From positions 62,001 through 126,000 of the forward strand of contig CANFHC010000009.1 of the NCBI GenBank assembly GCA_947446575.1: a stretch of DNA of 64,000 bases. Direction: 5' to 3'. The notes under the pieces were generated by a model, which made no database searches, was not told where the DNA came from, and worked only from the letters and a program-made list of their open reading frames with translations. A program made the translations under genes and the position numbers. Source of the DNA: Bacteriovoracaceae bacterium (lineage in GTDB: Bacteria > Bdellovibrionota > Bacteriovoracia > Bacteriovoracales > Bacteriovoracaceae). Positions 1 through 64,000 of the stretch are shown one piece after another. The first letter of the stretch is position 1, and every line of letters begins with the position of its first letter.

Positions 1-6
1 AAATAT

Positions 7-669
7 TTAGAGAAAAAAGCAAAAATCAAAACCTACAGTCAAATAACTTATCGTAAGCGAGCGCACAGAGCTCGATTCAAGTTCATTGTCTTGAGCTCTT
101 TTAACGACAGCTAGGTTGTAAGTAAATTGCGTACCTGCACTAAAATATTCTGAGAATTTTTTGTAAAGAGAAATCTTAGCAAGCATTCCCGGACCAGAAA
201 AAGACTTGGCCGAAACACTTTCTTTAAAAAGGTTATAAGTAATATCGGCAGACATGTATTCGTATATATCAGAAATTGGGATAAGCGTTTGAGCGTAACG
301 ACTTTCTCTTCCTAAACCAACACCAAAAGTTGTTAGAGTGCTTTTAGTAGCAAAAAGTTGATCACTAGTTAATCCTGTAGCTGAAGGATTATTAGTAGAG
401 ATTTTGTTAAATACACCATTAGTAAGTACTAAACTGCTACTAAACCAGTAGTCTTCTAGTTTTTTTCCATAAGAAAAAGCAAAATTAGTTACGTCACCTG
501 CTTTTGTAACACTGGGGTTAACTCCAATTAGGAATGAAAAACGATTTTCATAAGTTGGGTGAAATTTAGCCTCAGTATTGAGAACTAATTCCTCAATAGC
601 AAAAGCTGAAGAGATGGATACAAGGCTTAAACTGAGAAAAATAAAGATGATCTTGCTAATTTTTTTCAT
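7..669 (-). CDS. secreted, probable outer-membrane protein of unknown function
   Basis: A 220-residue protein with a clear N-terminal signal peptide (Lys-rich start, hydrophobic core, SSAFA cleavage site around residue 24). The rest alternates polar and hydrophobic residues with many Tyr, Phe, Ser and Gly, as expected for a small outer-membrane beta-barrel. The C-terminus is aromatic (FDFCFFL) but ends in Leu rather than the usual Phe or Trp. An AAGGAA ribosome site precedes the start. It lies 2 bp downstream of the TolC-like gene on the same strand, so the two are probably co-transcribed. No family recognised; barrel assignment is inference from composition. Confidence 0.6.
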   Translation of the reverse strand: MKKISKIIFIFLSLSLVSISSAFAIEELVLNTEAKFHPTYENRFSFLIGVNPSVTKAGDVTNFAFSYGKKLEDYWFSSSLVLTNGVFNKISTNNPSATGLTSDQLFATKSTLTTFGVGLGRESRYAQTLIPISDIYEYMSADITYNLFKESVSAKSFSGPGMLAKISLYKKFSEYFSAGTQFTYNLAVVKRAQDNELESSSVRSLTISYLTVGFDFCFFL

Positions 670-671
670 AT

Positions 672-2411
672 TTATTTTCCTTTAACTCTAGTTGCTAACT
701 GTTCAAAGTTTTCACCTGGAAAATCTTCTAAACCTGAAATTTTTGCCAGAGTTAATTTTTCTTTTAAATGATTAAATTTTGTCTGTTCAAAAAGAATTTT
801 TGTTTCGGTGAGTTCTATTAAAGATAAGTGGAAGTCATAGTATTTCGTTTTTCCACCTAAGTAATTCTCCAAAATAGTATCAAAAGATTTTTGTAAACTA
901 GGGATACGTGCTTCTAGGATGACAATTTGGTTTTGCAAAGAAAGAATGTTTTTGTAAGTCTGTCTGACAAAAGATTGTGTGAAGTGCTTATTCTTATCTA
1001 ACTCTTTAAAGGCGATTTCTTTTTCAATTCGGCCAATGGCCAGTTTATTGGTATTAAAAAATCCATCTGCTCCTGTTAGACTCCATGTCGCATTAATTGA
1101 GGCGACCAGTTCCACATTTCCGCTTCCACTATAAGTTTCATAAACGGTTTGATTTTGTCCTGTTCCAAATTTTTTATTATAGGCACCGAGGTTGACGGTG
1201 AATTTCGGAAGAGGCAGATTTTCTTTTAAAGCTACATCATAAGATCTTTCAGCATTATCTAACTCCGTCTTATTTGTTAAAATTGTTGGGTTGTTTTGAG
1301 CTGAGAGGTTGAGAGATTCATCCAAGGTGATTTTTATACGACGGTAATCGAGCATTTCATTTAAAACATATTTTGTACCGATATCATCGGCAATTAGAAA
1401 GGCCATATTTTCATCAGCGATATCGGCCGTCAGCTTGGCATTATGATACTCATTTTGGGCCCTTAAATATTCACTACGAGCGAGGTAATATTCTTGTTTC
1501 GAAGTTTTACCAATCGTTATTTTTTCTTTGTTGAGGCGATAAAGAAAAGAGGCTTGCCGCAATTCATCTTGGCGAAAGCGCTCGATATTTTTTGTCGACA
1601 TCAAATTAAAATAACTTCCAATTAAATCTAGCTTTAATTCACGTCTTGATTCATCAAAAATTTGTTTGCTTCGCTCATAGAGTGACTTCTTATTTAAATA
1701 AAGTGCGTAGTCCTTACCCCAATTAAATACGGTGTAATCTCCCAATGATAAACCTAAAGTTCCACTTGGAGTTTGAGGATTTGGTGTCCCAGGCTCTCTC
1801 GAACTTGAGCGCAAGGTAGAGATGTGTTGATTGGACGTCGTTAAATTAATTTTTAATTCCGGCAACCAAAATGCATTTTTCACACCAGTAAAAACTAATT
1901 CATTTAAAGAATTTTTTTGTCCTCTAATATTTTGTTCGTAATTTTTTCTAAGCCCTTGTTCAATGACGTCATTGAGTTGAAGGTTTTTATAATTATCGAC
2001 AAGTTTATATTTGTCAGCTTCTTGAATATAGATTTCTGATTCAGAAATTTGTTTTGATTTTACTTTTTCAGGTGCAGCTTTCTTTTTGGGTTTTAGCAGT
2101 TCTTCTTCAGAAACTACTGGAGGCATGACCTTTTTATCTATGGCTAGTGGAGTTGAGGATTCTGGTTTTTGCCCTTCATCGTTTAGTAATTCTTCTTTTA
2201 TCACTTCCTCTTTAACAACTTCTTGAGTTGCAGGAATAACTTCTGTTTTTGGAGCCGTGTTTTCAATTTCAGGCGCATTTTCAGAATTGGCAGGTAAAAC
2301 TTGTGGTCCATCACTTAATTCAGCGCTGTCAGCTGGATCTTGAGCGAAGGCCGTAAAATGAGAAGACGACAGTACTCCTAGAAGGAGTAAAAATTGAATC
2401 TTGTTTTTCAT
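672..2411 (-). CDS. TolC-family outer-membrane efflux protein with long N-terminal extension
   Basis: 579 residues. A signal peptide (about 1-24) is followed by a low-complexity stretch (about 25-135) rich in Glu, Pro, Lys and Ala. The TolC-type region starts near residue 140 with the characteristic opening DVIEQGLRKNY, and long amphipathic helices run to about 560. TolC proteins form trimeric outer-membrane channels for type I secretion or RND/ABC efflux. The extension of about 110 residues is not part of the usual TolC fold and would sit in the periplasm as a flexible tail. No inner-membrane partner is adjacent; the only same-strand neighbours are the preceding small secreted gene and the following outer-membrane gene. 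No strong ribosome site is seen before the ATG. Confidence 0.85.
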   Translation of the reverse strand: MKNKIQFLLLLGVLSSSHFTAFAQDPADSAELSDGPQVLPANSENAPEIENTAPKTEVIPATQEVVKEEVIKEELLNDEGQKPESSTPLAIDKKVMPPVVSEEELLKPKKKAAPEKVKSKQISESEIYIQEADKYKLVDNYKNLQLNDVIEQGLRKNYEQNIRGQKNSLNELVFTGVKNAFWLPELKINLTTSNQHISTLRSSSREPGTPNPQTPSGTLGLSLGDYTVFNWGKDYALYLNKKSLYERSKQIFDESRRELKLDLIGSYFNLMSTKNIERFRQDELRQASFLYRLNKEKITIGKTSKQEYYLARSEYLRAQNEYHNAKLTADIADENMAFLIADDIGTKYVLNEMLDYRRIKITLDESLNLSAQNNPTILTNKTELDNAERSYDVALKENLPLPKFTVNLGAYNKKFGTGQNQTVYETYSGSGNVELVASINATWSLTGADGFFNTNKLAIGRIEKEIAFKELDKNKHFTQSFVRQTYKNILSLQNQIVILEARIPSLQKSFDTILENYLGGKTKYYDFHLSLIELTETKILFEQTKFNHLKEKLTLAKISGLEDFPGENFEQLATRVKGK

Positions 2412-2472
2412 AACTAAAATGATAGATAAACGAGTTGGTCCTGAAAAGCTTTTTGTGGTGATTAAAAGTCAA

Positions 2473-2835
2473 CTAAAGGGTGATGCCAGGACATCCTTTT
2501 CGCACGATATTTTCTTCTTGATATTGAATTTGAGTTTGAGTGAGGATAAGTTCGTGTTCGAGGTGGCCTAGATTGATTTCGAGTTTACGTTTTACAGTCA
2601 CTTTGTTTTCAGGTGTAATTTTTTGCAAATGTTTATTTCTTTCAATGAGAGCAAGGATTCTTTGTTTATTGGCTATTTTTTCTTGACGCTTCTCTGTGAG
2701 AAGCTCGCAGCGTCTACTTATACTAGGATCAGTAATGACTGTGCGCTTATAATCTTCCGCGAAGGCCATTTGATTAACTGATGCGCTGATTCCGACCAAA
2801 AAACTCAAGAATAGTGGGTAAATTCTTTGGGCCAT
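2473..2835 (-). CDS. small secreted helical protein, unknown function
   Basis: About 120 residues with a signal peptide (AQRIYPLFLSFL followed by a small-residue cleavage region ending MAFA). The mature part is charged and predicted helical, with two Cys, one near residue 45 and one near the end, that could form a disulfide. An ATG nine bases upstream (2844) abuts an AGGAGG site with no spacing, whereas the ATG at 2835 has nine bases of spacing, so 2835 is taken as the start. It shares the strand with the TolC-like gene downstream and is divergent from kdsB. No family recognised. Confidence 0.55.
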   Translation of the reverse strand: MAQRIYPLFLSFLVGISASVNQMAFAEDYKRTVITDPSISRRCELLTEKRQEKIANKQRILALIERNKHLQKITPENKVTVKRKLEINLGHLEHELILTQTQIQYQEENIVRKGCPGITL

Positions 2836-2895
2836 TCCAGGCATCCTCCTCTATAATAACAAGATTATTGTATCATCCATTTGGAGACCTTTAAA

Positions 2896-3672
2896 GTGAG
2901 CAAAAAAAGAGTTCTCATTTTAATTCCTGCTCGGTTTGCTTCATCACGTTTTCCTGGAAAACCACTGGCCTTCATCTCTGGTGTTTCTATGATTGAGCGA
3001 GTTTTTCGAAACTGCGCACATGCTCATGCATTAAATTTTGAATTTTCTGCATTCGTTGTAACTGATGATCAACGGGTTTATGACCACGTTAAAACTTTCT
3101 CACCTAATGTTGTGCGAGTTGATGATGATGTCCTATCAGGAACACTTAGAATTGAATTAGCTTACAAGAGATTTTTTCAAGATAAAAATTTTGACCTAGT
3201 TATCAACGTTCAAGGCGATGAACCTCTTCTTGATTCAGAAGATTTAGTCCGTTTGGCCCATTTTCATTTAGACAGCCGTTTTGATATTGCGACTTTGGTG
3301 AAAAAACAAATGGGATTTTCTGGGGATTTTTTAGATCCCAACAAAGTAAAAGTCGCCATGAGTGAAACAAGTGGACAAGCCTTTTATTTTTCCCGTGCAT
3401 CTATTCCTTATAAAAGAGATCAAATCATAGAGGCTTTAAATGATTATTGGTTTTTGCATATTGGAGTTTATTCTTACAGACCAAATGCTCTTATCAAATT
3501 TGCAACACATACAGAGACGCGTTTAGAGAATTTAGAAAAGCTCGAACAACTGCGAGCACTAGAAATTGGTCTTACTATTGGGGCCCACACAACCATCAGC
3601 ACAGTGATTGGTGTGGATGTTCCTGCAGATATAAAAAAAGTAGAAGAGGTTTTAAATGGCCGAGAAAAATGA
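2896..3672 (+). CDS. kdsB: 3-deoxy-manno-octulosonate cytidylyltransferase (CMP-Kdo synthetase)
   Basis: 258 residues. Activates Kdo with CTP to CMP-Kdo in the cytoplasm for lipopolysaccharide inner-core synthesis. The N-terminus has the family signature [15 protein letters not shown] (nucleotide binding), followed by VVTDD and NVQGDEPL. A start 15 bases upstream (TTG, 2881) is possible, but a GGAG at 2883-2886 is ideally spaced for the GTG at 2896, and [12 protein letters not shown] matches the usual KdsB N-terminus. First gene of the operon kdsB-pyrG-kdsA-kdsC-DUF493-gpsA. It overlaps pyrG by 17 bp, which couples the CTP-using enzyme to CTP synthase. Confidence 0.95.
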
Positions 3673-5287
3673 AATGACTAAAAAGCACAAAAAATTTATT
3701 TTTATCACTGGAGGAGTTGCTAGCTCCCTAGGAAAAGGATTGGCAGCAGCAAGCATAGCGAGTTTATTAGAGCGCCGTGGAATAAAAGTGGCGATGTTAA
3801 AAATGGATCCATATATCAATGTCGATCCCGGAACGATGAGTCCAACTCAACATGGAGAAGTTTTTGTCACCGACGATGGTGCTGAAACAGATCTGGATTT
3901 AGGTCATTATGAAAGATTTACTTCGCTTACTCTAAAGCGTGAAAGTAATTTTACAACTGGCCAAGTTTATCTAAAAGTTATTGAAAATGAACGCGCTGGA
4001 ATTTATTTGGGAAAAACTGTTCAAGTTGTCCCGCACATCACGGATGAAATCAAAAGAAGAATCCATATTGCCGCAGATAACTCTGATCTTCTCATTGGAG
4101 AAATTGGGGGAACAGTAGGGGATATTGAATCATTGCCATTTATTGAATCAATCAGACAATTGGCCCATGATGAAGGGGCTACCAATGTTCTTTTCATTCA
4201 TTTGGTTTTATTGCCTTATATTGCAGCGGCCGGAGAGTTAAAATCAAAACCAGCACAACACTCGGTAAAAGAGTTGATGTCTCAAGGTCTTTCACCGCAA
4301 ATTATTATTTGTCGATCGGATCGCGAAGTGGATGAAGATACGTTAGAGAAAATTTCTAGATTTTGTAACGTCAGTAGAAAAAATGTTTTTCAATCAATTG
4401 ATATGGATTCAATTTATAAAGTTCCTTTAGAGTTTCATAAACAAGGTCTAGACGAGCGAGTCAGTGAACATTTAGGAATTTGGACACCGGAACCTAAAAT
4501 TGCTGATCTCGAAAAAGTTGTCTACAACTTTACTCATCCATTGCGAGAAGTAAAAATTGGAATCGTCGGAAAATACACGGATCTGATCGAATCTTATAAA
4601 TCTTTAGATGAGGCCTTAAATCATGGGGCCATCGCCAATCAATTAAAATACAAACCAGTTTTTATCGACAGCGAGCAATTTGAAAATGGCGCTAATCTTG
4701 AAAATATTTTTAGAGATGTCCAAGGTATATTAGTTCCCGGAGGATTTGGAAGTCGCGGGACCGAAGGAAAGATTAACGCCATTGAATACGCACGCGTTCA
4801 TAAAATTCCCTTTTTTGGAATTTGCCTCGGAATGCAATTAGCTGTTATTGAATACGCCAGACATATTGCAGGCATCACTGATGCCACATCAGAAGAATTT
4901 CAAAGCGGAGGATCTCACTTAATTCATTATATGGAAGGTCAGAAAAAAGATGGAGCTAAGGGTGGCAACATGCGCTTAGGAAGTTATGATTGTGCTCTGG
5001 AAGCAGGATCTCTTGCTCGCAAAGTTTATGGTGCTGACACTATTCATGAACGTCACCGTCACCGTTTAGAATTTAATAATATGTATATGGATAAATTAAC
5101 CAACGCTGGAATGACTATTTCTGGATTTAATAAAGAATTAAATTTAGTTGAAGTGATCGAATTAAAAGATCATCCTTTCTTTATTGCTTGCCAATATCAC
5201 CCAGAATTTAAATCAAAACCATTTTCACCTCATCCGCTCTTTAAGGCGTTTATAGAAGAGGCAGATCGTTTTAAAAAACTTCATTAG
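3656..5287 (+). CDS. pyrG: CTP synthase
   Basis: 543 residues, normal length. Converts UTP, ATP and glutamine to CTP in the cytosol. The N-terminal amidoligase domain carries [14 protein letters not shown]. The C-terminal class I glutamine amidotransferase domain has nucleophile Cys390 in GICLGMQLA and the His515/Glu517 pair in YHPEF. The start at 3656 lies inside the end of kdsB and has an AGAGG ribosome site six bases upstream. An internal ATG at 3674 is closer to the usual CTP synthase start but has no good ribosome site. Supplying CTP next to the CMP-Kdo synthetase is a known gene order in Gram-negative bacteria. Confidence 0.97.
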
Positions 5288-5298
5288 GATAGTGAGAT

Positions 5299-6099
5299 AT
5301 GACAAAACCGAAATTAGATCTTTTTATTGGCTCTTGTGTTTTAGAAAGTGAAGAGCTTGCGCTGAGAATCGCCGATAGATTAGTGAGAGAGCTTGAGCCA
5401 TTTCAAGACAGAATCACTCTTACTTATAAAGGAAGTTTTGATAAGGCCAATCGCACATCAATTAATTCTTATCGCGGCCCTGGAATTGACGAAGGAATGA
5501 GAATTCTTCAAAAAGTAAAAGATACTTTTGGTCTTCCAGTGCTTACTGATTTTCATGAGGCGTCTCAGGCCATGAAATTAGCGACTGTTGTCGATGTATT
5601 GCAAGTGCCAGCTTTTTTATGCCGTCAAACTGATATTATTGCAGCGGGAGCAGAAGCTTGTGCGAAATATGGTCGCATTTTGAAAGTTAAAAAGGGACAA
5701 TTTTTATCGCCTGAAGAAACAAAAAATATCGTTGATAAAGCGACTACTTTTTTACCAAAAAGCCAAATTCTTTTAACAGAGCGCGGATCAAGTTTTGGAT
5801 ATAATAATTTAGTCGTTGATATGGCCTCTTTTCAAATTATGAAAAGTTTCGGAGTTAAAACTGTTCACGATGCCACTCATTGTGTGCAGAGACCGGGTGG
5901 ATTAGGAAATGCAACGGGTGGAAAAAGAGAGCAGATTTTAGTTCTTGCTCGCGCAGCTGTTGCCGCTGGAGCTGATGGTGTTTTTATGGAAACTCATCCA
6001 CAACCCGAACTTGCTCTTTCGGATTCAGCGACTAGTTTGCCTCTAGATTCTATCAAGGGAATTGTTGAGCAACTCTTGCGCATTTATGAGGTGGTGTAA
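5299..6099 (+). CDS. kdsA: 3-deoxy-8-phosphooctulonate synthase (Kdo-8-P synthase)
   Basis: 266 residues. Condenses arabinose-5-phosphate and PEP to Kdo-8-phosphate, the committed step of Kdo synthesis. Family motifs seen: FIGSCVLES near the N-terminus, LTYKGSFDKANRTS, VLTDFHE, LQVPAFLCRQTD, VKKGQFLSPEE, TERGSSFGYNNLVVDM and the C-terminal METHPQPELALSD. The Cys in SCVLES occupies the position of the Asn/Cys that distinguishes metal-independent from metal-dependent enzymes, but which Cys would be the metal ligand cannot be decided here. It follows pyrG by 11 bp, and its TAA shares a base with the ATG of kdsC. Confidence 0.96.
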   Translation: MTKPKLDLFIGSCVLESEELALRIADRLVRELEPFQDRITLTYKGSFDKANRTSINSYRGPGIDEGMRILQKVKDTFGLPVLTDFHEASQAMKLATVVDVLQVPAFLCRQTDIIAAGAEACAKYGRILKVKKGQFLSPEETKNIVDKATTFLPKSQILLTERGSSFGYNNLVVDMASFQIMKSFGVKTVHDATHCVQRPGGLGNATGGKREQILVLARAAVAAGADGVFMETHPQPELALSDSATSLPLDSIKGIVEQLLRIYEVV

Positions 6100-6659
6100 T
6101 GGCCACTCCAATGACTGAAAAGCGTCGCTTAAAAGAATACGCTGAAAAATTTAAAGATAAGCTGATAAAAATTAAAGTCGTGGCCTTTGATATTGATGGA
6201 ATTCTCACTGACGGTGGCATCACTTGGTGGGGAGAAGACATCGGCTTTAATAGAACATGTCACATTCACGATGGTTATGGATTTAAAATTTTACGTGACG
6301 CTGGAATCAAAGTTGGGATCATTTCCGGTGGAGATAGTGTTGGAGTAAGAAAACGTTTTATCGAAACCCTTAAATTGGATTTCGTTTTTTTAGGCAATGA
6401 AGATAAACGTGAAGCCTATAAAAAATTATTGGCAATGGGTTTTAAAGATGAAGAAGTTCTTTTTATGGGGGATGAATTCATTGATGTTCCGCTCTTAAAA
6501 AGAGTGGGTTTTTCAGCAACTGTTCCCAATGCCAGTTATGAAATTCAAGAAATTGTCGATTATATTACTCATAGAGAAGCAGGGGATGCCTGTGCTCGCG
6601 AGGTGATGGATATCCTTCGTTACGCTCAAAATCTTCCTGTGCAAATTCTGGAGTTCTGA
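6099..6659 (+). CDS. kdsC: 3-deoxy-D-manno-octulosonate 8-phosphate phosphatase
   Basis: 186 residues, the usual size for KdsC. A C0-type HAD phosphatase releasing phosphate from Kdo-8-P. HAD motif I is FDIDGILTDGG (nucleophile and acid/base Asp), motif II lies in VGIISGG, and motif III is MGDEFIDVPLLKRVG. The C-terminus continues AGDACAREVMD, typical of KdsC (GG.GA.RE). Start and stop each overlap a neighbour by one base (TAATG, TGATG), indicating translational coupling with kdsA and the DUF493 gene. No arabinose-5-phosphate isomerase gene (kdsD) is present in the operon. Confidence 0.94.
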   Translation: MATPMTEKRRLKEYAEKFKDKLIKIKVVAFDIDGILTDGGITWWGEDIGFNRTCHIHDGYGFKILRDAGIKVGIISGGDSVGVRKRFIETLKLDFVFLGNEDKREAYKKLLAMGFKDEEVLFMGDEFIDVPLLKRVGFSATVPNASYEIQEIVDYITHREAGDACAREVMDILRYAQNLPVQILEF

Positions 6660-6943
6660 TGTCTAAGACACAAGAAGAAATTCAAGCAGAGAAGATGTGG
6701 AAACTGAAAATGGTCATGGATGAAACGGTAGAGTTTCCCACTGAGTATATGTTTAAGTTTATTGTTCCAGTTGCAGTTGTTCATCAGTTACTGGCATTAT
6801 TAGATGGAATGGACATTGATGAGCGCGCTTCGAGCGGTGGTAAGTACATCAGTGTGAGTGCTAAAAAAGTTTTCAATAATAGTGATGAAATCATGAATGT
6901 TTATAAGAGCGTGGGCGTGGTAAAAGGAATTATCTCGTTATGA
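6659..6943 (+). CDS. DUF493 (YbeD/UPF0250) family protein
   Basis: 94 residues. The conserved EFPTEYMFKFIV, SSGGKYISVS and the C-terminal Tyr-x-x-x-Gly-hydrophobic pattern (VYKSVGVVKGIISL) match the DUF493/YbeD family of small ferredoxin-like-fold proteins thought to have a regulatory or ligand-binding role. Its biochemical function is not established. Start overlaps the kdsC stop by one base and its TGA overlaps the gpsA ATG (ATGA), so it is translated as part of the Kdo operon. YbeD in Escherichia coli lies near lipoate genes, so the placement here with Kdo and glycerol-3-phosphate genes is different. Confidence 0.75.
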   Translation: MSKTQEEIQAEKMWKLKMVMDETVEFPTEYMFKFIVPVAVVHQLLALLDGMDIDERASSGGKYISVSAKKVFNNSDEIMNVYKSVGVVKGIISL

Positions 6944-7983
6944 ATAAAATTAATTCAAAGAAAAAAGTAGCCTTGGTTATTGGTGCTGGTGCGTTCGGCA
7001 CTGCCATGGCGCAAGTCTTGGCAACGAATTTTGAAAAAGTTATTTTAAAAGTTCGTTCTGAAGATGTTTACCTGGCCATTAAAAATGGAGAGAACTCTGT
7101 TTATCTGCCAGGATTAAAAATAGCCAAAAATATTGATGCTGCTCTCACTTGGGATGAAGTTGATTCTCATAGAGAAGAAGACATCGAACTTATTGTTTCA
7201 GCTTTGCCGACTGGTGGTATCGCAGAATATTTTAAAGAAAACTACGATCGATTTTTAGGTTATTTAGTAAAAGGGATTCCCGTTCTTTCTCTTTCTAAGG
7301 GAATTGATCCAGATACTTTAGAGTTAAGCGATGACCTATTCTATGATAATTATCCCCACTTCAAAGACCTCTTTTGTTTTTTATCTGGGCCATCGTTTGC
7401 CCATGAAATTATGCAAGAGCAGATTACTTTAGTAACGGTTGCCGGAAGATCAAAACTAGTTTTAGAAAATGTGATCAGCATGGTGAACACTCCTTATTTT
7501 AAGGCACTTGCTAGTTACGATGTTAAAGGTGTTCTTTTAGGAGGAGCACTTAAAAATATTTTAGCGATCGCTGGTGGAGTTATTGAAGGTTTGGGATATA
7601 ACCACAATACCAGAGCAGCCTTGATCACTCGTGGGATTGCGGAAATGCTCCGCTTTGGGACTGTTTATAACGCTCGTCCAGAAACTTTTTATGGACTCTC
7701 TGGAATGGGAGATCTTATTCTTACTTCAACGGGAGATCTTTCTCGAAATAAAACTTTTGGACTAGAGCTCGCTAAAGGAAGGAAGGCCCAAGAGATAATC
7801 AACTCGCAAAGAAATGTTGTTGAAGGATATAAGACGGCTAAAGCTGTACACTTTATTAGTGAACGCTATGCTATTCGAGCACAAATTTTTAATGGTGTTT
7901 ACGAAGTTCTTTATGAAGATCATTCACCGAAAGATGTGATCGGAAAAATTATGCGTTCTCCATCTAAATTTGAAATAGATTAA
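6940..7983 (+). CDS. gpsA: NAD(P)-dependent glycerol-3-phosphate dehydrogenase
   Basis: 347 residues. Reduces dihydroxyacetone phosphate to sn-glycerol-3-phosphate for phospholipid synthesis. The Rossmann motif ALVIGAGAFGTAMAQVLA is at the N-terminus. Further family motifs are SLSKGID, SGPSFAHEI, the catalytic-lysine segment GGALKNILAIAGG, NTRAALITRG and YGLSGMGDLILT. The ATG overlaps the preceding TGA by four bases (ATGA). Last gene of the Kdo operon; it converges on dsbD with only 13 bp between the two stop codons and no obvious terminator hairpin in that gap. Confidence 0.96.
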   Translation: MNKINSKKKVALVIGAGAFGTAMAQVLATNFEKVILKVRSEDVYLAIKNGENSVYLPGLKIAKNIDAALTWDEVDSHREEDIELIVSALPTGGIAEYFKENYDRFLGYLVKGIPVLSLSKGIDPDTLELSDDLFYDNYPHFKDLFCFLSGPSFAHEIMQEQITLVTVAGRSKLVLENVISMVNTPYFKALASYDVKGVLLGGALKNILAIAGGVIEGLGYNHNTRAALITRGIAEMLRFGTVYNARPETFYGLSGMGDLILTSTGDLSRNKTFGLELAKGRKAQEIINSQRNVVEGYKTAKAVHFISERYAIRAQIFNGVYEVLYEDHSPKDVIGKIMRSPSKFEID

Positions 7984-7996
7984 GCTATTCATATTT

Positions 7997-10204
7997 TTAT
8001 TTTAACTGTTCAGCGATTCGAGCAATGGTCACTGTTTCGCCAAGGGCGACGAGTGTGCCATCCTTTTTTTGGACAAAGTAAGCGGGAACACCGACTAAAC
8101 CATTCTTGCGAAGGAAACTACCAATGACTTCGTCTCGTTTTGTCCAATCACCCATGAGTAGTTTTAAGTTATTATCTCCCACAAACTTCTTAAAATCTTC
8201 GGTATCTAAAACTAAGCGTTCGTTGATCTTACAAGTAAAACACCACTTGGCCGTAAAATCGATAAAGACTGCTTGCTGGTTTTCTTTGTGATCATTCATT
8301 TTATCTAATGACCACGCTTCCCAATTTAGTCCCATCGATTTTTTATCTCTGATTAGAGCAGTTTGATCATCATTACTGGGGATAATTGTTGTTGAGCTAA
8401 TATTAACAAAAATACCCAAGGCGACTAAAAAGGAGATCACGCCCATCCATTTTTCTTTTTTTAAGAGTGCGATTCCTACAAAAACAAAAATGAGAAGTGT
8501 TCCCAGTTTGATCATGTGAGATGAACCATCTACTAAAGCGTTGTAAACATCAAAAAGCCAAAGAGTTGTTAGGAGCAGTGTTAATCCTAAAAACTTTTTT
8601 ACGTTATTCATCCAGTTACCTGGTTTTGGTATAACAGAGACAAGGTTTGGAAAAAAACCTGTAATGATAAAAGGGAAAGCAAGACCTAGGCCTATCATGA
8701 TGAAGATTAAAAAAATGGTCGATGAAGAAGATGTAAAAGCAAATGTCAGTGCAGTTCCTAAAAAGGGAGCACTACAAGGAGTCGAGAGAATAGTGGCTAA
8801 AACTCCGCTTAGAAAATCTCCGGAAAAACCTTCTTCTGTTTGAATATTGCCGAGTTGTTTTCCACCAGGTGTATAAAATTCAAACATTCCAAACATGTTT
8901 AACGCAAAAACAAAAAGAGCAATAATCATGATTGCGATAAAGGTTGGTGATTGCAACTGAAAACCCCAACCCACTTGAGTTCCAAAAGATTTAAGTCCTA
9001 AAACGATGCCTCCTAGAATAATAAATGTAGAAAGGATTCCTAAAGTATAAAAAAAATTATGACGGAAAATTTTTTGGCGTGATTCATTTCTATATTTAAC
9101 TAATCCAAATAATTTTAAGGAAATCACAGGTAGAACACAAGGCATGATATTTAAAATTAATCCACCAATGAAAGCAACTAGTAAGTAATAGACCAATGAG
9201 TTGCCTCCAACTGTGGTACTAGTCGCCACAGGGATTATGGCGGTATTGTTCGGTGAATTTGAAGTTGTTGGTGGATTCACCGTGGCAGAACTAGACTTTA
9301 GATCAAAACTTGAAAACTTTTTTTCTATCACAATCACTTTTCTTTGAAGTGGGTCATTGAAAAGAAATTTTAATGTATATGGTTTCGCAAATTTTCCATT
9401 GGCTGGCAAGGCTTCTGGAGGAGTTGAATATTCACCATCCCAATTAATTTCAATAATACCCATTAGACTTTTTTCTTTAACGATTAAATTTTCATGTTGA
9501 AAATCAAATGGTGGAGAAGGAAATGAGTACATTAAATTAGCCTCTTTTAAAAAAGAGGCGTCAGTTGTTTTATTTACTTCATAAGTGATGATGAGAGTTT
9601 TTTCTTTTACCCCTTTAGCTAGTTTTATATCGAGGTATTCTGGAATTTGAGAAACTTTTGGAAGATCCATAAATCTTGAAGTCAGTTCGAGATCAGTTAG
9701 TGGGGGCATAAGATCGGGAGAAGTTGTTTGAAGTTTCCCAGCAACTAATTTAAAGCTCACTTCTTTTTGGCCAGGAATACAGATATGTTTACAAACTAAC
9801 CAGGTGGAAGTCAGGGTTGCATTTTTACCAGTAAGTTTATTTATATCAGCTTTTTCTAATCGATAAAAAAGAGTGTAGCTTCCGATATAGCCATAGGCCC
9901 ATTGAGTTCCATTTTCTATAAATCTTTTTGGAGCAGGCCATTGCTCTTCATTTAATTTAATTTCTTTTTTATTGTTTAAAAATTGATTCTTAATGGCAAG
10001 ACCGGCATCGCCTGGATTTTTCCAATAAGTGTGCCATCCGGGAAAATTTTCAAAACTTACAGCAATAAAAGTTTTGCTTTCAATTGCAAAAGTTTGAATG
10101 GCCACTTTTACGGGAGTAGGTGGAACTGCTTCTTCAGCCTTAAGGATACAAGGCGAAAGTGTAGCAAATACGATGAAAAAAAGTCTCAGAAATGATGAGG
10201 TCAT
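7997..10204 (-). CDS. dsbD: thiol:disulfide interchange protein DsbD
   Basis: 735 residues. Moves reducing equivalents from cytoplasmic thioredoxin across the inner membrane to periplasmic thiol proteins. Order of parts: signal peptide; N-terminal immunoglobulin-like domain with a CKHIC cysteine pair; a linker rich in Thr, Ser and Asn; membrane domain with Cys in IMPCVLPV and STPCSAPFLG; and a C-terminal thioredoxin-like domain with active site Cys655/Cys658 (WCFTC). The longest frame starts 36 bases further upstream, but the ATG at 10204 has a GGAG site and begins directly with the signal peptide. A DsbA-like lipoprotein elsewhere in the window (42.7 kb) is a possible partner. Confidence 0.93.
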   Translation of the reverse strand: MTSSFLRLFFIVFATLSPCILKAEEAVPPTPVKVAIQTFAIESKTFIAVSFENFPGWHTYWKNPGDAGLAIKNQFLNNKKEIKLNEEQWPAPKRFIENGTQWAYGYIGSYTLFYRLEKADINKLTGKNATLTSTWLVCKHICIPGQKEVSFKLVAGKLQTTSPDLMPPLTDLELTSRFMDLPKVSQIPEYLDIKLAKGVKEKTLIITYEVNKTTDASFLKEANLMYSFPSPPFDFQHENLIVKEKSLMGIIEINWDGEYSTPPEALPANGKFAKPYTLKFLFNDPLQRKVIVIEKKFSSFDLKSSSATVNPPTTSNSPNNTAIIPVATSTTVGGNSLVYYLLVAFIGGLILNIMPCVLPVISLKLFGLVKYRNESRQKIFRHNFFYTLGILSTFIILGGIVLGLKSFGTQVGWGFQLQSPTFIAIMIIALFVFALNMFGMFEFYTPGGKQLGNIQTEEGFSGDFLSGVLATILSTPCSAPFLGTALTFAFTSSSSTIFLIFIMIGLGLAFPFIITGFFPNLVSVIPKPGNWMNNVKKFLGLTLLLTTLWLFDVYNALVDGSSHMIKLGTLLIFVFVGIALLKKEKWMGVISFLVALGIFVNISSTTIIPSNDDQTALIRDKKSMGLNWEAWSLDKMNDHKENQQAVFIDFTAKWCFTCKINERLVLDTEDFKKFVGDNNLKLLMGDWTKRDEVIGSFLRKNGLVGVPAYFVQKKDGTLVALGETVTIARIAEQLK

Positions 10205-10281
10205 AGTATCTCCGATAATGCATGAAGCTTCGTCATGCATATTATTGTCTTCTTCTTATACAAAAACAAGAGCGCAAAACG

Positions 10282-10311
10282 TTTACAAAGGATCAATTTT
10301 TAGCAGATAAT
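10282..10311 (+). promoter_or_regulatory. predicted sigma-70-type promoter of the histidine kinase gene
   Basis: TTTACA (10282-10287) and GATAAT (10306-10311) are separated by 18 bases, close to the sigma-70 consensus. Transcription would start near 10318, giving a very short leader before the ATG at 10331, with a GTGAGG ribosome site between. Prediction from pattern only. Confidence 0.4.
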
Positions 10312-10330
10312 ATTGGGAACGTGAGGCTTA

Positions 10331-11650
10331 ATGCTTTTGAAAAAAATGCTCTTATTTTTTGAAATCTTTCTTCCTGAACAATTACTTGTTTCGGCTGATA
10401 CTCCACTTGTTTACAAGGGAAGAGTAATTGTCGCAACAAGCGTAGTGAGTGCTTTTATCACCTTGGCTCTTTTGATTTCATTTATTTTTTTACACCTTTC
10501 ATCTTTTCTATATGTAGGTGTTTTTCTATGCTTCATCACACTTTGTTTTCACTTATATTTTTTAAGTAGGCCAACTAAAAATTTTGAAAAAAATTTACAC
10601 TTGGGGGCTTCACTCCAAATTACAGTTTTAAGTATTTTAGTTTATTTGACTACATTTTCTTCTAAAGGGACGGGGTTTTTTGGTTTAATATGGTTGATTC
10701 CTATTTTTCTCATGACAGCTTTTTATTTTTCCACACGATTTAGTTTTTATTTTGCATTTTTTAATCTCGTGCTGTTCTTGGGAATTAGCTATTTTAAATT
10801 TGATACTTTTTATATGCCTTTGAAAAATTTGCCCAATTTTAATTCCGTCTTTTTAGTTTTTCTTACTTTCAATATCATTTTTACTTATATGATGGCCTTT
10901 CTTTTTGTCTATTTAAGCGAAGAGTTGCAAATGGAAGTAAGAAAGCAGCGCGATTTATTAGTGGAAAGTGCTAAATTTCAATCCCTTGGTCAAATGGCCT
11001 CTAATTTAGCTCATGATATTAATAATCCTCTTTTTATGATTCAAGGTAAATTGCATCAGATGCGCAATCTTTTATTACGTGATCAGCTTGATTTAGAAAA
11101 ATGTGATCAAATTGTAGAAAGTGTCGAAACAACTTTGTTAAAACTTTCACAAATTGTGAAAGGTATAAGTACCTTTGCCAGAGAAGGGCGTGGCGACCAG
11201 ATGGTTTCTATTGGAGTTTCAGAACTGATTGAAGGCAACCTTGCTTTGGCCATTGATCGAATCAAAAATTCGGGAATTGAATTAGAAATTCATGTTGATC
11301 CGAAATCCAATCTCATTTGCTATCCATCTTTTATTTCGCAAATGCTGCTCAATTTATTGAATAACGCTATTGATGCACTTGAAAATGCGCCAGTTAAAAA
11401 AATCGAAGTTAATGCCTTTGGTGAGAAAGATTGGATTCATATTAAAGTGAGTGATACAGGAGCAGGTATTCCTAAAGAATATGAGAAAAAAATATTTGAT
11501 CCTTTTTTTACGACCAAAAAATTTGGAAAAGGAACGGGTTTAGGTTTATCGATTTCAAAAGGTCTGGTTGAGGTTCACGAGGGTGAACTTTCTTATGAAA
11601 GAGTTGATAATAAAACAATTTTCACTGTAAGACTTCCGAGATATGAATAG
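10331..11650 (+). CDS. orphan membrane-bound sensor histidine kinase
   Basis: 439 residues. About six transmembrane helices fill residues 30-200, with no obvious periplasmic sensor loop. A short coiled linker leads to a HisKA-type dimerisation domain with phospho-acceptor His228 in NLAHDINNP, then an HATPase domain with N-box LLNLLNNAIDALENAP, G1 DTGAGIPKE, F-box FDPFFTTK and G2 GKGTGLGLSISKGLVE. It is a full kinase without a receiver domain, and no response regulator lies next to it. Its last eight bases overlap the next gene, a cobalamin-binding-like protein, suggesting coupled translation and perhaps a shared signal. The membrane sensor module was not recognised as a named family. Confidence 0.88.
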   Translation: MLLKKMLLFFEIFLPEQLLVSADTPLVYKGRVIVATSVVSAFITLALLISFIFLHLSSFLYVGVFLCFITLCFHLYFLSRPTKNFEKNLHLGASLQITVLSILVYLTTFSSKGTGFFGLIWLIPIFLMTAFYFSTRFSFYFAFFNLVLFLGISYFKFDTFYMPLKNLPNFNSVFLVFLTFNIIFTYMMAFLFVYLSEELQMEVRKQRDLLVESAKFQSLGQMASNLAHDINNPLFMIQGKLHQMRNLLLRDQLDLEKCDQIVESVETTLLKLSQIVKGISTFAREGRGDQMVSIGVSELIEGNLALAIDRIKNSGIELEIHVDPKSNLICYPSFISQMLLNLLNNAIDALENAPVKKIEVNAFGEKDWIHIKVSDTGAGIPKEYEKKIFDPFFTTKKFGKGTGLGLSISKGLVEVHEGELSYERVDNKTIFTVRLPRYE

Positions 11651-12446
11651 TCCAAACTTTTTCCCCTCAAAAATTATTTGCATGACAGAAGAGTCTGTTG
11701 AGTTTTTTCATGCAATTGGCAGAAGTGATGTTATCCAAGGTGTTTCTGTTTATGCAATAAGGCCTCACGGTGTAAAAAAAATGCATCCCGTCATTTCTTC
11801 ATTTACCCACGCAAATATAAAAAAGATATTAAGTTTTACACCTGATTTAGTTATTGGCTTTTCAGATATTCAAAAAGATATCGCCCGCGATTTAATTGCA
11901 GAAGGTGTTGATGTTTTTATTTCGAATCAGCGTTCTCTTCAAGATATTTTGCGCTACCTCAATACTATTGGAAATATGATTGGTGAAAAAGAAAAGACTG
12001 AAGATTTTTTAAGAGTGCTTGTTGATAAAATGAATAAGGCACGGGAAATTTCCAAGAATTTTCTATATAGACCAAAGGTTTATATAGAAGAGTGGGATGA
12101 GCCGCGCATTTGCGGCATTCGCTGGTTTAGTGAAGTGGTGGAATTATGTGGAGGAAGTGACATTTTTGCTGAAAAAAGCCGCCATGGAATTAAAGCCGTT
12201 GATCGATTTATAACGGACTCAGAAGTCGTAGCATTTAACCCGGATATTATTTTAGCTTGTTGGTGTGGTAAAAAAGTGGAAGTAGAAACTTTTAAAAGCA
12301 GAGCAGGATACTCAGAAATATCTGCTATAAAAAACTCCCAGGTTATTGAACTTCCGCCAGAAATTTTTTTACAACCAGGGCCTGCGCTTATACTTGAAGG
12401 AATTGATCGGTTAATTTCTCTTTTTTTAGAGTTCCAAAAGAAATAA
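11643..12446 (+). CDS. BtuF-like helical-backbone binding protein without signal peptide
   Basis: 267 residues of the periplasmic-binding fold used by cobalamin and siderophore receptors (BtuF/FhuD type). The N-lobe segment SKIICMTEESVEFFHAIG, the central FTPDLVIGFSD and the C-lobe with FNPDIILACWCGKK and LQPGPALILEGIDRL match cytosolic cobalamin-binding-like relatives. There is no signal peptide or lipobox; an upstream alternative start was looked for but the frame overlaps the kinase gene. No permease or ATPase is adjacent, so a role as transport receptor is unlikely. The tight overlap with the sensor kinase suggests a ligand-sensing or accessory role, which is inference. Confidence 0.75.
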   Translation: MNSPNFFPSKIICMTEESVEFFHAIGRSDVIQGVSVYAIRPHGVKKMHPVISSFTHANIKKILSFTPDLVIGFSDIQKDIARDLIAEGVDVFISNQRSLQDILRYLNTIGNMIGEKEKTEDFLRVLVDKMNKAREISKNFLYRPKVYIEEWDEPRICGIRWFSEVVELCGGSDIFAEKSRHGIKAVDRFITDSEVVAFNPDIILACWCGKKVEVETFKSRAGYSEISAIKNSQVIELPPEIFLQPGPALILEGIDRLISLFLEFQKK

Positions 12447-12521
12447 ATCATTAAACATTTTTTTCATCTTACCGAAAATTCATTTGAGATAGTGTCAAGT
12501 TTATCTATGGGATGAAAGAAT

Positions 12522-13350
12522 ATGAAAAAACTAAATCAATTTAAAGCTTCAATTCTGCTTTTACCATTGTTGTCGTCATGCTCTGTTGACATGAAAAAAA
12601 TAGAACAGAAAGCCGCAATGATGAATCATTATGAAGAAGTCTCCCTCAAGCTTGCTAGTGAAAATAGAGAATTGCACGCAGAAGTCAAACGCTTAGAGTT
12701 TCAAATGGAAAAACTAAAGCAGGATAAGTCCTATAATGAAGTAAAGCCTGTAGCTCATGGTGAAGAACATGAGGGGGGGCATGATGTAGCATCCGTTCAT
12801 GAAACCAAACATGAAACAACTCATGAGGTTGCTAAGCATGAAGAAGTTAAACAGGATGTAGGCAAACACGAAGAATCTCATGGTCGTTCAATAGCGAGTG
12901 TTGCTCCAGCAGCTGTTCACGAAGAAATGAAAAAAGATTTCGTAGAATTTAAAACGTATAAATGGCACGCAGACGATCTATTAAAAATTGCAGATAAAGA
13001 ATTTAAAGATAAAAACTTTGAAAAAGCAGCTCAGTTTTATACATCGTTAATCAATAACTATCCAACAAATAAAAATATTTCAGATGAGTTTTATTTTAAA
13101 GCAGGTATTGCCTCTTATGAAAGTGGAGCTCACCACGATTGGACTCTTAGTCACTTTGAAGCACTTATGGCCAAGTACCCAACGTCTCACTACTACAGAA
13201 GTGCAAAACTATGGGTTGCTCTGACTCATATGAAATTAGGTGATAAGAAGAAATTCTATGCAACAGTAGAAGAATTCAGAAAAAAATACAGAAACACTAA
13301 TGAGTGGAAAATTTTAAGTTCTTATTATGAAAAAATTGAAGAGAAAACAA

Positions 13351-13358
<8 letters not shown>
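12522..13358 (+). CDS. lipoprotein with coiled coil, His/Glu-rich linker and TPR-like C-terminus
   Basis: 278 residues. Lipobox LLSSC puts the lipidated Cys at residue 20, and the following Ser is consistent with outer-membrane sorting. Residues about 25-70 form a coiled coil. Residues 79-120 hold nine His among many Glu and Lys (HEGGHDV, HETKHETTHE). The C-terminal half (about 145-275) reads as YbgF/CpoB-like TPR repeats (FEKAAQFYTSLINNYP, HYYRSAKLWVALTHMKLGD). The overall plan resembles CpoB/YbgF cell-envelope proteins but with lipidation and the unusual His-rich linker. The next gene, a FecR-domain protein, begins inside its 3' end, so both probably work together in the periplasm. Confidence 0.7.
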
Positions 13359-15984
<2,626 letters not shown>

Positions 15985-15985
<1 letters not shown>

Positions 15986-17547
15986 TGAAAAAATCAACAT
16001 TTAAAAAAATTTGGATCGTGGACTTTGGTTCACAGTACACCCAACTTATTACCAGAAAGACTAGAGAGTTAGGTTATTCCTCTGAACTCATTACTCTAGA
16101 TGAATGTCGAGAACGATTTACCAATAAGCATTTGCCTGAATGTTTAGTTCTCTCTGGTGGCCCACAATCAGTCTTTGAAGATCAAAATGATTACACGTTT
16201 ATGTTTAAGGAGCGATCTCTTCCCGTACTTGGGATTTGTTATGGAATGCAACTTCTCGGAAAACATTTTGGTGGAGTCGTTGAAAAAGGATTGATCGGAG
16301 AGTATGGGCACGCAGATGTGCATTTTACTCCCTTGTTTCACATTGCTAACTGCCCACAGACAATGAGTGTATGGATGAGTCACTCTGATCATGTCTCTGT
16401 TGTTCCAAATTCATTTGAAGTTGTAATGAAGAGCTCTAATCAATTAGTCGCAGCGATTAAGCATCAAGAATTTCCGATCATGGGATTACAATTTCATCCA
16501 GAAGTTGAACACTCCAAACATGGTAAATTAATCCTCGATTATTTTTATCGTGAAGTTGCAGGATTGAAATCAGACTGGAATGCCCAAGAAATGTTAGTTG
16601 AGGCACTCGATCTCGTGAAAAATGTAGGAGACAAAAAAGTTCTCTGTGCTTTTTCTGGAGGAGTCGATTCATTAGTAGCTGCTACACTTGCTCAAAAAAT
16701 CATCGGTGAAAACCTATACTGCTTTTTTGTCGACAATGGACTATTGCGCTTACAAGACTATCATCACATTAAAAAATTGCAGGAACATACTTATTTAAAA
16801 ATTGAAGTTATCGATGCCAAAAAAGATTTTTATGATGCACTTAAAGGCGTTGAAGAGCCAGAGATAAAAAGAAAAATCATAGGTGCGATGTTTATTGAAA
16901 TATTTGAACGCAAAGTAAAAGAATACCAAGATGTTCACAAAATCCATTTTGAATACTTACTTCAAGGGACATTGTACCCAGATGTCATTGAATCTATTTC
17001 TCCACATATTGCTGGTGGAAAATCAGTAACGATAAAATCTCATCACAATGTTGGTGGACTACCAGAGCGAATGAAGTTGAAGTTGCTCGAGCCGTTGCGA
17101 TTTCTTTTTAAAGATGAAGTGCGCGAAATGGGACTTACCTTGGGCCTTGCTCGCGAGTGGGTTTTTCGTCATCCTTTTCCAGGCCCGGGGCTTGGCGTTC
17201 GAATTTTAGGAGATATTACTCTCGATACAATTCGCATGGTACAAGAATCTGATCAAATTCTCTATGAAGAATTAATTGAAGCAAAACTTTATCACTCGAC
17301 TTGGCAAGCATTCACAGTTTTTCTTCCAGTGAAAACGGTGGGAGTCAAAGGTGATGGGCGAGCTTATGAAAACGTTATTTGTCTTCGCATGGTCAATAGC
17401 TCTGATGGAATGACTGCTAATTGGTCGCATTTTCCTCATGAGTTTTTAGAGGTCGTCTCTAGAAGAATTACCAATGAAGTTAAAGGAATTACTCGAGTGG
17501 TTTACGATATTACTTCGAAACCTCCTGGAACAATAGAGTGGGAGTAA
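15985..17547 (+). CDS. guaA: GMP synthase (glutamine-hydrolysing)
   Basis: 520 residues. Aminates XMP to GMP with glutamine and ATP. The N-terminal class I amidotransferase domain starts WIVDFGSQYTQLI, with nucleophile Cys85 in GICYGMQL and FHPEVEH carrying the His/Glu. The ATP pyrophosphatase domain has the P-loop AFSGGVDSLVAA. The C-terminal dimerisation domain ends with the family signature RRITNEVKGITRVVYDITSK followed by PPGTIEWE. It directly follows guaB with a one-base overlap and converges on a leftward gene five bases after its stop. Confidence 0.97.
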
Positions 17548-17552
17548 TTTTA

Positions 17553-18458
17553 TTAATCAAAAAGATTTAATTGAGGCTTAGTTGATTCTTTTGCAGAAAT
17601 AATTTCTCTAGTTTCATGTAAAAGCACTTCTCGCTTTGAAAAGGAATCTTTAAAAGTTTCAATAACAAAAAAACTCATTTCAGGATATTTTTTCTTCAGG
17701 TCACGCATTTCTTCGGTGATGAGTTCAACATTTTTGTGATCATCATCACTCATTCCAAATCGATGAAATGGAGAATATCCATATTCACTAATGGCCTTTT
17801 CAACACTTGCTCGAATGGCATATTTTTTAAGCTCAGCAACACTTTGTTTAAAATGCACATCACCTAAATCTTTTCTAACTTCAGGATTGGAAACGGGATA
17901 AATGCTGTGATAATTGGGAGTGTTTGGTAGAAATCCAGCTTTAACTAATTGATCAACACCTTCGATAATTGTCGTAGGATGGTGACCTCGTGCCGTGATC
18001 AAAGAGACTGGGCGTTTGTTGTAAGTTGCGTGATAAAAATATTCCCACGATGGTGCTTTCCAGTGAGTATCTACTTCTTTCAAGGCCTTTAGTACATCTT
18101 CTACGAAACCTTGCTTTTTTCCTTCTCGTATATCAAGTGGATTGAGTTCTTTGTCTCTAAAGTGCCTAAAAGATCCATGAGTATCGTTGAAATCCATATA
18201 ATATTCAGCATAGGGACCGCTTACGCCAATATGTTTATTTTCGTGTGCAAATTCTCCACTAGAAAGAGCAACTTCAGCATTAGTTTTTTTATGAAAAATA
18301 ATAATAGGAGTAGAAAGAAAAGCTACATTGTCATCAAAGTCAAAAAAATAAAACGATCTTCCACCTAAGTGAAAATTGCGATCAGCTTCTTTTGGTATAA
18401 ACATATCAAAAGTGAGTTGGCCGGGATTGATTATAGTATTTTTTGAACTCTTTTTCAT
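17553..18458 (-). CDS. HAD-like hydrolase with C-terminal clamp-binding-like motif
   Basis: 301 residues, cytosolic. HAD-type motifs can be traced: motif I DFDDN (Asp40 and Asp42), a hydrophobic strand ending in Thr155 (VSLITARGHHP) as motif II, and the acidic SDDDHKN around 237-243 as motif III. Function and substrate are unknown. The protein ends in QLNLFD, closely resembling the beta sliding-clamp binding consensus QL[SD]LF. The gene lies one base after the upstream membrane-anchored unknown on the same strand, and both lie between guaA and the divergent dnaE. The assignment to the HAD fold is by motif only. Confidence 0.6.
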   Translation of the reverse strand: MKKSSKNTIINPGQLTFDMFIPKEADRNFHLGGRSFYFFDFDDNVAFLSTPIIIFHKKTNAEVALSSGEFAHENKHIGVSGPYAEYYMDFNDTHGSFRHFRDKELNPLDIREGKKQGFVEDVLKALKEVDTHWKAPSWEYFYHATYNKRPVSLITARGHHPTTIIEGVDQLVKAGFLPNTPNYHSIYPVSNPEVRKDLGDVHFKQSVAELKKYAIRASVEKAISEYGYSPFHRFGMSDDDHKNVELITEEMRDLKKKYPEMSFFVIETFKDSFSKREVLLHETREIISAKESTKPQLNLFD

Positions 18459-18459
18459 T

Positions 18460-19095
18460 TTAAATTTCGGTCACCATTTTTGAGAGTTCCACTAATTGAT
18501 TTGGATACTCTTTTAAGTTTAATGGTTGGCCATTTTTCTTTTTTATTTCAATTAAATTTGTTAAACACAAAGCGCGCACAGGTGTGACTCCAGCTTCATT
18601 TTTTGCACAATTTTTATAAAAAGGTAAGGCCACGTTTTCATAAGTTTCATGTATTTTTAAAACTTCTTTAATCACTCCTAAATCCCTTCCTGCTTGAATG
18701 ACAATCGGAGGAGTCCGGTGAAGGGCGCCGGCCGGAAGTTGTTTTAATTCTAATTTCGTTGGAAGTTTTTTTTCAGTTGCACTTAATAATTCAGAGAATT
18801 TCTCTTCACTCATTTGGTTAATTTCAGCTTCTGTATAGATGCGCTCTAAAGTTAATACATTGCCAGCGCCAATTTGAGCTTCTCCTGCGTCCATTTGTTT
18901 TGATAAATTCTTTTTGATTAATTCTTTTAAAGAGCTTTTTTTTATAGCATTACTATCGTCCGTCAACTTACTTTTTGATTCATTTAAAGCAATTAAATCT
19001 CTGTCCTTTTTATGGTTTAAAAAGACGGTCACTGCCACTAAAATTAAAACAACCAAAAGCATGGTAGTTGTCGGCGAAAATTTGCCCTTTTTCAT
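18460..19095 (-). CDS. membrane-anchored protein of unknown function
   Basis: 211 residues. A single N-terminal transmembrane segment (TMLLVVLILVAVTVFL) after a short Lys-rich cytoplasmic tail places the rest in the periplasm; with no small-residue cleavage site it is more likely an anchor than a signal peptide. The soluble part is helical, with two Cys in its last third (KNCAKNE and RALCLTN) that may pair. A GGAG site precedes the start. It is apparently co-transcribed with the HAD-like gene and divergent from dnaE across 160 bp. No family recognised. Confidence 0.55.
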   Translation of the reverse strand: MKKGKFSPTTTMLLVVLILVAVTVFLNHKKDRDLIALNESKSKLTDDSNAIKKSSLKELIKKNLSKQMDAGEAQIGAGNVLTLERIYTEAEINQMSEEKFSELLSATEKKLPTKLELKQLPAGALHRTPPIVIQAGRDLGVIKEVLKIHETYENVALPFYKNCAKNEAGVTPVRALCLTNLIEIKKKNGQPLNLKEYPNQLVELSKMVTEI

Positions 19096-19256
19096 AAGTT
19101 CTCCATGGGTTAGGATTACTTTACGCTAAAAGCCAAAAAGTTCAAAATCCCTTAGCAAAACCATGTAAAAATTGACTCAGAAATCCCTGACTTTGGCCCT
19201 TTTTGGTGATTAAATTGCTCATTCACACACACTAGTATTTAAGGAGCGAGGCAATC

Positions 19257-22200
19257 ATGTCCTTTTTGGAAACACACTCTGAGAGTTTTGTTCACCTTCA
19301 TCTTCACACTCAGTATTCACTCCTTGATGGGGCCATTCGTTTAAAAGATCTTATTAAAAGGGCCAAAGAACTTGGTGTACCGGCCATCGCTCAAACCGAT
19401 CATGGAAATATGTTTGGGGCGATTGATTTTTATACTCAATGTAAGGCCGCTGGGATTAAGCCGATTCTAGGAAGTGAAATTTATTTCACACCGGGTTCGC
19501 GCTTTGAAAAAGGTGCGCTTAAAAAACAAAAAGTTGTAGGCTCACAAGATGAGATGGAATCTCGCCACCAAATTCACCACTTAATTTTATTGTGTAAAAA
19601 TGAAACTGGTTATCAGAATTTATGTAAACTTTTATCGCGTGCCTATATGGAAGGATTTTATTATAAACCGCGCGCTGACTATGAACTGCTTCGTGAATTT
19701 AAAGAGGGGCTAATTTGTACGACTGCCTGTTTAAAAGGAGAAGTTGGATATAACTTTTTTACTGAGCAAGATGACCGTGCCATTAAAGCGATTGATAAAT
19801 TGCGCGATATATTTGGCGAAGATTTTTATCTTGAGATTCAAGAAAATGGAATTCCAGAACAACAAATTGTTAATAAAAAAATTCTCGAATATTCAAAATC
19901 CAATAATGTAAAAATGGTCGCAACGAATGATTGCCATTACCTCACGCGCGAAGATGCTGCTGCTCAAGAAGTTCTTCTTTGTGTGCAAACGGGGAAGACA
20001 TTACAAGACGAACAACGTATGCGTTTAACGACCAACGAGTTTTTCTATAAATCGCCTACAGAAATGCGTGAAGCTTTTCATTACGCACCTGAAGCATGTG
20101 ACAACACACTTAGAATCGCCGATCAGTGCAATGTGGAATTTAATTGGAAAGATGAAAAAGGAAATCAAGTTTATCACCTTCCAGATTATCCGATTGAAAC
20201 AGATGAGACGCCGGGAGATTATTTTGCTCGCCATTGCCGTGAAGGATTGGACATAAGATTTAGCGGCCCTCATTTTGCTAAACTTCGATTGGATCCAAAA
20301 TGGGAAACAGAAATTAAGCCAAGTTATATTGATCGCCTAGAAGGCGAGATCGCCATGATTGTTCAAATGGGATTTCCTGGATACTTTTTAATCGTATCTG
20401 ACTTCATTAAGTGGGCAAAGAAAAATGGCTGTCCGGTAGGTCCAGGACGAGGTTCGGGAGCAGGCTCGATTGCGGCATATGCATTAGAAATTACCAACGT
20501 CGATCCAATTCCATTCAATCTTCTCTTTGAGCGCTTTATCAATCCTGAGCGCGTTTCTATGCCAGACTTTGACGTCGACTTCTGTCAAGAAAATCGTCAT
20601 CGAGTAATCGAATATGTAACTCAAAAGTATGGCGACGAGCGTGTTGGTCAAATTATTACTTTCGGAAAACTGCAAGCAAAAGCCGTTATCAAAGACGTCT
20701 CGCGCGTTTTTGGATTAACTTTTGGTGAAGCAGATGTCCTCTCAAAATTAATTCCTGAAGAATTAAAAATGACTTTGGAGAAGGCCCTGGAAATGGAGCC
20801 AAAGATTACTGAGCTCATGGAGTCAGATCCTCGCATAAAACAAGTCGTCAATATTTCTCGCAGGCTTGAGGGGCTTCTTCGTCACGCTTCTATTCACGCT
20901 GCTGGTGTAATCATCACGAACAAGCCACTCGTGAATTACTGTCCACTTTTTAAAGGGCGAGAAGGTGAAAAGGTAATTCAATTTGATAAAGACTTCTCGG
21001 AAAAAATTGGTCTAGTTAAATTCGACTTTTTAGGATTAAAAACACTAACTGTAATTGAGAATGCTACGAACTTTATTAAGCGTGATAAAATTCAAGACTT
21101 TGATATTGAAGCAATCGATCTAGAAGATCCTGCTGTCTACGATTTTATTTCTAAAGGTGAGACCGTTGGGGTCTTCCAGTTAGAAAGTTCGGGAATGATC
21201 GATCTGTGTAAGCGAATTGCTCCAGGATCTATTGATGATATTTCTGCCATCAATGCACTATACCGTCCAGGTCCACTTGAATCAGGGATGGTCGATGAGT
21301 TTATTGAAATTAAACATGGAAGAAAATTAACTCAATATCCGTTTCCAACTTTAGAGCCTGTTTTAAAAGATACATACGGGGTTATCATTTACCAAGAGCA
21401 GGTAATGAACGTCGCCCGTATCGTTGCTGGATACTCCCTTGGTCAAGCAGATATGCTTCGAAGAGCGATGGGGAAAAAGAAAGCAGATGAAATGGCCAAA
21501 CACCGCGAACTCTTTTTAGCTGGAGCTAAAGAGCGCGGATACAATATTGAAATTGCCAATGATCTTTTCGATAAAATGGAAAAATTTGCTGAATACGGAT
21601 TTAACAAATCTCACGCCGTCGCTTATTCAGTTATTTCTTATCAGACTGCTTACTTAAAATATTATTTCCGAGCAGAGTTTTTTGCAGCCCTTTTAAGTTC
21701 TGAACTAGGAAACATGGACAAGATCACTCAGTATATTGGGGATGCTAAACATTTTGATATTGAAGTTCTTCCTCCAGATATCAATGAATCTCTCTGGCCG
21801 TTTAACGTTGTTGGAAAAAATATTCGTTTTGGAATGGGTGCAATTAAAAACGTAGGTGCAAATGCGGTAGAAGAAATTGTTCGCGAGCGAGTGGCCAATG
21901 GAGCATTCACTGGATTTTTAAATTTCTGTGAACGTATTAATTTAAAAATCGTAAACACTCGTGTTATTGAATCCCTTATTAAAGTTGGGTCTTTTGATAA
22001 TAGTGAAAAATTAAACCGAAAAACGCTTTTAGAAAATCTAGATATGATCTTAGCCTATTGTAAAAAACGTCAGGAAGAATCTTCTCTCGGCTTAGTTTCT
22101 CTTTTTGATATGGGTGGCGATAGTATGAGCCAAACTGCCGAATCAAACCTTGATATTCAAGAAGTGGCAGAGTTTGACGATTTAGAAAAGCTTTCACATG

Positions 22201-22862
22201 AAAATGAACTCATGGGTATTTATATTTCAGGACATCCTCTTGATCGATACGCAGGCCTGATGAAAGAAATGGCGACAATGCCGATAGCAACTGTTCAAGA
22301 CTTTTTAGGCAGTGATCAAAAAAGATCGATGACTCTTGCTGGAAAATTTACCGCTAAAAAAATGATCCTCACTAAAAAAGGGGATAAGATGTGTTTTGCG
22401 ACTCTTGAAGACCTCACAGGAAAAATTGAATGTATTGTTTTTCCAAGAGCTTTTGCCGAATTTGAGGCCATATTAAATAGTGATGAGCCTGTTTTAGTTG
22501 AAGGCGTTGTTAATTTACAAGAAAGTCCAAGAAAAATTTTAGCTGATAAAATTCATCTTCTAAAAGAACATTCTGAAAATAGAATTACGGGTGTGCGAAT
22601 TAATGTGAATCTCGAAGACTTAACAGAAATAAAACTTAATAAACTCCGCCAAGTTTTACTCTCTTATAGAGGTTCAACTCCATTGCATATGATTTTTGAA
22701 TCGAGTGAAGGCAGGGCGCGCTTACCACTAGGGGAGCAATACCTCATTAATCCTACTCCCCAAATGGCCCATCAGATTAACGAAGTTTTTAATAAAGACG
22801 CCGTTAAATTTATTATCGATGGCCGTCTTGAAGATGGAAAAATTGAAGGTGTTCATGCTTAA
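19257..22862 (+). CDS. dnaE: DNA polymerase III alpha subunit
   Basis: 1201 residues, full length for DnaE1-type replicative polymerase. It has an N-terminal PHP domain (HLHLHTQYSLLDG, TDHGNMFG) and palm-domain catalytic Asp439 and Asp441 in PDFDVDFCQ. Other conserved segments are GPGRGSGAGSIAAYALEI, LEGLLRHASIHAAGV, ALYRPGPLESGM, YQEQVMN and FNKSHAVAYS. A C-terminal OB-fold follows (MTLAGKFTAKKM). In the region where Escherichia coli DnaE has its internal clamp-binding motif, this protein has GLVSLFDM, which keeps Leu-Phe but not the Gln. GAGG and GGAG ribosome sites precede the ATG. Its 3' end overlaps the next gene by eight bases. Confidence 0.97.
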   Translation: MSFLETHSESFVHLHLHTQYSLLDGAIRLKDLIKRAKELGVPAIAQTDHGNMFGAIDFYTQCKAAGIKPILGSEIYFTPGSRFEKGALKKQKVVGSQDEMESRHQIHHLILLCKNETGYQNLCKLLSRAYMEGFYYKPRADYELLREFKEGLICTTACLKGEVGYNFFTEQDDRAIKAIDKLRDIFGEDFYLEIQENGIPEQQIVNKKILEYSKSNNVKMVATNDCHYLTREDAAAQEVLLCVQTGKTLQDEQRMRLTTNEFFYKSPTEMREAFHYAPEACDNTLRIADQCNVEFNWKDEKGNQVYHLPDYPIETDETPGDYFARHCREGLDIRFSGPHFAKLRLDPKWETEIKPSYIDRLEGEIAMIVQMGFPGYFLIVSDFIKWAKKNGCPVGPGRGSGAGSIAAYALEITNVDPIPFNLLFERFINPERVSMPDFDVDFCQENRHRVIEYVTQKYGDERVGQIITFGKLQAKAVIKDVSRVFGLTFGEADVLSKLIPEELKMTLEKALEMEPKITELMESDPRIKQVVNISRRLEGLLRHASIHAAGVIITNKPLVNYCPLFKGREGEKVIQFDKDFSEKIGLVKFDFLGLKTLTVIENATNFIKRDKIQDFDIEAIDLEDPAVYDFISKGETVGVFQLESSGMIDLCKRIAPGSIDDISAINALYRPGPLESGMVDEFIEIKHGRKLTQYPFPTLEPVLKDTYGVIIYQEQVMNVARIVAGYSLGQADMLRRAMGKKKADEMAKHRELFLAGAKERGYNIEIANDLFDKMEKFAEYGFNKSHAVAYSVISYQTAYLKYYFRAEFFAALLSSELGNMDKITQYIGDAKHFDIEVLPPDINESLWPFNVVGKNIRFGMGAIKNVGANAVEEIVRERVANGAFTGFLNFCERINLKIVNTRVIESLIKVGSFDNSEKLNRKTLLENLDMILAYCKKRQEESSLGLVSLFDMGGDSMSQTAESNLDIQEVAEFDDLEKLSHENELMGIYISGHPLDRYAGLMKEMATMPIATVQDFLGSDQKRSMTLAGKFTAKKMILTKKGDKMCFATLEDLTGKIECIVFPRAFAEFEAILNSDEPVLVEGVVNLQESPRKILADKIHLLKEHSENRITGVRINVNLEDLTEIKLNKLRQVLLSYRGSTPLHMIFESSEGRARLPLGEQYLINPTPQMAHQINEVFNKDAVKFIIDGRLEDGKIEGVHA

Positions 22863-24033
22863 GTTTTTGTTTTACTGCTTCTTTTTTATTTCAAGCTCAC
22901 TTTTTGCTAAACAGGTAGAAGTGCAGACCCTTGGAAAAAAATCTGATATCACTAAAGATTTAACAGCAGATGATATCTTAACTCTTAATGGTTATCGTCA
23001 AGTGGTAACGATGGAATTAGAAGAACTAAAACTAGATTCTAAAATATTTTGGGAGAAATTAGAACTTAAAAAATTCAGTAGCATCGAAGAAATTAAATTT
23101 TTAAGGGCCTTATTTGATAATGTTGATGTCTCTAGATCAGTTTTAAGTGATCTAATCGAAGAAGCTAAAGATGAAAAATTAGAAGGGTCTCTAAAAGGTG
23201 AATTAAATTTAGAAAAACTTAAAACGAGTTTTGAAGAATTAAAGAGTAACTTGTCCGAGACAAAATTAAAAACATTTTATCTGCTTTCTAATTTTGAAAT
23301 TGACTCAAGCATGACTTGGGAAGACACAGGAGTTGCCGATGGAAGCAGGTTTTCAGGCGTCATTGTCGATGCATGGAAAAAATTATTTGAAAAAGATTTA
23401 AAAGGTTTTGAGAAAATCATTGTCTTAGAAAAAGACTTCACTCAAAAACCTGATTACATGAACACCAAGTCTCTTACTTTGAAATGGAATTCAACTCTAA
23501 AAAAAGTGTCTACTAACATTGAAAGTAAAAAAGCAATATTTGAACTTTCTGCCCAGTATATTTTAGTAAATACTAAAACGGGCGATGTGCTGAACTCGTT
23601 TGATTTCCCTTTGCAAAAAAGAGAATTAGATACTCAAAATAAAAAATCTCTAAGTTCTGCATTAGCGAGCCTTACTTATAATTTGCTTTTATCACAATCT
23701 TCTAAAATTCAAGGAATCATTGAAGCTGATGGCAAAGGGCAAGAGCAGAGCTCTTTAGAACTTAAGATTTCTTCAAAAGCTGGTCTGTCAGAAATTTATG
23801 CTATCAATAATCTTTTGCAAGAGAAGTTTCAAAATATTAAGCTAACTTCTTCTATGAAGTCTTATTCAAGAGAGGGAGCTGTATTAAATATCAGAGCTGA
23901 GGGAAGTGTTGATAAAATTCTTGATAGTCTCAGTCTAGAGGGAGGAAAGTTCCCTTTAAATGAGCAAAAAATACTTCTTTTCAATCGCACAGATAAAAGT
24001 TTTGCAATTCTTCCAAAAGACTCTAATAATTAA
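22855..24033 (+). CDS. secreted protein of unknown function
   Basis: About 392 residues. The ATG at 22855, inside the end of dnaE, begins a signal peptide (LKFLFYCFFFISSSLFA); a longer frame from 22819 would place 12 extra residues before it. An AAGGTG site lies upstream. The mature protein is Lys/Glu/Leu-rich without recognised motifs, and two parts near the C-terminus repeat a beta-alpha-beta-like pattern (SSLELKISSKAGLSEIYAIN, AVLNIRAEGSVDKILDSL). It is translated with dnaE and precedes a CsgG/FlgT-like lipoprotein gene, so a paired envelope role with the latter is plausible but unproven. Confidence 0.6.
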   Translation: MLKFLFYCFFFISSSLFAKQVEVQTLGKKSDITKDLTADDILTLNGYRQVVTMELEELKLDSKIFWEKLELKKFSSIEEIKFLRALFDNVDVSRSVLSDLIEEAKDEKLEGSLKGELNLEKLKTSFEELKSNLSETKLKTFYLLSNFEIDSSMTWEDTGVADGSRFSGVIVDAWKKLFEKDLKGFEKIIVLEKDFTQKPDYMNTKSLTLKWNSTLKKVSTNIESKKAIFELSAQYILVNTKTGDVLNSFDFPLQKRELDTQNKKSLSSALASLTYNLLLSQSSKIQGIIEADGKGQEQSSLELKISSKAGLSEIYAINNLLQEKFQNIKLTSSMKSYSREGAVLNIRAEGSVDKILDSLSLEGGKFPLNEQKILLFNRTDKSFAILPKDSNN

Positions 24034-24066
24034 AAAGAGGACCATTAGTCCTTTGATTATTTTTTA
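24034..24066 (+). terminator. possible weak rho-independent terminator
   Basis: A seven-pair stem (AAGAGGAC/GTCCTTT with one G-T pair) with a five-base loop is followed after four bases by a run of six T. It sits directly after the stop of the secreted gene and 22 bases before the CsgG-like gene. Read-through is likely given the short stem. Confidence 0.4.
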
Positions 24067-24088
24067 GCGACTTTGAGAAAAATACAAG

Positions 24089-25018
24089 ATGAAAACACTC
24101 AAGAATATTTCCGTCATTCTCTTAATTACCCAATTTATAGCGAGCTGTGGAACTGGAGTCATTCAACGTGATGGGCAAGGAAAGCGTCCACGCATTGAAG
24201 AGAGAAAATATTTTTCAGGAGTAAAAAAGAAAGTGGCCTTGCTGCCATTTTTTAACGAGTCTCCATTTGAAAGCGAAGACCTAGAAATTAATGCGACAGA
24301 AGAGTTGCGCACAGAACTTTCTCGCACCGGGGAATTTATTGTTGATCCTAGTTCATATAAACTTTTTGGATCATCAAAAGAAATTTACGTAGGCGGGGGG
24401 ATGAAGTTGGTGCAGTTAACTCGCCAGGCGAAAATCGCAGGAGTGAACTTTGTTATTTTCGGTCGAGTCATCGATGCGCGAGTGCGAGAAAAATCTGATG
24501 AAATTGGAGTCGTACGCCAAACTAAATCTTATACTGAATCAAAAGTTGAAGTCCGGGTCTTTGACGTTAATGCTGGAAAAGAAATTTATACTGAAACTCT
24601 TCTTGGGTATGCAGACGATTCTACTTACCGCTTTTTTTCTTCTGACCGCGAAGATTACCTCTCTTATAGACGCGATTTACTTCGTTATGCTGTGAGAGTC
24701 GGCGTTCGAAAGTCTGTGCCAAAAATTATTGAAATGGCCAGTAAGTTAGACTGGGTAGGTCGAGTGGCCAAAATTTTAGGAAACAAAATCTATCTCAATG
24801 CTGGACGCGAGTCTGGAATTAATATTGGTGATATTCTAAAAATCATCACAGAAGGAACTGAGATTTATGATCCAGAGACCGGTGCTTTAATCGGAATGAG
24901 TAAAGGTGATATGAAAGGCACGATTGAAGTGGTAGACTACTTTGGATCAGATGGCGCCATTGCTATCCTTCATTCCGGAGGACAGGTTTTAGAAGGTGAT
25001 TTCGTTCAATTGTATTAA
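24089..25018 (+). CDS. CsgG-like lipoprotein with FlgT-type C-terminal domain
   Basis: 309 residues. Lipobox FIASC gives lipid-bearing Cys20, followed by Gly, consistent with outer-membrane targeting. The middle part (about 45-215) has the CsgG/FlgO-like layout: KKVALLPFFNES, then a helix TEELRTELSRTGEFIV, then AGVNFVIFGRVIDARV and a strand-rich stretch on induced complexes (KVEVRVFDVNAGKEIY). The C-terminus (about 225-309) resembles the FlgT C-terminal domain: GRVAKILGNKIYLNAGRESG followed by INIGDILKI. Known relatives build curli secretion pores or flagellar H/T rings. Which applies here is undecided; no curli genes are nearby. It abuts pyrD with no gap. Confidence 0.65.
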   Translation: MKTLKNISVILLITQFIASCGTGVIQRDGQGKRPRIEERKYFSGVKKKVALLPFFNESPFESEDLEINATEELRTELSRTGEFIVDPSSYKLFGSSKEIYVGGGMKLVQLTRQAKIAGVNFVIFGRVIDARVREKSDEIGVVRQTKSYTESKVEVRVFDVNAGKEIYTETLLGYADDSTYRFFSSDREDYLSYRRDLLRYAVRVGVRKSVPKIIEMASKLDWVGRVAKILGNKIYLNAGRESGINIGDILKIITEGTEIYDPETGALIGMSKGDMKGTIEVVDYFGSDGAIAILHSGGQVLEGDFVQLY

Positions 25019-26059
25019 ATGGATTTAGAAAAAACATTATACCCACTTTTTAAAAATATCGCTTTTAAGTTCGATGCAGAACTTGCTCACGAGCTCACTA
25101 TTAAATCCATGAAACTTCTTGCTCCATGGGTAAATAACATACCAACCGATTCACGTTTTCAGTTAAATGCAATGGGACTTAATTTTAAAAGTCCAATTGG
25201 TCTTGCAGCCGGATTAGATAAAAATGCCGAGGCAATAGGATTTTTAAGTTACTTGCCTTTTAGTTTTATCGAAGTGGGAACCGTCACACCATTGCCTCAG
25301 TCCGGTAATCTTAAGCCCCGACTATTTCGCTATCCCAAAGAGGAGAGCTTAAGAAATTGCATGGGATTTAACAATCATGGAATGGATGCTGTCTTAAAAA
25401 ATATTCAAAATGCTGATCGTAGAGAAAAAATTTTGGGAGTTAATTTAGGTAAAAATAAAATTACTGAAAATGTTAATGCCCATCTTGATTATGCAAAATT
25501 GTACGAAAAGTTTGCTCCTTACAGCGATTATTTAGTTATCAATGTTTCTTCTCCCAATACTCCAGGCTTACGAGATCTGCTGCAGGATTCGGGACTTCGA
25601 GAAATTTTTAAAGCAGTAAGCGTAAAAAGAAAGTTAAATCCGAAACCCCTTTTAGTAAAAGTTTCGCCTGATATGTCTCTAGAAGAACTTTCTTCTGTTG
25701 TTAATCTTGTTAAAGAATATTCATTATCGGGAATTATCGCAACCAATACTACCATTATCCCAGAGCGTGGAGCAGGTGGAGTTTCGGGAAAAATTCTTTA
25801 TGAAAAAGCAAAACTCACTAGAACATTTTTATTAAATGCTTTGAGAGAAACGCCAGAAATAGAACTTATTGGTGTCGGTGGATTTTCAAACTACGAACAA
25901 ATCTTGGATTTTTGGAAAGAAGGAGGAAAGTTAGTGCAACTTTACTCTGCATTTGTTTTTCAAGGTCCAGGGATATTATTTGATATTGAAAAAAGATTAG
26001 CAGAAGATATGACGAGAAAAAAATGTGCGAGCTTCGAAGAGTTTCAAAGCTCGCTCTAG
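25019..26059 (+). CDS. pyrD: dihydroorotate dehydrogenase (quinone), class 2
   Basis: 346 residues. Oxidises dihydroorotate to orotate with quinone as acceptor, at the inner membrane, in pyrimidine synthesis. The N-terminal helical extension (LYPLFKNIAFKFDAELAHEL) marks the class 2, membrane-associated form. Other motifs are SPIGLAAGLDKNAEAI, VGTVTPLPQSGN, NCMGFNNHGMD, the catalytic Ser in VINVSSPNTPGLRDL, and GIIATNTTI. The ATG begins on the base after the upstream stop codon. It converges on a small secreted gene two bases after its own stop. Confidence 0.96.
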   Translation: MDLEKTLYPLFKNIAFKFDAELAHELTIKSMKLLAPWVNNIPTDSRFQLNAMGLNFKSPIGLAAGLDKNAEAIGFLSYLPFSFIEVGTVTPLPQSGNLKPRLFRYPKEESLRNCMGFNNHGMDAVLKNIQNADRREKILGVNLGKNKITENVNAHLDYAKLYEKFAPYSDYLVINVSSPNTPGLRDLLQDSGLREIFKAVSVKRKLNPKPLLVKVSPDMSLEELSSVVNLVKEYSLSGIIATNTTIIPERGAGGVSGKILYEKAKLTRTFLLNALRETPEIELIGVGGFSNYEQILDFWKEGGKLVQLYSAFVFQGPGILFDIEKRLAEDMTRKKCASFEEFQSSL

Positions 26060-26061
26060 TT

Positions 26062-26340
26062 TTATTGTTTACAAGTAACTTCCAAATTTTCTGATAATTT
26101 TCCATTTTCGATCACACTCAAAATACCAGCTCTTCCATCTTTGCTTAACTGAAGAACAAATTTCACTTCTTTTGTATCGACTAAATCAGCAACAGTAATA
26201 TCACCTCTAACCGTCTGACAGTTTTGAGCTGCAGTCGTTCTAATTTTATTATAAATAACAGTTGGTGGAACAGGAGGAATAGCGTGCGCTCCCAAAGAGA
26301 TCAAAGCCAAAGCTGCGACTAATGTTGATTTTAAACTCAT
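26062..26340 (-). CDS. small secreted protein, unknown function
   Basis: 92 residues from the ATG at 26340, which has a GGGAGA ribosome site and opens a signal peptide (LKSTLVAALALISLGAHA). A longer frame to 26397 is judged untranslated upstream. The mature part has two Cys, near mature residue 19 and two residues from the C-terminus, likely disulfide bonded, and a short conserved-looking core (FVLQLSKDGRAGILSVIENG). It lies between pyrD (convergent) and queC on the same strand. No family recognised. Confidence 0.6.
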   Translation of the reverse strand: MSLKSTLVAALALISLGAHAIPPVPPTVIYNKIRTTAAQNCQTVRGDITVADLVDTKEVKFVLQLSKDGRAGILSVIENGKLSENLEVTCKQ

Positions 26341-26422
26341 AAGAGTTCTCCCATAAAAAATTATTACTAAACTTAGAGTAAGGGTAGCATGCCCCAAAAT
26401 TTTAGGGGGGAGAGTGTAAAAA

Positions 26423-27118
26423 TTATAAGTATGATGGGCGAGTTGCGTATTCTATAGGGTCAGTAATCCCTGCTTTTTCAAAACCTCGCAAACGTAAAGC
26501 GCATGAATCACAGACTCCACAGGCTAAATCATTGCGCTCATAACAAGACCAGCTGAATTCAAGCGGTGCCTTAAGCTCAAGGGCTTTTTTCACTATTTCA
26601 TCTTTTTTTAGGTAAATGACAGGAGTGATAACCTCGATATCTCCATTTTTTGTCCCTTGCTTTATGAGCGCGTTCATTGCTTCATAATAGCTTGGACGAC
26701 AATCAGGATATCCAGAAGAGTCTTCATAAACGGCACCTATGTAAATCTTCTTGGCACCTACAACTTCAGCCCACGAAACGGCCATCGAGATTATATGAGT
26801 ATTTCTAAAAGGCACGTATGAATCAGGAATGTCTTCTGATTCACCTTTATATTTTTTTACATCAATAGCGTCATCAGTAAGACTTGATCCACCAATTTGT
26901 TTTAAAAAACTTACGTCGATAATTTTTTGATGAGTTAGAGGAACGTTGTAGAATTCAGCAATTTTTTTAAAACTTTCTAATTCGCGTTTTTCAGTTTTTT
27001 GCCCATAATTCAAATGCAAAAAAGCTAGTCGTTCATGTTTGGTGGCCGCAATAGCAGCTGTAACCAATGAGTCCATTCCACCACTGACTAAACATACTGC
27101 TAATTCTTTACTTTTCAT
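26423..27118 (-). CDS. queC: 7-cyano-7-deazaguanine synthase
   Basis: 231 residues. Converts 7-carboxy-7-deazaguanine to preQ0 with ATP and ammonia in queuosine synthesis. The N-terminal PP-loop is CLVSGGMDSLVTAA. The VPFRNTHI segment and the C-terminal zinc site of four Cys (C-x7-C-x2-C-x2-C in CYERNDLACGVCDSC) are diagnostic. It lies 13 bp downstream of the phosphohexomutase gene on the same strand. The later pathway gene queG is also in this window (47.5 kb), so the cell makes queuosine-modified tRNA. Confidence 0.96.
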   Translation of the reverse strand: MKSKELAVCLVSGGMDSLVTAAIAATKHERLAFLHLNYGQKTEKRELESFKKIAEFYNVPLTHQKIIDVSFLKQIGGSSLTDDAIDVKKYKGESEDIPDSYVPFRNTHIISMAVSWAEVVGAKKIYIGAVYEDSSGYPDCRPSYYEAMNALIKQGTKNGDIEVITPVIYLKKDEIVKKALELKAPLEFSWSCYERNDLACGVCDSCALRLRGFEKAGITDPIEYATRPSYL

Positions 27119-27131
27119 TTTTTAAAACTCT

Positions 27132-28883
27132 CTATGCTCTATCGGCCATATCTTTTATAAAAGCCAATAGTTTATCGGCCTTTGCTAATGCACTTTTTTT
27201 CTTTTCAATAAGAGATCCATTTTTTTCCTGGATCATAATATAAAATTTTATCTTAGGTTCTGTTCCTGAAGGACGAAGATAAAATTGATCACCATTTTCA
27301 AAGAAAAATCCTAAAACATTGCTCTTTGGGAGTCCTTCAATTCCTAAGTCATAATCCTTAACTTTTAAAACAGTATTTCCTGTGATGGTGTTATCCGATA
27401 ATTTTCTGAAGTTTGTCATGATCCGTGAAATTTTTTCTTGGCCTTCGATTCCGAAATAATCAAGCGAGAGCAGGGTTTCATGAGAGAATCCATATTCTTC
27501 ATAAATACTATCGAGTGCATCTAGTACGTCCATGCCTTGAAGTTTGTAGAAAAGGGCGACTTCGGCCATTAAGCTTACAGAGCTCACGCCATCTTTATCG
27601 CGAGCAAAGGTGTGGTTCAAATAACCAAATGACTCTTCATTAGCAAAGACAAATTGTTTACTAGGATCGCTCTTTTCAATCTCATTCATCTTTCCGCAAA
27701 TCCATTTAAAGCCTGTGAGCGTATTATAAACTTCCACACCAAAACTTTTTGCGATCACGTCTTGAAGAGAAGTTGTCACGATGGTTTTAATGAAATAACT
27801 ATTTTTTGAAAGCTTATTTTGAGATTTTAATATCGATAAAATATAGTGCAATATTAAAATTCCAATTTGGTTTCCTGTAAGGTATTGAACTTCTCCGCGA
27901 GATTTAATCGCAACTCCTAAGCGGTCTGTATCGGGATCTGACCCCATGACAATATCAGCATTTAATTTTGTCATTAAATCGACAGCAAGTTTTAAAGCAG
28001 ATGGATTTTCAGGGTTGGGACTTTTTACAGTTGGAAAGTTTCCGTCAGGAAGAGCTTGCTCGGAGACGACATTCACATCTGTAAAACCTAAATCGGCCAG
28101 AGCACGTGTACAAGGAATTAATCCAGCTCCATGAATGGGAGTGTAAACGATTTTTAATTTACTGCCTTGATCTTTGCACATCGGAGCGTTTGGAGCTTTA
28201 GAGAGAATTGCTTTAAAGTACAATTCTTCAACATCAGATCCAACCCACTGGATAAGATCCCGGGCCACTGCTTCTTCAAAAGGAATATGTTTAATCGTTG
28301 CGAAATCTTTAATCGCATAATAGTGATTGATGATATTTTTATCATTTGGTGGAGTGACTTGAGCACCGTCAGACCAAAAAACTTTATAGCCGTTGTACTC
28401 TGGAGGGTTATGCGAGGCCGTAACCATTACTCCAGCTTGGGAATTATGGTGGCGAACTGAAAAAGAGAGCATCGCAACAGGGTTGAGACGTTCGTAAATG
28501 TAGGCTTTGATGCCATTGCCGGCCATGACTTCTGCGGCGGTTTTTGCAAATTCATAAGAAAACCTGCGAGAGTCATAGGAAATGCAAATGCTCGGGCCAG
28601 CAGTCTTTTGTGCCAAGACTTCCTCGCATAGGGCCTGTGTAGCTTTTCTAATTGTATAGGTATTGATGCGATTGATGCCAGCACCCAGAATACTGCGAAT
28701 ACCACCGGTACCGAACTCTAAATCTTTATAGAAGCGCTCTGCGATCTCTTTGTCATCCGATCGGTCGATGAGATTTTGAATCTCATGCCTTGATTCAGAG
28801 TCAAAAACAGGGTTTTTTGCCCATTCTTGGGCGCGCTCTAGCGATGATGTTTCCATTGGGAGTCCTAACTTTTGATTGTTCAT
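27132..28883 (-). CDS. phosphoglucomutase/phosphomannomutase family enzyme
   Basis: 583 residues, the length of the PGM2/PgcA-like branch. Interconverts hexose 1- and 6-phosphates (or pentose phosphates) through a phosphoserine. FGTGGIRSILGAGINRINTYT is conserved at the N-terminus, the phosphoserine Ser157 lies in MVTASHNPPEYNGYKVFW, the metal loop is GSDPDTDRLG, the sugar-binding loop is FANEESFGYL, and the C-terminal phosphate-binding loop is RPSGTEPKIKFY. Substrate preference (glucose, mannose or ribose phosphate) cannot be read from the sequence. An alternative start lies at the second Met (residue 10). Confidence 0.9.
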   Translation of the reverse strand: MNNQKLGLPMETSSLERAQEWAKNPVFDSESRHEIQNLIDRSDDKEIAERFYKDLEFGTGGIRSILGAGINRINTYTIRKATQALCEEVLAQKTAGPSICISYDSRRFSYEFAKTAAEVMAGNGIKAYIYERLNPVAMLSFSVRHHNSQAGVMVTASHNPPEYNGYKVFWSDGAQVTPPNDKNIINHYYAIKDFATIKHIPFEEAVARDLIQWVGSDVEELYFKAILSKAPNAPMCKDQGSKLKIVYTPIHGAGLIPCTRALADLGFTDVNVVSEQALPDGNFPTVKSPNPENPSALKLAVDLMTKLNADIVMGSDPDTDRLGVAIKSRGEVQYLTGNQIGILILHYILSILKSQNKLSKNSYFIKTIVTTSLQDVIAKSFGVEVYNTLTGFKWICGKMNEIEKSDPSKQFVFANEESFGYLNHTFARDKDGVSSVSLMAEVALFYKLQGMDVLDALDSIYEEYGFSHETLLSLDYFGIEGQEKISRIMTNFRKLSDNTITGNTVLKVKDYDLGIEGLPKSNVLGFFFENGDQFYLRPSGTEPKIKFYIMIQEKNGSLIEKKKSALAKADKLLAFIKDMADRA

Positions 28884-29012
28884 TTTTCACTCATTTGTGA
28901 ATTCTAAGAAAACTGGGTGATTATTGCAATCTTTTAAGCTTAATTTTCCCTTCATAGAATGCAATTTTTTAGTTAGAATCACCTTAAGTTTTTTGATATG
29001 TTCGGAGGATTT

Positions 29013-29261
29013 ATGGCCAATAAAAAAATGAAACACAAATTAAATGTACCTGGAGCTTGGTATTGTACTGATCCAGACGATGATAATGGAGAAGGTTGCA
29101 TTGCTTGTAATGTTTGTTATACCGGAGCGCCGGAATTCTTTAAAGAAGATGAAGATGGAAATGCTTATATTTCAAAACAACCTGTGAGTGCTGAAGACAT
29201 CGCACTTTGCCAGGAACAATTAGAAGCATGTCCTGTGGCCTCAATCGGAAAAGATGGTTAA
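29013..29261 (+). CDS. small ferredoxin with one [4Fe-4S] motif
   Basis: 82 residues. The cluster ligands are probably Cys29, Cys32 and Cys35 (GCIACNVC) and Cys73 (ACPVASI), the arrangement of single-cluster ferredoxins. Cys18 (WYCTDP) and Cys66 (ALCQEQ) are extra; they could form a disulfide or contribute to another site. The ATG at 29013 follows a GGAGG site; an ATG 15 bases upstream has none. The gene is divergent from the phosphohexomutase across about 130 bp and overlaps the antiporter gene by eight bases. The electron partner is unknown. Confidence 0.85.
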   Translation: MANKKMKHKLNVPGAWYCTDPDDDNGEGCIACNVCYTGAPEFFKEDEDGNAYISKQPVSAEDIALCQEQLEACPVASIGKDG

Positions 29262-30546
29262 ACCGCAACCACATTTGATAGAATACCTTTCTACTATTTT
29301 ATTTTTTATAGCGATTCTTCACACTTTTTTAGTCAGTAAGTTTGAAAGGATCGCTCATAATTACCAACAAAATTCTCTTCCTCATAAAATTTGGCATCTG
29401 CTTTCTGAAGTTGAATTGGTGTTTGGAATTTGGTCTATCGTTTTTCTTGTACTTTATAATCTTCTTGATAGTCCCTACTCAGCATTGGATTATTTCGAAT
29501 CTCTCAATTTTACCGAACCGGCCTTTATTTTTGTTATCATGTGTATTGCGGCTACAAGGCCAGTTATTTATTTTGCCGAAAAAATTATTTTTTATTCATC
29601 AAAGCTAATTCCATTTTCTGAACGAATGTCATTTTATATTGCCACATTAATTGTGGGCCCACTTTTAGGCTCTTTTATCACTGAACCTGCGGCAATGACA
29701 GTGACGGCACTCATTTTATTAAATGGTCTCTATAAAGAATCTATTTCTCTTAAATTCAAATACGCTACAATTGCGTTGTTGTTTGTGAACGTTTCGATTG
29801 GAGGCACTCTTACTCATTTTGCGGCTCCTCCTGTTTTGATGGTTGCTACTAAATGGAATTGGGACACTCTTTTTATGTTAGAGCACTTTGGTTATAAATC
29901 AGTGCTTGCTATCTTTATTTCAACATTTTTCTATGCCAGAATTTTTAAAAAAGAATTACTTGGACCAATGAAAAAAAAGAAATCACACGATACTTCTTTA
30001 ATTCCTAAAAAATGGAAAATTGCAGTTCATCTTTTTTTTCTTTTATCTGTGGTTGCCACTGCTCATCATCCAATGGTTTTTAGTATTCTCTTTATAATCT
30101 TTTTAGTTTTTGTCGCAAAAACAAAAAAGTATCAAGACAAATTAAAAATAAAAGAATCGCTCTTAGTCGCTTTTTTCCTAGCGGGACTCATTTGCTTGGG
30201 AACGATTCAGGCATGGTGGCTAAAGCCGCTACTTTCCAAGATGGGAGATTTAGTTCTTTTTTTAGGAGCGACAACGCTTACAAGTATTACAGACAATGCG
30301 GCGTTAACTTATTTGGGTTCATTAGTTGAATTAAGTGATTCTTCAAAATATGCTTTGGTCGCGGGAGCTGTCGCAGGTGGGGGACTAACTGTTATAGCAA
30401 ACGCACCTAATCCAGCAGGTTTTGGAATATTACGTGAAAGTTTTGGCAGTGATGGTATCAATCCTGTTAAATTATTTGTCTGGGCCATCATTCCAACAAT
30501 TATCGGAGTTATGGCCTTGCTTTTTTTGCCGACTATAAACTTTTAG
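29254..30546 (+). CDS. putative Na+/H+ antiporter (Na_H_antiport_3 type)
   Basis: 430 residues with about 11-12 hydrophobic segments, an inner-membrane protein. The segment FITEPAAMTVTALILLNGLYK and the following VSIGGTLTHFAAPPVLMVATKW match the Pfam Na_H_antiport_3 family, as does the C-terminal TSITDNAALTYLGSLVEL and VIANAPNPAGFGIL. In this superfamily the helix-breaking residues in the two Ala/Asn/Thr-Asp segments form the ion pathway. Start lies inside the ferredoxin gene (ATGGTTAA overlap); the 3' end overlaps that of ilvE by 14 bp, tail to tail. Transport activity is inferred from family only. Confidence 0.85.
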   Translation: MVKPQPHLIEYLSTILFFIAILHTFLVSKFERIAHNYQQNSLPHKIWHLLSEVELVFGIWSIVFLVLYNLLDSPYSALDYFESLNFTEPAFIFVIMCIAATRPVIYFAEKIIFYSSKLIPFSERMSFYIATLIVGPLLGSFITEPAAMTVTALILLNGLYKESISLKFKYATIALLFVNVSIGGTLTHFAAPPVLMVATKWNWDTLFMLEHFGYKSVLAIFISTFFYARIFKKELLGPMKKKKSHDTSLIPKKWKIAVHLFFLLSVVATAHHPMVFSILFIIFLVFVAKTKKYQDKLKIKESLLVAFFLAGLICLGTIQAWWLKPLLSKMGDLVLFLGATTLTSITDNAALTYLGSLVELSDSSKYALVAGAVAGGGLTVIANAPNPAGFGILRESFGSDGINPVKLFVWAIIPTIIGVMALLFLPTINF

Positions 30547-31609
30547 GCTCAACCATCGATACCCACATGTATTTATCTTCTGCTCTTCCTTCTTGAATCG
30601 AAAGAAGCGATTCACGCAATTGTAATGCTATTTTTCCTTCTTGATGAAGTAGTGGATAACGCTCTCCAGTTTCTTCAGCAAGATAATCAATTGGAGCGAT
30701 AATGGCAGCAGTTCCACAAGCAAACGCTTCAGTACATACACCTTTTTTAATATCGCTAATGAAATCGTCGATATCCATTTTTCGCTCGACAACTTTTAGG
30801 CCAGCATCGCGAGCTAGTGTGATGATTGATTTACGAGTGATCCCTTCAAGAATTGTATCGTTAATTTCTGGAGTATGAAGTTCACCGTTTACTACTGCAA
30901 AAAAATTCATCCCAGACATTTCTTCAATATATTTTTTATCGCGGCCATCGAGCCATAAAGTTTGCACTAATCCTAATTGTTTTGTTTTGATAGCGGCCAA
31001 CAAGCTGGCAGCATAATTTCCACCGGCCTTAGCGTAACCTGTTCCGCCTGGAAATGCGCGAGCACCATGACGTTCAATTAAAACTGAAAGTCCACCAGCA
31101 CTAAAATAAGATCCAGAAGGACTTGCAATAACCATAAAACGAAATTTTTCTGAAGGCTTAATTCCCAAGGCTTCTTCAGTCGCAAACATAAAGGGACGAA
31201 GATAGAGTGATTCACCTGAGCGTCTTGGAACAAAATCTGAAGAGTAAGCAGTCACTTCAAAACAAGCTTTCATAAACAATTCAATAGGAATGTGCGGCAT
31301 GGCCATGCGTTCTGCTGAACGATTAAAGCGCAGGTGATTTTCATCTGGACGGAAAATAAAAGGACCAAGCCCACCAACTCTATAAGCTTTCATTCCTTCG
31401 AATATTTCTTGAGCGTAATGCAGAACCTTTGCATTGGGGAACATAGAAATTGGGCCATACGGAATGAGCTCTAGTTCGCCCCATTTACCATTTTCATATG
31501 TACAACTGGCCATTATGGGTGACATTACTGAACCAAAGCCTAAATTTTCGGGGAGTGAAAAGTTTTTCAGCGCAGGTCCAATCGCAGCATCAATTCTTAT
31601 GTGAGTCAT
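30533..31609 (-). CDS. ilvE: branched-chain amino acid aminotransferase
   Basis: 358 residues, class IIb (eukaryote-like) BCAT length. A PLP enzyme transferring the amino group of Leu, Ile and Val to 2-oxoglutarate. The N-terminal segment ALKNFSLPENLGFGSVMSP is followed by LHYAQEIFEGMKAYR, the PLP lysine Lys194 in GTGYAKAGGNYAAS, LWLDG, and the C-terminal EAFACGTAAIIAPI. A TTG 12 bases upstream extends the frame; the ATG at 31609 begins with MTHIRID and is preferred. It is divergent from cheA over a 216-bp region that holds a sigma-28-like promoter on the opposite strand. Confidence 0.95.
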   Translation of the reverse strand: MTHIRIDAAIGPALKNFSLPENLGFGSVMSPIMASCTYENGKWGELELIPYGPISMFPNAKVLHYAQEIFEGMKAYRVGGLGPFIFRPDENHLRFNRSAERMAMPHIPIELFMKACFEVTAYSSDFVPRRSGESLYLRPFMFATEEALGIKPSEKFRFMVIASPSGSYFSAGGLSVLIERHGARAFPGGTGYAKAGGNYAASLLAAIKTKQLGLVQTLWLDGRDKKYIEEMSGMNFFAVVNGELHTPEINDTILEGITRKSIITLARDAGLKVVERKMDIDDFISDIKKGVCTEAFACGTAAIIAPIDYLAEETGERYPLLHQEGKIALQLRESLLSIQEGRAEDKYMWVSMVEPKSL

Positions 31610-31767
31610 TTTTATATCCAAATTATGAGTGAAAATCAGGGCTATTATATCTGATATTAAGGAAGAATCAAAAAAAAAGAGCTTCTTATTGAAAAACTCG
31701 GGTATTTCTTAAACATTTTTCAGGCAATTAGAGCTACTAATTAAAGTAAACTCAATATTGAAACTGA

Positions 31768-31794
31768 TCAACTTTTCATAGAGAGTTCCGATAA
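31768..31794 (+). promoter_or_regulatory. sigma-28 (FliA)-like promoter of chemotaxis locus 1
   Basis: TCAACTTT (31768-31775), 11 bases, then TCCGATAA (31787-31794). The enteric FliA consensus is TAAAGTTT-N11-GCCGATAA, so 6 of 8 and 7 of 8 positions match with exact spacing. Transcription would begin about 35 bases before the cheA ATG. A related element with the same geometry lies before the receptor gene at 57.3 kb. Confidence 0.6.
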
Positions 31795-31837
31795 ATCCAA
31801 TCAAGAAGACATGTTCCAAATTGATTAGGACTAAAGA

Positions 31838-33706
31838 ATGAATGAATTTGAAAAAGAAGTTAAGTTAGATTTTTTGGCCGAGGCGATTCAGCTATTAGAT
31901 GATGCTGAGCAAGCATTTTTAGCGCTTGAGAGCGATAAAAATAATAGCAATTTAATGAATGAAATCTTCAGGCTTGCACATAATTTGAAAGGGACTTCTA
32001 GGGCCGTTGGATTTGGAGATGTAGCCGAGTTCACACATGAGATGGAAAATCTCATTTTAAAAGTTAAAGAAGGGCATATTCAAATTACTGATGAGATAGT
32101 TTCACTTTTATTAGAATGTAATGATCATGTGAGTGTCATGATTAAAACGTTAAACATGGATCTTGATTCTCGTTGCAGCTCTACAGATATCATTGCAAAA
32201 ATTCACCTCGCTTTATCTGGAGATTTAAAATCAGCAACTGTAGTAGAAGTTCCCAAGGCAGACCAATTTGTCGAAGAACACTCTTTTGATGCAGAAGGAA
32301 TTTCTGCTGAGGACATGGAGATACTAGAAAATTTCCAGCGTGATTTAGATGCTCCCAAAGAGCCTATGAGTGCAGAACAAAAAGAAGAAAGAGCGCAATC
32401 ATTTTTTCCAACTGAAGCTCCTAAAGTTAATTTACAAGTAATACCTGCGGCAACTCCTACTCCTGAAATTCATCCTGAAACAAAAAAGGCACCAGTCAAT
32501 AAGGGCGCTTCAGAAGATGATAGTATTCGCGTAAGTTTAGCCAGAGTTGAAATGCTTAACAACGTCGTTGGAGAGTTGGTTATTATTCAAACGGTTTTAA
32601 ATCAGCACAGAGATGAAGTGCATAATCCGTTAATGCTGAAATCCCTTTCTCATTTAGCAAAACTCTCTAAAGAAATTCAAAATATTTCAATGAGCTTACG
32701 AATGGTTCCATTGAAACAGACATTACAAAAAATGCAAAGGATTGTGCGTGATACTTCAAAAGCTTTGGATAAAAAAGTTCATTTAGAGCTTATTGGTGAA
32801 GAAACAGAAATTGATAAAACAGTTCTTGAACATCTCGCTGATCCACTTGTTCATATTGTAAGAAATGCTGTGGACCATGGACTTGAGTCAACTGCAGAAC
32901 GAATTTTGGCAGGTAAAGGCGAAGAGGGAATTGTTTCCATTAAAGCGTTTCATGAAGGAAATAACCTCGTTATCGAAATCCGCGATGATGGAAAAGGAAT
33001 CAACCCTAAAATTATTCGCGAAAAAGCTATTGAGAAAAAAGTTATCTCGGCCAATGCCAATATGAGTGATGATGATCTCGTCAATTTGATTTTCCATCCA
33101 GGATTTTCAACTAAAGCAGAAGTTTCAGAAATTTCTGGTCGCGGGGTGGGAATGGATGTTGTTAAAACAAATATTGAAAAGCTCTCTGGTGAAGTAAAAG
33201 TTGTGACTGAGCTAGGAAAAGGATCTGTCTTTAAAGTTGTTCTTCCTCTGACATTAGCGATTATCGAAGCGATGGTAACTAAAGTGGGTGATGAACGCTA
33301 TATTATTCCTTTGGGGCAAGTTTACGAATCATTATCACCAACGGCCGATCTGGTTCATCATGTTAATGGTATAGGTGATTGTTTAAAAATTCGCGGTGAA
33401 GTTATCCCAATGTTCAAAGTGAGTACTGCTCTTCAGCGCCCGATGAAAGATAAACCAATTCATGAGCAGATTGCCATCATCGTTAATTCAGATGATCGCA
33501 ATTTTGCTGTTTTAGTTGATGATATTTTACATCAGCAACAAGTCGTTATTAAAAAACTAGGTGAAGAAATTAAAAATCAAAAAGGATTCATGGGAAGTTC
33601 TATCTTAGGTGATGGTCGTCCAGCATTTATTTTAGATTTATTAGAATTGTTTTCGGGATCGATGAAAAAGAAAAAATCAAATTTTACAGAAGAATTGGCA
33701 GCATAG
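31838..33706 (+). CDS. cheA: chemotaxis histidine kinase CheA
   Basis: 622 residues. The Hpt domain has phospho-acceptor His48 in RLAHNLKGTSRAVGF. A linker (about 120-225) shows no clear CheY-binding P2 domain. The dimerisation helices start with SIRVSLARVEMLNNVVGELV. The kinase domain has N-box HIVRNAVDHGLES, G1 DDGKGINPK and G2 GRGVGMDVVKTNIEKLSGE. A C-terminal CheW-like regulatory domain (YIIPLGQVYESL, IRGEVIPMFKV) ends the protein. An AGGA site precedes the ATG. First gene of locus 1, followed by cheW after 10 bp. The kinase would serve both chemotaxis loci, since locus 2 has no CheA. Confidence 0.95.
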   Translation: MNEFEKEVKLDFLAEAIQLLDDAEQAFLALESDKNNSNLMNEIFRLAHNLKGTSRAVGFGDVAEFTHEMENLILKVKEGHIQITDEIVSLLLECNDHVSVMIKTLNMDLDSRCSSTDIIAKIHLALSGDLKSATVVEVPKADQFVEEHSFDAEGISAEDMEILENFQRDLDAPKEPMSAEQKEERAQSFFPTEAPKVNLQVIPAATPTPEIHPETKKAPVNKGASEDDSIRVSLARVEMLNNVVGELVIIQTVLNQHRDEVHNPLMLKSLSHLAKLSKEIQNISMSLRMVPLKQTLQKMQRIVRDTSKALDKKVHLELIGEETEIDKTVLEHLADPLVHIVRNAVDHGLESTAERILAGKGEEGIVSIKAFHEGNNLVIEIRDDGKGINPKIIREKAIEKKVISANANMSDDDLVNLIFHPGFSTKAEVSEISGRGVGMDVVKTNIEKLSGEVKVVTELGKGSVFKVVLPLTLAIIEAMVTKVGDERYIIPLGQVYESLSPTADLVHHVNGIGDCLKIRGEVIPMFKVSTALQRPMKDKPIHEQIAIIVNSDDRNFAVLVDDILHQQQVVIKKLGEEIKNQKGFMGSSILGDGRPAFILDLLELFSGSMKKKKSNFTEELAA

Positions 33707-33716
33707 GAGTATCACA

Positions 33717-34214
33717 ATGGAAAAAGACAACGTCACGAAAATGAAAAGAACAAATGCAGAGCTAAGTCGTTTTATCGAATTTAGTCTGGGGCGTGAAGAT
33801 TACGCAATTCCTTTATTGATGGTTAGAGAAGTTATCTCTGTTCCGGATACAACACCAATTCCAAAGTCTCCAGGACACTTTTTAGGAATTATGAATTTAC
33901 GCGGACAAGTTATCTCTGTTGTAGATTTAAGAAAAAAATTAAAAGTTGAAGCAAAACAAGATAAAGAAGAGGCTGTTATCATCGTTGATATCGGCGGAAT
34001 GAATATTGGTGTCGTTGTTGATTCAATCAACAAAGTTCTAGCTTTTTCATCTGATGAAGTCAGTGAAATGCCAGAAGTTGAAAACCAAGTAAATACCCAT
34101 TTTATTTTTGGTGTTTATAAAAAAGAGAATTCACTTACTGTGCTTTTAGATATCGCAAAGGTTTTAGACCTAAAAGATTTAGAAGCAATAACGGGCTCAA
34201 AAAAAGCAGCTTAA
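33717..34214 (+). CDS. cheW: chemotaxis coupling protein CheW
   Basis: 165 residues, one CheW domain. Links receptors to CheA in the membrane or cytosolic array. It shows EFSLGREDYAIPLLMVREVI, the family core GIMNLRGQVISVVDLRKKL, and GVVVDSINKVLAF. An AGGAG site lies just before the ATG. It sits between cheA and the CheR fusion gene, all on one strand with short gaps. It is of ordinary length, in contrast with the three-domain CheW protein at 61 kb. Confidence 0.93.
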   Translation: MEKDNVTKMKRTNAELSRFIEFSLGREDYAIPLLMVREVISVPDTTPIPKSPGHFLGIMNLRGQVISVVDLRKKLKVEAKQDKEEAVIIVDIGGMNIGVVVDSINKVLAFSSDEVSEMPEVENQVNTHFIFGVYKKENSLTVLLDIAKVLDLKDLEAITGSKKAA

Positions 34215-34251
34215 TTTTTTAAAAAGCGTTTGAATTTTATAGAGGTTTCGG

Positions 34252-36123
34252 ATGTCTCAAGCTCAGGTTGGTATTGTCAGTAAAGATTTTGTGTCGGTCA
34301 TTGATAAAGTATCAACTATCGTTCACAAAATTTCAGGTAACCGTTTAGGTGAAAAACAAGCCTATATGGTTGAGACAAGAGTTAAAAAACGCATGATTGA
34401 GTTAGGGATGAGAGATGCCTCAGAGTACTTGCAATACATTGATCAAAACTATGAGAAAGAGTCTGGCGTTTTAGTAGGACTGATTACAACCCATCATACA
34501 TTTTTCTTTAGAGAGTTTCCGCATTTTGAAATTTTAAAAAAAATATTGCCAGAACTATGTGCAATGACAAAAAAACGTGGAGAAAAATGTATAAAAGTTT
34601 GGTCAGCAGCTTGTAGTAGAGGGCAAGAAGTTTATTCTCTTGCAATGTTTTTAGATTACCATCTACCACAAATAGATCCCTCAATGACTTATAAAATTTT
34701 AGGGACAGATATTGATAGCGACTCTGTAAAGGTTGCTACTAATGGAGTCTATCATCAAAATGAGATCAAAGAAGTTCCCATGAATTACTTGGGAAATAAT
34801 TGGGCAAAAGGTACTGGCGATATTGCGATGTATGTAAAAGTAAAAAATGTTATCAAAGACAAATGCGAATTTCGCCCTGGAAATTTGCTCAAAATTTCAG
34901 ATGCCGTGAAGATAGAAAAGTTTGATGTTATTTTTTGCCGTAACGTTTTTATTTATTTTGAATCTCATCAAGTTGAGCAAATAACGAAAGACTTGATGAA
35001 CCACCTTTATCCTACAGGGGTATTTTTTTCGGGAATTTCAGAACCATTATCAGGATTAAAATTGGATGTGGTTTCAATTGGGCCGTCAGCCTATATGCAT
35101 AAGTCAATTCAATCAGCACCAGTAAAAAATTCTGGCGTAATATCGACTTCGATTTCAAGGCCACAGATGGTGCCAGCTCCAATGTCTTTGGCTCCAGAAA
35201 TATATAGAGTTATGTGTGTCGATGACTCCCCAAGTATTTTAACATTATTGAAAAAAGTTTTATGTATTGAGCAAGGGTTTGAAATTGTCGCTACGGCCAT
35301 AAATGGTAAAGACGCGATGGAAAAATTGAAAACGATAAAAGTTGATTTGGTCACTTTAGATATTCACATGCCTGAAATGGATGGTGTGACTTATCTCGAA
35401 AAAAACTTCAGCAAATTCCATCCACCAGTCGTTATTATTTCTTCTGCCTCTAGAGCAGATTCAGATGTTGCAATGAAGGTATTAAAATTAGGTGCCTCTG
35501 ATTATATTGAAAAGCCGGCCTTAAATAATTTAGAAGAGCGCGGTGAAGAAATTAGAACTAAATTGCGTTCAGTTGCTCAAGACTCGCACCGTAAACCAGT
35601 TATTTCAACGTTCGATCAAGATCATCAAAAACAATTTGTCATTTCTAATCCTGAAAAGAAAATTCGGTTAATGTTGGCGTCAATTTCTGATCTGCCGATG
35701 ATTAAAGCATTTGCTAAATCACTAGATTATTCACAACCTGGATCTGTTATTTTTTTTGAAGGGATGGGAGAAATTTTAGAAGCTGTGGTTAAAGAGCATA
35801 CAACGGATTTTAAGCAAAAAATAAAATACGTGAATTCACAAGATATAAAAATTGAACCTAATACTTTTTATTTTGCTGATTTTAAGACATGTTTCCCTGA
35901 TATGCATAAGAAATATTCGAGCTTTCCTTGTTCACTTTTAGCTTATGGAAGTATTTCTGCTCATTCAGCTAAAACAGTATCTGAGTGGAAAAACATTCAA
36001 ATTTTACTTGAAGATTTAGGAGAAAAATCAAATAAAACACATCCTCTGATGGCCTATTCAACTGACGTAGTACCGGCGACAAGTTTTCCTTATATGTCTT
36101 GTCGTTACTTGAGTACCAAGTAG
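34252..36123 (+). CDS. CheR methyltransferase - receiver - degenerate CheB-like fusion
   Basis: 623 residues. Residues about 10-285 are CheR-type: RLGEKQAYMVETRVKKRM, SAM-binding VWSAACSRGQEVYSLAM, and FDVIFCRNVFIYFE. The usual N-E-T of the receptor-binding/active segment is replaced by H-H-T (TTHHTFFFRE). Residues about 318-440 are a CheB-type receiver with acidic pair Asp324/Asp325 and phospho-site Asp370 (TLDIHMPEMDGV). Residues about 468-623 follow the length and hydrophobic pattern of the CheB methylesterase domain (IRLMLASISDLPMI, IKYVNSQDIKIEPNTFYFAD) but lack S-T-G-G, the catalytic His and the MGxDG Asp. The last domain is probably catalytically dead. A GAGG site precedes the start. 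The next gene is the active CheB. Confidence 0.8.
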   Translation: MSQAQVGIVSKDFVSVIDKVSTIVHKISGNRLGEKQAYMVETRVKKRMIELGMRDASEYLQYIDQNYEKESGVLVGLITTHHTFFFREFPHFEILKKILPELCAMTKKRGEKCIKVWSAACSRGQEVYSLAMFLDYHLPQIDPSMTYKILGTDIDSDSVKVATNGVYHQNEIKEVPMNYLGNNWAKGTGDIAMYVKVKNVIKDKCEFRPGNLLKISDAVKIEKFDVIFCRNVFIYFESHQVEQITKDLMNHLYPTGVFFSGISEPLSGLKLDVVSIGPSAYMHKSIQSAPVKNSGVISTSISRPQMVPAPMSLAPEIYRVMCVDDSPSILTLLKKVLCIEQGFEIVATAINGKDAMEKLKTIKVDLVTLDIHMPEMDGVTYLEKNFSKFHPPVVIISSASRADSDVAMKVLKLGASDYIEKPALNNLEERGEEIRTKLRSVAQDSHRKPVISTFDQDHQKQFVISNPEKKIRLMLASISDLPMIKAFAKSLDYSQPGSVIFFEGMGEILEAVVKEHTTDFKQKIKYVNSQDIKIEPNTFYFADFKTCFPDMHKKYSSFPCSLLAYGSISAHSAKTVSEWKNIQILLEDLGEKSNKTHPLMAYSTDVVPATSFPYMSCRYLSTK

Positions 36124-36133
36124 GTAGAAGAAT

Positions 36134-37567
36134 ATGCAAAAGATAAAATCAAAAGAACTAATGTCAAAAAAAAATGGTGGTGAATTTTTGATCGAACTTG
36201 ATCATGGAGACAGTTTTGTTTCATTTCATACGAAATCAGATGATTGTTTTGGATTCTATTTAAAAAAAGGTGATTTGCAAAAATCGATAATTGAATCTTT
36301 AATTTCGAAAATTGAAAGTGAGATCTCAAACGTTGAGCTAGTCAAATCTGAAGTCAAAATAATCACAAATAGCATCAGCATAAAAATATTTGAAGAAGTT
36401 TTCACTGCAAAACGATTTTCTAATATTAAAAAAGTAGAAAAAGAAGGCACAGTAGAAGTTATGTTCTTACCAGTGTTAAATAAAGTCAGAGTTAGCAAAG
36501 AGCCAATCGTTGAAGTGGTAAATTTTAAATTTAAAGTTTTAATTGTTGATGACTCTAAAACTATTAGAAATATTTTATCCCGCATTTTTTCCAGTGATCC
36601 TGGATTTGAAGTCTGTGCAATGGCTGAAAAACCTTCCGACGTTGAGGCTTTAATTTTAAAACACAAGCCAGATGTTATTACCATGGATATCCACATGCCA
36701 GAAATGGATGGTGTGGCCCTTTTGAAAATTATAGCTCCCAAATTTAATATTCCAACCGTAATGATCTCGTCTATAAGTATGGCCGAAGGACCGATGGTTC
36801 TTGAAGCCTTAGAGCACGGTGCGATCGATTATATTCAAAAGCCAGAACTTTCGGAAATTGAAAGTGTGACTCCGCTTATTTTAGAAAAAGTTCGAACCGC
36901 GGCAAAGGCCAATTTGAAAAAGTCAGTGCGCAATAGAAATGCAAAAACGGTTCAGACAAAATTTACGTGCGATTTAAATTCACTGATTGTACTAGGATCT
37001 TCCACGGGAGGGACCGAGGCTATAAGAGAAATTATCACGGCCCTGCCCAATCAAATTCCTCCGATGTTAATTGTCCAGCATATCCCAGCAGTCTTTTCAG
37101 CAGCATTCGCTAAAAGAATGAATGACCTTTGCTCCTTTGAAGTTAAAGAAGCTGCTCATGGTGATGAAGTGCGTGCTAATCGTATTCTGATTGCTCCTGG
37201 AGGGCAGCAGATGAAGTTCGTTTATAAAAATGGAAAAGGGTTTGTAGAAATCAATGACGATGCTCCGGTCAATAGATTTAAGCCTTCAGTTGATTATATG
37301 TTTATGTCAGTTGCTAAAAATTTGTATACACATACGATCGCCATTATTTTAACGGGAATGGGAAAGGATGGAGCACGTGGAATGCAGGAACTTAGATCTC
37401 TTGGAGTTCGCACCATTGCTCAAGATGAACAGTCCTCAGTTGTATTCGGTATGCCCAAAGAGGCGATTGCGTTGGGAGCAGCGGAATTTGTAGAATCTCT
37501 ATCTGAAATTGCAGAGAGAACGACTCTTTTAACCCTAGAGCGATCTCAGATTAAAAAAATTAGTTAA
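36134..37567 (+). CDS. cheB: CheB methylesterase with extra N-terminal CheD-like domain
   Basis: 477 residues, about 130 longer than usual. Residues about 133-250 are the receiver (Asp139/Asp140, phospho-site Asp185, Lys236). Residues about 282-470 are the methylesterase with triad Ser290 (GSSTGG), His316 (VQHIP) and Asp412 (TGMGKDGARG), so it should deamidate/demethylate receptors. Residues 1-125 are extra. Their order of strands, the spacing of GEF-LIELDHGDSFVSF and the closing VEVMFLPVLNKVRVSK recall CheD, but the CheD catalytic Cys and His are absent. That match is inference. The stop overlaps that of the convergent deacetylase gene by four bases. An N-terminal start without strong ribosome site lies 10 bp after the previous stop. 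Confidence 0.88.
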   Translation: MQKIKSKELMSKKNGGEFLIELDHGDSFVSFHTKSDDCFGFYLKKGDLQKSIIESLISKIESEISNVELVKSEVKIITNSISIKIFEEVFTAKRFSNIKKVEKEGTVEVMFLPVLNKVRVSKEPIVEVVNFKFKVLIVDDSKTIRNILSRIFSSDPGFEVCAMAEKPSDVEALILKHKPDVITMDIHMPEMDGVALLKIIAPKFNIPTVMISSISMAEGPMVLEALEHGAIDYIQKPELSEIESVTPLILEKVRTAAKANLKKSVRNRNAKTVQTKFTCDLNSLIVLGSSTGGTEAIREIITALPNQIPPMLIVQHIPAVFSAAFAKRMNDLCSFEVKEAAHGDEVRANRILIAPGGQQMKFVYKNGKGFVEINDDAPVNRFKPSVDYMFMSVAKNLYTHTIAIILTGMGKDGARGMQELRSLGVRTIAQDEQSSVVFGMPKEAIALGAAEFVESLSEIAERTTLLTLERSQIKKIS

Positions 37568-38997
37568 TTAAAAGTTTTGTGTGCTTCAGGCAAATCACCT
37601 AAGCTTGATCTTTTTTCTAGATCTTCAAGATCTAGGCTAAAAACAGTTTCATCATCGATATTTATAATATGGCTAGTTCTTAGAAGTTCTGTCCCTTTGA
37701 ATTCTAAAAGTGCGGTTAATTTCGCAATATCGATTTTTTGTCTTTTTGTAATTCGTGAAAAATTAATTTTTGGTTTTGTACTTCTAAAAATTTCTTTATT
37801 ATCTAGCTTCCAGATATAGAGTGAATCTTTGGGGAAAAGATGAGCGTCTTTACCAGTTATGTTTAGAGCGAGTTCTTGCTCGCTAATTTGTTGCATATTA
37901 AAATGCACATCAATGGGTGCAACGGCCAGAATATCTTTTTTTGCTTTTGGAGGGATAGGAAGTTTTGGGAAATTTCCGAGTTGATACTCTGCAATTTGCT
38001 CTGGTGACAAAGAGTTCATAAATTTGAGAAGAGAGTGATAACTGACACATTTAACTTCCGGCATTTTACAAACAGTTTTTGTAAAATCAAGAAGTGCTCT
38101 CCAATAGGCACCACCATTCCATTGACTAAAGTGATGACCGATATGAACGGGAGCGCGGTTGCCATAATAATTTGTATAAAAATATCCCATATAAGTCTGA
38201 TACATTTGATTGCGGTAAACTTCTGCATTTTTTAAATCGGGATTTCCACCAGATTGAGTATAATAAAAATTGTAATCCATGGACAGAGTAGGTTTTCCCG
38301 TCCCGTAGATGCGTACTTCTGCCAGTGGGAAATTCCACAGTTCTCGTGTTTTTACCGGCCAATAATCCATCTCATCTGTTTGGCTGGTATCAAATTGAAA
38401 TTTATTTTTTCGTAGAATTTGATAAAGACCGCTGTTTGTTGCTAATAACGGCGCTCTAAATCCGCTAATTTGATCTGGTGAGAAATGATAGGGGTTTTTG
38501 GGAAGATTGGGAATTGGTCCAAAACCTTTTTGAGTATAGACATCAAAAATTAAATGGGAGAATTCTTGAAATTCTAATTCCCATTCGGACATAGTCCAAA
38601 GGCTTTGATCAAAATGTCCATTGGCATGAGAGCCAATAGTGTGGCCAGAATCATAGGCCTTGTTAACGTAATCAACTCTTGCGATTAAATCTTTTTTCGA
38701 GTCACCTGCAAAACCGATGGCCGAAATTCCAGCTCCTTTCGTAGGTTCTATGTAATCTTTTTTATTAGAATCAAGTAAAAAATAAACGCCACTTAAAAAA
38801 TAAGTGAGTTTTACATTATTGGTTTTTGCAAACTTTAGAGTTTCGTCCCACATGGAGAGATTGAGGGAACCATCAAACGCTAGGAGAACAAATTGAGGAG
38901 GGCGTGGTTGTGGAGCTGCCCAAACAGTTGGGGCGGAGATTGAGAATGTGAAAAGGGCCAGTGTTTTTAAAATCCAAAAAGTTGTTAGATTTTTCAT
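37564..38997 (-). CDS. secreted polysaccharide deacetylase (NodB-like)
   Basis: 477 residues with a signal peptide ending near Ala28. The NodB region covers about 35-330. Motif 1 reads LLAFDGSLN, so the catalytic Asp42 is kept but the second Asp, normally a metal ligand, is Gly43. Motif 2 is GSHANGH with metal His124 and His128, and motif 3 has Arg181 in SGFRAPLLATN. PVHIGHHFSQW supplies late His residues. The start resembles chitin-deacetylase-like proteins more than short bacterial NodB. A C-terminal part of about 120 residues is probably a beta-sandwich. In Bdellovibrio, NodB enzymes modify prey peptidoglycan; whether this one does is unknown. Convergent with cheB; tRNA-Val lies upstream on the same strand. 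Confidence 0.8.
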   Translation of the reverse strand: MKNLTTFWILKTLALFTFSISAPTVWAAPQPRPPQFVLLAFDGSLNLSMWDETLKFAKTNNVKLTYFLSGVYFLLDSNKKDYIEPTKGAGISAIGFAGDSKKDLIARVDYVNKAYDSGHTIGSHANGHFDQSLWTMSEWELEFQEFSHLIFDVYTQKGFGPIPNLPKNPYHFSPDQISGFRAPLLATNSGLYQILRKNKFQFDTSQTDEMDYWPVKTRELWNFPLAEVRIYGTGKPTLSMDYNFYYTQSGGNPDLKNAEVYRNQMYQTYMGYFYTNYYGNRAPVHIGHHFSQWNGGAYWRALLDFTKTVCKMPEVKCVSYHSLLKFMNSLSPEQIAEYQLGNFPKLPIPPKAKKDILAVAPIDVHFNMQQISEQELALNITGKDAHLFPKDSLYIWKLDNKEIFRSTKPKINFSRITKRQKIDIAKLTALLEFKGTELLRTSHIINIDDETVFSLDLEDLEKRSSLGDLPEAHKTFN

Positions 38998-39089
38998 AAG
39001 TTAAGCATGCAACTGAAGAGATGTTATAAAAAATAGATAATTGGAATTGGTTGCATATAAAATCTAACGCAAGCGTAGATTCCCACAAA

Positions 39090-39164
39090 TGGTAGGCGGG
39101 ACAGGGGTCGAACCTGCGACCACTTGGATGTCGACCAAGCGCTCTACCACTGAGCTACCCGCCT
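39090..39164 (-). tRNA. tRNA-Val (GAC), with encoded CCA and C at position 33
   Basis: A 75-base cloverleaf: seven-pair acceptor AGGCGGG/CCCGCCT, D arm GCTC/GAGC with loop AGTGGTA, anticodon stem CTTGG/CCAAG, five-base variable loop, T arm GCAGG/CCTGT with TTCGACC loop, discriminator A and genomic CCA. The seven-base anticodon loop is TCGACAT, giving anticodon GAC (Val). Position 33 is C rather than the near-universal U. It is a single tRNA gene, 92 bases upstream of the deacetylase gene and divergent from the ABC exporter. Confidence 0.92.
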
Positions 39165-39251
39165 ATAGAAGTATCCTATAGTAGAAGTCACAGCTTTTTC
39201 TGTCAAACATTTTCATGGCCCTGAGGTGCTAGCTTTATTATAGTTGAAGAC

Positions 39252-40904
39252 ATGCAAAAAAAACAACGACTCGATCTAGACTTTCTGGGGCTCATTACTT
39301 CCCAATTTAAAGAATTTAAACTCTATTATTTTCTTGGAACAATTTGTTTAATACTCACTCATAAAATTCAAAGTGAATTGCCCTTTATGGCAAAAGAGCT
39401 TGCGGATTTAGTTTCAAAAAATATTAATGAACTTCATCCCAGTAAATTTTTCTGGCTCGCTTTAGGGATTGTGGTTTTTAGAACATCGTCTCGAATTCTT
39501 TTCTTTTATCCAGCTCGTCTTCTGCAAAAATACTTACGACTAGAACTGATGGAAAAACTTGAAGGAGCAACTCCTGCGCGTTTTCGCCATTTAAGCTCTG
39601 GGCAACTTTTTCAATACCTCACAGGTGATATTGATCAGATTAGAGCGTTGATTGGGTTCGTAGGCCTTCAAGGTGGAAATTTTATCATTGCCATGTTTAT
39701 TTTAATTCCTAAAATCATCAGTTTTAACTCTCATCTTCTCTATGCACTTACTCCGATGCTTGCATCTTTTATTATTTTCACTTATATCGTTTCAAAAAAT
39801 AGAGTTTATTTTAAGCTTACGCAAGATATGCAGGGTGAAGTACAAAACCTTATTATGGAAACCTATTCAGGAAAACGCACGATTAAGAATTTTCATGCGG
39901 AAGAATCATTCACAACTTTGTTTGCTGAAAAATCACTAAAAGAACTTTATTATTTTTATAAATCAAGTTTAGGGATATCAATTACGATGCCTTTGATTAC
40001 TTTGGGTATTGGTCTTTCTATGCTTTGGGGAGCAACGATTATTAAATCACAGCATCTTGGAGCTTCAACTCTAATTTTATTTTCAGGATTTATTTTTCTT
40101 TTAATGGAGCCCATGAGTTATCTCTCTTGGGTAGGTGTTGTTGTTTCGCGCTCAAGTGCTTCTTGGACGAGACTAAAAGAATTAGATGCTCAACTTATTA
40201 CGGCGTTAGATTCTGAAAAAGATTTGTTAGAGCGCAATGTGAATAGTGAAGAATTAAAGTTCAATCTTCCTTTTTGGGATAAACCATTGGTGCTGCATTT
40301 TATACATGAAAAATGGAATGTACTCATTGCAAAAACGGGACATGGGAAAAGTGAAATTTTAATTAAGATTGCAGAAGTCATGAGAAAAAAAGGGCATAAG
40401 ATTTCTCTTGTGGCCCAAGATCCTTATATCTACAACGATACGATTGAAAAAAATATTTTTCTTGGAAGAATACCTTCTCAGATTGAGCGAGAATATGCCA
40501 AAGAGGTTTTAAAAATTTTAGGCATGGATTATCTCGAGCCTGATTTAGAAAAATTAATTGTCATGGAAGTTGGAGAAAATGGTAAACGCCTATCTGGGGG
40601 GCAGATGAAGCGCTTATGCCTTGTCAGGAGCATTATGTCTGAGTCCGATACACTTTTATGGGATGATCCCTTTTCATCAGTGGATTTGATTCTTGAAAAA
40701 AGCATTATTTTAGAACTGCGCTCTCATGAAGTTTTAAAACACAAAACAATTATTTTAACGAGTCACAGGCTTTCTACTGTTAGAAATTCCGAAGTCATTA
40801 TCTTTATCGATAAAGAAGAGGGAATTGTAGAAGAAGGACTAGTTTCAGAATTACTTAAACCAACGACAAAAACATATGAATACTTCCAAAAGCAAATGGT
40901 ATAA
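39252..40904 (+). CDS. ABC exporter half-transporter, degenerate ATPase site
   Basis: 550 residues: a six-helix permease domain (about 15-315) and a C-terminal nucleotide-binding domain. Walker A is AKTGHGKS (360-367; the first Gly is Ala), the signature LSGGQMKR is canonical, and Walker B is TLLWDDP with Asp472 where the catalytic Glu is expected. The H-loop TSHRLST is present. It pairs with the next gene, which overlaps by 29 bp, to form a heterodimeric type IV exporter. Its own ATP site would be the catalytically weak one. The substrate is unknown, since no cargo gene is adjacent. Confidence 0.9.
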   Translation: MQKKQRLDLDFLGLITSQFKEFKLYYFLGTICLILTHKIQSELPFMAKELADLVSKNINELHPSKFFWLALGIVVFRTSSRILFFYPARLLQKYLRLELMEKLEGATPARFRHLSSGQLFQYLTGDIDQIRALIGFVGLQGGNFIIAMFILIPKIISFNSHLLYALTPMLASFIIFTYIVSKNRVYFKLTQDMQGEVQNLIMETYSGKRTIKNFHAEESFTTLFAEKSLKELYYFYKSSLGISITMPLITLGIGLSMLWGATIIKSQHLGASTLILFSGFIFLLMEPMSYLSWVGVVVSRSSASWTRLKELDAQLITALDSEKDLLERNVNSEELKFNLPFWDKPLVLHFIHEKWNVLIAKTGHGKSEILIKIAEVMRKKGHKISLVAQDPYIYNDTIEKNIFLGRIPSQIEREYAKEVLKILGMDYLEPDLEKLIVMEVGENGKRLSGGQMKRLCLVRSIMSESDTLLWDDPFSSVDLILEKSIILELRSHEVLKHKTIILTSHRLSTVRNSEVIIFIDKEEGIVEEGLVSELLKPTTKTYEYFQKQMV

Positions 40905-42627
40905 TTTATTTTTCTTTGAAGGCTCTGGAAAAATGGTGACGTTGCTATTTTTCTGTTTGGTTACTTCTTCATACTTAGGAGCGAAGACGCCCGGATTGAT
41001 TTCAGATCTTTCTCGCAATTACGATCATGATTATCTTTTTCATGTTTCTACGATTGCTCTGTTAATTAACTTTTTATTCGTTTATACCAATCGAGTTATT
41101 TATCAATTGGCCGTTAATAAATACGTGCGAATGCTAGTGCAGTATGCGCGTACAGAAACTTACGGCAGATGGCTATCTTCTCATGAACTTGATAGCGACA
41201 AGTATCCCCAAGGTGAAATCCTTTCACGGATTATGTCTGATACTGAATCGATTCGCGATCTTATTTCCTCAGGATCATTTGGAATCTTCATTGACCTGAC
41301 TTTTGTTGTGTCTTGTTTGGTTGGCTTTATTAATCTTCAGAAATTTACTGGATTTTTCATTGCCGCAACAGAAGTTGTCGCGACTATTTTACTCATTTGG
41401 GGAAGTCAGCTGATGCGCGATATGTTCATGCGGCTTCGTAACTCTCAAGCTCATGTAAATCGTGTAACAGCAAACGTTTTAGGTGGCTTTCAACAAATTT
41501 ATTACACTCGACATGATCAATATGCTTCTAAAAAATCCAAAATAGCTTTTGAAGATTTTTTAGAAAAACAAAATCAAGTTAATACAATGGATGCAGCTTA
41601 CTATGCTTTAGCAGAATCGCTTTATCCGATTTTATTAGCTCTCGTTATTTTTATTTTTCCTTATTCTCATTTAACAGAAGTCGCCCTTATTTTTGCTATT
41701 GTTGATTTAATTCAACGATCAATTAGCCCTATCAAGGAAATTTCTGGAAAAATTGCTAATATACAGCGAGCTTTTACTGGAGTTGACCGCATTCAACATT
41801 TTTTAAACGATATACCACATAAAGTAATGACCCCAATGGAAGGGAGTTTTCAGAAAATTCCTTTCCAAAAAATGATTGTTGATTTGGATTATTTCGAATA
41901 CCCAAAACGAGTAGGTGCTGTTGAAGGTGAGCGTGAGCTTTTTTCATTGGCCGATATTCACTTTAGCGGGCTTCCTGGAGAACTTATCGGGATTGTAGGT
42001 TTATCGGGAAGTGGGAAGTCGACATTGTTAAATATTCTGGCCGGTAATATCTTAGCTCCTAAAGCAGACGTCAAACTCGTCATGGGATCTTCCGGTGAGA
42101 CTTATGAATTGCATTTAAAAGATTTAGAAGAATACAGAAGAGAAGTGTCTATCGTTTCTCAAGACTCTCATATTTTTAGTGAAAGCTTAATGTTCAACAT
42201 AACGCTAAAGCGAGAAATGCCGGTTGATTTTATGGAAACTTGGAGCTTTCTCACAGATAATATTCCCTATTTAAAAACGTGGGGACTAGCACCACATGAC
42301 CAAGTCGTTCCATCTAAGTTATCTCTGGGGCAAAGACAATTACTCGCTGGAGTGCGAGCTTGTTATATTAAGAAAAATATTGTTTTCTTTGATGAGATTT
42401 CCTCAGCACTTGATTCAGACTTAGAGTATGCGCTTAGAAAGTTGGTACTTTTAATTCAAAAATTTTCTCTCACCATTATAGTTGCTCACCGAGTGGAAAC
42501 TATAGTGAAGGCCGAGAAAATCCTGGTGATGGAAAAAGGCCGAGTAAAAGACACTGGTATTCATGACGAACTCATTACACGCTCAAAAGTCTATCAAGAT
42601 TTTATTCATGAACTATCGCATTCTTAA
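40876..42627 (+). CDS. ABC exporter half-transporter, catalytic ATPase site
   Basis: 583 residues with permease (about 15-320) and nucleotide-binding domain. Walker A GLSGSGKST is canonical, Walker B is VFFDEISSALD with catalytic Glu507, and the H-loop is VAHRVET. The signature is LSLGQRQ instead of LSGGQ. Together with the upstream subunit this gives one consensus site (this Walker A/B plus the partner's LSGGQ) and one degenerate site (partner Walker B Asp plus this LSLGQ), the pattern of TM287/288 and TmrAB-like heterodimers. It starts inside the upstream gene, so translation is coupled and subunits are made 1:1. Confidence 0.92.
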   Translation: MNTSKSKWYNLFFFEGSGKMVTLLFFCLVTSSYLGAKTPGLISDLSRNYDHDYLFHVSTIALLINFLFVYTNRVIYQLAVNKYVRMLVQYARTETYGRWLSSHELDSDKYPQGEILSRIMSDTESIRDLISSGSFGIFIDLTFVVSCLVGFINLQKFTGFFIAATEVVATILLIWGSQLMRDMFMRLRNSQAHVNRVTANVLGGFQQIYYTRHDQYASKKSKIAFEDFLEKQNQVNTMDAAYYALAESLYPILLALVIFIFPYSHLTEVALIFAIVDLIQRSISPIKEISGKIANIQRAFTGVDRIQHFLNDIPHKVMTPMEGSFQKIPFQKMIVDLDYFEYPKRVGAVEGERELFSLADIHFSGLPGELIGIVGLSGSGKSTLLNILAGNILAPKADVKLVMGSSGETYELHLKDLEEYRREVSIVSQDSHIFSESLMFNITLKREMPVDFMETWSFLTDNIPYLKTWGLAPHDQVVPSKLSLGQRQLLAGVRACYIKKNIVFFDEISSALDSDLEYALRKLVLLIQKFSLTIIVAHRVETIVKAEKILVMEKGRVKDTGIHDELITRSKVYQDFIHELSHS

Positions 42628-42688
42628 GTAAAGAGCGATATCATTTAGAAAAATTTTTTGTTTAACTGTTTAGTTACATGGAGTGTCT

Positions 42689-43741
42689 ATGAAAAAGAAT
42701 AAATTTAACCTGGGACTCACGGGTCTATTTACTGTCATGATCGTTTTCTTTGCTTGTCAAAAGCAAGCTGATTCCAAACCAAATTTTATTTTTAAAGCAG
42801 CGCCTAGTGTTGGTGTTGCAGCTAAAGTTGGTGAAGAGCAAATTCTTGAAAAGGATTTGAACGCTGGTATTGAAAGTGATTTATACGATGCTGAAATGAA
42901 AGTTTACGAAATTAAATTTGGAAAACTTCAAGCGATCCTACTAGAAAAATTTATGAATCAAGACCCAAATAAGAAGGGACTTTCTAACGATGATTTTTTA
43001 AATAAATATATTGCTAAAGACGTTAAAGTAACTGACGCAGAGATGGAAAAATTCATTAAAGATCGTCAAATACCTAAAGATCAATTGAATCCAGAAATTC
43101 GTGAACGCATTAAACAATATCTTGAAGTTGAAGGAAAAAAATTAGCTGTTGATAAATGGATTGCAGAAAAAACTAAAAAAACACCTGTTGAAGTTTATAT
43201 CTCCAAACCTCACCGTCCAGTTTTTGATGTAAATATTAAAGATGCTCCTTTTAAAGGTGGAGCTGATGCAAAAGTAACAATCGTTGAATACTCTGATTTT
43301 CAATGCCCATTTTGTTCAAAAGCAGCTACGACTGTTGCTGAGCTAGAAAAAAAATACGGTAGCAAAGTTAAAGTTGCTTTCAAAAACTATCCACTCCCAT
43401 TTCATTCTCAAGCTCGTCTAGCTGCAGAAGCAGCTCTTTGTGCTAATGAGCAGAGTCCAAAACTCTTCTGGAAATTGCACGACGCTATGTTTGCAGATCA
43501 AACGAAGCTTGGAAAAGAAGATCTTATGGCATCGGCTAAAAAAGCTGGGGTAAAGGAAGCAGATTTCAAAACTTGCTTAGAAGCTACAAAGTATAAAGCC
43601 GTTATTGATGCAGATATGGCAGAAGGCCAAAAGTTAGGGATTAAATCGACTCCAACTTTCTTTATTAATGGTAAGTTAGTTAATGGAGCTCAACCAGTTG
43701 AAGTTTTCTCAGAAGTTATTGACGAAGAATTAGCAAAATAG
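42689..43741 (+). CDS. lipoprotein with SurA-like N-terminus and DsbA-like thioredoxin domain
   Basis: 350 residues from the ATG at 42689, which has a GGAG site; a GTG six bases upstream is less likely. The signal segment ends IVFFACQKQ, a plausible but non-ideal lipobox. Residues about 45-165 resemble the helical SurA/PrsA N-domain (VGEEQILEKDLNAGI, VTDAEMEKFI). Residues about 175-345 are DsbA-type: active site Cys206-Pro-Phe-Cys209 in SDFQCPFC, with cis-Pro segment STPTFFINGK. Such proteins shuffle or oxidise disulfides in envelope proteins; the N-domain may hold unfolded clients. DsbD at 8 kb could keep it reduced. It is a separate unit following the ABC exporter genes. Confidence 0.82.
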   Translation: MKKNKFNLGLTGLFTVMIVFFACQKQADSKPNFIFKAAPSVGVAAKVGEEQILEKDLNAGIESDLYDAEMKVYEIKFGKLQAILLEKFMNQDPNKKGLSNDDFLNKYIAKDVKVTDAEMEKFIKDRQIPKDQLNPEIRERIKQYLEVEGKKLAVDKWIAEKTKKTPVEVYISKPHRPVFDVNIKDAPFKGGADAKVTIVEYSDFQCPFCSKAATTVAELEKKYGSKVKVAFKNYPLPFHSQARLAAEAALCANEQSPKLFWKLHDAMFADQTKLGKEDLMASAKKAGVKEADFKTCLEATKYKAVIDADMAEGQKLGIKSTPTFFINGKLVNGAQPVEVFSEVIDEELAK

Positions 43742-43757
43742 TCCGATATGAAACCAT

Positions 43758-43783
43758 AGAGGGAAAGGGCAACTTTTCCCTCT
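43758..43783 (+). terminator. strong stem-loop after the DsbA-like gene
   Basis: A perfect nine-pair stem AGAGGGAAA/TTTCCCTCT with an eight-base loop starts 17 bases after the stop codon. It has no T-run, so it may act as a 3' mRNA end stabiliser or a terminator that needs a factor, rather than a classical intrinsic terminator. Confidence 0.5.
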
Positions 43784-43826
43784 CTCCTAAACACCCTCTC
43801 CTTATTATATAATAATTCTAATGTTG

Positions 43827-43846
43827 CCTACTCAGGTATGAGTAGG
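43827..43846 (+). promoter_or_regulatory. hairpin in the leader of the coiled-coil gene, behind a TATAAT box
   Basis: A seven-pair perfect stem CCTACTC/GAGTAGG with loop AGGTAT lies 20 bases before the ATG at 43867. A TATAAT at 43808-43813 would place transcription start near 43820, so the hairpin would sit at the 5' end of the mRNA. No good -35 box is seen. A leader hairpin of this kind commonly protects mRNA or controls ribosome access; the role here is inference. Confidence 0.4.
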
Positions 43847-43866
43847 AAAGCTTCTTTGGATAATTA

Positions 43867-45792
43867 ATGGAAGTTAAAGATTATTCTCAAAAATTGGATC
43901 AGGCACGCGATAAGTATCGTCAGGCGCAGGAAGACTTGCGTTCAACTTATGATAAAAATGCTGAAAGTACCAAAACTACTTTTGATAATAAAGCGGATAA
44001 ACTTTCAAAAAATTATGACAATCAAAAGACCAAACTAGAAGAACAAAATCTTGTTAATAATCAAATGTATTCTGATAAAACCAAAGAGGTGATTGCTGAT
44101 CGTCAGGAACGCTTCCGCAATGATATCAAAAAGAATACAGAAAAATTTGATTTAGACCGCAACGAAATGAAGTCAGATTTTAATGATAAGCTCACAAACT
44201 TAAGTGATTCATATAATAAAAGTACTCAAGAAAATAATCGTTTTCATGATCAGGCCATGAAGACTATGAGTGATAGATACGGTAAATCTAATACAAATTA
44301 TAAAAATGGTTTTGATAAACAAATTGAATCAATGGATTCAAAATCTAAACAGACCTTCTTAGATCAAAAGAATGAAACGCACCAATCTCAGTTAATTCAA
44401 GACAAAAACAACCAAGAAAATCTGGAAAATTTAAGAGCCAGCAATCAAGAGCAAAAATTTAAGGAAGTTTCAAGGTTAAGAAACGATAACCAAAATTTGC
44501 GGACTAGTTTTACTCAGGAAAGAGATGCTATGCATGATGAGCAGCAGGCTCGAATTGATGATATTTTAAAATCTAAAAATAAAGAGAGTGAAGAAGGGCA
44601 AAAGAATTTTGCTGATCTTCAACAAAATATTCGCGTAAAAAACTTGAACGACGAAGAAAAAGTTAAACAGGCCCATATGGGTGAGTCTAAGGCCCTCGAA
44701 AAGAAATTTAATGAAGATCTTCGCAATATGCAACACATGGCCAACCAGAAAATTAAGGGTGGAAACGAAGTTTCTGCATTAAAGGATGAAAATAAACAAT
44801 TAATTTCTTCTTATGAAAATAGACTGCAAGGTGCTCGTGACGAGGCTAAAAAAGATAGCGAAATCAGCACGGAAAAAGAAGAAAAAATCGACGATAATTA
44901 TCGCGAAAAGTTAAAAACTTTAAAACTCAGCAACGTTGAAGAGTTAGATAAAAAAGACTCGGATATGTCTGCTCAAAGCAATAGAAAATTACAAGAATTT
45001 AAAGATAAAAATAGTACAATCGTTGATCGATATAAAAACGATGCAACAAAAACTAAAATTGAAAATGAAGAAAAATTAACTAAGGCAGATGGAAAATCCA
45101 AAACTCAATTAAAAGATCAAAGAGTTGAGTTTGGCAAATATATCAACAATGTTAATGATAAAAAAATGGAAGAAATATCATCCATCAAAAATGAGTTTTC
45201 AAAAGATAAAACTAATTTTATCGAAAAAACCAGAAGAGATTTTAGTGATGAAAAGAATCAGTTAAAGGACGTATTTAATCAAAAACTAACTGTCAAAGAT
45301 GATATGTATGAAAAAAAATTATCTGAAATGGAAAAACAAACTAATAAAATTATAGAAAATTATGAAACTCGCATGAACCAACTAGCTCGTAAGTCAGAAA
45401 AAGAAGTTGAAGTCATGAAAAATACTGAAGACACTAGAAGAATAAAGGAAAACCAAGCGATCGCTATAGCTTTTGATAACCAAGAACATGACCACCAATT
45501 AGAGATAGGCAATATCAGAAGTAAGTATGAAAATATCATTGGTAAAGACCGCTCTTTAAATGAGCAACAAACAAATCGTATTGTTCAAAAATATGAAGAT
45601 CAACTAGAGCGCGAGCGAAGTGATCATCTAAAAGATCTATCAATAAAGCTAGGTGAATCTCAGGCTCAGTTTGAAAGACTATTTAAGTCCAGCGAACTAG
45701 AGAAGGAAACCTTACGAAATCAATACGAGCAGCGCATGGAAAACATGAAATCAGCTGCAATGGCCCAACAAGGTAATACAAAAAAAGTATAG
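43867..45792 (+). CDS. large cytoplasmic coiled-coil protein
   Basis: 641 residues with no Pro, Cys or Trp and very high Lys, Glu, Asp, Asn and Gln, predicted almost entirely alpha-helical coiled coil. There is no signal peptide or membrane segment. Phrases recur with variation (YDKNAEST, YDNQKTK, YNKSTQEN, YKNGFDKQ), suggesting growth by internal duplication of roughly helical blocks, although exact repeat length was not determined. Such proteins form filaments or scaffolds; Bdellovibrio has the cytoplasmic coiled-coil protein Ccp, but homology cannot be judged here. The gene has its own leader and lies alone between the DsbA-like gene and pyruvate kinase. Confidence 0.75.
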   Translation: MEVKDYSQKLDQARDKYRQAQEDLRSTYDKNAESTKTTFDNKADKLSKNYDNQKTKLEEQNLVNNQMYSDKTKEVIADRQERFRNDIKKNTEKFDLDRNEMKSDFNDKLTNLSDSYNKSTQENNRFHDQAMKTMSDRYGKSNTNYKNGFDKQIESMDSKSKQTFLDQKNETHQSQLIQDKNNQENLENLRASNQEQKFKEVSRLRNDNQNLRTSFTQERDAMHDEQQARIDDILKSKNKESEEGQKNFADLQQNIRVKNLNDEEKVKQAHMGESKALEKKFNEDLRNMQHMANQKIKGGNEVSALKDENKQLISSYENRLQGARDEAKKDSEISTEKEEKIDDNYREKLKTLKLSNVEELDKKDSDMSAQSNRKLQEFKDKNSTIVDRYKNDATKTKIENEEKLTKADGKSKTQLKDQRVEFGKYINNVNDKKMEEISSIKNEFSKDKTNFIEKTRRDFSDEKNQLKDVFNQKLTVKDDMYEKKLSEMEKQTNKIIENYETRMNQLARKSEKEVEVMKNTEDTRRIKENQAIAIAFDNQEHDHQLEIGNIRSKYENIIGKDRSLNEQQTNRIVQKYEDQLERERSDHLKDLSIKLGESQAQFERLFKSSELEKETLRNQYEQRMENMKSAAMAQQGNTKKV

Positions 45793-45847
45793 TTAGTGTT
45801 ATCCTTAATAGTGAGAAGACAACTTCAAAAAACTATTAGGAAATATC

Positions 45848-47530
45848 ATGAGACGAGCTAAAATTGTGGCCACAATCGGGCCTTCATCATCATCAAAAGA
45901 AATGTTAACTAAGTTAATCGAGAACGGCGTAAATGTCTGCAGAATTAATATGAGTCACGGGACTTACGAAGCCCATCAAGCGGTCATTAAAAATATTCGC
46001 GAAGCAAGTAGAGAGTCTGGTTATGAAGTTGCAATCTTGGCTGATTTACAAGGTCCAAAAATTAGAGTTGATAAACTTCTTGTGCCACTCATTTTAGAAA
46101 GTGGATCAGAGTGGGTAATCGGTTCTAGTAAACTACAAGATAATTACCCAGAGTACAAAGAAAAATATATTCCAACAATTTATGAAAATCTTGTAGCCGA
46201 TTGCCATGATGGTGCTCGTATTCTTTTTGATGATGGATTAATTATTGCTGAAGCAATAGCAAAAGATCGGGATGTTTATAAAATCAAAGTTACTATTGGT
46301 GGAACGCTTAAATCAAATAAAGGAATTAATCTTCCAGACTGCGATGTCTCTGCACCAGCTTTTACGGAAAAAGACAGAGAAGATTTAATGTTTGCCTTAA
46401 AAGAAGGTGCCGATTATGTGGCGCTTTCATTTGTAAGAAAAAAAGAAGACATCCTCACAGTTAAACAACTACTGCATTCACTCAAGGTAAATATTCCCAT
46501 TATTTCTAAAATTGAAAAGCCTCAAGCAGTAGATAATATCGATGAAATTCTTGCTGTAACGGATATGATTATGGTGGCCCGTGGGGACATGGGAGTTGAA
46601 GTTGGAAATCATTTAGTGCCAGCGATTCAAAAAAAATTAATTAATAAGTGTAATGCACTAGGAATTCCCGTTATTACAGCTACTCAAATGCTAGAGAGCA
46701 TGACGGATAATCCAACACCAACTCGAGCTGAAGCTTCGGACGTTGCAAATGCTATTTGGGATGGAACAGACGCCGTTATGCTTTCAGGAGAAACAGCTTC
46801 GGGAAAATATCCCATAGAAACTATTAGCATGATGGACAAAATTGTTCGTGAAGCTGAAAAAACTCCAAAAGAACGACCATTTTTGCGCAATCAAGATTTG
46901 TCTTCAGTTACAGCTTCAATCATGGTGGCAGCATCAATGATATCAGAAAAAATTGGAGCAAAAAGAATTGTTTCAGTTACAGAATCAGGATCATCTTGTT
47001 TGCGTATTACTCAGTTTCGTCCAAGTGTTCCTGTGCTTGGAATTACCAACTCACTTAAGGTTGCAAGACGAATGTGTTTATATTGGGGAGTCAGTCCATT
47101 TATCGTGACTGAGCAAAAAGAAGAAAATCCTGAATTTATGAAAAATGTTCTTAAGGAAGTTAAAGAAAGATTGTTTTTAAAGAATGGCGATAAACTTGTT
47201 CTAACTCGTGGTGATGGGAAATTTTTTTCACAGGGAAGTTCTAACTCAATTAAAGTAGAAGTTATTCGAGATAAGCCTAAAGTTCAAGGTGGATCACAAG
47301 GGCTAGAAGAGGCGAGTGATGATACAAAAAAGATTTTACTTGATACGAATGTTTGCGCTTCATGCCAGGCTTGTGTACAAGTTTGTCCCCACGATATCTG
47401 GGCCGTCACAAAAGATGAAAAGAAAAATACATATATCGCAGCTGCTCATATTTCAAAATGTACAATGGATATGGCCTGTGTAGAGAGTTGCCCCATGGGT
47501 GCAATAGAAATAATTCCGACAACATTTTAA
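45848..47530 (+). CDS. pyk: pyruvate kinase fused to a C-terminal ferredoxin domain
   Basis: 560 residues. Residues 1-475 are a complete pyruvate kinase: KIVATIGPSS, INMSHG, LADLQGPKIR, ISKIEKPQA, the signature MVARGDMGVEV, TQMLESM and a C-domain with a normal VTESGSS. It makes pyruvate and ATP from PEP and ADP. After a short linker, residues about 500-560 are a bacterial-type 2[4Fe-4S] ferredoxin: Cys503, 506, 509 and 513 (CASCQACVQVCP), then Cys538, Asp541, Cys544 and Cys548 (CTMDMACVESCP), with Asp in place of the second Cys. The fusion is within one uninterrupted frame. An AGGAAA site precedes the ATG. queG, an iron-sulfur enzyme, follows one base after the stop. Confidence 0.93.
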   Translation: MRRAKIVATIGPSSSSKEMLTKLIENGVNVCRINMSHGTYEAHQAVIKNIREASRESGYEVAILADLQGPKIRVDKLLVPLILESGSEWVIGSSKLQDNYPEYKEKYIPTIYENLVADCHDGARILFDDGLIIAEAIAKDRDVYKIKVTIGGTLKSNKGINLPDCDVSAPAFTEKDREDLMFALKEGADYVALSFVRKKEDILTVKQLLHSLKVNIPIISKIEKPQAVDNIDEILAVTDMIMVARGDMGVEVGNHLVPAIQKKLINKCNALGIPVITATQMLESMTDNPTPTRAEASDVANAIWDGTDAVMLSGETASGKYPIETISMMDKIVREAEKTPKERPFLRNQDLSSVTASIMVAASMISEKIGAKRIVSVTESGSSCLRITQFRPSVPVLGITNSLKVARRMCLYWGVSPFIVTEQKEENPEFMKNVLKEVKERLFLKNGDKLVLTRGDGKFFSQGSSNSIKVEVIRDKPKVQGGSQGLEEASDDTKKILLDTNVCASCQACVQVCPHDIWAVTKDEKKNTYIAAAHISKCTMDMACVESCPMGAIEIIPTTF

Positions 47531-47531
47531 T

Positions 47532-48545
47532 ATGAAAATTTTCGATCCTGCTGATTTAGAGAGATGGGGAGTGGAAGATTTCGGATTTACTTCCGAATCC
47601 AAACCAGCTTCCATTGATCGGTACAATGAATGGGTGGCATCTGATCTGCATTTGCCCCTAACCTATTTAGAAGGTGAGCGGCGCTTAAAAAGACAAAGTA
47701 TAAAGGCCCACTGGCCAGAATTTTCTTCTGCGGTCGTTTTTCTTTTCTCCTATCATACAACTCATCAAGAATTACAAAACCTTTATAAATCTCATCCCGA
47801 TTGGAATGGATTAAAACTGGCTTCCTATACACTAGGATTTGAAGGAGCTGATTATCACGAGGTGATTAAAGCTCGTCTAATCGAAATAGGTGGGCAACTA
47901 CAAGCTAAGCATCCAGGACTCGAGTATAAGCTAACATTGGATACTCATCCTGTTTTAGAGCGTGACCTTGCTATGCGAGCAGGGTTAGGTTGGTTCGGTA
48001 AAAATTCGATGCTTATCAACCGTGAAAGCGGAAGTTTTTTTATTATCGGCTCATTACTTTTAAACCAAGAATTAAAAAGTTATGAGAAAAAGATTGAGAT
48101 TGATCACTGTGGACAATGCACTCGTTGCATCGATGCCTGTCCAACAGAGGCCATTGATGCTAAGACGAGAACGATAATTGCCAAAGATTGCATCAGTACA
48201 TTTACAATTGAACAATTTAAGCTTGATACTCTTGCGTCTGGAAAAATGACGTTAAAAGAAGGGACAATTTTTGGTTGTGATATTTGCCAAGACGTTTGCC
48301 CATGGAATAAGAGAGTAGATCGTCTAAATCCTACTAATAATAAAAGCTTCGTATTTGATGAACAAAATAAGATAATTGATTTTTTTCTTCTAAAAGATAA
48401 AAATTCTATCGCTCAAGATTTAGAATCTATGAGCGAAGGAGAATTTAAAAGAAGATTTGGCAAAACATCATTTTTGAGAAGTGGAAAGCGTGGACTTCTA
48501 AAAAATATTCGATTTTATCTTAAAGAATTAAATATTCTTTCTTAG
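47532..48545 (+). CDS. queG: epoxyqueuosine reductase
   Basis: 337 residues. Cobalamin-dependent iron-sulfur enzyme for the last step of queuosine synthesis in tRNA. Family segments include LTLDTHPVLERDLAMRAGLG and WFGKNSMLI. The first cluster motif is HCGQCTRCIDACPTEAI. The second uses Cys in KDCISTFTIEQ, GCDICQDVCPWNKR. It begins one base after pyruvate kinase, suggesting a joint transcript. The 3' end overlaps the convergent ABC permease gene by 18 bp. With queC at 26.4 kb it confirms queuosine synthesis. Confidence 0.96.
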   Translation: MKIFDPADLERWGVEDFGFTSESKPASIDRYNEWVASDLHLPLTYLEGERRLKRQSIKAHWPEFSSAVVFLFSYHTTHQELQNLYKSHPDWNGLKLASYTLGFEGADYHEVIKARLIEIGGQLQAKHPGLEYKLTLDTHPVLERDLAMRAGLGWFGKNSMLINRESGSFFIIGSLLLNQELKSYEKKIEIDHCGQCTRCIDACPTEAIDAKTRTIIAKDCISTFTIEQFKLDTLASGKMTLKEGTIFGCDICQDVCPWNKRVDRLNPTNNKSFVFDEQNKIIDFFLLKDKNSIAQDLESMSEGEFKRRFGKTSFLRSGKRGLLKNIRFYLKELNILS

Positions 48546-49778
48546 TGCATCCACGATATTCATATAGGCAGCTCTTCTCGCTGGTATATAAGTGGCAATA
48601 ACAGCGGTGATAATTGCGAGCGCACTGGCATAAAAAACTGAGGAAAATAAAAAATTAATATGCAAAGTAAATGGAACTGATGCACCTGGCATTTCAGTTA
48701 CAATTTTTACTGCATGAATTGTCTGGATAATTAACCACGATCCTATTGATCCTAAGAAAGTTCCAATTATTGTTAAAATTAAACTCTCTAAAACAAATTG
48801 ACCAATGATATCGGCCCTTGCTTCGCCAAACGAGCGAAGAGTACCAATTTCACCAGTGCGTTCTACCACCGTCATACTTACAGCGTTTAAGATTCCTAAA
48901 AACATTAAAGCAAGTAGAATACCTTCAATCAAACGATTTTGAACTCCATAAAATTTTTCACACTGTCTAAATAAGACGGCAAGATCTCTCCAGCTTCGTG
49001 CTTTTAAAAGTGTTTTTCCCGCCACTAATTCATTATTTATTTTCTTCTCATTTGCTTCGGCCAATGGAAGTTTGGCAAATTTAAATACAGCGATATCAAT
49101 GTTTGGTGTATCTAAAATGGTCTGTGTGATCGGAAGTGGAAGATAAATCACTTGAGCATCAATTTCATCGATACCCGCTGAAAAAATCCCTGAAACAGTA
49201 ATGTCCATAGCGTTCATTACTCCATCAACTGTATTTGTTAATATTGTAATATTGTCTCCAGGCTTAACATTCATTTGTTTAGCAAGAAGTTGTCCAATCA
49301 TTCCTTCTTTTGCATTATTGTCGGTGAAAAATTGTCCTGCCATAATGCGCATGCTTTTTGTGAAATTTGGCTCTCCAACTATATCCACACCAATAACTTT
49401 CCCTCCTATTGAGAGATCGCCATTACTAACCAATCCAAAAAAGCTTAATCGTCCGCTGACTTTAATTACCTCAGGGTGTAGAGAGGTAATATTTTTTAAA
49501 TCGTCGATGTGAAACATCCGATCTTTTCGACTTTCTTTTCCAGGACTCCAATATTTTTCTTTTGCAATTTGCATATTCCCATATTGGTTTTCAGCTGCAA
49601 TATGCTTTAGGGCCTGTAAAACAAAGTCTGATAAACCATGAAATAAAATAATGGAACAGACAGCTCCTCCAATCATACCAATCGATAAAAGACTTCTTAG
49701 GCGGTGGCGAGTAATACTTCTTAAAGCAATTCTAAAACGCATACGAGAAAACATTTTTTTGAAAAAAGCTAAATTCAT
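48528..49778 (-). CDS. FtsX/LolE-like ABC permease
   Basis: 416 residues with four transmembrane helices: one near residues 30-55, then a large periplasmic domain (about 60-275), then three near the C-terminus, the MacB/LolC/LolE layout. ALRSITRHRLRSLLS at the N-terminus and RTGEIGTLRSFGEARADI then IPARRAAYMNIVDALRK at the C-terminus are family segments. It overlaps the upstream ATPase gene by four bases (ATGA). Last gene of an operon LolA-like, barrel, ATPase, permease. Such transporters extract lipoproteins or drive other periplasmic transport rather than pumping across the inner membrane. As a single permease it probably acts as a homodimer. Confidence 0.85.
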   Translation of the reverse strand: MNLAFFKKMFSRMRFRIALRSITRHRLRSLLSIGMIGGAVCSIILFHGLSDFVLQALKHIAAENQYGNMQIAKEKYWSPGKESRKDRMFHIDDLKNITSLHPEVIKVSGRLSFFGLVSNGDLSIGGKVIGVDIVGEPNFTKSMRIMAGQFFTDNNAKEGMIGQLLAKQMNVKPGDNITILTNTVDGVMNAMDITVSGIFSAGIDEIDAQVIYLPLPITQTILDTPNIDIAVFKFAKLPLAEANEKKINNELVAGKTLLKARSWRDLAVLFRQCEKFYGVQNRLIEGILLALMFLGILNAVSMTVVERTGEIGTLRSFGEARADIIGQFVLESLILTIIGTFLGSIGSWLIIQTIHAVKIVTEMPGASVPFTLHINFLFSSVFYASALAIITAVIATYIPARRAAYMNIVDALRKNI

Positions 49779-50464
49779 TTGATCACCTCACCCGTAATTT
49801 GTCCGTCAGTAATTTTTATTTGTCTGTGGGTTCTAGAGATGAGGTCATTATCGTGACTACATAGCATGACGGTAACTTTCAAATCTTCTTGAAGTCTTAC
49901 GAGTAATTCAAAAACTTCTTCCGAGGTCTTTGTATCTAAATTAGCAGTTGGTTCATCGGCTAATATCAGAGTAGGGTCTTTAACAATAGCACGAGCAAAT
50001 GCCACTCGTTGCCTTTGACCACCACTTAATTGAGATGGGCGGTGATGAGTAAAGTTTTCAAGGCCTACTTTTTTAAGAGCAAGATGAGCGCGCTGGATTC
50101 TTTCTTCTTCACTTAAGTTTAAAATCATTAATGGGTATTCAACATTTTCGAGTGCGCTTAATAACGGCAATAAATTAAATGTTTGAAAAATAAAACCAAT
50201 TTCTCTAGCTCGAATAAGCGAGAGTTCGTTGTCAGTAATATTTTTCGTATTAATGTTTTTAATAAAAAGATCACCTCGAGTCGGAGGATCGATTAGTCCA
50301 GCTACATTTAAAAGAGTCGTCTTTCCGCTACCCGATTTTCCAGATAGACCAATAAATTCCCCTTTCTTTATTTTTAAATTAATATTTTGAAGAGCGGTAA
50401 AATCTATTCCTTCAGAAGAGAATACTTTGTCAATGTTCACAAAGTTCAGAATTGTATCGTTCAT
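49775..50464 (-). CDS. LolD/MacB-type ABC ATPase
   Basis: 229 residues, one nucleotide-binding domain. Walker A GLSGKSGSGKTTLLN, Q-loop GFIFQTFNLLPLL, signature LSGGQRQRVAFARA, Walker B LILADEPTANLD, and H-loop CSHDNDL are all canonical. The FNLLP segment is typical of LolD/MacB/FtsE ATPases acting with four-helix permeases. It is placed seven bases after the barrel gene and overlaps the permease start by four, so ATPase and permease are made together. Confidence 0.93.
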   Translation of the reverse strand: MNDTILNFVNIDKVFSSEGIDFTALQNINLKIKKGEFIGLSGKSGSGKTTLLNVAGLIDPPTRGDLFIKNINTKNITDNELSLIRAREIGFIFQTFNLLPLLSALENVEYPLMILNLSEEERIQRAHLALKKVGLENFTHHRPSQLSGGQRQRVAFARAIVKDPTLILADEPTANLDTKTSEEVFELLVRLQEDLKVTVMLCSHDNDLISRTHRQIKITDGQITGEVIK

Positions 50465-50471
50465 AGACCAC

Positions 50472-51755
50472 CTAGAGTTGGAAGTAATTTTTTAAAGAGC
50501 AGAACACACTGCTGATATTTTTAAATTTATTTAAGTTGCTTGTTTCATCACCAAAGTAAAATTGACCACCAAGTTTAAGATCAGTCGTACTATTAATAGG
50601 CCAATTGAGGTATGTTTGAATCGAATGTCCAGTGTGTTCAAATTCATGGGTATAAGAAAATTCCCAAGATTTATCACTACCAAAATCTTTATTTATTTTA
50701 GCAATCATATATTCTTCATTTTTTTCTCTAAATGCGTTTGGAAGAATATCTTTTAAACTTGATTTCGCAAAGACGAGTACTCCCGAATAGGTGTCGTAAG
50801 TAGGAGAGTCAATGCTCGCGACGGCGTTTAATGCGTCTGTCGTAAAGTTTTTAAGTTGGGAGTTTTCAATATAGTTAATAATTTTATCTTTTGTTATTAC
50901 AATATCTGTTCGTAAAACAAAATCTGAGATTGTTTTTGCCAACGACAATCCCCCCATTTTAATGTGAGAGTGTACTTCTTTTAAATTAACTGCTGCAAGA
51001 GTCGCAGAATTTAAAACATAATGAGCATCGCGATCCAAATAAGAAAAACCAAAAAGTGATAAATCCAAACCTGAATAACTTGCCGAAAATTTTCCACCCA
51101 TCTCAGTATGTTTGAACATTATCGGCGTTTGCGCTTTTTCAACATTTAAGATTAATCCTGAATTAAAAAGATTTCCAGCATAAACCTCAATGGGAAGTGT
51201 CTTGGAAAAACGAGGTTCTGGAGAATATAGAAATTGCAATGATCCTGATAAATCACCACTCGAAAAAAATGTCTTACCATTAAAAAGCATGAGAGGAAGT
51301 CTCGCATCACTTGCATCACTGTAAAGAGTTTCTCTTAGATCTTTTGGACTAATTACATCGGCATAATTGAAGCCGAATGCTTCTCCCCAAACGACTTCTT
51401 GGTATCCAAGTTGAATAACCCAATTATCACTTTTATATTTGAGGTAGTTTTCACCCAAATAAGTTTCGAAAGAATCTTTTTTGGGAAGTGTACTGGTTCC
51501 AGTGTTTAAATCAGCATTGATTGAATTACTAGTCCAGCGCAATTGATTGAGAGCGTAGAAGCTCGATCCAAAATCAGTAGTCTGTTCAAACTGAGCTCGA
51601 GCTTGTTGTCCATAATTTCTCGATTTTTCTGTCGTGTAAGAAGAGAGTCTTGCAAACATATAGCCGCGGGTTTTGTATTGCCAGTTTTCAGCATACAAAT
51701 TAGCAGAGGATAATAATCCCAAAAGAATGACTGAAGTAAATTTAGATTGAATCAA
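50472..51755 (-). CDS. outer-membrane beta-barrel protein of a LolA/ABC operon
   Basis: 427 residues: a signal peptide (LLGLLSSANLYA) and a mature part of alternating strands rich in Tyr, Phe, Ser, ending KNYFQL. The conserved-looking QLGYQEVVWGEAFGFNYADV followed by ISPKDLRE resembles DUF1302-type barrels found beside LolA-like proteins. The start overlaps the LolA-like gene by four bases and the end is seven bases before the ATPase gene. It is likely the outer-membrane end of a lipid or lipoprotein trafficking route; that role is inference. Confidence 0.7.
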   Translation of the reverse strand: MIQSKFTSVILLGLLSSANLYAENWQYKTRGYMFARLSSYTTEKSRNYGQQARAQFEQTTDFGSSFYALNQLRWTSNSINADLNTGTSTLPKKDSFETYLGENYLKYKSDNWVIQLGYQEVVWGEAFGFNYADVISPKDLRETLYSDASDARLPLMLFNGKTFFSSGDLSGSLQFLYSPEPRFSKTLPIEVYAGNLFNSGLILNVEKAQTPIMFKHTEMGGKFSASYSGLDLSLFGFSYLDRDAHYVLNSATLAAVNLKEVHSHIKMGGLSLAKTISDFVLRTDIVITKDKIINYIENSQLKNFTTDALNAVASIDSPTYDTYSGVLVFAKSSLKDILPNAFREKNEEYMIAKINKDFGSDKSWEFSYTHEFEHTGHSIQTYLNWPINSTTDLKLGGQFYFGDETSNLNKFKNISSVFCSLKNYFQL

Positions 51756-52471
51756 AATTCTAACCTTTCTTTATTAAATAAACTGTCGCTGAATTTTTCA
51801 GGTTTATGATCAGAAAAAATAAGAGTAGATGACTTGTCTTTTTGTAAATAATCTTGAATCATCATTTTAGTAGCGCGACTCATTCCTTGGATGGGTTTAA
51901 AATCAGAAAACTTTGCTCTCTTAAGTGGTTTTCCAGATATTGCAAAAAATGTCGCTTCAAGTGGGCTGAAATCTTTTTTTGAAACAACGTATTCAATTTT
52001 TCCGTAAGTAACTTTATTATTTTTTGCTTTTAAGGCCAAGTGGTATGCGTCTGCATTTTCTTTTTTATCAAGATCGATAAAAGTGGCTTCGTAGTCTTCT
52101 GCATAATTTGTTCTAGCAATATCTCCATTGGAGACTTGTCCGGTTAATTTTTGCTCTAGTGAAATTCGAAGAGCCTTTTTAATATTTGGAGTAAAAAGCC
52201 AAATATCATAATCTTTCATTAAAAGTTTTCTTCCACGTGCACGTTCCGGCTCTGTTTGTTCTGTCATCGTATTATTCACATCTCTAAAATAAACATGGTA
52301 AATTTCTTTTTTACTATCTTGATCTGTAACAGTTACATTAAAAGAGTGAGAGATATTTCCTAAACCTCGCTTTAAGTCTGCTTTTTTTACGATTTCGTTG
52401 GGATTCATTTCGGCGAGCGAAACTAATGGAAAGCTTAGAAATACACAAAGGAAGAAAGTACACGTTTTCAT
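51752..52471 (-). CDS. LolA-like periplasmic lipid/lipoprotein carrier
   Basis: 239 residues with a signal peptide (FFLCVFLSFPLVSLA). The body matches the outer-membrane lipoprotein-sorting (LolA-like) family: ARGRKLLMKDYDIWLFTPNI followed by KKALRISLEQKLTG, then YVVSKKDFSPLEATFF and FSDFKPIQGMSRATKM. These half-barrel proteins carry acyl chains through the periplasm. First gene of the four-gene operon with a barrel, an ATPase and a LolE-like permease. It is not LolA itself: this subfamily usually accompanies RND or ABC transporters of unknown lipid cargo. Confidence 0.85.
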   Translation of the reverse strand: MKTCTFFLCVFLSFPLVSLAEMNPNEIVKKADLKRGLGNISHSFNVTVTDQDSKKEIYHVYFRDVNNTMTEQTEPERARGRKLLMKDYDIWLFTPNIKKALRISLEQKLTGQVSNGDIARTNYAEDYEATFIDLDKKENADAYHLALKAKNNKVTYGKIEYVVSKKDFSPLEATFFAISGKPLKRAKFSDFKPIQGMSRATKMMIQDYLQKDKSSTLIFSDHKPEKFSDSLFNKERLEF

Positions 52472-52586
52472 CTTATTACCTTAGGTTTTAAAAAATATTT
52501 ATTACCTAATTGTAGTTGAAAATAGTTTTGTTACCAATTGGAATGAACTGCCATACAAAGCATTACCCTATGTTGTTGATCGGGTA

Positions 52587-53108
52587 TTATTTATTATAGT
52601 CCACCTGGCAATTATTGGGATCAAAAGGCATTAAGATTGAGTGATGAAAGTCTTCTCCTTCAATGCCCCAACGAATTTTAAAAATGTCATAAGAATAACT
52701 TAAAGCAGATTCTTTAGTCATGGATGTAATCAATGTGTAAGATTCTAATTTTGATTTTTCTGGTTGAATAAACGTTGCGGCCCCATCACAACTCATCAGC
52801 AGCGGTGTTTCTTCATTAAATTTACACTTTTCGACAGGCCAAGAAACTATTGCCTCATGATCAATACTTGAGAGTTCCTTTTCGGCAATTTTTATAAAAG
52901 GCATTGAATTTTTTGTGACTAATCCTTCGTAGAAGGGAAAATCAGCGGACCCAAGAGAGTTGCTATACCTCATAAAAATTTTGTCCTGCGAAGTATAAAT
53001 GGCCACAGCAACTCTTCCACCATTACCAATACATTGCGCTCGATAGCTTAGGGCAAATACTGGCGTTGATAATACGAGTAATAAAAAAAATAAAAGTGCC
53101 ATTCTCAT
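52587..53108 (-). CDS. small secreted protein, unknown function
   Basis: 173 residues from the ATG at 53108, which has a GGAGA site; an in-frame TTG 12 bases upstream overlaps that site. A signal peptide (LLFFLLLVLSTPVFA) is followed by a strand-rich mature part with four Cys (AQCIGNGG, EKCKFN, MSCDGA, NNCQVD) that could make two disulfides. It lies alone between the LolA operon and dgkA. No family recognised. Confidence 0.6.
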   Translation of the reverse strand: MRMALLFFLLLVLSTPVFALSYRAQCIGNGGRVAVAIYTSQDKIFMRYSNSLGSADFPFYEGLVTKNSMPFIKIAEKELSSIDHEAIVSWPVEKCKFNEETPLLMSCDGAATFIQPEKSKLESYTLITSMTKESALSYSYDIFKIRWGIEGEDFHHSILMPFDPNNCQVDYNK

Positions 53109-53221
53109 GAAAATCTCCAATGAAACGAATCCAACTTAGAATTTCACAGTGAAAGCTTAATCGTCAAATTTATTTCAGAATGTTTTTTACACTCTAGAGA
53201 AAAGTTTGTTAAAGTTAGAAT

Positions 53222-53581
53222 ATGAAAAATCAAAACTTATGGAAACGATTCCTGTACTCGCTACAGGGATTAAAAAGTGCTTGGGAAACAGAAAATAGTT
53301 TTCGCACTCAAGTTATAGTGACTTGTTTGGTTCTTCCGGCCATCGCTTATCTTGGAGCAACACCTGCTTGGTGGGCCACATTTATTTTAATTATTGGGGC
53401 TACTCTGGCCGCGGAACTTATGAATACAGCCTTAGAATATCTTTGTGACTTGGTTCAACCAGAAATACATCCGCAAATTGGCAGAGTAAAAGATTGTGCG
53501 GCTGCAGCCGTATTAGTTCTTAGCTTATCATCAATTGGAATTTTTATTTTTTTCCTCTATGGAAAACTTGGGCTAAATTAA
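53222..53581 (+). CDS. dgkA: diacylglycerol kinase / undecaprenol kinase (DgkA family)
   Basis: 119 residues with three transmembrane helices, the usual DgkA size. GLKSAWETENSFRTQ, the catalytic AAELMNTALEYLCD and GRVKDCAAAAVLV match the family. The usual Gly after the Lys-Asp pair region is Cys. Members phosphorylate diacylglycerol in Gram-negative bacteria or undecaprenol in Gram-positive ones; the sequence does not settle which. Its TAA shares a base with the ATG of a periplasmic PAP2 phosphatase, so a lipid phosphorylation and dephosphorylation pair is made together. Confidence 0.9.
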   Translation: MKNQNLWKRFLYSLQGLKSAWETENSFRTQVIVTCLVLPAIAYLGATPAWWATFILIIGATLAAELMNTALEYLCDLVQPEIHPQIGRVKDCAAAAVLVLSLSSIGIFIFFLYGKLGLN

Positions 53582-54306
53582 TGAGATTTATAACATTGCT
53601 TATACTATTTACCATTTGCATTCAAAATGCTTTTTCTTCTGAGTTTTTTGATAATGTAAAAGAAGATGCGATTTCACCTTTCAATACTGAAGCCCGAGGT
53701 GTTTTGATTATTGGCTCTAGCCTAACTTTGTTAACACTTATTTTAAAAAAGCCTTTTAAAGATGACCTGCAAAATGATGTTTCTGAAGATCGACCATTGA
53801 AAAAATATTCAAAAGTAGGAGATTTTTTAGGTCATTGTGTTCCCAATATTGCATATGCTGCGGCAATGAGCGGAATGTATTTATTTTCAAAAGATCAAGG
53901 AGAGCTTGATAAGGCGATATTAATGGCTAAAGCAACAATCTACTCAGGCATTATGACTGACGTGACAAAAAGAATTGTTAGAGAAACAAGACCCAACGGA
54001 GGAGCCTTTTCATTTCCTTCAGGTCACACGACTACAGCTTTTGCATTTGCTTCAGTCGTTTCCATGGAACATTCTATGGCTTGGGGTATCGCTGCTAACA
54101 CAATGGCCGCTTTTGTTGGATTTAGTAGAATGAATGACAATGCTCATTATCTCCATGATGTACTGGCCGGGGCCACAATAGGAACAATGTATGGAATGGG
54201 CGTCTATTACGCACAAAAAAATCGCGAAGAAAAAAAGAGCGCTTCAGCTTTTATGCTTCTTCCACTTAAAGATGGTCTAACCGCTAATTATTCATTTCTT
54301 TATTAA
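53581..54306 (+). CDS. PAP2-family lipid phosphatase
   Basis: 241 residues with a signal peptide or first helix (ITLLILFTICIQNAFSS) and several later hydrophobic helices. All three PAP2 motifs are present: KRIVRETRP, SFPSGHTT and SRMNDNAHYLHDVLAG. Family members dephosphorylate phosphatidate, undecaprenyl pyrophosphate or lipid A. The direct coupling with dgkA favours phosphatidate or undecaprenyl substrates. The 3' end overlaps that of the convergent aspA by four bases. Confidence 0.88.
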   Translation: MRFITLLILFTICIQNAFSSEFFDNVKEDAISPFNTEARGVLIIGSSLTLLTLILKKPFKDDLQNDVSEDRPLKKYSKVGDFLGHCVPNIAYAAAMSGMYLFSKDQGELDKAILMAKATIYSGIMTDVTKRIVRETRPNGGAFSFPSGHTTTAFAFASVVSMEHSMAWGIAANTMAAFVGFSRMNDNAHYLHDVLAGATIGTMYGMGVYYAQKNREEKKSASAFMLLPLKDGLTANYSFLY

Positions 54307-55703
54307 TTTACTTCAGTCATTTTCCTTAAATCTAATAATTGCTTAAACTGATCTTCAGTTAAAATTTTTTCTTCTTTGATTAAATCAAGAACAGATCGTT
54401 TTTCTTTCAATGCTTTTTTGGTAATTTCAGCAGCTCTAGCATAACCGACGATGGGAGAAATCGCTGTTGCAATTTGTGAAGTTTTTCCTGCATATTCTAA
54501 ACATTGCTCCACATTTGCCGTAATGTTAGATATGCATAATTCACGAATTGTTTTTAAAGCTTCTGTCATGATTTGAGTGGACTCTAGCGCTAATTGGGCC
54601 ATCACTGGCATCATGACATTTAACTCAAGCTGTCCAGCCTGCATTGCCATCGCCATGGCGTTGTCATTGCCAATGACCTTAAAAAAAACTTGATTGCCCA
54701 TTTCAAGAATAGAGGGATTAACTTTTCCAGGCATTATGCTTGACCCTGGTTGAGTAGGAGGAAGATTAATTTCATTGAATCCCGTACTTGGTCCAGAGCT
54801 TAATAAGCGCAAATCATTTAATATTCTAGTTAACTCTAGTGCTGTTGCTCTAAGTGCATTTGAGTAAATCATCAATGGAAGTTGAGATTGGGTAGTTGCA
54901 AACATATTTTGAGATAAAGTTAAATGTTCATCCTGAAAAAATTTTCTTAATTCTAGAATCATAAAATTTTTATAATTTTTTTGAACATTTATCCCACTTC
55001 CTATAGCAGAACCACCAATTCCTAAAATGCGCAAAGCTGATTGTGCATGAAGGATGAGCTCTCCTAATTGATCGATTGTAATTTTATAAGCAGAAAATTC
55101 TTGGCCTAATCTCATTGGAACAGCATCTTGCAAATGAGTTCTTCCTGCCTTAATGACATCATCAAACTCAAGTGTTTTTTGATTAAATACATCAGAGAGC
55201 TTTTTGAGTTCTGTAATTAATGAATGAGAAAGATTGAGGGTTGAAAGTCGCATAACTGTCGGATAGGAATCATTAGTACTTTGTGACATATTTACATGAT
55301 CATTTGGATTAACACTTAAGTAGGTACCAAGTTTGTGACCTAAGATTTCATTTGCTCGATTGGCAATGACTTCGTTTGCGTTCATATTTTGAGAAGTTCC
55401 AGCTCCTGCTTGATAAGCATCAATGATAAAATATTTATCAGGAAATTTTTTGAAATCAATTTCTAATAAATCATCAACTGCCTGAACAATTACATGAGCA
55501 ATTTTTTCATCAAGCGAATTAATTTTTTGATTGGCGATTGCAGCTGCTTTTTTTAATAACAAATAGGATTTTATTAATTCTGGATGAATTTTTGTTCCAC
55601 TTATTTGAAAGTTTTTAAAGGCCCTAAAAGATTGAATACCATAATAGGCATCCTTTGGTATTTCAAGTTCACCGAGACTGTCTTTTTCTTTTCTCATTTT
55701 CAC
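54303..55703 (-). CDS. aspA: aspartate ammonia-lyase
   Basis: 466 residues of the fumarase/aspartase superfamily. Splits aspartate to fumarate and ammonia. DAYYGIQSFRAFKNFQIS, AGTSQNMNANEVIANRANE, NPNDHVNMSQSTNDSYPT and the signature GSSIMPGKVNP are present. YYGIQ at the start (rather than WGAQTQRS) favours aspartase over class II fumarase. It suggests amino acids are used as carbon source, as expected for a predator or scavenger. Convergent with PAP2; divergent from an FMN reductase across 150 bp containing a TATA-rich segment. Confidence 0.9.
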   Translation of the reverse strand: MKMRKEKDSLGELEIPKDAYYGIQSFRAFKNFQISGTKIHPELIKSYLLLKKAAAIANQKINSLDEKIAHVIVQAVDDLLEIDFKKFPDKYFIIDAYQAGAGTSQNMNANEVIANRANEILGHKLGTYLSVNPNDHVNMSQSTNDSYPTVMRLSTLNLSHSLITELKKLSDVFNQKTLEFDDVIKAGRTHLQDAVPMRLGQEFSAYKITIDQLGELILHAQSALRILGIGGSAIGSGINVQKNYKNFMILELRKFFQDEHLTLSQNMFATTQSQLPLMIYSNALRATALELTRILNDLRLLSSGPSTGFNEINLPPTQPGSSIMPGKVNPSILEMGNQVFFKVIGNDNAMAMAMQAGQLELNVMMPVMAQLALESTQIMTEALKTIRELCISNITANVEQCLEYAGKTSQIATAISPIVGYARAAEITKKALKEKRSVLDLIKEEKILTEDQFKQLLDLRKMTEVN

Positions 55704-55856
55704 CTCTAATCTTAATGTTGAACATCTGAAATCGATTCATCAATCTTTTAATTCACTGATATGTTCACTCTATATAAAAGATTCTTTTAATGTATTTATG
55801 CTGCTTTTTGTCCTCTGTTAGTCTATTTCGTGAGAACACATATCATGGAGTATTGA

Positions 55857-56438
55857 ATGATCAAAATATTGGCATTTGCAGGAAGCACCAGAACTGAATC
55901 CTATAATAAAAAATTGCTAGTTACAGCTATTGAAGGAGCTCGGGACGCTGGTGCAGAAGTCACGGTTATTGATTTAAAAGATTATTCTTTGCCTATATAT
56001 GATGGCGATTTTGAAAATAAAGATGGGATTCCATCCAATGGGAAAAAACTAAAAAAACTTTTCACTGAAAATCATGCACTTTTACTAGCTCTTCCTGAAT
56101 ATAATAGTTCAATGAGTGGTGTGTTCAAAAATACAATTGATTGGGTTTCACGATCTGAAGTCGGTGAGGCTCCATTGCATTGTTTTGTTGGGAAAGTTGC
56201 GGGTCTCATTAGCGCATCTCCTGGAGCATTAGGAGGCCTTAGAGGACTCGTGCATGTCAGAGCAATGTTAGAAAATATAAATATAATTGTTATGCCTGAA
56301 CAGATATGCGTACCGAAAGCGGATGATGCTTTCGACGAAGAAGGAAATCTAAAAAACGAGATTCAAAAAAAATCTATAAAAAAACTAAGTTCAAATCTTG
56401 TGGACTTAACGTTAAGAGTACGGGGTTTTCAAGGATAA
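55857..56438 (+). CDS. NADPH-dependent FMN reductase (chromate/quinone reductase type)
   Basis: 193 residues, flavodoxin-like fold. FMN loop AGSTRTESYNKKLL, then LPIYDGDFE, ALPEYNSSMSGVFKNTIDW and SASPGALGGLRG are family motifs of NAD(P)H quinone/chromate reductases (YieF/ChrR type). It is cytosolic. Substrate unknown; a role in redox protection is likely from the family. It is followed after three bases by an ICMT-like membrane protein gene. A GGAG lies shortly before the ATG. Confidence 0.9.
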   Translation: MIKILAFAGSTRTESYNKKLLVTAIEGARDAGAEVTVIDLKDYSLPIYDGDFENKDGIPSNGKKLKKLFTENHALLLALPEYNSSMSGVFKNTIDWVSRSEVGEAPLHCFVGKVAGLISASPGALGGLRGLVHVRAMLENINIIVMPEQICVPKADDAFDEEGNLKNEIQKKSIKKLSSNLVDLTLRVRGFQG

Positions 56439-56441
56439 AAA

Positions 56442-57023
56442 ATGGAAAAAAAACTCTTTATCAGTTATGCTATTATTTTTTTCTATATCTCCGAGCGACT
56501 GTTAGAGCTTGCGGTTAATCAAGTTAATAAGCAATATCTCATCAGTAAATATTTAGTGCATCTACGTTATCCGAAAGAATCATTCCAAATGAAATTTTTT
56601 CACTCCTTATGGTTTGCGGCCCTTATTCTAGAAACGAATTGGCATGGACGATTGGCAAGTGGATTTTTTCTTTATAGTTCGGGAGTTATTTTAGTTTTAT
56701 CTCAATTTTTGCGATGGTATTCGATTCTTTCGCTGGGAAGATTCTGGTCAATAGATATCTATGCAATGAAGGAGCACCCAATAATAGAAAAAGGGCCATA
56801 CAATTATATTCGCCACCCCAATTATTTAGCAGTGATTTGTGAATTCCTATTTCTACCACTGTTGCTAGGCTGCTTTTGGACTCTAGTAGGGGGAGCAGTG
56901 CTGAACTTCTTTATTTTAAAAAGAAGGATTTATCTCGAAGAAAGCTCACTTGTAGAACAATCTTCACTTTCAAGAACGAGAAATTACAACATACTTTTTA
57001 TGCATAAAAAGAGATTCCTTTAG
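56442..57023 (+). CDS. isoprenylcysteine methyltransferase-like (ICMT) membrane protein
   Basis: 193 residues with about four to five transmembrane helices. The C-terminal catalytic signature IIEKGPYNYIRHPNYLAVI and the closing RRIYLEESSLVEQ match the ICMT/phospholipid methyltransferase family (SAM binding in RHP). Bacterial members methylate small lipid-like substrates, often next to type III polyketide synthases, but none is seen here. It is co-transcribed with the FMN reductase. Confidence 0.8.
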   Translation: MEKKLFISYAIIFFYISERLLELAVNQVNKQYLISKYLVHLRYPKESFQMKFFHSLWFAALILETNWHGRLASGFFLYSSGVILVLSQFLRWYSILSLGRFWSIDIYAMKEHPIIEKGPYNYIRHPNYLAVICEFLFLPLLLGCFWTLVGGAVLNFFILKRRIYLEESSLVEQSSLSRTRNYNILFMHKKRFL

Positions 57024-57031
57024 ACACTTTA

Positions 57032-57139
57032 TTAATTCTTTGGATTACATTTGACATCAGCATGAACCCAATTTCTTGCAAAATTCAATCGAGCAGCTAA
57101 AAAATCATGAGATACATCAGCATTTTTTTCAATTAGTAA
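57032..57139 (-). pseudogene. possible 35-codon remnant of a protein-coding gene
   Basis: On the minus strand a frame without a start codon reads from a stop (57140-57142) to a stop (57032-57034) and contains protein-like text: DVSHDFLAARLNFARNWVHA ending in VKCNPKN. Composition (Trp, His, Arg, Cys, Asn) looks coding rather than random AT-rich. The source family is not recognised. It lies in the 362-bp gene-free region 57024-57385, which otherwise holds AT-rich sequence, a TTAATTA inverted pair and the promoter of the receptor gene. Confidence 0.3.
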
Positions 57140-57323
57140 TTACATAACGATTAATTAAAAATTAATTAAACCTTAAGAAAATTAAATTAAGAACATTTTA
57201 GTCTTCTATGGGATTAATATTATCTTAATGATGCTTTTGTATAGCTATGAATTTGTGGAACTAAACAAAAGTCAAAAGTGATTACCAAATTAATTGTTTA
57301 TTCTTTATTAGAAAATGTGCCCC

Positions 57324-57350
57324 TTAACTTTTAATAAATAAATCCGTTGA
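57324..57350 (+). promoter_or_regulatory. sigma-28-like promoter of chemotaxis locus 2
   Basis: TTAACTTT (57324-57331), 11 bases, TCCGTTGA (57343-57350), 36 bases before the receptor ATG. Geometry equals that of the element before cheA; the -35 parts differ at one base, the -10 parts share TCCG and the final A. The -10 match to the FliA consensus is weaker than at locus 1. Confidence 0.45.
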
Positions 57351-57385
57351 GAATAAAAACATAACAAACTTAAGGGAGTTAATAA

Positions 57386-59608
57386 ATGGAAGCCATCAAG
57401 ATAATTAATAATCAAATGAGCGAAATGGAATCCAACCCTTTTTATTCAGCGCTAAGCCGATCGCAAATTCTTTTGGAAGTAAATGCGGATGGAACATTAG
57501 TGATGGGTAATGAAAATTTTTTTAAAGTTATGGGCTATACGCTAGAAGAAATTGTGGGGAAAAAGATTAGTCATTTTTTTGATGAAAAATTTATTGATAG
57601 CGATGAATTCAAAGATATTTGGAGCAACTTTTCTAAAGGCGAATTTACGACAGGTGAATATAAGTTGCTAAATAAAGCTGGCCGAGATGTTTGGTTGAAT
57701 GCCTCTTTTAATCCAATTCAAACTGAAGGATCTAAGCTATCAAAGATGATTGTTTGTGCATCGGACGTAACGATAATCAAAGCAGAGTTGCTCGTTCGCA
57801 CAGCTATAATGGATGTTACGAGCATTGTTTCAGAGTCAGATTTAAAAGGTAATATTTTAAGTATCAATCAAAAATTTCTCGATGTTTCGCAATATAGTCG
57901 TGATGAGTTAATAGGACAGCCTCATAATACTACTCGTCACCCGGATATGGCCAAAGAGGTTTTTAAAGAGCTATGGGGAACGATTGGAAAAGGAAACATT
58001 TTTAGAGGTGTTGTAAAAAATAGAAAAAAAGATGGAACTCCCTATTATGTTGATGCTGTTATTGCTCCTTTAATGGGAGCTAATGGAAAGCCAAGAAAGT
58101 ATCTTGGGGTTCGTTACGATATCACTGAAGCAGAGGTTGAACGACAAAATTCTCGTGGAATTATTGGGGCGATAGATACTTCATTTGCATTTATTGAGTT
58201 TGATATTTCTGGAAATGTGATTAATGCCAATGAAAATTTTTTAATCACGATGGGATATAAAAAAGAAGAGATAGCTGGTAAGCATCACCGTATATTTTGC
58301 GAAGCTACCTTAACGCATTCACCGGAATATACTCAATTTTGGATTGATCTAAAAGAAGGTAAAAGCCAAAATAATATTTTCAAAAGAATTAATAAAGAAG
58401 GAAAAGAAGTCTTTCTGCAAGCTGTTTATGCACCAGTCTTTGATGAAATGCATCGAGTAACTAAGATTATAAAAATAGCGACAAATATTACTGGTGAAAA
58501 GATGAAGCAAGACGCCATCAGTAAGTCGCAAGCAGTTATTGAGTTTAATTTAGAAGGGATCATATTAAATGCCAACGATAATTTTTTAAAAACTGTTGGC
58601 TACAGTCTCGATGAAATCAAAGGAAAACATCACCGAATGTTCTGTGATGATTCTTATACTGCCAGTCCAGCTTATAAAGAATTTTGGAATAAGTTAGGTA
58701 GAGGAGAAGCAGAAAATGGTCGATTCAAACGAGTTGGGAAGGGTGGTAAAATTATTTGGTTACAAGCAACTTATAATCCTAGTTTTGACCAATTCGGTAA
58801 ACCTTGTGGAGTGACTAAATTTGGTGGTGATATCTCAATTCAAGTAGAAGTTGAAGAAACAGTTATGAGACTTTCTAATGAGTTCTCTACAAGCACAAAA
58901 GAAATTTCTGAAAAAGCGATCGGTGTTGCTAGAGGAGCTCAATCTCTGGGGGCAACTACTGAAGAAATGAATGCTTCTATTGAAGAATTAACAGCTTCAA
59001 TCAACTCTATTGCTCAAAACTCTAAAAATACAGATGTTGTCGCTAAGGCAACTCATCACGAAGCTGAGGCCGGTTCAAAGGCAATCACTAAAGCGATAGA
59101 AGCGATGGAATTAATCAGTAAATCTTCTGAAGATATAAGTGAAATTGTAAAAGTTATTAGTGAAATTGCAAGTCAAACAAACCTGCTTGCTTTTAATGCT
59201 GCTATCGAAGCGGCCAGAGCTGGGGAACATGGGTTAGGCTTTTCAGTTGTTGCGGATGAAGTAAGAAAACTTGCTGAGCGGTCTTCTCAAGCGACAAAAG
59301 AAATTTCAAAATTAATAAATGAATCTGTTAAGAGAGTTGCTCAGGGAAGTGAAATTTCTAAACAAGCTGGGGAAGCATTTGAAAAAATCGTTACAGGTGT
59401 AATTAAAACGACACAGGCAATTGCAGAAGTTTCGTGTGCAGCAGATGAGCAATTAGTTGCCGCAAAAGAAATTAGTTCTGCCATTCAACAGGTTGCTGAG
59501 GAAACTGAGAAATCTGCTTCAGCATCGGAATCAATTGCAAATGGTACTAAGGATTTAACCAAAGGGGCTGAAGAATTGAAACTTACTGTGGCAAAATTTA
59601 AAGCTTAA
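57386..59608 (+). CDS. soluble methyl-accepting chemotaxis receptor with four PAS domains
   Basis: 740 residues with no transmembrane segment or HAMP domain. Four PAS domains follow in order (about 24-130, 145-255, 262-372, 378-490). The second has an Aer-like [16 protein letters not shown]; the third and fourth share GKHHR(I/M)F and are probably recent duplicates. The signalling domain (about 500-740) has the hairpin tip [23 protein letters not shown] domains could bind haem or flavin and sense redox state or oxygen; no cofactor can be assigned. A GGGAG site precedes the ATG. It is followed by cheR and cheD. Confidence 0.93.
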
Positions 59609-59623
59609 AAATCCGAGGAAAAA

Positions 59624-60466
59624 ATGAATCTTGTCGAGCTCGTAGAATTAGAAGGACCTTCATTAGAAAAAATACTTTCATTAGTTCATAAACTAACGGG
59701 TATCTCTATGGGGGCAAATAAAAAGACCCTTATTCAAGGACGTTTACGACCTAGAATAAGAAAGCTTGGATTAGATAGTTATGACAAATATCTTGATTTT
59801 TTAAATTCTAATAAGGAAGAAGTTCAAGAGTTTATAAATCTTATAACTACTAATGAAACTTCATTTTTTAGAACTCAAAGAGTTTGGGATTTTTTTAATA
59901 ATCAATTTCTTCCAGAATGGTTTGCTGAAAACCCTAAGAAAACACTTAAAATTTGGTCTGGAGCATCCTCAACAGGTGAAGAAGTTTATACGATAGGTAT
60001 CTGTTGTGAAGAATTTAGATTAAAAAATCCAAGTTTTAATTATCAAATCTATGGATCTGATATTTCGTCTGAAGTGGTTGCAATTGCAAACAAGGCAGAA
60101 TATTCGGGTCGATCAATCGAAGTATTCAAAACGACACTTCGACCATTATTCGATAAATATATGCAATCAAGCAACGAAGTTTTTAAAGTGAGTATGGAAA
60201 TTAAATCTAGAATTCGCTTTGGTTTGCACAATCTCTTTTTTTTACCTAAAGAAAGAAATTATTACGACATCGTTTTCCTAAGAAATGTTTTAATTTATTT
60301 TGAACCAGAAGATATCGAAAAAGTTTTGGCAAATATAAGCGTGGGATTAATCGCTAATGGCATCCTTGTTATTGGAGAATCAGAATCTCTTTCTAGTCTA
60401 AAGACATCATTTAAATATAAAGTTCCACTAGTCTATGAAAAAATTGAGAGTAATCTTGGGAAATGA
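59624..60466 (+). CDS. cheR: chemotaxis methyltransferase CheR
   Basis: 280 residues. Methylates receptor glutamates with SAM. The N-terminal helical domain holds RLRPRIRKLGLDSYDKYLDF, the canonical TTNETSFFR is intact, SAM binding is IWSGASSTGEEVYTIGI, and FLRNVLIYFEPEDI follows. It is a plain, full CheR, unlike the fusion in locus 1, which has H-H-T in place of N-E-T. It sits 15 bp after the receptor gene and overlaps cheD by 32 bp. Confidence 0.94.
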   Translation: MNLVELVELEGPSLEKILSLVHKLTGISMGANKKTLIQGRLRPRIRKLGLDSYDKYLDFLNSNKEEVQEFINLITTNETSFFRTQRVWDFFNNQFLPEWFAENPKKTLKIWSGASSTGEEVYTIGICCEEFRLKNPSFNYQIYGSDISSEVVAIANKAEYSGRSIEVFKTTLRPLFDKYMQSSNEVFKVSMEIKSRIRFGLHNLFFLPKERNYYDIVFLRNVLIYFEPEDIEKVLANISVGLIANGILVIGESESLSSLKTSFKYKVPLVYEKIESNLGK

Positions 60467-60932
60467 GAACGATATTCATGTCAAAATTGGTGAAGTTAAA
60501 GTAGGTCATCATGGCGATATTTTAAAAGCGACTCTAGGCTCTTGTGTCGGAATTGCCTTTATCTGGAGACGCAAAGGAATATTTGGACTAGCTCATTGCC
60601 TGCTTCCAGATGCGCATGAAACGAATTTTATTATTAGCGCTAAATACGTTAGCCAAGCTGTTCCTTCTTTAATGGTTTTACTAAAAATAAAAACTGATGA
60701 CATTAAAGATATTGAAGTTTTTTACGCAGGCGGCGGGAATATGATGTCTCAACTTTCAAGAAGAAATGTAGATCATGTTGGATTGTTGAATATTGCAGCT
60801 GCAAAGAAATATTTAACCGAGCAAGGTTTTAAATTTAAAGAATTGGATGTCGGTGGAGAAGTGGGGAGACAAATTATTGTCGACTGTACCTCCGGAGATG
60901 TAACTGTAAATAGATTTGAAAAGACCATGTAA
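60435..60932 (+). CDS. cheD: chemotaxis glutamine deamidase CheD
   Basis: 165 residues. Deamidates receptor glutamines and can bind CheC. Catalytic Cys37 in TLGSCVG and His54 in FGLAHCLLP are present, with YAGGGNMM and GGEVGRQIIVD further on. The ATG at 60435 lies inside cheR and has no clear ribosome site, so translation probably depends on coupling; a TTG at codon 8 is an alternative. It gives a reference within this window for the inactive CheD-like segment proposed at the N-terminus of cheB. Confidence 0.92.
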   Translation: MKKLRVILGNENDIHVKIGEVKVGHHGDILKATLGSCVGIAFIWRRKGIFGLAHCLLPDAHETNFIISAKYVSQAVPSLMVLLKIKTDDIKDIEVFYAGGGNMMSQLSRRNVDHVGLLNIAAAKKYLTEQGFKFKELDVGGEVGRQIIVDCTSGDVTVNRFEKTM

Positions 60933-60960
60933 TGAGTAATTGATTTTTTAAGGAATTGGT

Positions 60961-62478
60961 ATGGAAAATCTTGAAGTAGATAAAATAAAATTAATAAAAA
61001 AAGACGAAATTTTTGGTTCATTTTATATTGGCGAGATGGAAGTTGCAATTAATGTTAGAGCAATACATGAAGTTGTTAATCTTCCAGAAAAAATAATTAA
61101 AATGCCTCTTGCCCCAGAATATCTTTTAGGGGTGTTTAATTTACGAGGTCTCATCATTCCCATAATTAATCTAAAACTTCTGCTAAAACTTGAGGATTTT
61201 GCAATTTCAGCAAATCAAAAAATTGCAATAATTGACCATGAAGGAGCAAAAGTCGGACTTATATTCGACTCTACAAGTGAAATTATTAGAGCGAATCAAG
61301 AAGTTTTAAATGAATTTAAATATCCTGGGGAAAATGGACATAATATAATTTCGGGGGCAATTAAATTAGACTCAGGGAATAGAATATTGCAGATAATAGA
61401 TCCATTTGCATTATTATCTATCGAAAATATCCCGCAAATTATTGCTCAACAAAGTAAAAATAATAAAAATGGTAAATTTTCATTACATCAATTAGGTAAT
61501 CGAAAAAAATGTATCTCATTTTCAATCAATGATATTTTAATGGGCTTTGAAATTTCAGGCATTCACGAAATAATAAAAGTTCCAGAAATTCATCAGTCTC
61601 CAATTCAAAATGATCTTTGCCTAGGTGTGGTTAACTTAAGAGGACAAACTGTTCCCGTAATAGACTTATCTCTTTTGTTGGGAGCATCTCGATCGCAAGA
61701 TATTACCGGAGAGGAAAAACGAATCATTGTTTTAAAAATTGAAAAAGAATTGTTTGGGCTTCTCGTTGAATCAGTTGAGAGTATAAACACTTATGACGTA
61801 GATGATGTCATGGCAATTCCTTTGTTAAGTAAAACTCGCTCTCAAATGTTTCTTGGCTGCATTTCTATTGAAGGGATGGGAGATATTATTTTATTAGATT
61901 ACAATGAAGTTCTTTCAAATAATGAGATCGGAGAAATTACTCAAGGCCACAGTAAATTCTATAACAGCAATTCTCAATTAGAATCACAACTATCTAAAAA
62001 TAAATTAAATCGTCAAGCTTATATCTCATTTAAATTGGAACATTTATTTGGTGTTTCGATTAAAGATATTTGTGAAATTATCAATTATTCAGATGAAATT
62101 GTATCTGCTCCTGGTATGCCTTCTTTTGTAAAAGGAGTTTTAAACCTCCGTGGAAAATTGCTTACAGTTATCGATACTAGACAGCTCTATGCAATGGGAG
62201 ATTCCAAACCAATCGATGATAAAACAAAAATTTTAATTTTCAATAGTGGAGAAGAGCGTTTTGGACTAATCGTTGATTCGGTAGAAAGCATTATTACAGT
62301 CGATGAAGATAAAAAAATGAAAGTTCCCAGCTTAATGGTACAAAGAGTTCAAGATAAATTTGCCAATGATATTAAGGAAATTATCACGTTCAAGCAGGCA
62401 GAGGAAAAAGATGGAGTCTTAGTTATATTAAATATGGAGCCTGTAACTTCGAGAATAAAAAATTCTATAGCGGCTTAA
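60961..62478 (+). CDS. three tandem CheW domains in one protein
   Basis: 505 residues made of three CheW domains: about 15-155, 181-317 and 351-500. Each has the core NLRG turn (residues 60, 225 and 395) and a following hydrophobic strand (IIPIINLKLLL, TVPVIDLSLLL, LLTVIDTRQLY). There is no kinase or receiver domain. A single CheW joins receptor to CheA, so a triple unit could bridge several array partners. GGAATTG lies at the ribosome-site position. Last gene of locus 2; 144 bp follow before the next gene. Confidence 0.88.
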   Translation: MENLEVDKIKLIKKDEIFGSFYIGEMEVAINVRAIHEVVNLPEKIIKMPLAPEYLLGVFNLRGLIIPIINLKLLLKLEDFAISANQKIAIIDHEGAKVGLIFDSTSEIIRANQEVLNEFKYPGENGHNIISGAIKLDSGNRILQIIDPFALLSIENIPQIIAQQSKNNKNGKFSLHQLGNRKKCISFSINDILMGFEISGIHEIIKVPEIHQSPIQNDLCLGVVNLRGQTVPVIDLSLLLGASRSQDITGEEKRIIVLKIEKELFGLLVESVESINTYDVDDVMAIPLLSKTRSQMFLGCISIEGMGDIILLDYNEVLSNNEIGEITQGHSKFYNSNSQLESQLSKNKLNRQAYISFKLEHLFGVSIKDICEIINYSDEIVSAPGMPSFVKGVLNLRGKLLTVIDTRQLYAMGDSKPIDDKTKILIFNSGEERFGLIVDSVESIITVDEDKKMKVPSLMVQRVQDKFANDIKEIITFKQAEEKDGVLVILNMEPVTSRIKNSIAA

Positions 62479-62587
62479 TAATTTTAATGTTAAATGAGAA
62501 AGTTTTAATAGACGTATTTTCCGTTTTGAAAATCTGTTCATTTGTTGAATTTTATTTCTCTAATCTTTAAACTTATGTGTTTAGTAT

Positions 62588-62616
62588 TTGTTTTTCTTGC
62601 AGGTATGCAATAATAT
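62588..62616 (+). promoter_or_regulatory. possible promoter giving a leaderless DUF374 transcript
   Basis: TTGTTT (62588-62593), 17 bases, TAATAT (62611-62616). A start about seven bases later would coincide with the ATG at 62623, and no ribosome site is seen before that ATG. Pattern-based and tentative. Confidence 0.3.
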
Positions 62617-62622
62617 AATTAA

Positions 62623-63297
62623 ATGCAAACAATTATTTCTTATTTCATTTATATAGTTGCTCGACTCTTCCACGCTACATACCGATATCGTTATCTAAAT
62701 AATGAATCGTTACAAGAAATCAAACCGAAAAATTTTATTCTTGCAATTTGGCATCAAAATCTTTTTGCAGGAATTTTAGCACAAACTGGTAAGTCGCACG
62801 TAGTTATTATTTCCAAATCAAAAGATGCAAGTCCCGTGGCTTTTGTTTGCAATAAACTAGGTCATAAATCAGTTCGTGGAAGTTCAAAAAAACTAGGTTT
62901 AGATAAAGGTGGAAAAGTTGCTAAAGATGAAATGATTGAATGTTTAAAAATTGGAATTCCAGGCGCGGTCACTGTTGATGGCCCTAAAGGGCCCGCTTTT
63001 CATGTAAAGCCAGGAATTATTGATATGGCCCAAAAAGCCGGCGTAGTGATTGTTCCGTATTCAATTGCTTCAAGTTCATTTTGGGAATTTAAGAGCTGGG
63101 ATAAATTTCATTTACCTAAACCATTCGCCAAAGTTCTCATAATGTATGGAGATCCGATCGATGTCTCAGACACTAAAGTGGATTTTTCTGATTACCTCAT
63201 AAAAGTTGAAAACAGTTTAAACAGTCGAACAGATTTAGTAAATGAGCAGCTGAATAATTGGAAAAATTGCTCGCGCACTAACTGGCATCAAGTTTAA
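62623..63297 (+). CDS. DUF374 lysophospholipid acyltransferase-like protein
   Basis: 224 residues. LAIWHQNLFAG (His-containing acceptor motif in place of HxxxxD), FVCNKLGHKSVRGSSKKLG, VTVDGPKGPAFHVKPGIID and VVIVPYSIASSSFWEF match the DUF374 family of membrane-associated acyltransferases related to LpxL/lysophospholipid acyltransferases. An N-terminal hydrophobic segment may tether it to the inner membrane. Function is probably lipid A or phospholipid acylation, from family knowledge. A micropeptide ORF follows 21 bases later. Confidence 0.8.
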   Translation: MQTIISYFIYIVARLFHATYRYRYLNNESLQEIKPKNFILAIWHQNLFAGILAQTGKSHVVIISKSKDASPVAFVCNKLGHKSVRGSSKKLGLDKGGKVAKDEMIECLKIGIPGAVTVDGPKGPAFHVKPGIIDMAQKAGVVIVPYSIASSSFWEFKSWDKFHLPKPFAKVLIMYGDPIDVSDTKVDFSDYLIKVENSLNSRTDLVNEQLNNWKNCSRTNWHQV

Positions 63298-63318
63298 TTT
63301 AAAATCATTGGAGGATTT

Positions 63319-63369
63319 ATGAAATTGATAATCTGGGTAGGATTCAGTCTTTTATTTGGTATTGTATGA
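63319..63369 (+). CDS. 16-residue hydrophobic micropeptide ORF
   Basis: ATG at 63319 with a GGAGG site at 63310-63314, then MKLIIWVGFSLLFGIV and TGA at 63367-63369. The peptide is one short membrane-type stretch. Its stop overlaps the ATG of the next gene (ATGA). It could be a real micropeptide, or a leader ORF that delivers ribosomes to the downstream start, which itself lacks a separate ribosome site. Confidence 0.45.
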   Translation: MKLIIWVGFSLLFGIV

Positions 63370-64000
63370 AAATTATTATTTTTATTTTTTTATTTTCTTT
63401 TTCAGTGTTAGCTCAAGATGATTCATCTGATTTTAACGTGTCTAATTTTAATCAGGAAAAAATTGAATCTATAGAAATTGTTAAAAAAAATCTAGTTCAA
63501 ACGAAAGCACTTTTAACGGCTAAAGAAGCTGAGGCACTTAAGGAAAAAGATCCCAAAAGAAAATTAATTTTAGAAAGTGAAATAAAAAGTATTAGCAAGC
63601 GCTTTGATAAATTAATACTTAGTCTAATAGCAGCTATTACTAATATAAAAATGGATGAGATTCAAAATTTAGCTTCTGCTAAAAGAGATTATTTGCAGGA
63701 GGTGCAAGATCTTTTGGGGCCGGCATTTGATACTATTCAAAGAATAAGTGAAAGACCTAGAAAGATTGAAGCTCTTAGGAAAGAATTACAGATCTATAAT
63801 CAAAAGTTAGCAATAACTCAGGCTGCTCTAGATAATATTGCTGTTGTAGAAACTTCAAAAGATTTTAAAGCACTTCTTCCTGAAATAAAAGAATTTTTAG
63901 AAGATGCTTCATATAACGTTTTTGATCTGAATCAAGAGTTTCAATTGAAGGCTGATCGACTAAATCGAGAGCTTGCGGTGCTTACAAAAGATGACAAAAG
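63366..64000 (+). CDS. secreted coiled-coil N-terminus, truncated by window end (possibly MscS-type channel)
   Basis: An open frame from ATG 63366 runs without stop to the window end (211 codons seen). A signal peptide (MKIIIFIFLFSFSVLA) is followed by a helical, Lys/Glu-rich region without Cys. Segments such as LGPAFDTIQRISERPRKIEA resemble the periplasmic N-terminal helices of large MscS/MscK-type mechanosensitive channels (IERPRK, Q-rich helix pairs), but no channel segment is visible before the edge. Call is therefore tentative. Translation is coupled to the micropeptide ORF. Confidence 0.6.
   Translation, partial: MKIIIFIFLFSFSVLAQDDSSDFNVSNFNQEKIESIEIVKKNLVQTKALLTAKEAEALKEKDPKRKLILESEIKSISKRFDKLILSLIAAITNIKMDEIQNLASAKRDYLQEVQDLLGPAFDTIQRISERPRKIEALRKELQIYNQKLAITQAALDNIAVVETSKDFKALLPEIKEFLEDASYNVFDLNQEFQLKADRLNRELAVLTKDDK

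Follow-up and report, generated by a model that had tools for sequence, protein, structure and literature searches.

In the enteric model of chemotactic adaptation, the methyltransferase CheR works without feedback from the kinase CheA, and only the methylesterase CheB is phosphorylated. CheB-CheR hybrids (CheBR) place a CheB-like part and a CheR in one chain, as the protein described here does, and two such ORFs were among those we fetched. In FrzF, the TPR part limits its methylation (PMC3447774).

The locus studied here lies in a window (the whole 64,000-nucleotide stretch analysed) whose genome has its nearest GTDB relatives in Bacteriovorax and Bacteriovoracaceae. These belong to Bdellovibrionota, a mostly predatory bacterial lineage. 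An operon at 31838-37567 on the forward strand encodes, in this order, a CheA histidine kinase (31838-33706, with Hpt, H-kinase_dim, HATPase and CheW domains by Pfam), a CheW (33717-34214, by Pfam), a 623-residue protein with an ATG start (34252-36123) and a 477-residue partner (36134-37567) that starts 10 bases downstream of it. This order is kept in most relatives. From their ORFs and Pfam matches, together with the analysis below, we call the last two proteins CheR-REC-X and psiCheD-REC-CheB, where X is a pseudo-CheB (psiCheB) domain and psiCheD a pseudo-CheD domain. Elsewhere in the window, a second chemosensory cluster (57386-62478) combines a PAS-rich receptor and a plain CheR with a CheD that looks intact and a protein containing three CheW-like stretches. 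Two further products stand out from their translations: a pyruvate-kinase-like protein whose C-terminal part has two Cys clusters like those of a 2[4Fe-4S] ferredoxin (45848-47530), and a highly charged, repetitive, probably coiled-coil protein of 641 residues (43867-45792).

Identity and catalytic state of domain X

The first two-thirds of CheR-REC-X are readily recognised. The methyltransferase module (34303-35106) exceeds the Pfam cut-offs as CheR_N (residues 18-66, E 8e-8) and CheR (residues 82-270, E 2e-44), and alignment of its SAM site finds the equivalents of T94, R98, D154 and N212 kept, with N92 replaced by His and GEE reading GQE. Throughout the CheR-REC-X rows, the Asn of TTNxT is changed to His and the first Glu of GEE to Gln or His (34486-34515 in the window). 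The receiver, REC1 (35203-35571), matches PF00072 at residues 320-425 (E 3e-22) and is of CheB type: the NCBIfam CheB model covers residues 318-457, that is, the receiver and its linker, with E 2e-30. An earlier note on this DNA had called this receiver phosphorylatable, which accords with its residues, as the phosphorylation set DD, D, S and K is intact; it is complete in 42 of 44 aligned rows, and the remaining two have Thr for Ser.

Past about residue 440, Pfam finds no significant match in CheR-REC-X, and no NCBIfam model matches X or the N-terminal 128 residues of the partner CheB. X (35605-36120; residues 452-623 in the stretch that was folded) is about 155 residues long, is ordered from about residue 462 and is always C-terminal to CheR-REC, with 54-75% identity among close relatives and about 10-35% across the phylum. 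Direct searches are nearly blind to it. The Pfam CheB methylesterase family PF01339 scores below its curated cut-off for the window protein and is detected in just 3 of 41 X members (best E 0.0029), beside equally weak chance families, and the X profile, run against PDB sequences, lists CheB 1CHD only at E 1, amid chance matches. An HMM of X, rebuilt without the receiver tail, still finds beyond its own family significant matches to CheB catalytic domains (best E 4e-6), always on the first half of CheB, and CheB domains of other phyla are matched as well. That X is a mere tail of the receiver was dismissed on this result.

More sensitive comparisons point the same way. In the full profile-profile comparison by hhalign, X matches CheB with a probability of 91-92% over 149 columns, versus at most 1.4% for five control families (CheD, REC, CheR, CheW and BN, the last being the psiCheD domain). 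The AlphaFold model of X, from 41 sequences, has a pLDDT of 91.0 and a pTM of 0.87. The first seven PDB entries that Foldseek returns for it are all CheB with a probability of 1.00, and VIA-align superposes it on four CheB crystal structures with Z scores of 16.4, 16.0, 15.5 and 14.8 over 147-154 residues, versus 9.1 for the best unrelated chain. The earlier note had seen the last ~155 residues follow the neighbouring CheB in length and hydrophobic pattern, a resemblance that hhalign bears out (149 columns, 91.9%), and the superposition on CheB that it proposed gives Z 14.8-16.4. It had also named an unrelated fold at the C terminus as the outcome that would sink its proposal; hhalign, Foldseek and the Z scores all favour CheB. 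We also considered membership of the CheD family, as the sequence LLEDLG looks like a CheD motif, yet hhalign gives X against CheD only 1.4%. Profile comparison and the predicted structure together indicate that X is almost certainly a degenerate homologue of the CheB methylesterase domain.

Aligned to CheB, X lacks STGG, the catalytic His and the Asp of MGxDG. At the His position X has Glu, Asp or other residues, and at the Asp position His, Lys and Asp are found among others. In our fetched set of more than 100 CheB domains, nearly every one retains Ser, His and Asp. X also lacks the ~30-residue hairpin on the substrate side of CheB that contains PVNRxxPSVD. The losses listed by the earlier note thus stand, none of the three features being conserved in X, and the picture is refined by the missing hairpin and by a Ser that sits at the nucleophile position in the window protein. 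Global hhalign fitted the C-terminal half of X badly, so residue positions were taken from a local alignment. In the lineage of the window, hhalign places S477 at the nucleophile, Glu503 at the His and His571 at the Asp position of CheB. These three residues occur together in 23 of 41 X rows, confined to the side of the family that includes the window, which raises the idea that X lives on as a repurposed hydrolase, with Ser477, Glu503 and His571 as a triad in which His and acid are swapped. We consider this highly improbable: the substrate-side hairpin is absent, two close relatives carry Ala or Thr in place of the nucleophile-position Ser, and other lineages have lost the set but keep P-x-T-S-F. 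Because of this variation of the Ser and the loss of the set elsewhere, any catalysis by X is unlikely.

All X lineages share two features: a pair of acidic residues (E587/D588) and, at the C terminus, the motif P-x-T-S-F. Of the 41 rows, 38 to 41 retain each position of this motif. In the window P-x-T-S-F is part of DVVPATSF (36064-36087), the best-conserved part of X in the alignments, and it persists even in strongly reduced forms of the domain, as PSTSW (L205) and PLTSI (L206). On sequence grounds we class X as a CheB homologue and pseudoenzyme, not as a methylesterase, because the fold and homology of CheB are present but the catalytic Ser-His-Asp, STGG and MGxDG are missing.

The partner protein and the distribution of both dead domains

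The N-terminal domain of the partner (psiCheD, 36134-36508), which the earlier note had not mentioned, was also modelled with high confidence (pLDDT 94.3). Its best PDB match by Z is CheD (2F9Z chain C), with Z 10.8 for 123 residues; NTAN1, whose fold is related, reaches Z ~9 and tops the Foldseek list by E-value. hhalign gives 73% for CheD and less than 1% for controls. The catalytic Cys and His of CheD are found in 0 of 35 psiCheD rows, versus 54 of 56 and 56 of 56 rows of true CheD. Sequence and model together identify the domain as a predicted CheD fold (PF03975) without the catalytic Cys and His, a dead deamidase domain. It is followed by a receiver, REC2 (36530-36853, by Pfam and residues), and an active-type CheB methylesterase domain (36968-37543, by Pfam and alignment) that keeps Ser, His, Asp and Met. 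Relatives also encode intact CheD-REC-CheB proteins (L130, L131, L138, L147, L148). The CheD part of one of these ends in YFYTESGRLRV, to which YFYSDSGRLRV corresponds in a dead version (L014).

With a threshold of E 0.001, a scan of 369 genomes from the phylum detected X in 116, or about 100 once matches on real CheB were removed by hand, and psiCheD was found in 77 of the 369. All 77 genomes with psiCheD also have X, a co-occurrence confounded by common descent, and the two genes are separated by 3-33 bases in the genomes checked. Another 25 X-positive genomes gave no psiCheD match, perhaps through divergence. Outside the phylum, the search for X covered 596 genomes from two groups and returned just a few short stretches, all on CheB domains. 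Since more than 70 sampled species keep both dead domains together, both probably have a role in control or docking. Judged by sequence, X is no pseudogene, because it is found in about 100 of 369 genomes, is under purifying selection and has a near-invariant C-terminal P-x-T-S-F.

The ORFs fetched comprise 58 CheR-REC-X, 53 psiCheD-REC-CheB, 9 CheD-REC-CheB, 3 CheR-REC-CheB single chains (L025, L026, L150) and 2 CheR-REC-REC-CheB (L021, L022). The genomes of L025 and L026 carry an X elsewhere too. In L021 and L022 the two genes are fused, both dead domains are absent and every active domain is kept; a single deletion may have removed both. Three other single-chain fusions keep both dead domains (L144, and L145 and L205 with a divergent N-terminal domain), so fusion alone does not make the dead domains dispensable. 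A different set of CheD-REC-CheB-like proteins has a dead CheB with Asn in place of Ser, Ser or Ala in place of His, and Phe in place of Met (L140, 2859-4430; L141, 2865-4439; L142, 2770-4344; L149, 233-1804; L152, 2897-4486). An active-type REC-CheB directly follows the dead-CheB gene in L149 and L152. This dead CheB apparently has a separate, independent origin.

One could regard X and the dead CheD domain as functionless relics that are still decaying. Both evolve faster than their neighbours: within the genus, mean identity is 64% for X and 45% for psiCheD versus 79-86% for neighbouring domains, X evolves at about twice the rate of those domains, and L021 and L022 do without both. We nevertheless find relics very unlikely, given reading frames that stay open across the phylum, a C-terminal motif that survives even in the strongly reduced L205 and L206, and a median dN/dS within the genus of ~0.11 for X (0.22 for psiCheD; 0.05-0.06 for CheR, the receivers and CheB), these values being rough because synonymous sites are close to saturation.

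Origin and possible role of the paired modules

In a receiver tree of 108 rows on only 112 columns, in which several deep forks are open, REC1 forms one clade (99/99) placed with canonical CheB receivers, and REC2 is placed with the receivers of CheD-REC-CheB. The two receivers of CheR-REC-REC-CheB split, one falling in each clade. REC1 and REC2 would then have separate origins, the first in a canonical REC-CheB and the second in a CheD-REC-CheB. From trees and synteny, the simplest reading is that an ancestral CheR joined a canonical REC-CheB, with CheD-REC-CheB encoded by the adjoining second gene, and that one activity subsequently disappeared from each protein, with catalysis lost from CheB in the first and from CheD in the second. 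The pair would be left with one methyltransferase, one methylesterase and no deamidase. Phylogeny thus joins profile-profile comparison and structure prediction in upholding the architecture first proposed for the protein, a CheR followed by a receiver and a catalytically dead CheB-like domain.

How X works is much less certain than what it is. Our preferred reading, to which we give a probability of roughly 45%, is that X is a non-catalytic, REC-linked docking or regulatory module within a CheR/CheB adaptation module. CheA would phosphorylate REC1 and REC2, the REC-X half of the methyltransferase would respond in the manner of REC-CheB, and it would contact psiCheD-REC-CheB across proteins, receptors, or both, so that methylation would be coupled to demethylation in one adaptation module. 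We favour such a role because dead domains sit on both partner enzymes, co-occur, and can vanish together in one-chain active modules. A more specific form, in which the dead methylesterase on CheR and the dead deamidase on CheB pair as regulatory domains and assemble a phosphorylation-switched CheR/CheB complex that sets methylation and demethylation together, is somewhat unlikely. Mirror-tree comparisons (36 genomes, saturated distances) gave no signal between X and psiCheD (partial r 0.07, p 0.13), and direct contact between these two domains is unsupported by this test; exploratory signals between X and REC2 (0.43) and between CheR and psiCheD (0.49) would fit cross-protein contacts.

The main rival, which follows the earlier note's idea that CheA tunes methylation directly, needs no partner: REC1, when unphosphorylated, would pack on the dead domain as the receiver of CheB does on its catalytic domain, and CheA-dependent phosphorylation would rearrange REC-X and alter CheR activity in cis. 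REC1 suits this role, with its nearly always complete phosphorylation residues and its CheB-type ancestry, and single chains of CheR-REC-CheB exist. Gating in cis leaves unexplained, however, both the co-occurrence of X with a dead CheD and their joint absence from CheR-REC-REC-CheB, where REC1 stays. The co-variation of REC1 and X that might accompany it was not seen (partial r 0.11, p 0.14), and we regard this rival as unlikely.

Many chemoreceptors of this family carry at their C terminus, after a linker, conserved acidic residues in a tail such as PSxDDxRFEDV, unlike the NWETF pentapeptide (L161, L163, L186, L187, L189-L191, L193, L198-L200, L203). Variants of this tail, a candidate docking tail by its sequence, also occur without X. 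The earlier note had supposed that the dead domain perhaps docks on receptors, and X might chiefly do so, tethering CheR, perhaps through C-terminal tails of the form D-D-x-R-F-E-D-V. A tail motif is present on many receptors of the family, and the receptor pentapeptide of E. coli binds CheR and CheB (PMC7698151). The pentapeptide site of E. coli CheB, however, is formed by the REC extension and linker and lies outside the catalytic domain (PMC7698151), and similar tails are found in G370/L232, which has no X, and in G072/L193, whose X is strongly reduced. Receptor docking as the chief role of X is therefore distinctly unlikely in our judgement. The dead CheD domain on the partner CheB, and its co-occurrence with X, suggest a CheR/CheB partnership at least as much as receptor docking.

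Comparison with known adaptation systems

No description of a pseudo-CheB, a pseudo-CheD or the CheR-REC-X arrangement was found in the open-access papers searched, which is weak evidence of novelty. Pfam and NCBIfam annotation is blind to both X and psiCheD. Judged from its proteins, a whole lineage has a CheR equipped with a phosphorylatable receiver of CheB type and with a pseudo-CheB, and a CheB equipped with a pseudo-CheD. The two adjacent multidomain proteins also show clearly how activities can be lost in a matching way. If functional, the two domains would bring chemotactic adaptation under pseudoenzyme control, and would make it testable whether kinase feedback can reach methylation and whether CheR works together with CheB in a single complex.

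The closest relative of the REC-X half is the CheB methylesterase itself (1A2O, 1CHD, 6YMZ, 3SFT), with the same receiver followed by the CheB fold and with a receiver and linker that fit the NCBIfam CheB model. Unlike CheB, X is without the catalytic motifs and the NRxxPSVD hairpin and is attached to the C terminus of CheR. psiCheD likewise shares the fold of the CheD deamidase (2F9Z chain C) and differs by the absence of Cys and His in 35 of 35 rows. In the CheBR hybrids fetched (L001, L067), the CheB part is N-terminal and retains Ser, His and Asp, whereas in CheR-REC-X the CheB-like part is C-terminal and has lost these motifs; CheR-REC-X falls outside the definition of CheBR, as it has no active CheB domain joined to CheR. 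CheR-TPR fusions of the FrzF type resemble it in having a C-terminal, non-catalytic extension on CheR (PMC3447774), but their extension consists of TPR repeats, and that of CheR-REC-X of a receiver and a pseudo-CheB.

Follow-up and report, generated by a model that had tools for sequence, protein, structure and literature searches.

DUF1302 barrels and PF17131 (LolA_like) carriers are widespread and have no settled cargo. What such proteins carry, and in which direction, is the question posed by a four-gene cassette in a Bacteriovoracaceae genome, where a carrier and a barrel share an operon with an ABC ATPase and an FtsX-type permease. We analysed this cassette within a contig stretch of 64,000 nucleotides, referred to below as the window.

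Layout of the cassette

The four genes lie on the minus strand and run from 52471 to 48528 in the order LolA_like carrier, DUF1302-related barrel, LolD-like ATPase and LolE/FtsX-like permease, with a possible fifth gene upstream:

51752..52471, minus strand: LolA_like periplasmic carrier, 239 aa, ATG start, signal peptide by eye
50472..51755, minus strand: predicted outer-membrane beta-barrel, DUF1302-related, 427 aa, TTG start
49775..50464, minus strand: LolD-like ABC ATPase, 229 aa
48528..49778, minus strand: LolE/FtsX-like (type VII) permease, 416 aa, four predicted TM helices, periplasmic domain ~200 aa long
52587..53120, minus strand: possible fifth gene for an exported 177-aa protein, family unassigned, upstream of the lolA-like gene across a 115 bp gap

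The carrier and barrel genes overlap by 4 bp, as do those of the ATPase and permease; 7 bp separate the barrel gene from the ATPase gene, and the permease gene reaches at its 3' end 18 bp into a convergent queG-like gene. A first-pass annotation had described four reading frames overlapping or at most 7 bp apart and covering inner membrane, periplasm and outer membrane. All four were recovered at these positions, and they form one conserved unit spanning the three compartments.

Carrier and ABC unit

The carrier belongs to PF17131 (137.5 bits, E 5.3e-40, against a Pfam cut-off of 30 bits), the one family above cut-off in Pfam, where it had no match to PF03548 (LolA). A profile built from 16 homologues matched NE2245 of the LolA superfamily (PDB 3buu) at E 1e-67 over residues 19-238. 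A separate, general LolA is encoded elsewhere in the genome (PF03548, 60 bits, contig C5).

The ATPase matched ABC_tran (PF00005) at 2.2e-32, and its translation contains a Walker A motif (GKSGSGKTT), a Q-loop, LSGGQ, a Walker B motif (LILADE) and an H-loop (SHD), an apparently intact series such as the ATPase of a type VII ABC transporter would carry. The permease matched FtsX (PF02687) at 1.2e-17. Its AlphaFold2 model (pLDDT 84) places TM helices at 26-66, 268-306, 321-357 and 378-404, which together with a large predicted periplasmic domain is the FtsX-type architecture of type VII permeases. The model aligned with LolE (9xro_E) at Z 30.0 (rmsd 4.9, 370 residues aligned) and with MacB at Z 22.0 (rmsd 6.2-6.5, 344-364 aligned); by Pfam, neither a MacA adaptor nor a TolC channel is present among the four reading frames and their two neighbours.

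The ATPase scored 224.7 bits against the LolD profile TIGR02211 (cut-off 308) and the permease 91.9 bits against the LolCE profile TIGR02212 (cut-off 362). Since both fall below these cut-offs, the two proteins are like LolD and LolE rather than members of those families, and the LolD-LolE-like label of the first-pass annotation was apt in this form. The highest LolCE score in the genome belongs to a different permease (145 bits), which also falls short of 362, so that the threshold may be too strict for the phylum. Subject to this reservation, the ATPase and permease scores and the family of the carrier rule out a canonical Lol system. LolC docks LolA through a Hook hairpin and the Pad residues R163, Q181 and R182. 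At the Hook site the permease retains a hairpin (residues 176-200), conserved in its clade and six residues shorter than that of LolC, and the three Pad residues are not conserved, so that any docking between carrier and permease is hypothetical.

These features bear on the idea of a second, specialised lipoprotein route, in which the ABC unit would pass lipoproteins of a particular kind to the LolA_like carrier, with the barrel aiding their delivery to the surface. The permease is nearest LolE and LolF in both sequence and fold, and PF17131 bears the name 'outer membrane lipoprotein-sorting protein'. The sub-threshold LolCE and LolD scores and the missing Pad residues argue the other way, as do the failure to recognise any lipoprotein gene in the operon and the linkage of related sets to acyl-lipid synthesis genes (see below), and we consider such a route rather unlikely.

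The barrel

The barrel model (pLDDT 81) is of porin type with ~18 strands and aligns, at a VIA Z of ~22, with MOMP and OccK barrels and, at 20-21, with AlgE. Omp85-type barrels are absent from the 50 fold matches listed, an absence which excludes nothing. A direct sequence search of PDB with the barrel profile returned nothing at E 5. The protein had been called DUF1302-like. This holds for its family, in which 11 of 20 aligned relatives matched PF06980 (best 2e-14), and not for the protein itself, which had no Pfam match and none to PF06980 at E 0.01.

Profile comparisons linked the barrel to RND-associated or motor-less barrels of the family (hhalign 98.3%, E 1.3e-14) and to the barrels of Enterobacter, Rahnella, the E. 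coli chromosome, Aliiroseovarius and Paraburkholderia (95.7%). The barrels of a second set in the same genome (A2) matched moderately (92%, or 57% with a smaller profile) and had no match to the barrel profile A3. Vibrio and Plesiomonas barrels matched the window's family weakly (16.6%; 65% against A6), and one Vibrio protein matched the barrel HMM at 1e-5.

Conservation of the set

Among the 13 other genomes of the genus, 12 contain the barrel, always with a LolA_like gene adjoining, so that a chance neighbourhood can be dismissed. All four genes occur in 10 of those 12, contig ends cutting the other two. A profile scan of genome contigs found the four together at 19 of 20 loci, 12 of the 20 being already among the genus contigs just counted; the remaining locus is a 3.6-kb contig. 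The second set in the same genome is diverged. Further afield, 28 plasmid-collection records matched, and in 12 of the 12 regions read, ATPase and FtsX permease gene(s) directly adjoin the LolA_like gene; the other 16 records comprise seven from Aliiroseovarius, a second copy of the E. coli G8 plasmid, and Vibrio, Plesiomonas, Burkholderia, Persicobacter and Klebsiella. Chance adjacency was rejected, and the neighbourhood search by which the first-pass annotation proposed to challenge its own reading found the set co-occurring in other genomes. Given this constant co-occurrence, the barrel, whose role is predicted, is unlikely to be an unrelated porin beside an ABC operon.

One form of the set is present in 375 of 5,426 E. 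coli genomes, on a chromosomal island found in ~7% of complete genomes, O157:H7 EDL933 included. This may be O-island 47 of O157:H7. Excerpts of one study mention both OI-47 and fatty-acid genes in O-islands and do not join the two (PMC3893438).

ABC and RND motors

The window's motor genes encode, by Pfam, an ATPase and an FtsX permease, not an RND (HAE3) pump, and no RND pump lies within five genes of the carrier. We drew on 70 LolA_like matches in the phylum, with context for 68 (the weak G038 and G056 matches being left out) and 67 classified, L156 having been missed by the profiles. An ABC unit accompanies the carrier at 37 of the 67 loci and an RND pump at 16. The other 14 show no motor within five genes, and include two (L067, L069) with an ATPase and permease farther off on the other strand and two at contig ends (L007, L070). 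A barrel stands directly beside the carrier at 47 of 67 loci, a count which leaves out the set-B loci, whose barrel gene lies at the opposite end of the operon. Elsewhere the barrel label is circular for L121, L123-L127, L129 and L130, since these barrels also supplied the sequences for the profiles that detect them; that they are related to the window's barrel was judged from separate profile comparisons.

Two changes between ABC and RND suffice in the carrier tree, so that ABC-linked carriers represent an ancient lineage and not an oddity. In the permease tree, the window's permease and those of nine Pseudomonadota sets fall in one supported clade (SH-aLRT 98), whose 32 rows come exclusively from such sets and outside which lie E. 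coli LolC and LolE and the genome's best LolCE-like permease. Both trees are quick searches with long branches and no bootstrap, and five permeases were left out of the latter by length. The expectation that carrier and barrel normally accompany RND pumps therefore holds for some of the phylum's loci (16 of 67, with related barrels) and is not the norm, and the ABC unit, first regarded as the exception, is the commoner partner there.

Neighbouring synthesis genes and cargo

Of the ten sets read outside the phylum's MAGs, six are embedded in, or adjoin, fatty-acid/polyketide-type (FAS/PKS-type) gene clusters. The E. coli plasmid set adjoins genes for ACP, KS, FabZ and an N-acyl amino acid synthase (FeeM); the others are from the E. 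coli chromosome, Enterobacter, Rahnella, Paraburkholderia and Aliiroseovarius. No such genes were seen at the remaining four (L120, L124, L125, L130), three of which are followed by a histidine kinase and a LytTR regulator. These acyl-lipid synthesis genes beside close relatives suggest, by analogy, that the window's set may carry a lipid rather than a lipoprotein. Near the Bdellovibrionota copies searched, no FAS/PKS-type genes homologous to the E. coli clusters were found, a single SDR (L070) excepted, so that the suggested cargo is carried over from relatives.

The annotation had also raised surface or prey-directed lipids. The prey-directed reading is not supported, because sets of this lineage are also present in E. 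coli, Enterobacter, Rahnella and Vibrio, among others. Bacteriovorax, whose MAGs are the organism's kin, is predatory, and the set might instead take up lipids or fatty acids, such as those of lysed prey, and move them from outer to inner membrane. According to excerpts of one study, DUF1302 and DUF1329 proteins of P. putida and an RND pump are required for growth on Tween20, which could mean uptake (PMC10866462). We judge import highly improbable, as the set is present in non-predators and linked to synthesis genes, and excerpts on the type VII unit YbbAP propose extraction from the inner membrane (PMC12646458).

Comparison with known systems

Several characterised or proposed systems resemble the cassette in part; the published ones are compared here as far as excerpts of their descriptions go. 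Firstly, AmeABCD of Castellaniella defragrans combines a DUF1302 barrel, a LolA-superfamily periplasmic protein and an inner-membrane motor, and its deletion lowers monoterpene tolerance (PMC6394551). As in AmeABCD-type exporters, carrier and DUF1302-family barrel here share one cassette (the window's barrel itself being without a PF06980 match), but AmeABCD has an RND (HAE3) motor, a DUF1329 carrier and a further periplasmic protein, AmeC (PMC6394551). A tolerance device of the kind proposed for AmeABCD, ridding the inner membrane of hydrophobic toxins rather than exporting a product of the cell's own, might be envisaged, given that AmeABCD protects from apolar monoterpenes (PMC6394551) and that barrels of the phylum's RND-linked carrier branch are homologous to the window's. 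The recurrence of the ABC form within synthesis clusters, however, favours an exported product, and ABC-linked and RND-linked carriers parted long ago in the carrier tree; efflux of this kind appears distinctly improbable.

Secondly, the aryl-polyene genes apeL, apeM and apeN resemble the related sets in having a dedicated LolA-like carrier (ApeL) within a fatty-acid-type cluster, and their product is placed in the outer membrane; they differ in an RND motor (ApeM) and a LolB-like acceptor (ApeN), and the excerpted text lists no DUF1302 barrel (PMC8253772). Thirdly, the Borrelia BBJ23-29 cluster brings together a LolA-like carrier, an outer-membrane barrel and an ABC unit of one ATPase and one FtsX/LolE-like permease, with extraction and hand-over proposed much as here; its barrel domain is of the Omp85 family, where the window's barrel is DUF1302-related, and it includes two TPR proteins and BBJ29 (PMC13078400). 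Neither the queG-like nor the 177-aa neighbour in the window was recognised as TPR. LolCDE-LolA-LolB likewise joins a type VII permease and ATPase to a LolA-fold carrier, and the predicted fold of the window's permease is closest to LolE; the differences are a PF17131 rather than PF03548 carrier, Pad residues not kept, a barrel in the operon and scores under cut-off. Lastly, YbbAP, from which type VII units are suggested to be able to extract hydrophobic compounds, is partnered by a hydrolase (TesA) and not by a carrier and barrel (PMC12646458).

Proposed function

A dedicated lipid or lipoprotein route, as first proposed, is the best reading of the conserved four-gene unit. More precisely, we hold with moderate confidence that the operon encodes an exporter dedicated to an amphiphilic molecule with an acyl chain, which it would move from inner to outer membrane. 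The FtsX/LolE-like permease, probably a homodimer as there is one permease gene, and the LolD-like ATPase would, by mechanotransmission, extract the cargo from the inner membrane's outer leaflet; the LolA_like protein would shield it across the periplasm, and the DUF1302-type barrel would then take it and insert it into, or pass it through, the outer membrane. The set is best read as an ABC-driven equivalent of AmeABCD and of the exporter of aryl polyenes.

Tentatively, and at somewhat less than even confidence, we suggest that ABC unit, LolA_like carrier and DUF1302 barrel may constitute one old, unnamed class of exporter for outer-membrane lipids, recruited repeatedly to bring the specialised acyl lipids of adjacent synthases to the cell surface. 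No description of such a set was recognised in the open-access literature searched. If the suggestion is correct, the class would be an ABC twin of the RND-LolA-DUF1302 systems, common to Bdellovibrionota and Pseudomonadota, and the type VII ABC transporters would gain a branch for lipid export; the DUF1302 barrel would serve as the point of lipid delivery and not as a porin, and the E. coli island would make an uncharacterised surface lipid exported by the set. As the ABC set is compact, present in tractable bacteria and often beside genes for its probable cargo, the cargo and direction of these carriers and barrels become testable.

Other genes at the locus

The 177-aa protein has no convincing Pfam match. 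Homologues occupy the same place, with gaps of ~96-116 bp, at genus loci L057, L059, L061 and L062, and none was found near the set at L055, L056, L058 and L060. The search for cargo among the Bdellovibrionota gene neighbours gave nothing: the queG-like, pyruvate kinase and coiled-coil genes, conserved nearby in the genus, look like ordinary synteny. Two genes for lipid enzymes, dgkA and a PAP2 phosphatase, adjoin on the opposite strand; elsewhere in the genus the pair was found near the set only at L056, and dgkA by itself also at L061.

Structure and conservation of the operon

The four ORFs which the first-pass annotation had placed in a single operon were confirmed, all on the minus strand:

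52471-51752, minus strand, LolA_like carrier (PF17131, 5e-40)
51755-50472, minus strand, barrel (no Pfam match)
50464-49775, minus strand, ATPase (ABC_tran, 2e-32)
49778-48528, minus strand, permease (FtsX, 1e-17)

Carrier and barrel overlap by 4 bp, as do ATPase and permease, while 7 bp separate barrel from ATPase. The translated ATPase carries Walker A, LSGGQ, Walker B and the H-loop. Its nearest NCBIfam entry is LolD (225 bits against a cut-off of 308) and that of the permease LolC/E (92 against 362), both far below threshold. Searches of the PDB returned 3buu (NE2245, an uncharacterised LolA-superfamily protein) for the carrier family profile at E 1e-67, with the next entry at 8e-14, and LolE and LolF for the permease profile at 4e-27 to 3e-24.

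The permease model (pLDDT 84) comprises four transmembrane helices and a periplasmic domain, and best matches LolE (9xro_E; Z 30.0, rmsd 4.9 over 370), with MacB behind (Z 22.0). At what we take to be the position of the LolC Hook, a hairpin is kept (strands 176-182 and 188-200) which is conserved within the permease clade and 6 residues shorter than that of LolC; conservation does not extend to the LolC Pad residues R163, Q181 and R182. The barrel model (pLDDT 81, about 18 strands) resembles the single-chain porin-like barrels MOMP, the OccK family and AlgE about equally (Z about 20-22, rmsd 3.4-5). Judged by sequence, the barrel family is DUF1302-related: PF06980 is matched by 11 of 20 members, the window's own barrel not being one of them.

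The barrel was present in 12 of the 13 other genomes of the genus (it was not found in G001), always adjoined by a LolA_like gene. Ten of these twelve retain the order carrier-barrel-ATPase-permease, and in the remaining two the operon is cut by a contig end; locus L060 has two permeases in an otherwise same-order set, and at L015 the permease runs past the contig end. Outside the genus, 4 of 21 family genomes and 3 of 22 from the phylum's other families had the barrel. A barrel scan of genome contigs found 20 loci in MAGs with titles such as Bacteriovorax, Bacteriovoracaceae and Bdellovibrionales; 12 of these lie on contigs already counted in this survey. The carrier adjoins the barrel in all 20, and ATPase and permease, sometimes on the opposite strand, lie within 19.

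Three neighbouring genes may be mentioned:

43867-45792, 641-aa, highly charged, likely coiled-coil protein
45848-47530, pyruvate kinase with C-terminal dicluster [4Fe-4S] ferredoxin-like domain (Pfam PK, PK_C, Fer4)
52587-53120, 177-aa exported protein, family unassigned, upstream of the operon

Homologues of the kinase adjoin the four-gene set in several congeners; a redox link would be unusual for a pyruvate kinase. The 641-aa protein adjoins the kinase and is conserved in the genus, and the exported protein precedes the operon in no fewer than five genus genomes, the window's included.

The same genome encodes a separate PF03548 LolA, nine LolCE-like permease matches in all, and a diverged second set (contig C8, L053 8129-13310: carrier, two FtsX permeases, ATPase and barrel), conserved in the genus at L071-L075, L142 and L145. 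A LolCE-like permease/ATPase pair lies just past it in L053.

Related sets beyond the phylum

The window's carrier matched 28 records of a plasmid collection by tblastn, one of which is 4.9 Mb long and so evidently chromosomal. The carrier is directly adjoined by an ATPase and FtsX permease(s) in each of the 12 regions opened. In 10 of these an ORF of 388-495 aa takes the barrel's place, adjoining the carrier except in L120, where it lies three genes away. The window's barrel-family profile recognises the barrels of L120 (3e-21), L122 (4e-9) and L125 (1e-5), and profile-profile comparison links those of L121, L123, L126, L127 and L129 to it at 95.7%, with a weak match (16.6%) for the Vibrio/Plesiomonas barrels. 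In a permease tree of 70 rows, the window and all nine included Pseudomonadota sets share a 32-row branch (SH-aLRT 98), outside which fall E. coli LolC and LolE, the genome's other FtsX permeases and those of the second set.

ABC and RND motors

PF17131 gave 70 matches across 57 related genomes, and 67 of them were classified by genes within five of the carrier: 37 had an FtsX permease, 16 an RND pump, 14 neither and none both. That motor and carrier work together is evidenced by fusions at three loci:

L084 7067-10198, MMPL/RND pump with C-terminally fused LolA_like carrier (Pfam)
L085 7542-10679, the same fusion (carrier and RND matches)
L086 6833-9772, the same fusion (Pfam)

In a carrier tree of 83 rows, a quick search without bootstraps that holds seven long branches, the motor label needs just two changes, and a single branch (SH-aLRT 98) gathers all 16 RND-linked carriers, together with nine carriers lacking a nearby motor and one ABC-linked carrier. 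The ABC form is thus an old, stable line. The window's barrel is homologous to barrels that adjoin carriers of the RND-linked branch (hhalign 98.3%, E 1.3e-14); of those compared, the ones at L078 and L082 have an RND pump within five genes, and the ones at L066, L077 and L080 have none at that distance. The first-pass annotation had proposed an ABC unit in place of the usual RND pump, perhaps for surface or prey-directed lipids; the ABC-driven set is real, and it is more general and less predator-specific than was thought.

Among ABC-type sets, the FtsX permeases of L139, L147 and L153 are unusually long (874, 663 and 695 aa), perhaps as fused or duplicated subunits. PF17131 was also matched in archaeal control genomes, so members of this family do not necessarily work with such an outer membrane.

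Probable mechanism and cargo clues

Most likely, permease and ATPase would lift an amphiphile out of the inner membrane's outer leaflet, the carrier would shield it within the periplasm, and the barrel would either insert it into the outer membrane or let it pass across; the single permease gene suggests a homodimer. Extraction from the inner membrane has a precedent in LolCDE. YbbAP offers a further precedent for this step (PMC12646458) and AmeABCD a deletion-tested one for carrier plus DUF1302 barrel (PMC6394551). For both the aryl-polyene and the flexirubin clusters, a carrier reserved for one lipid product has been proposed (PMC8253772, PMC11885536). We infer transport from inner to outer membrane; uptake is a standing rival, given that P. 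putida DUF1302/DUF1329 proteins are needed for growth on Tween20 (PMC10866462). The ABC unit and carrier have their nearest published likeness in Borrelia BBJ23-29, whose logic for these parts is the same but whose barrel is Omp85 rather than DUF1302-related (PMC13078400). We recognised no description of an ABC, LolA_like and DUF1302 set in searches of an open-access library.

Surroundings were read for ten of the four-gene sets, and six of these lie among or beside fatty-acid/polyketide-type genes:

E. coli G8 plasmid: SDR, ACP, FabZ, KS, PfkB-type kinase, N-acyl amino acid synthase FeeM domain, enoyl-CoA hydratase
E. coli chromosome: holo-ACP synthase, SDR, FabZ, ACP, aminomethyltransferase, two KS, malonyltransferase
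Enterobacter bugandensis and Rahnella: genes of the same type
Paraburkholderia: acyltransferase, multidomain genes, phosphopantetheinyl transferase
Aliiroseovarius: KSs, ACP, AMP-binding protein

No such genes were in view at the other four (Bdellovibrio plasmid, Plesiomonas and two Vibrio sets), the last three having a histidine kinase and LytTR regulator in their place. Near the Bdellovibrionota copies, all those searched included, no homologue of an E. coli cluster gene occurred apart from one SDR, which counts against easy extrapolation of this cargo clue. Among 5,426 E. coli genomes, the plasmid form occurs in two and the chromosomal form, sited at tRNA-Ser adjoining ycdU, in 375 (369 with 80% or more of the query covered), including O157:H7 EDL933 and O55:H7. 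In E. coli NZ_CP062824.1 (L164 1-18088), the fatty-acid-type cluster with its exporter comes immediately after FHA-type two-partner-secretion genes, an order repeated in Enterobacter (L131); lipid and adhesin may be functionally linked there.
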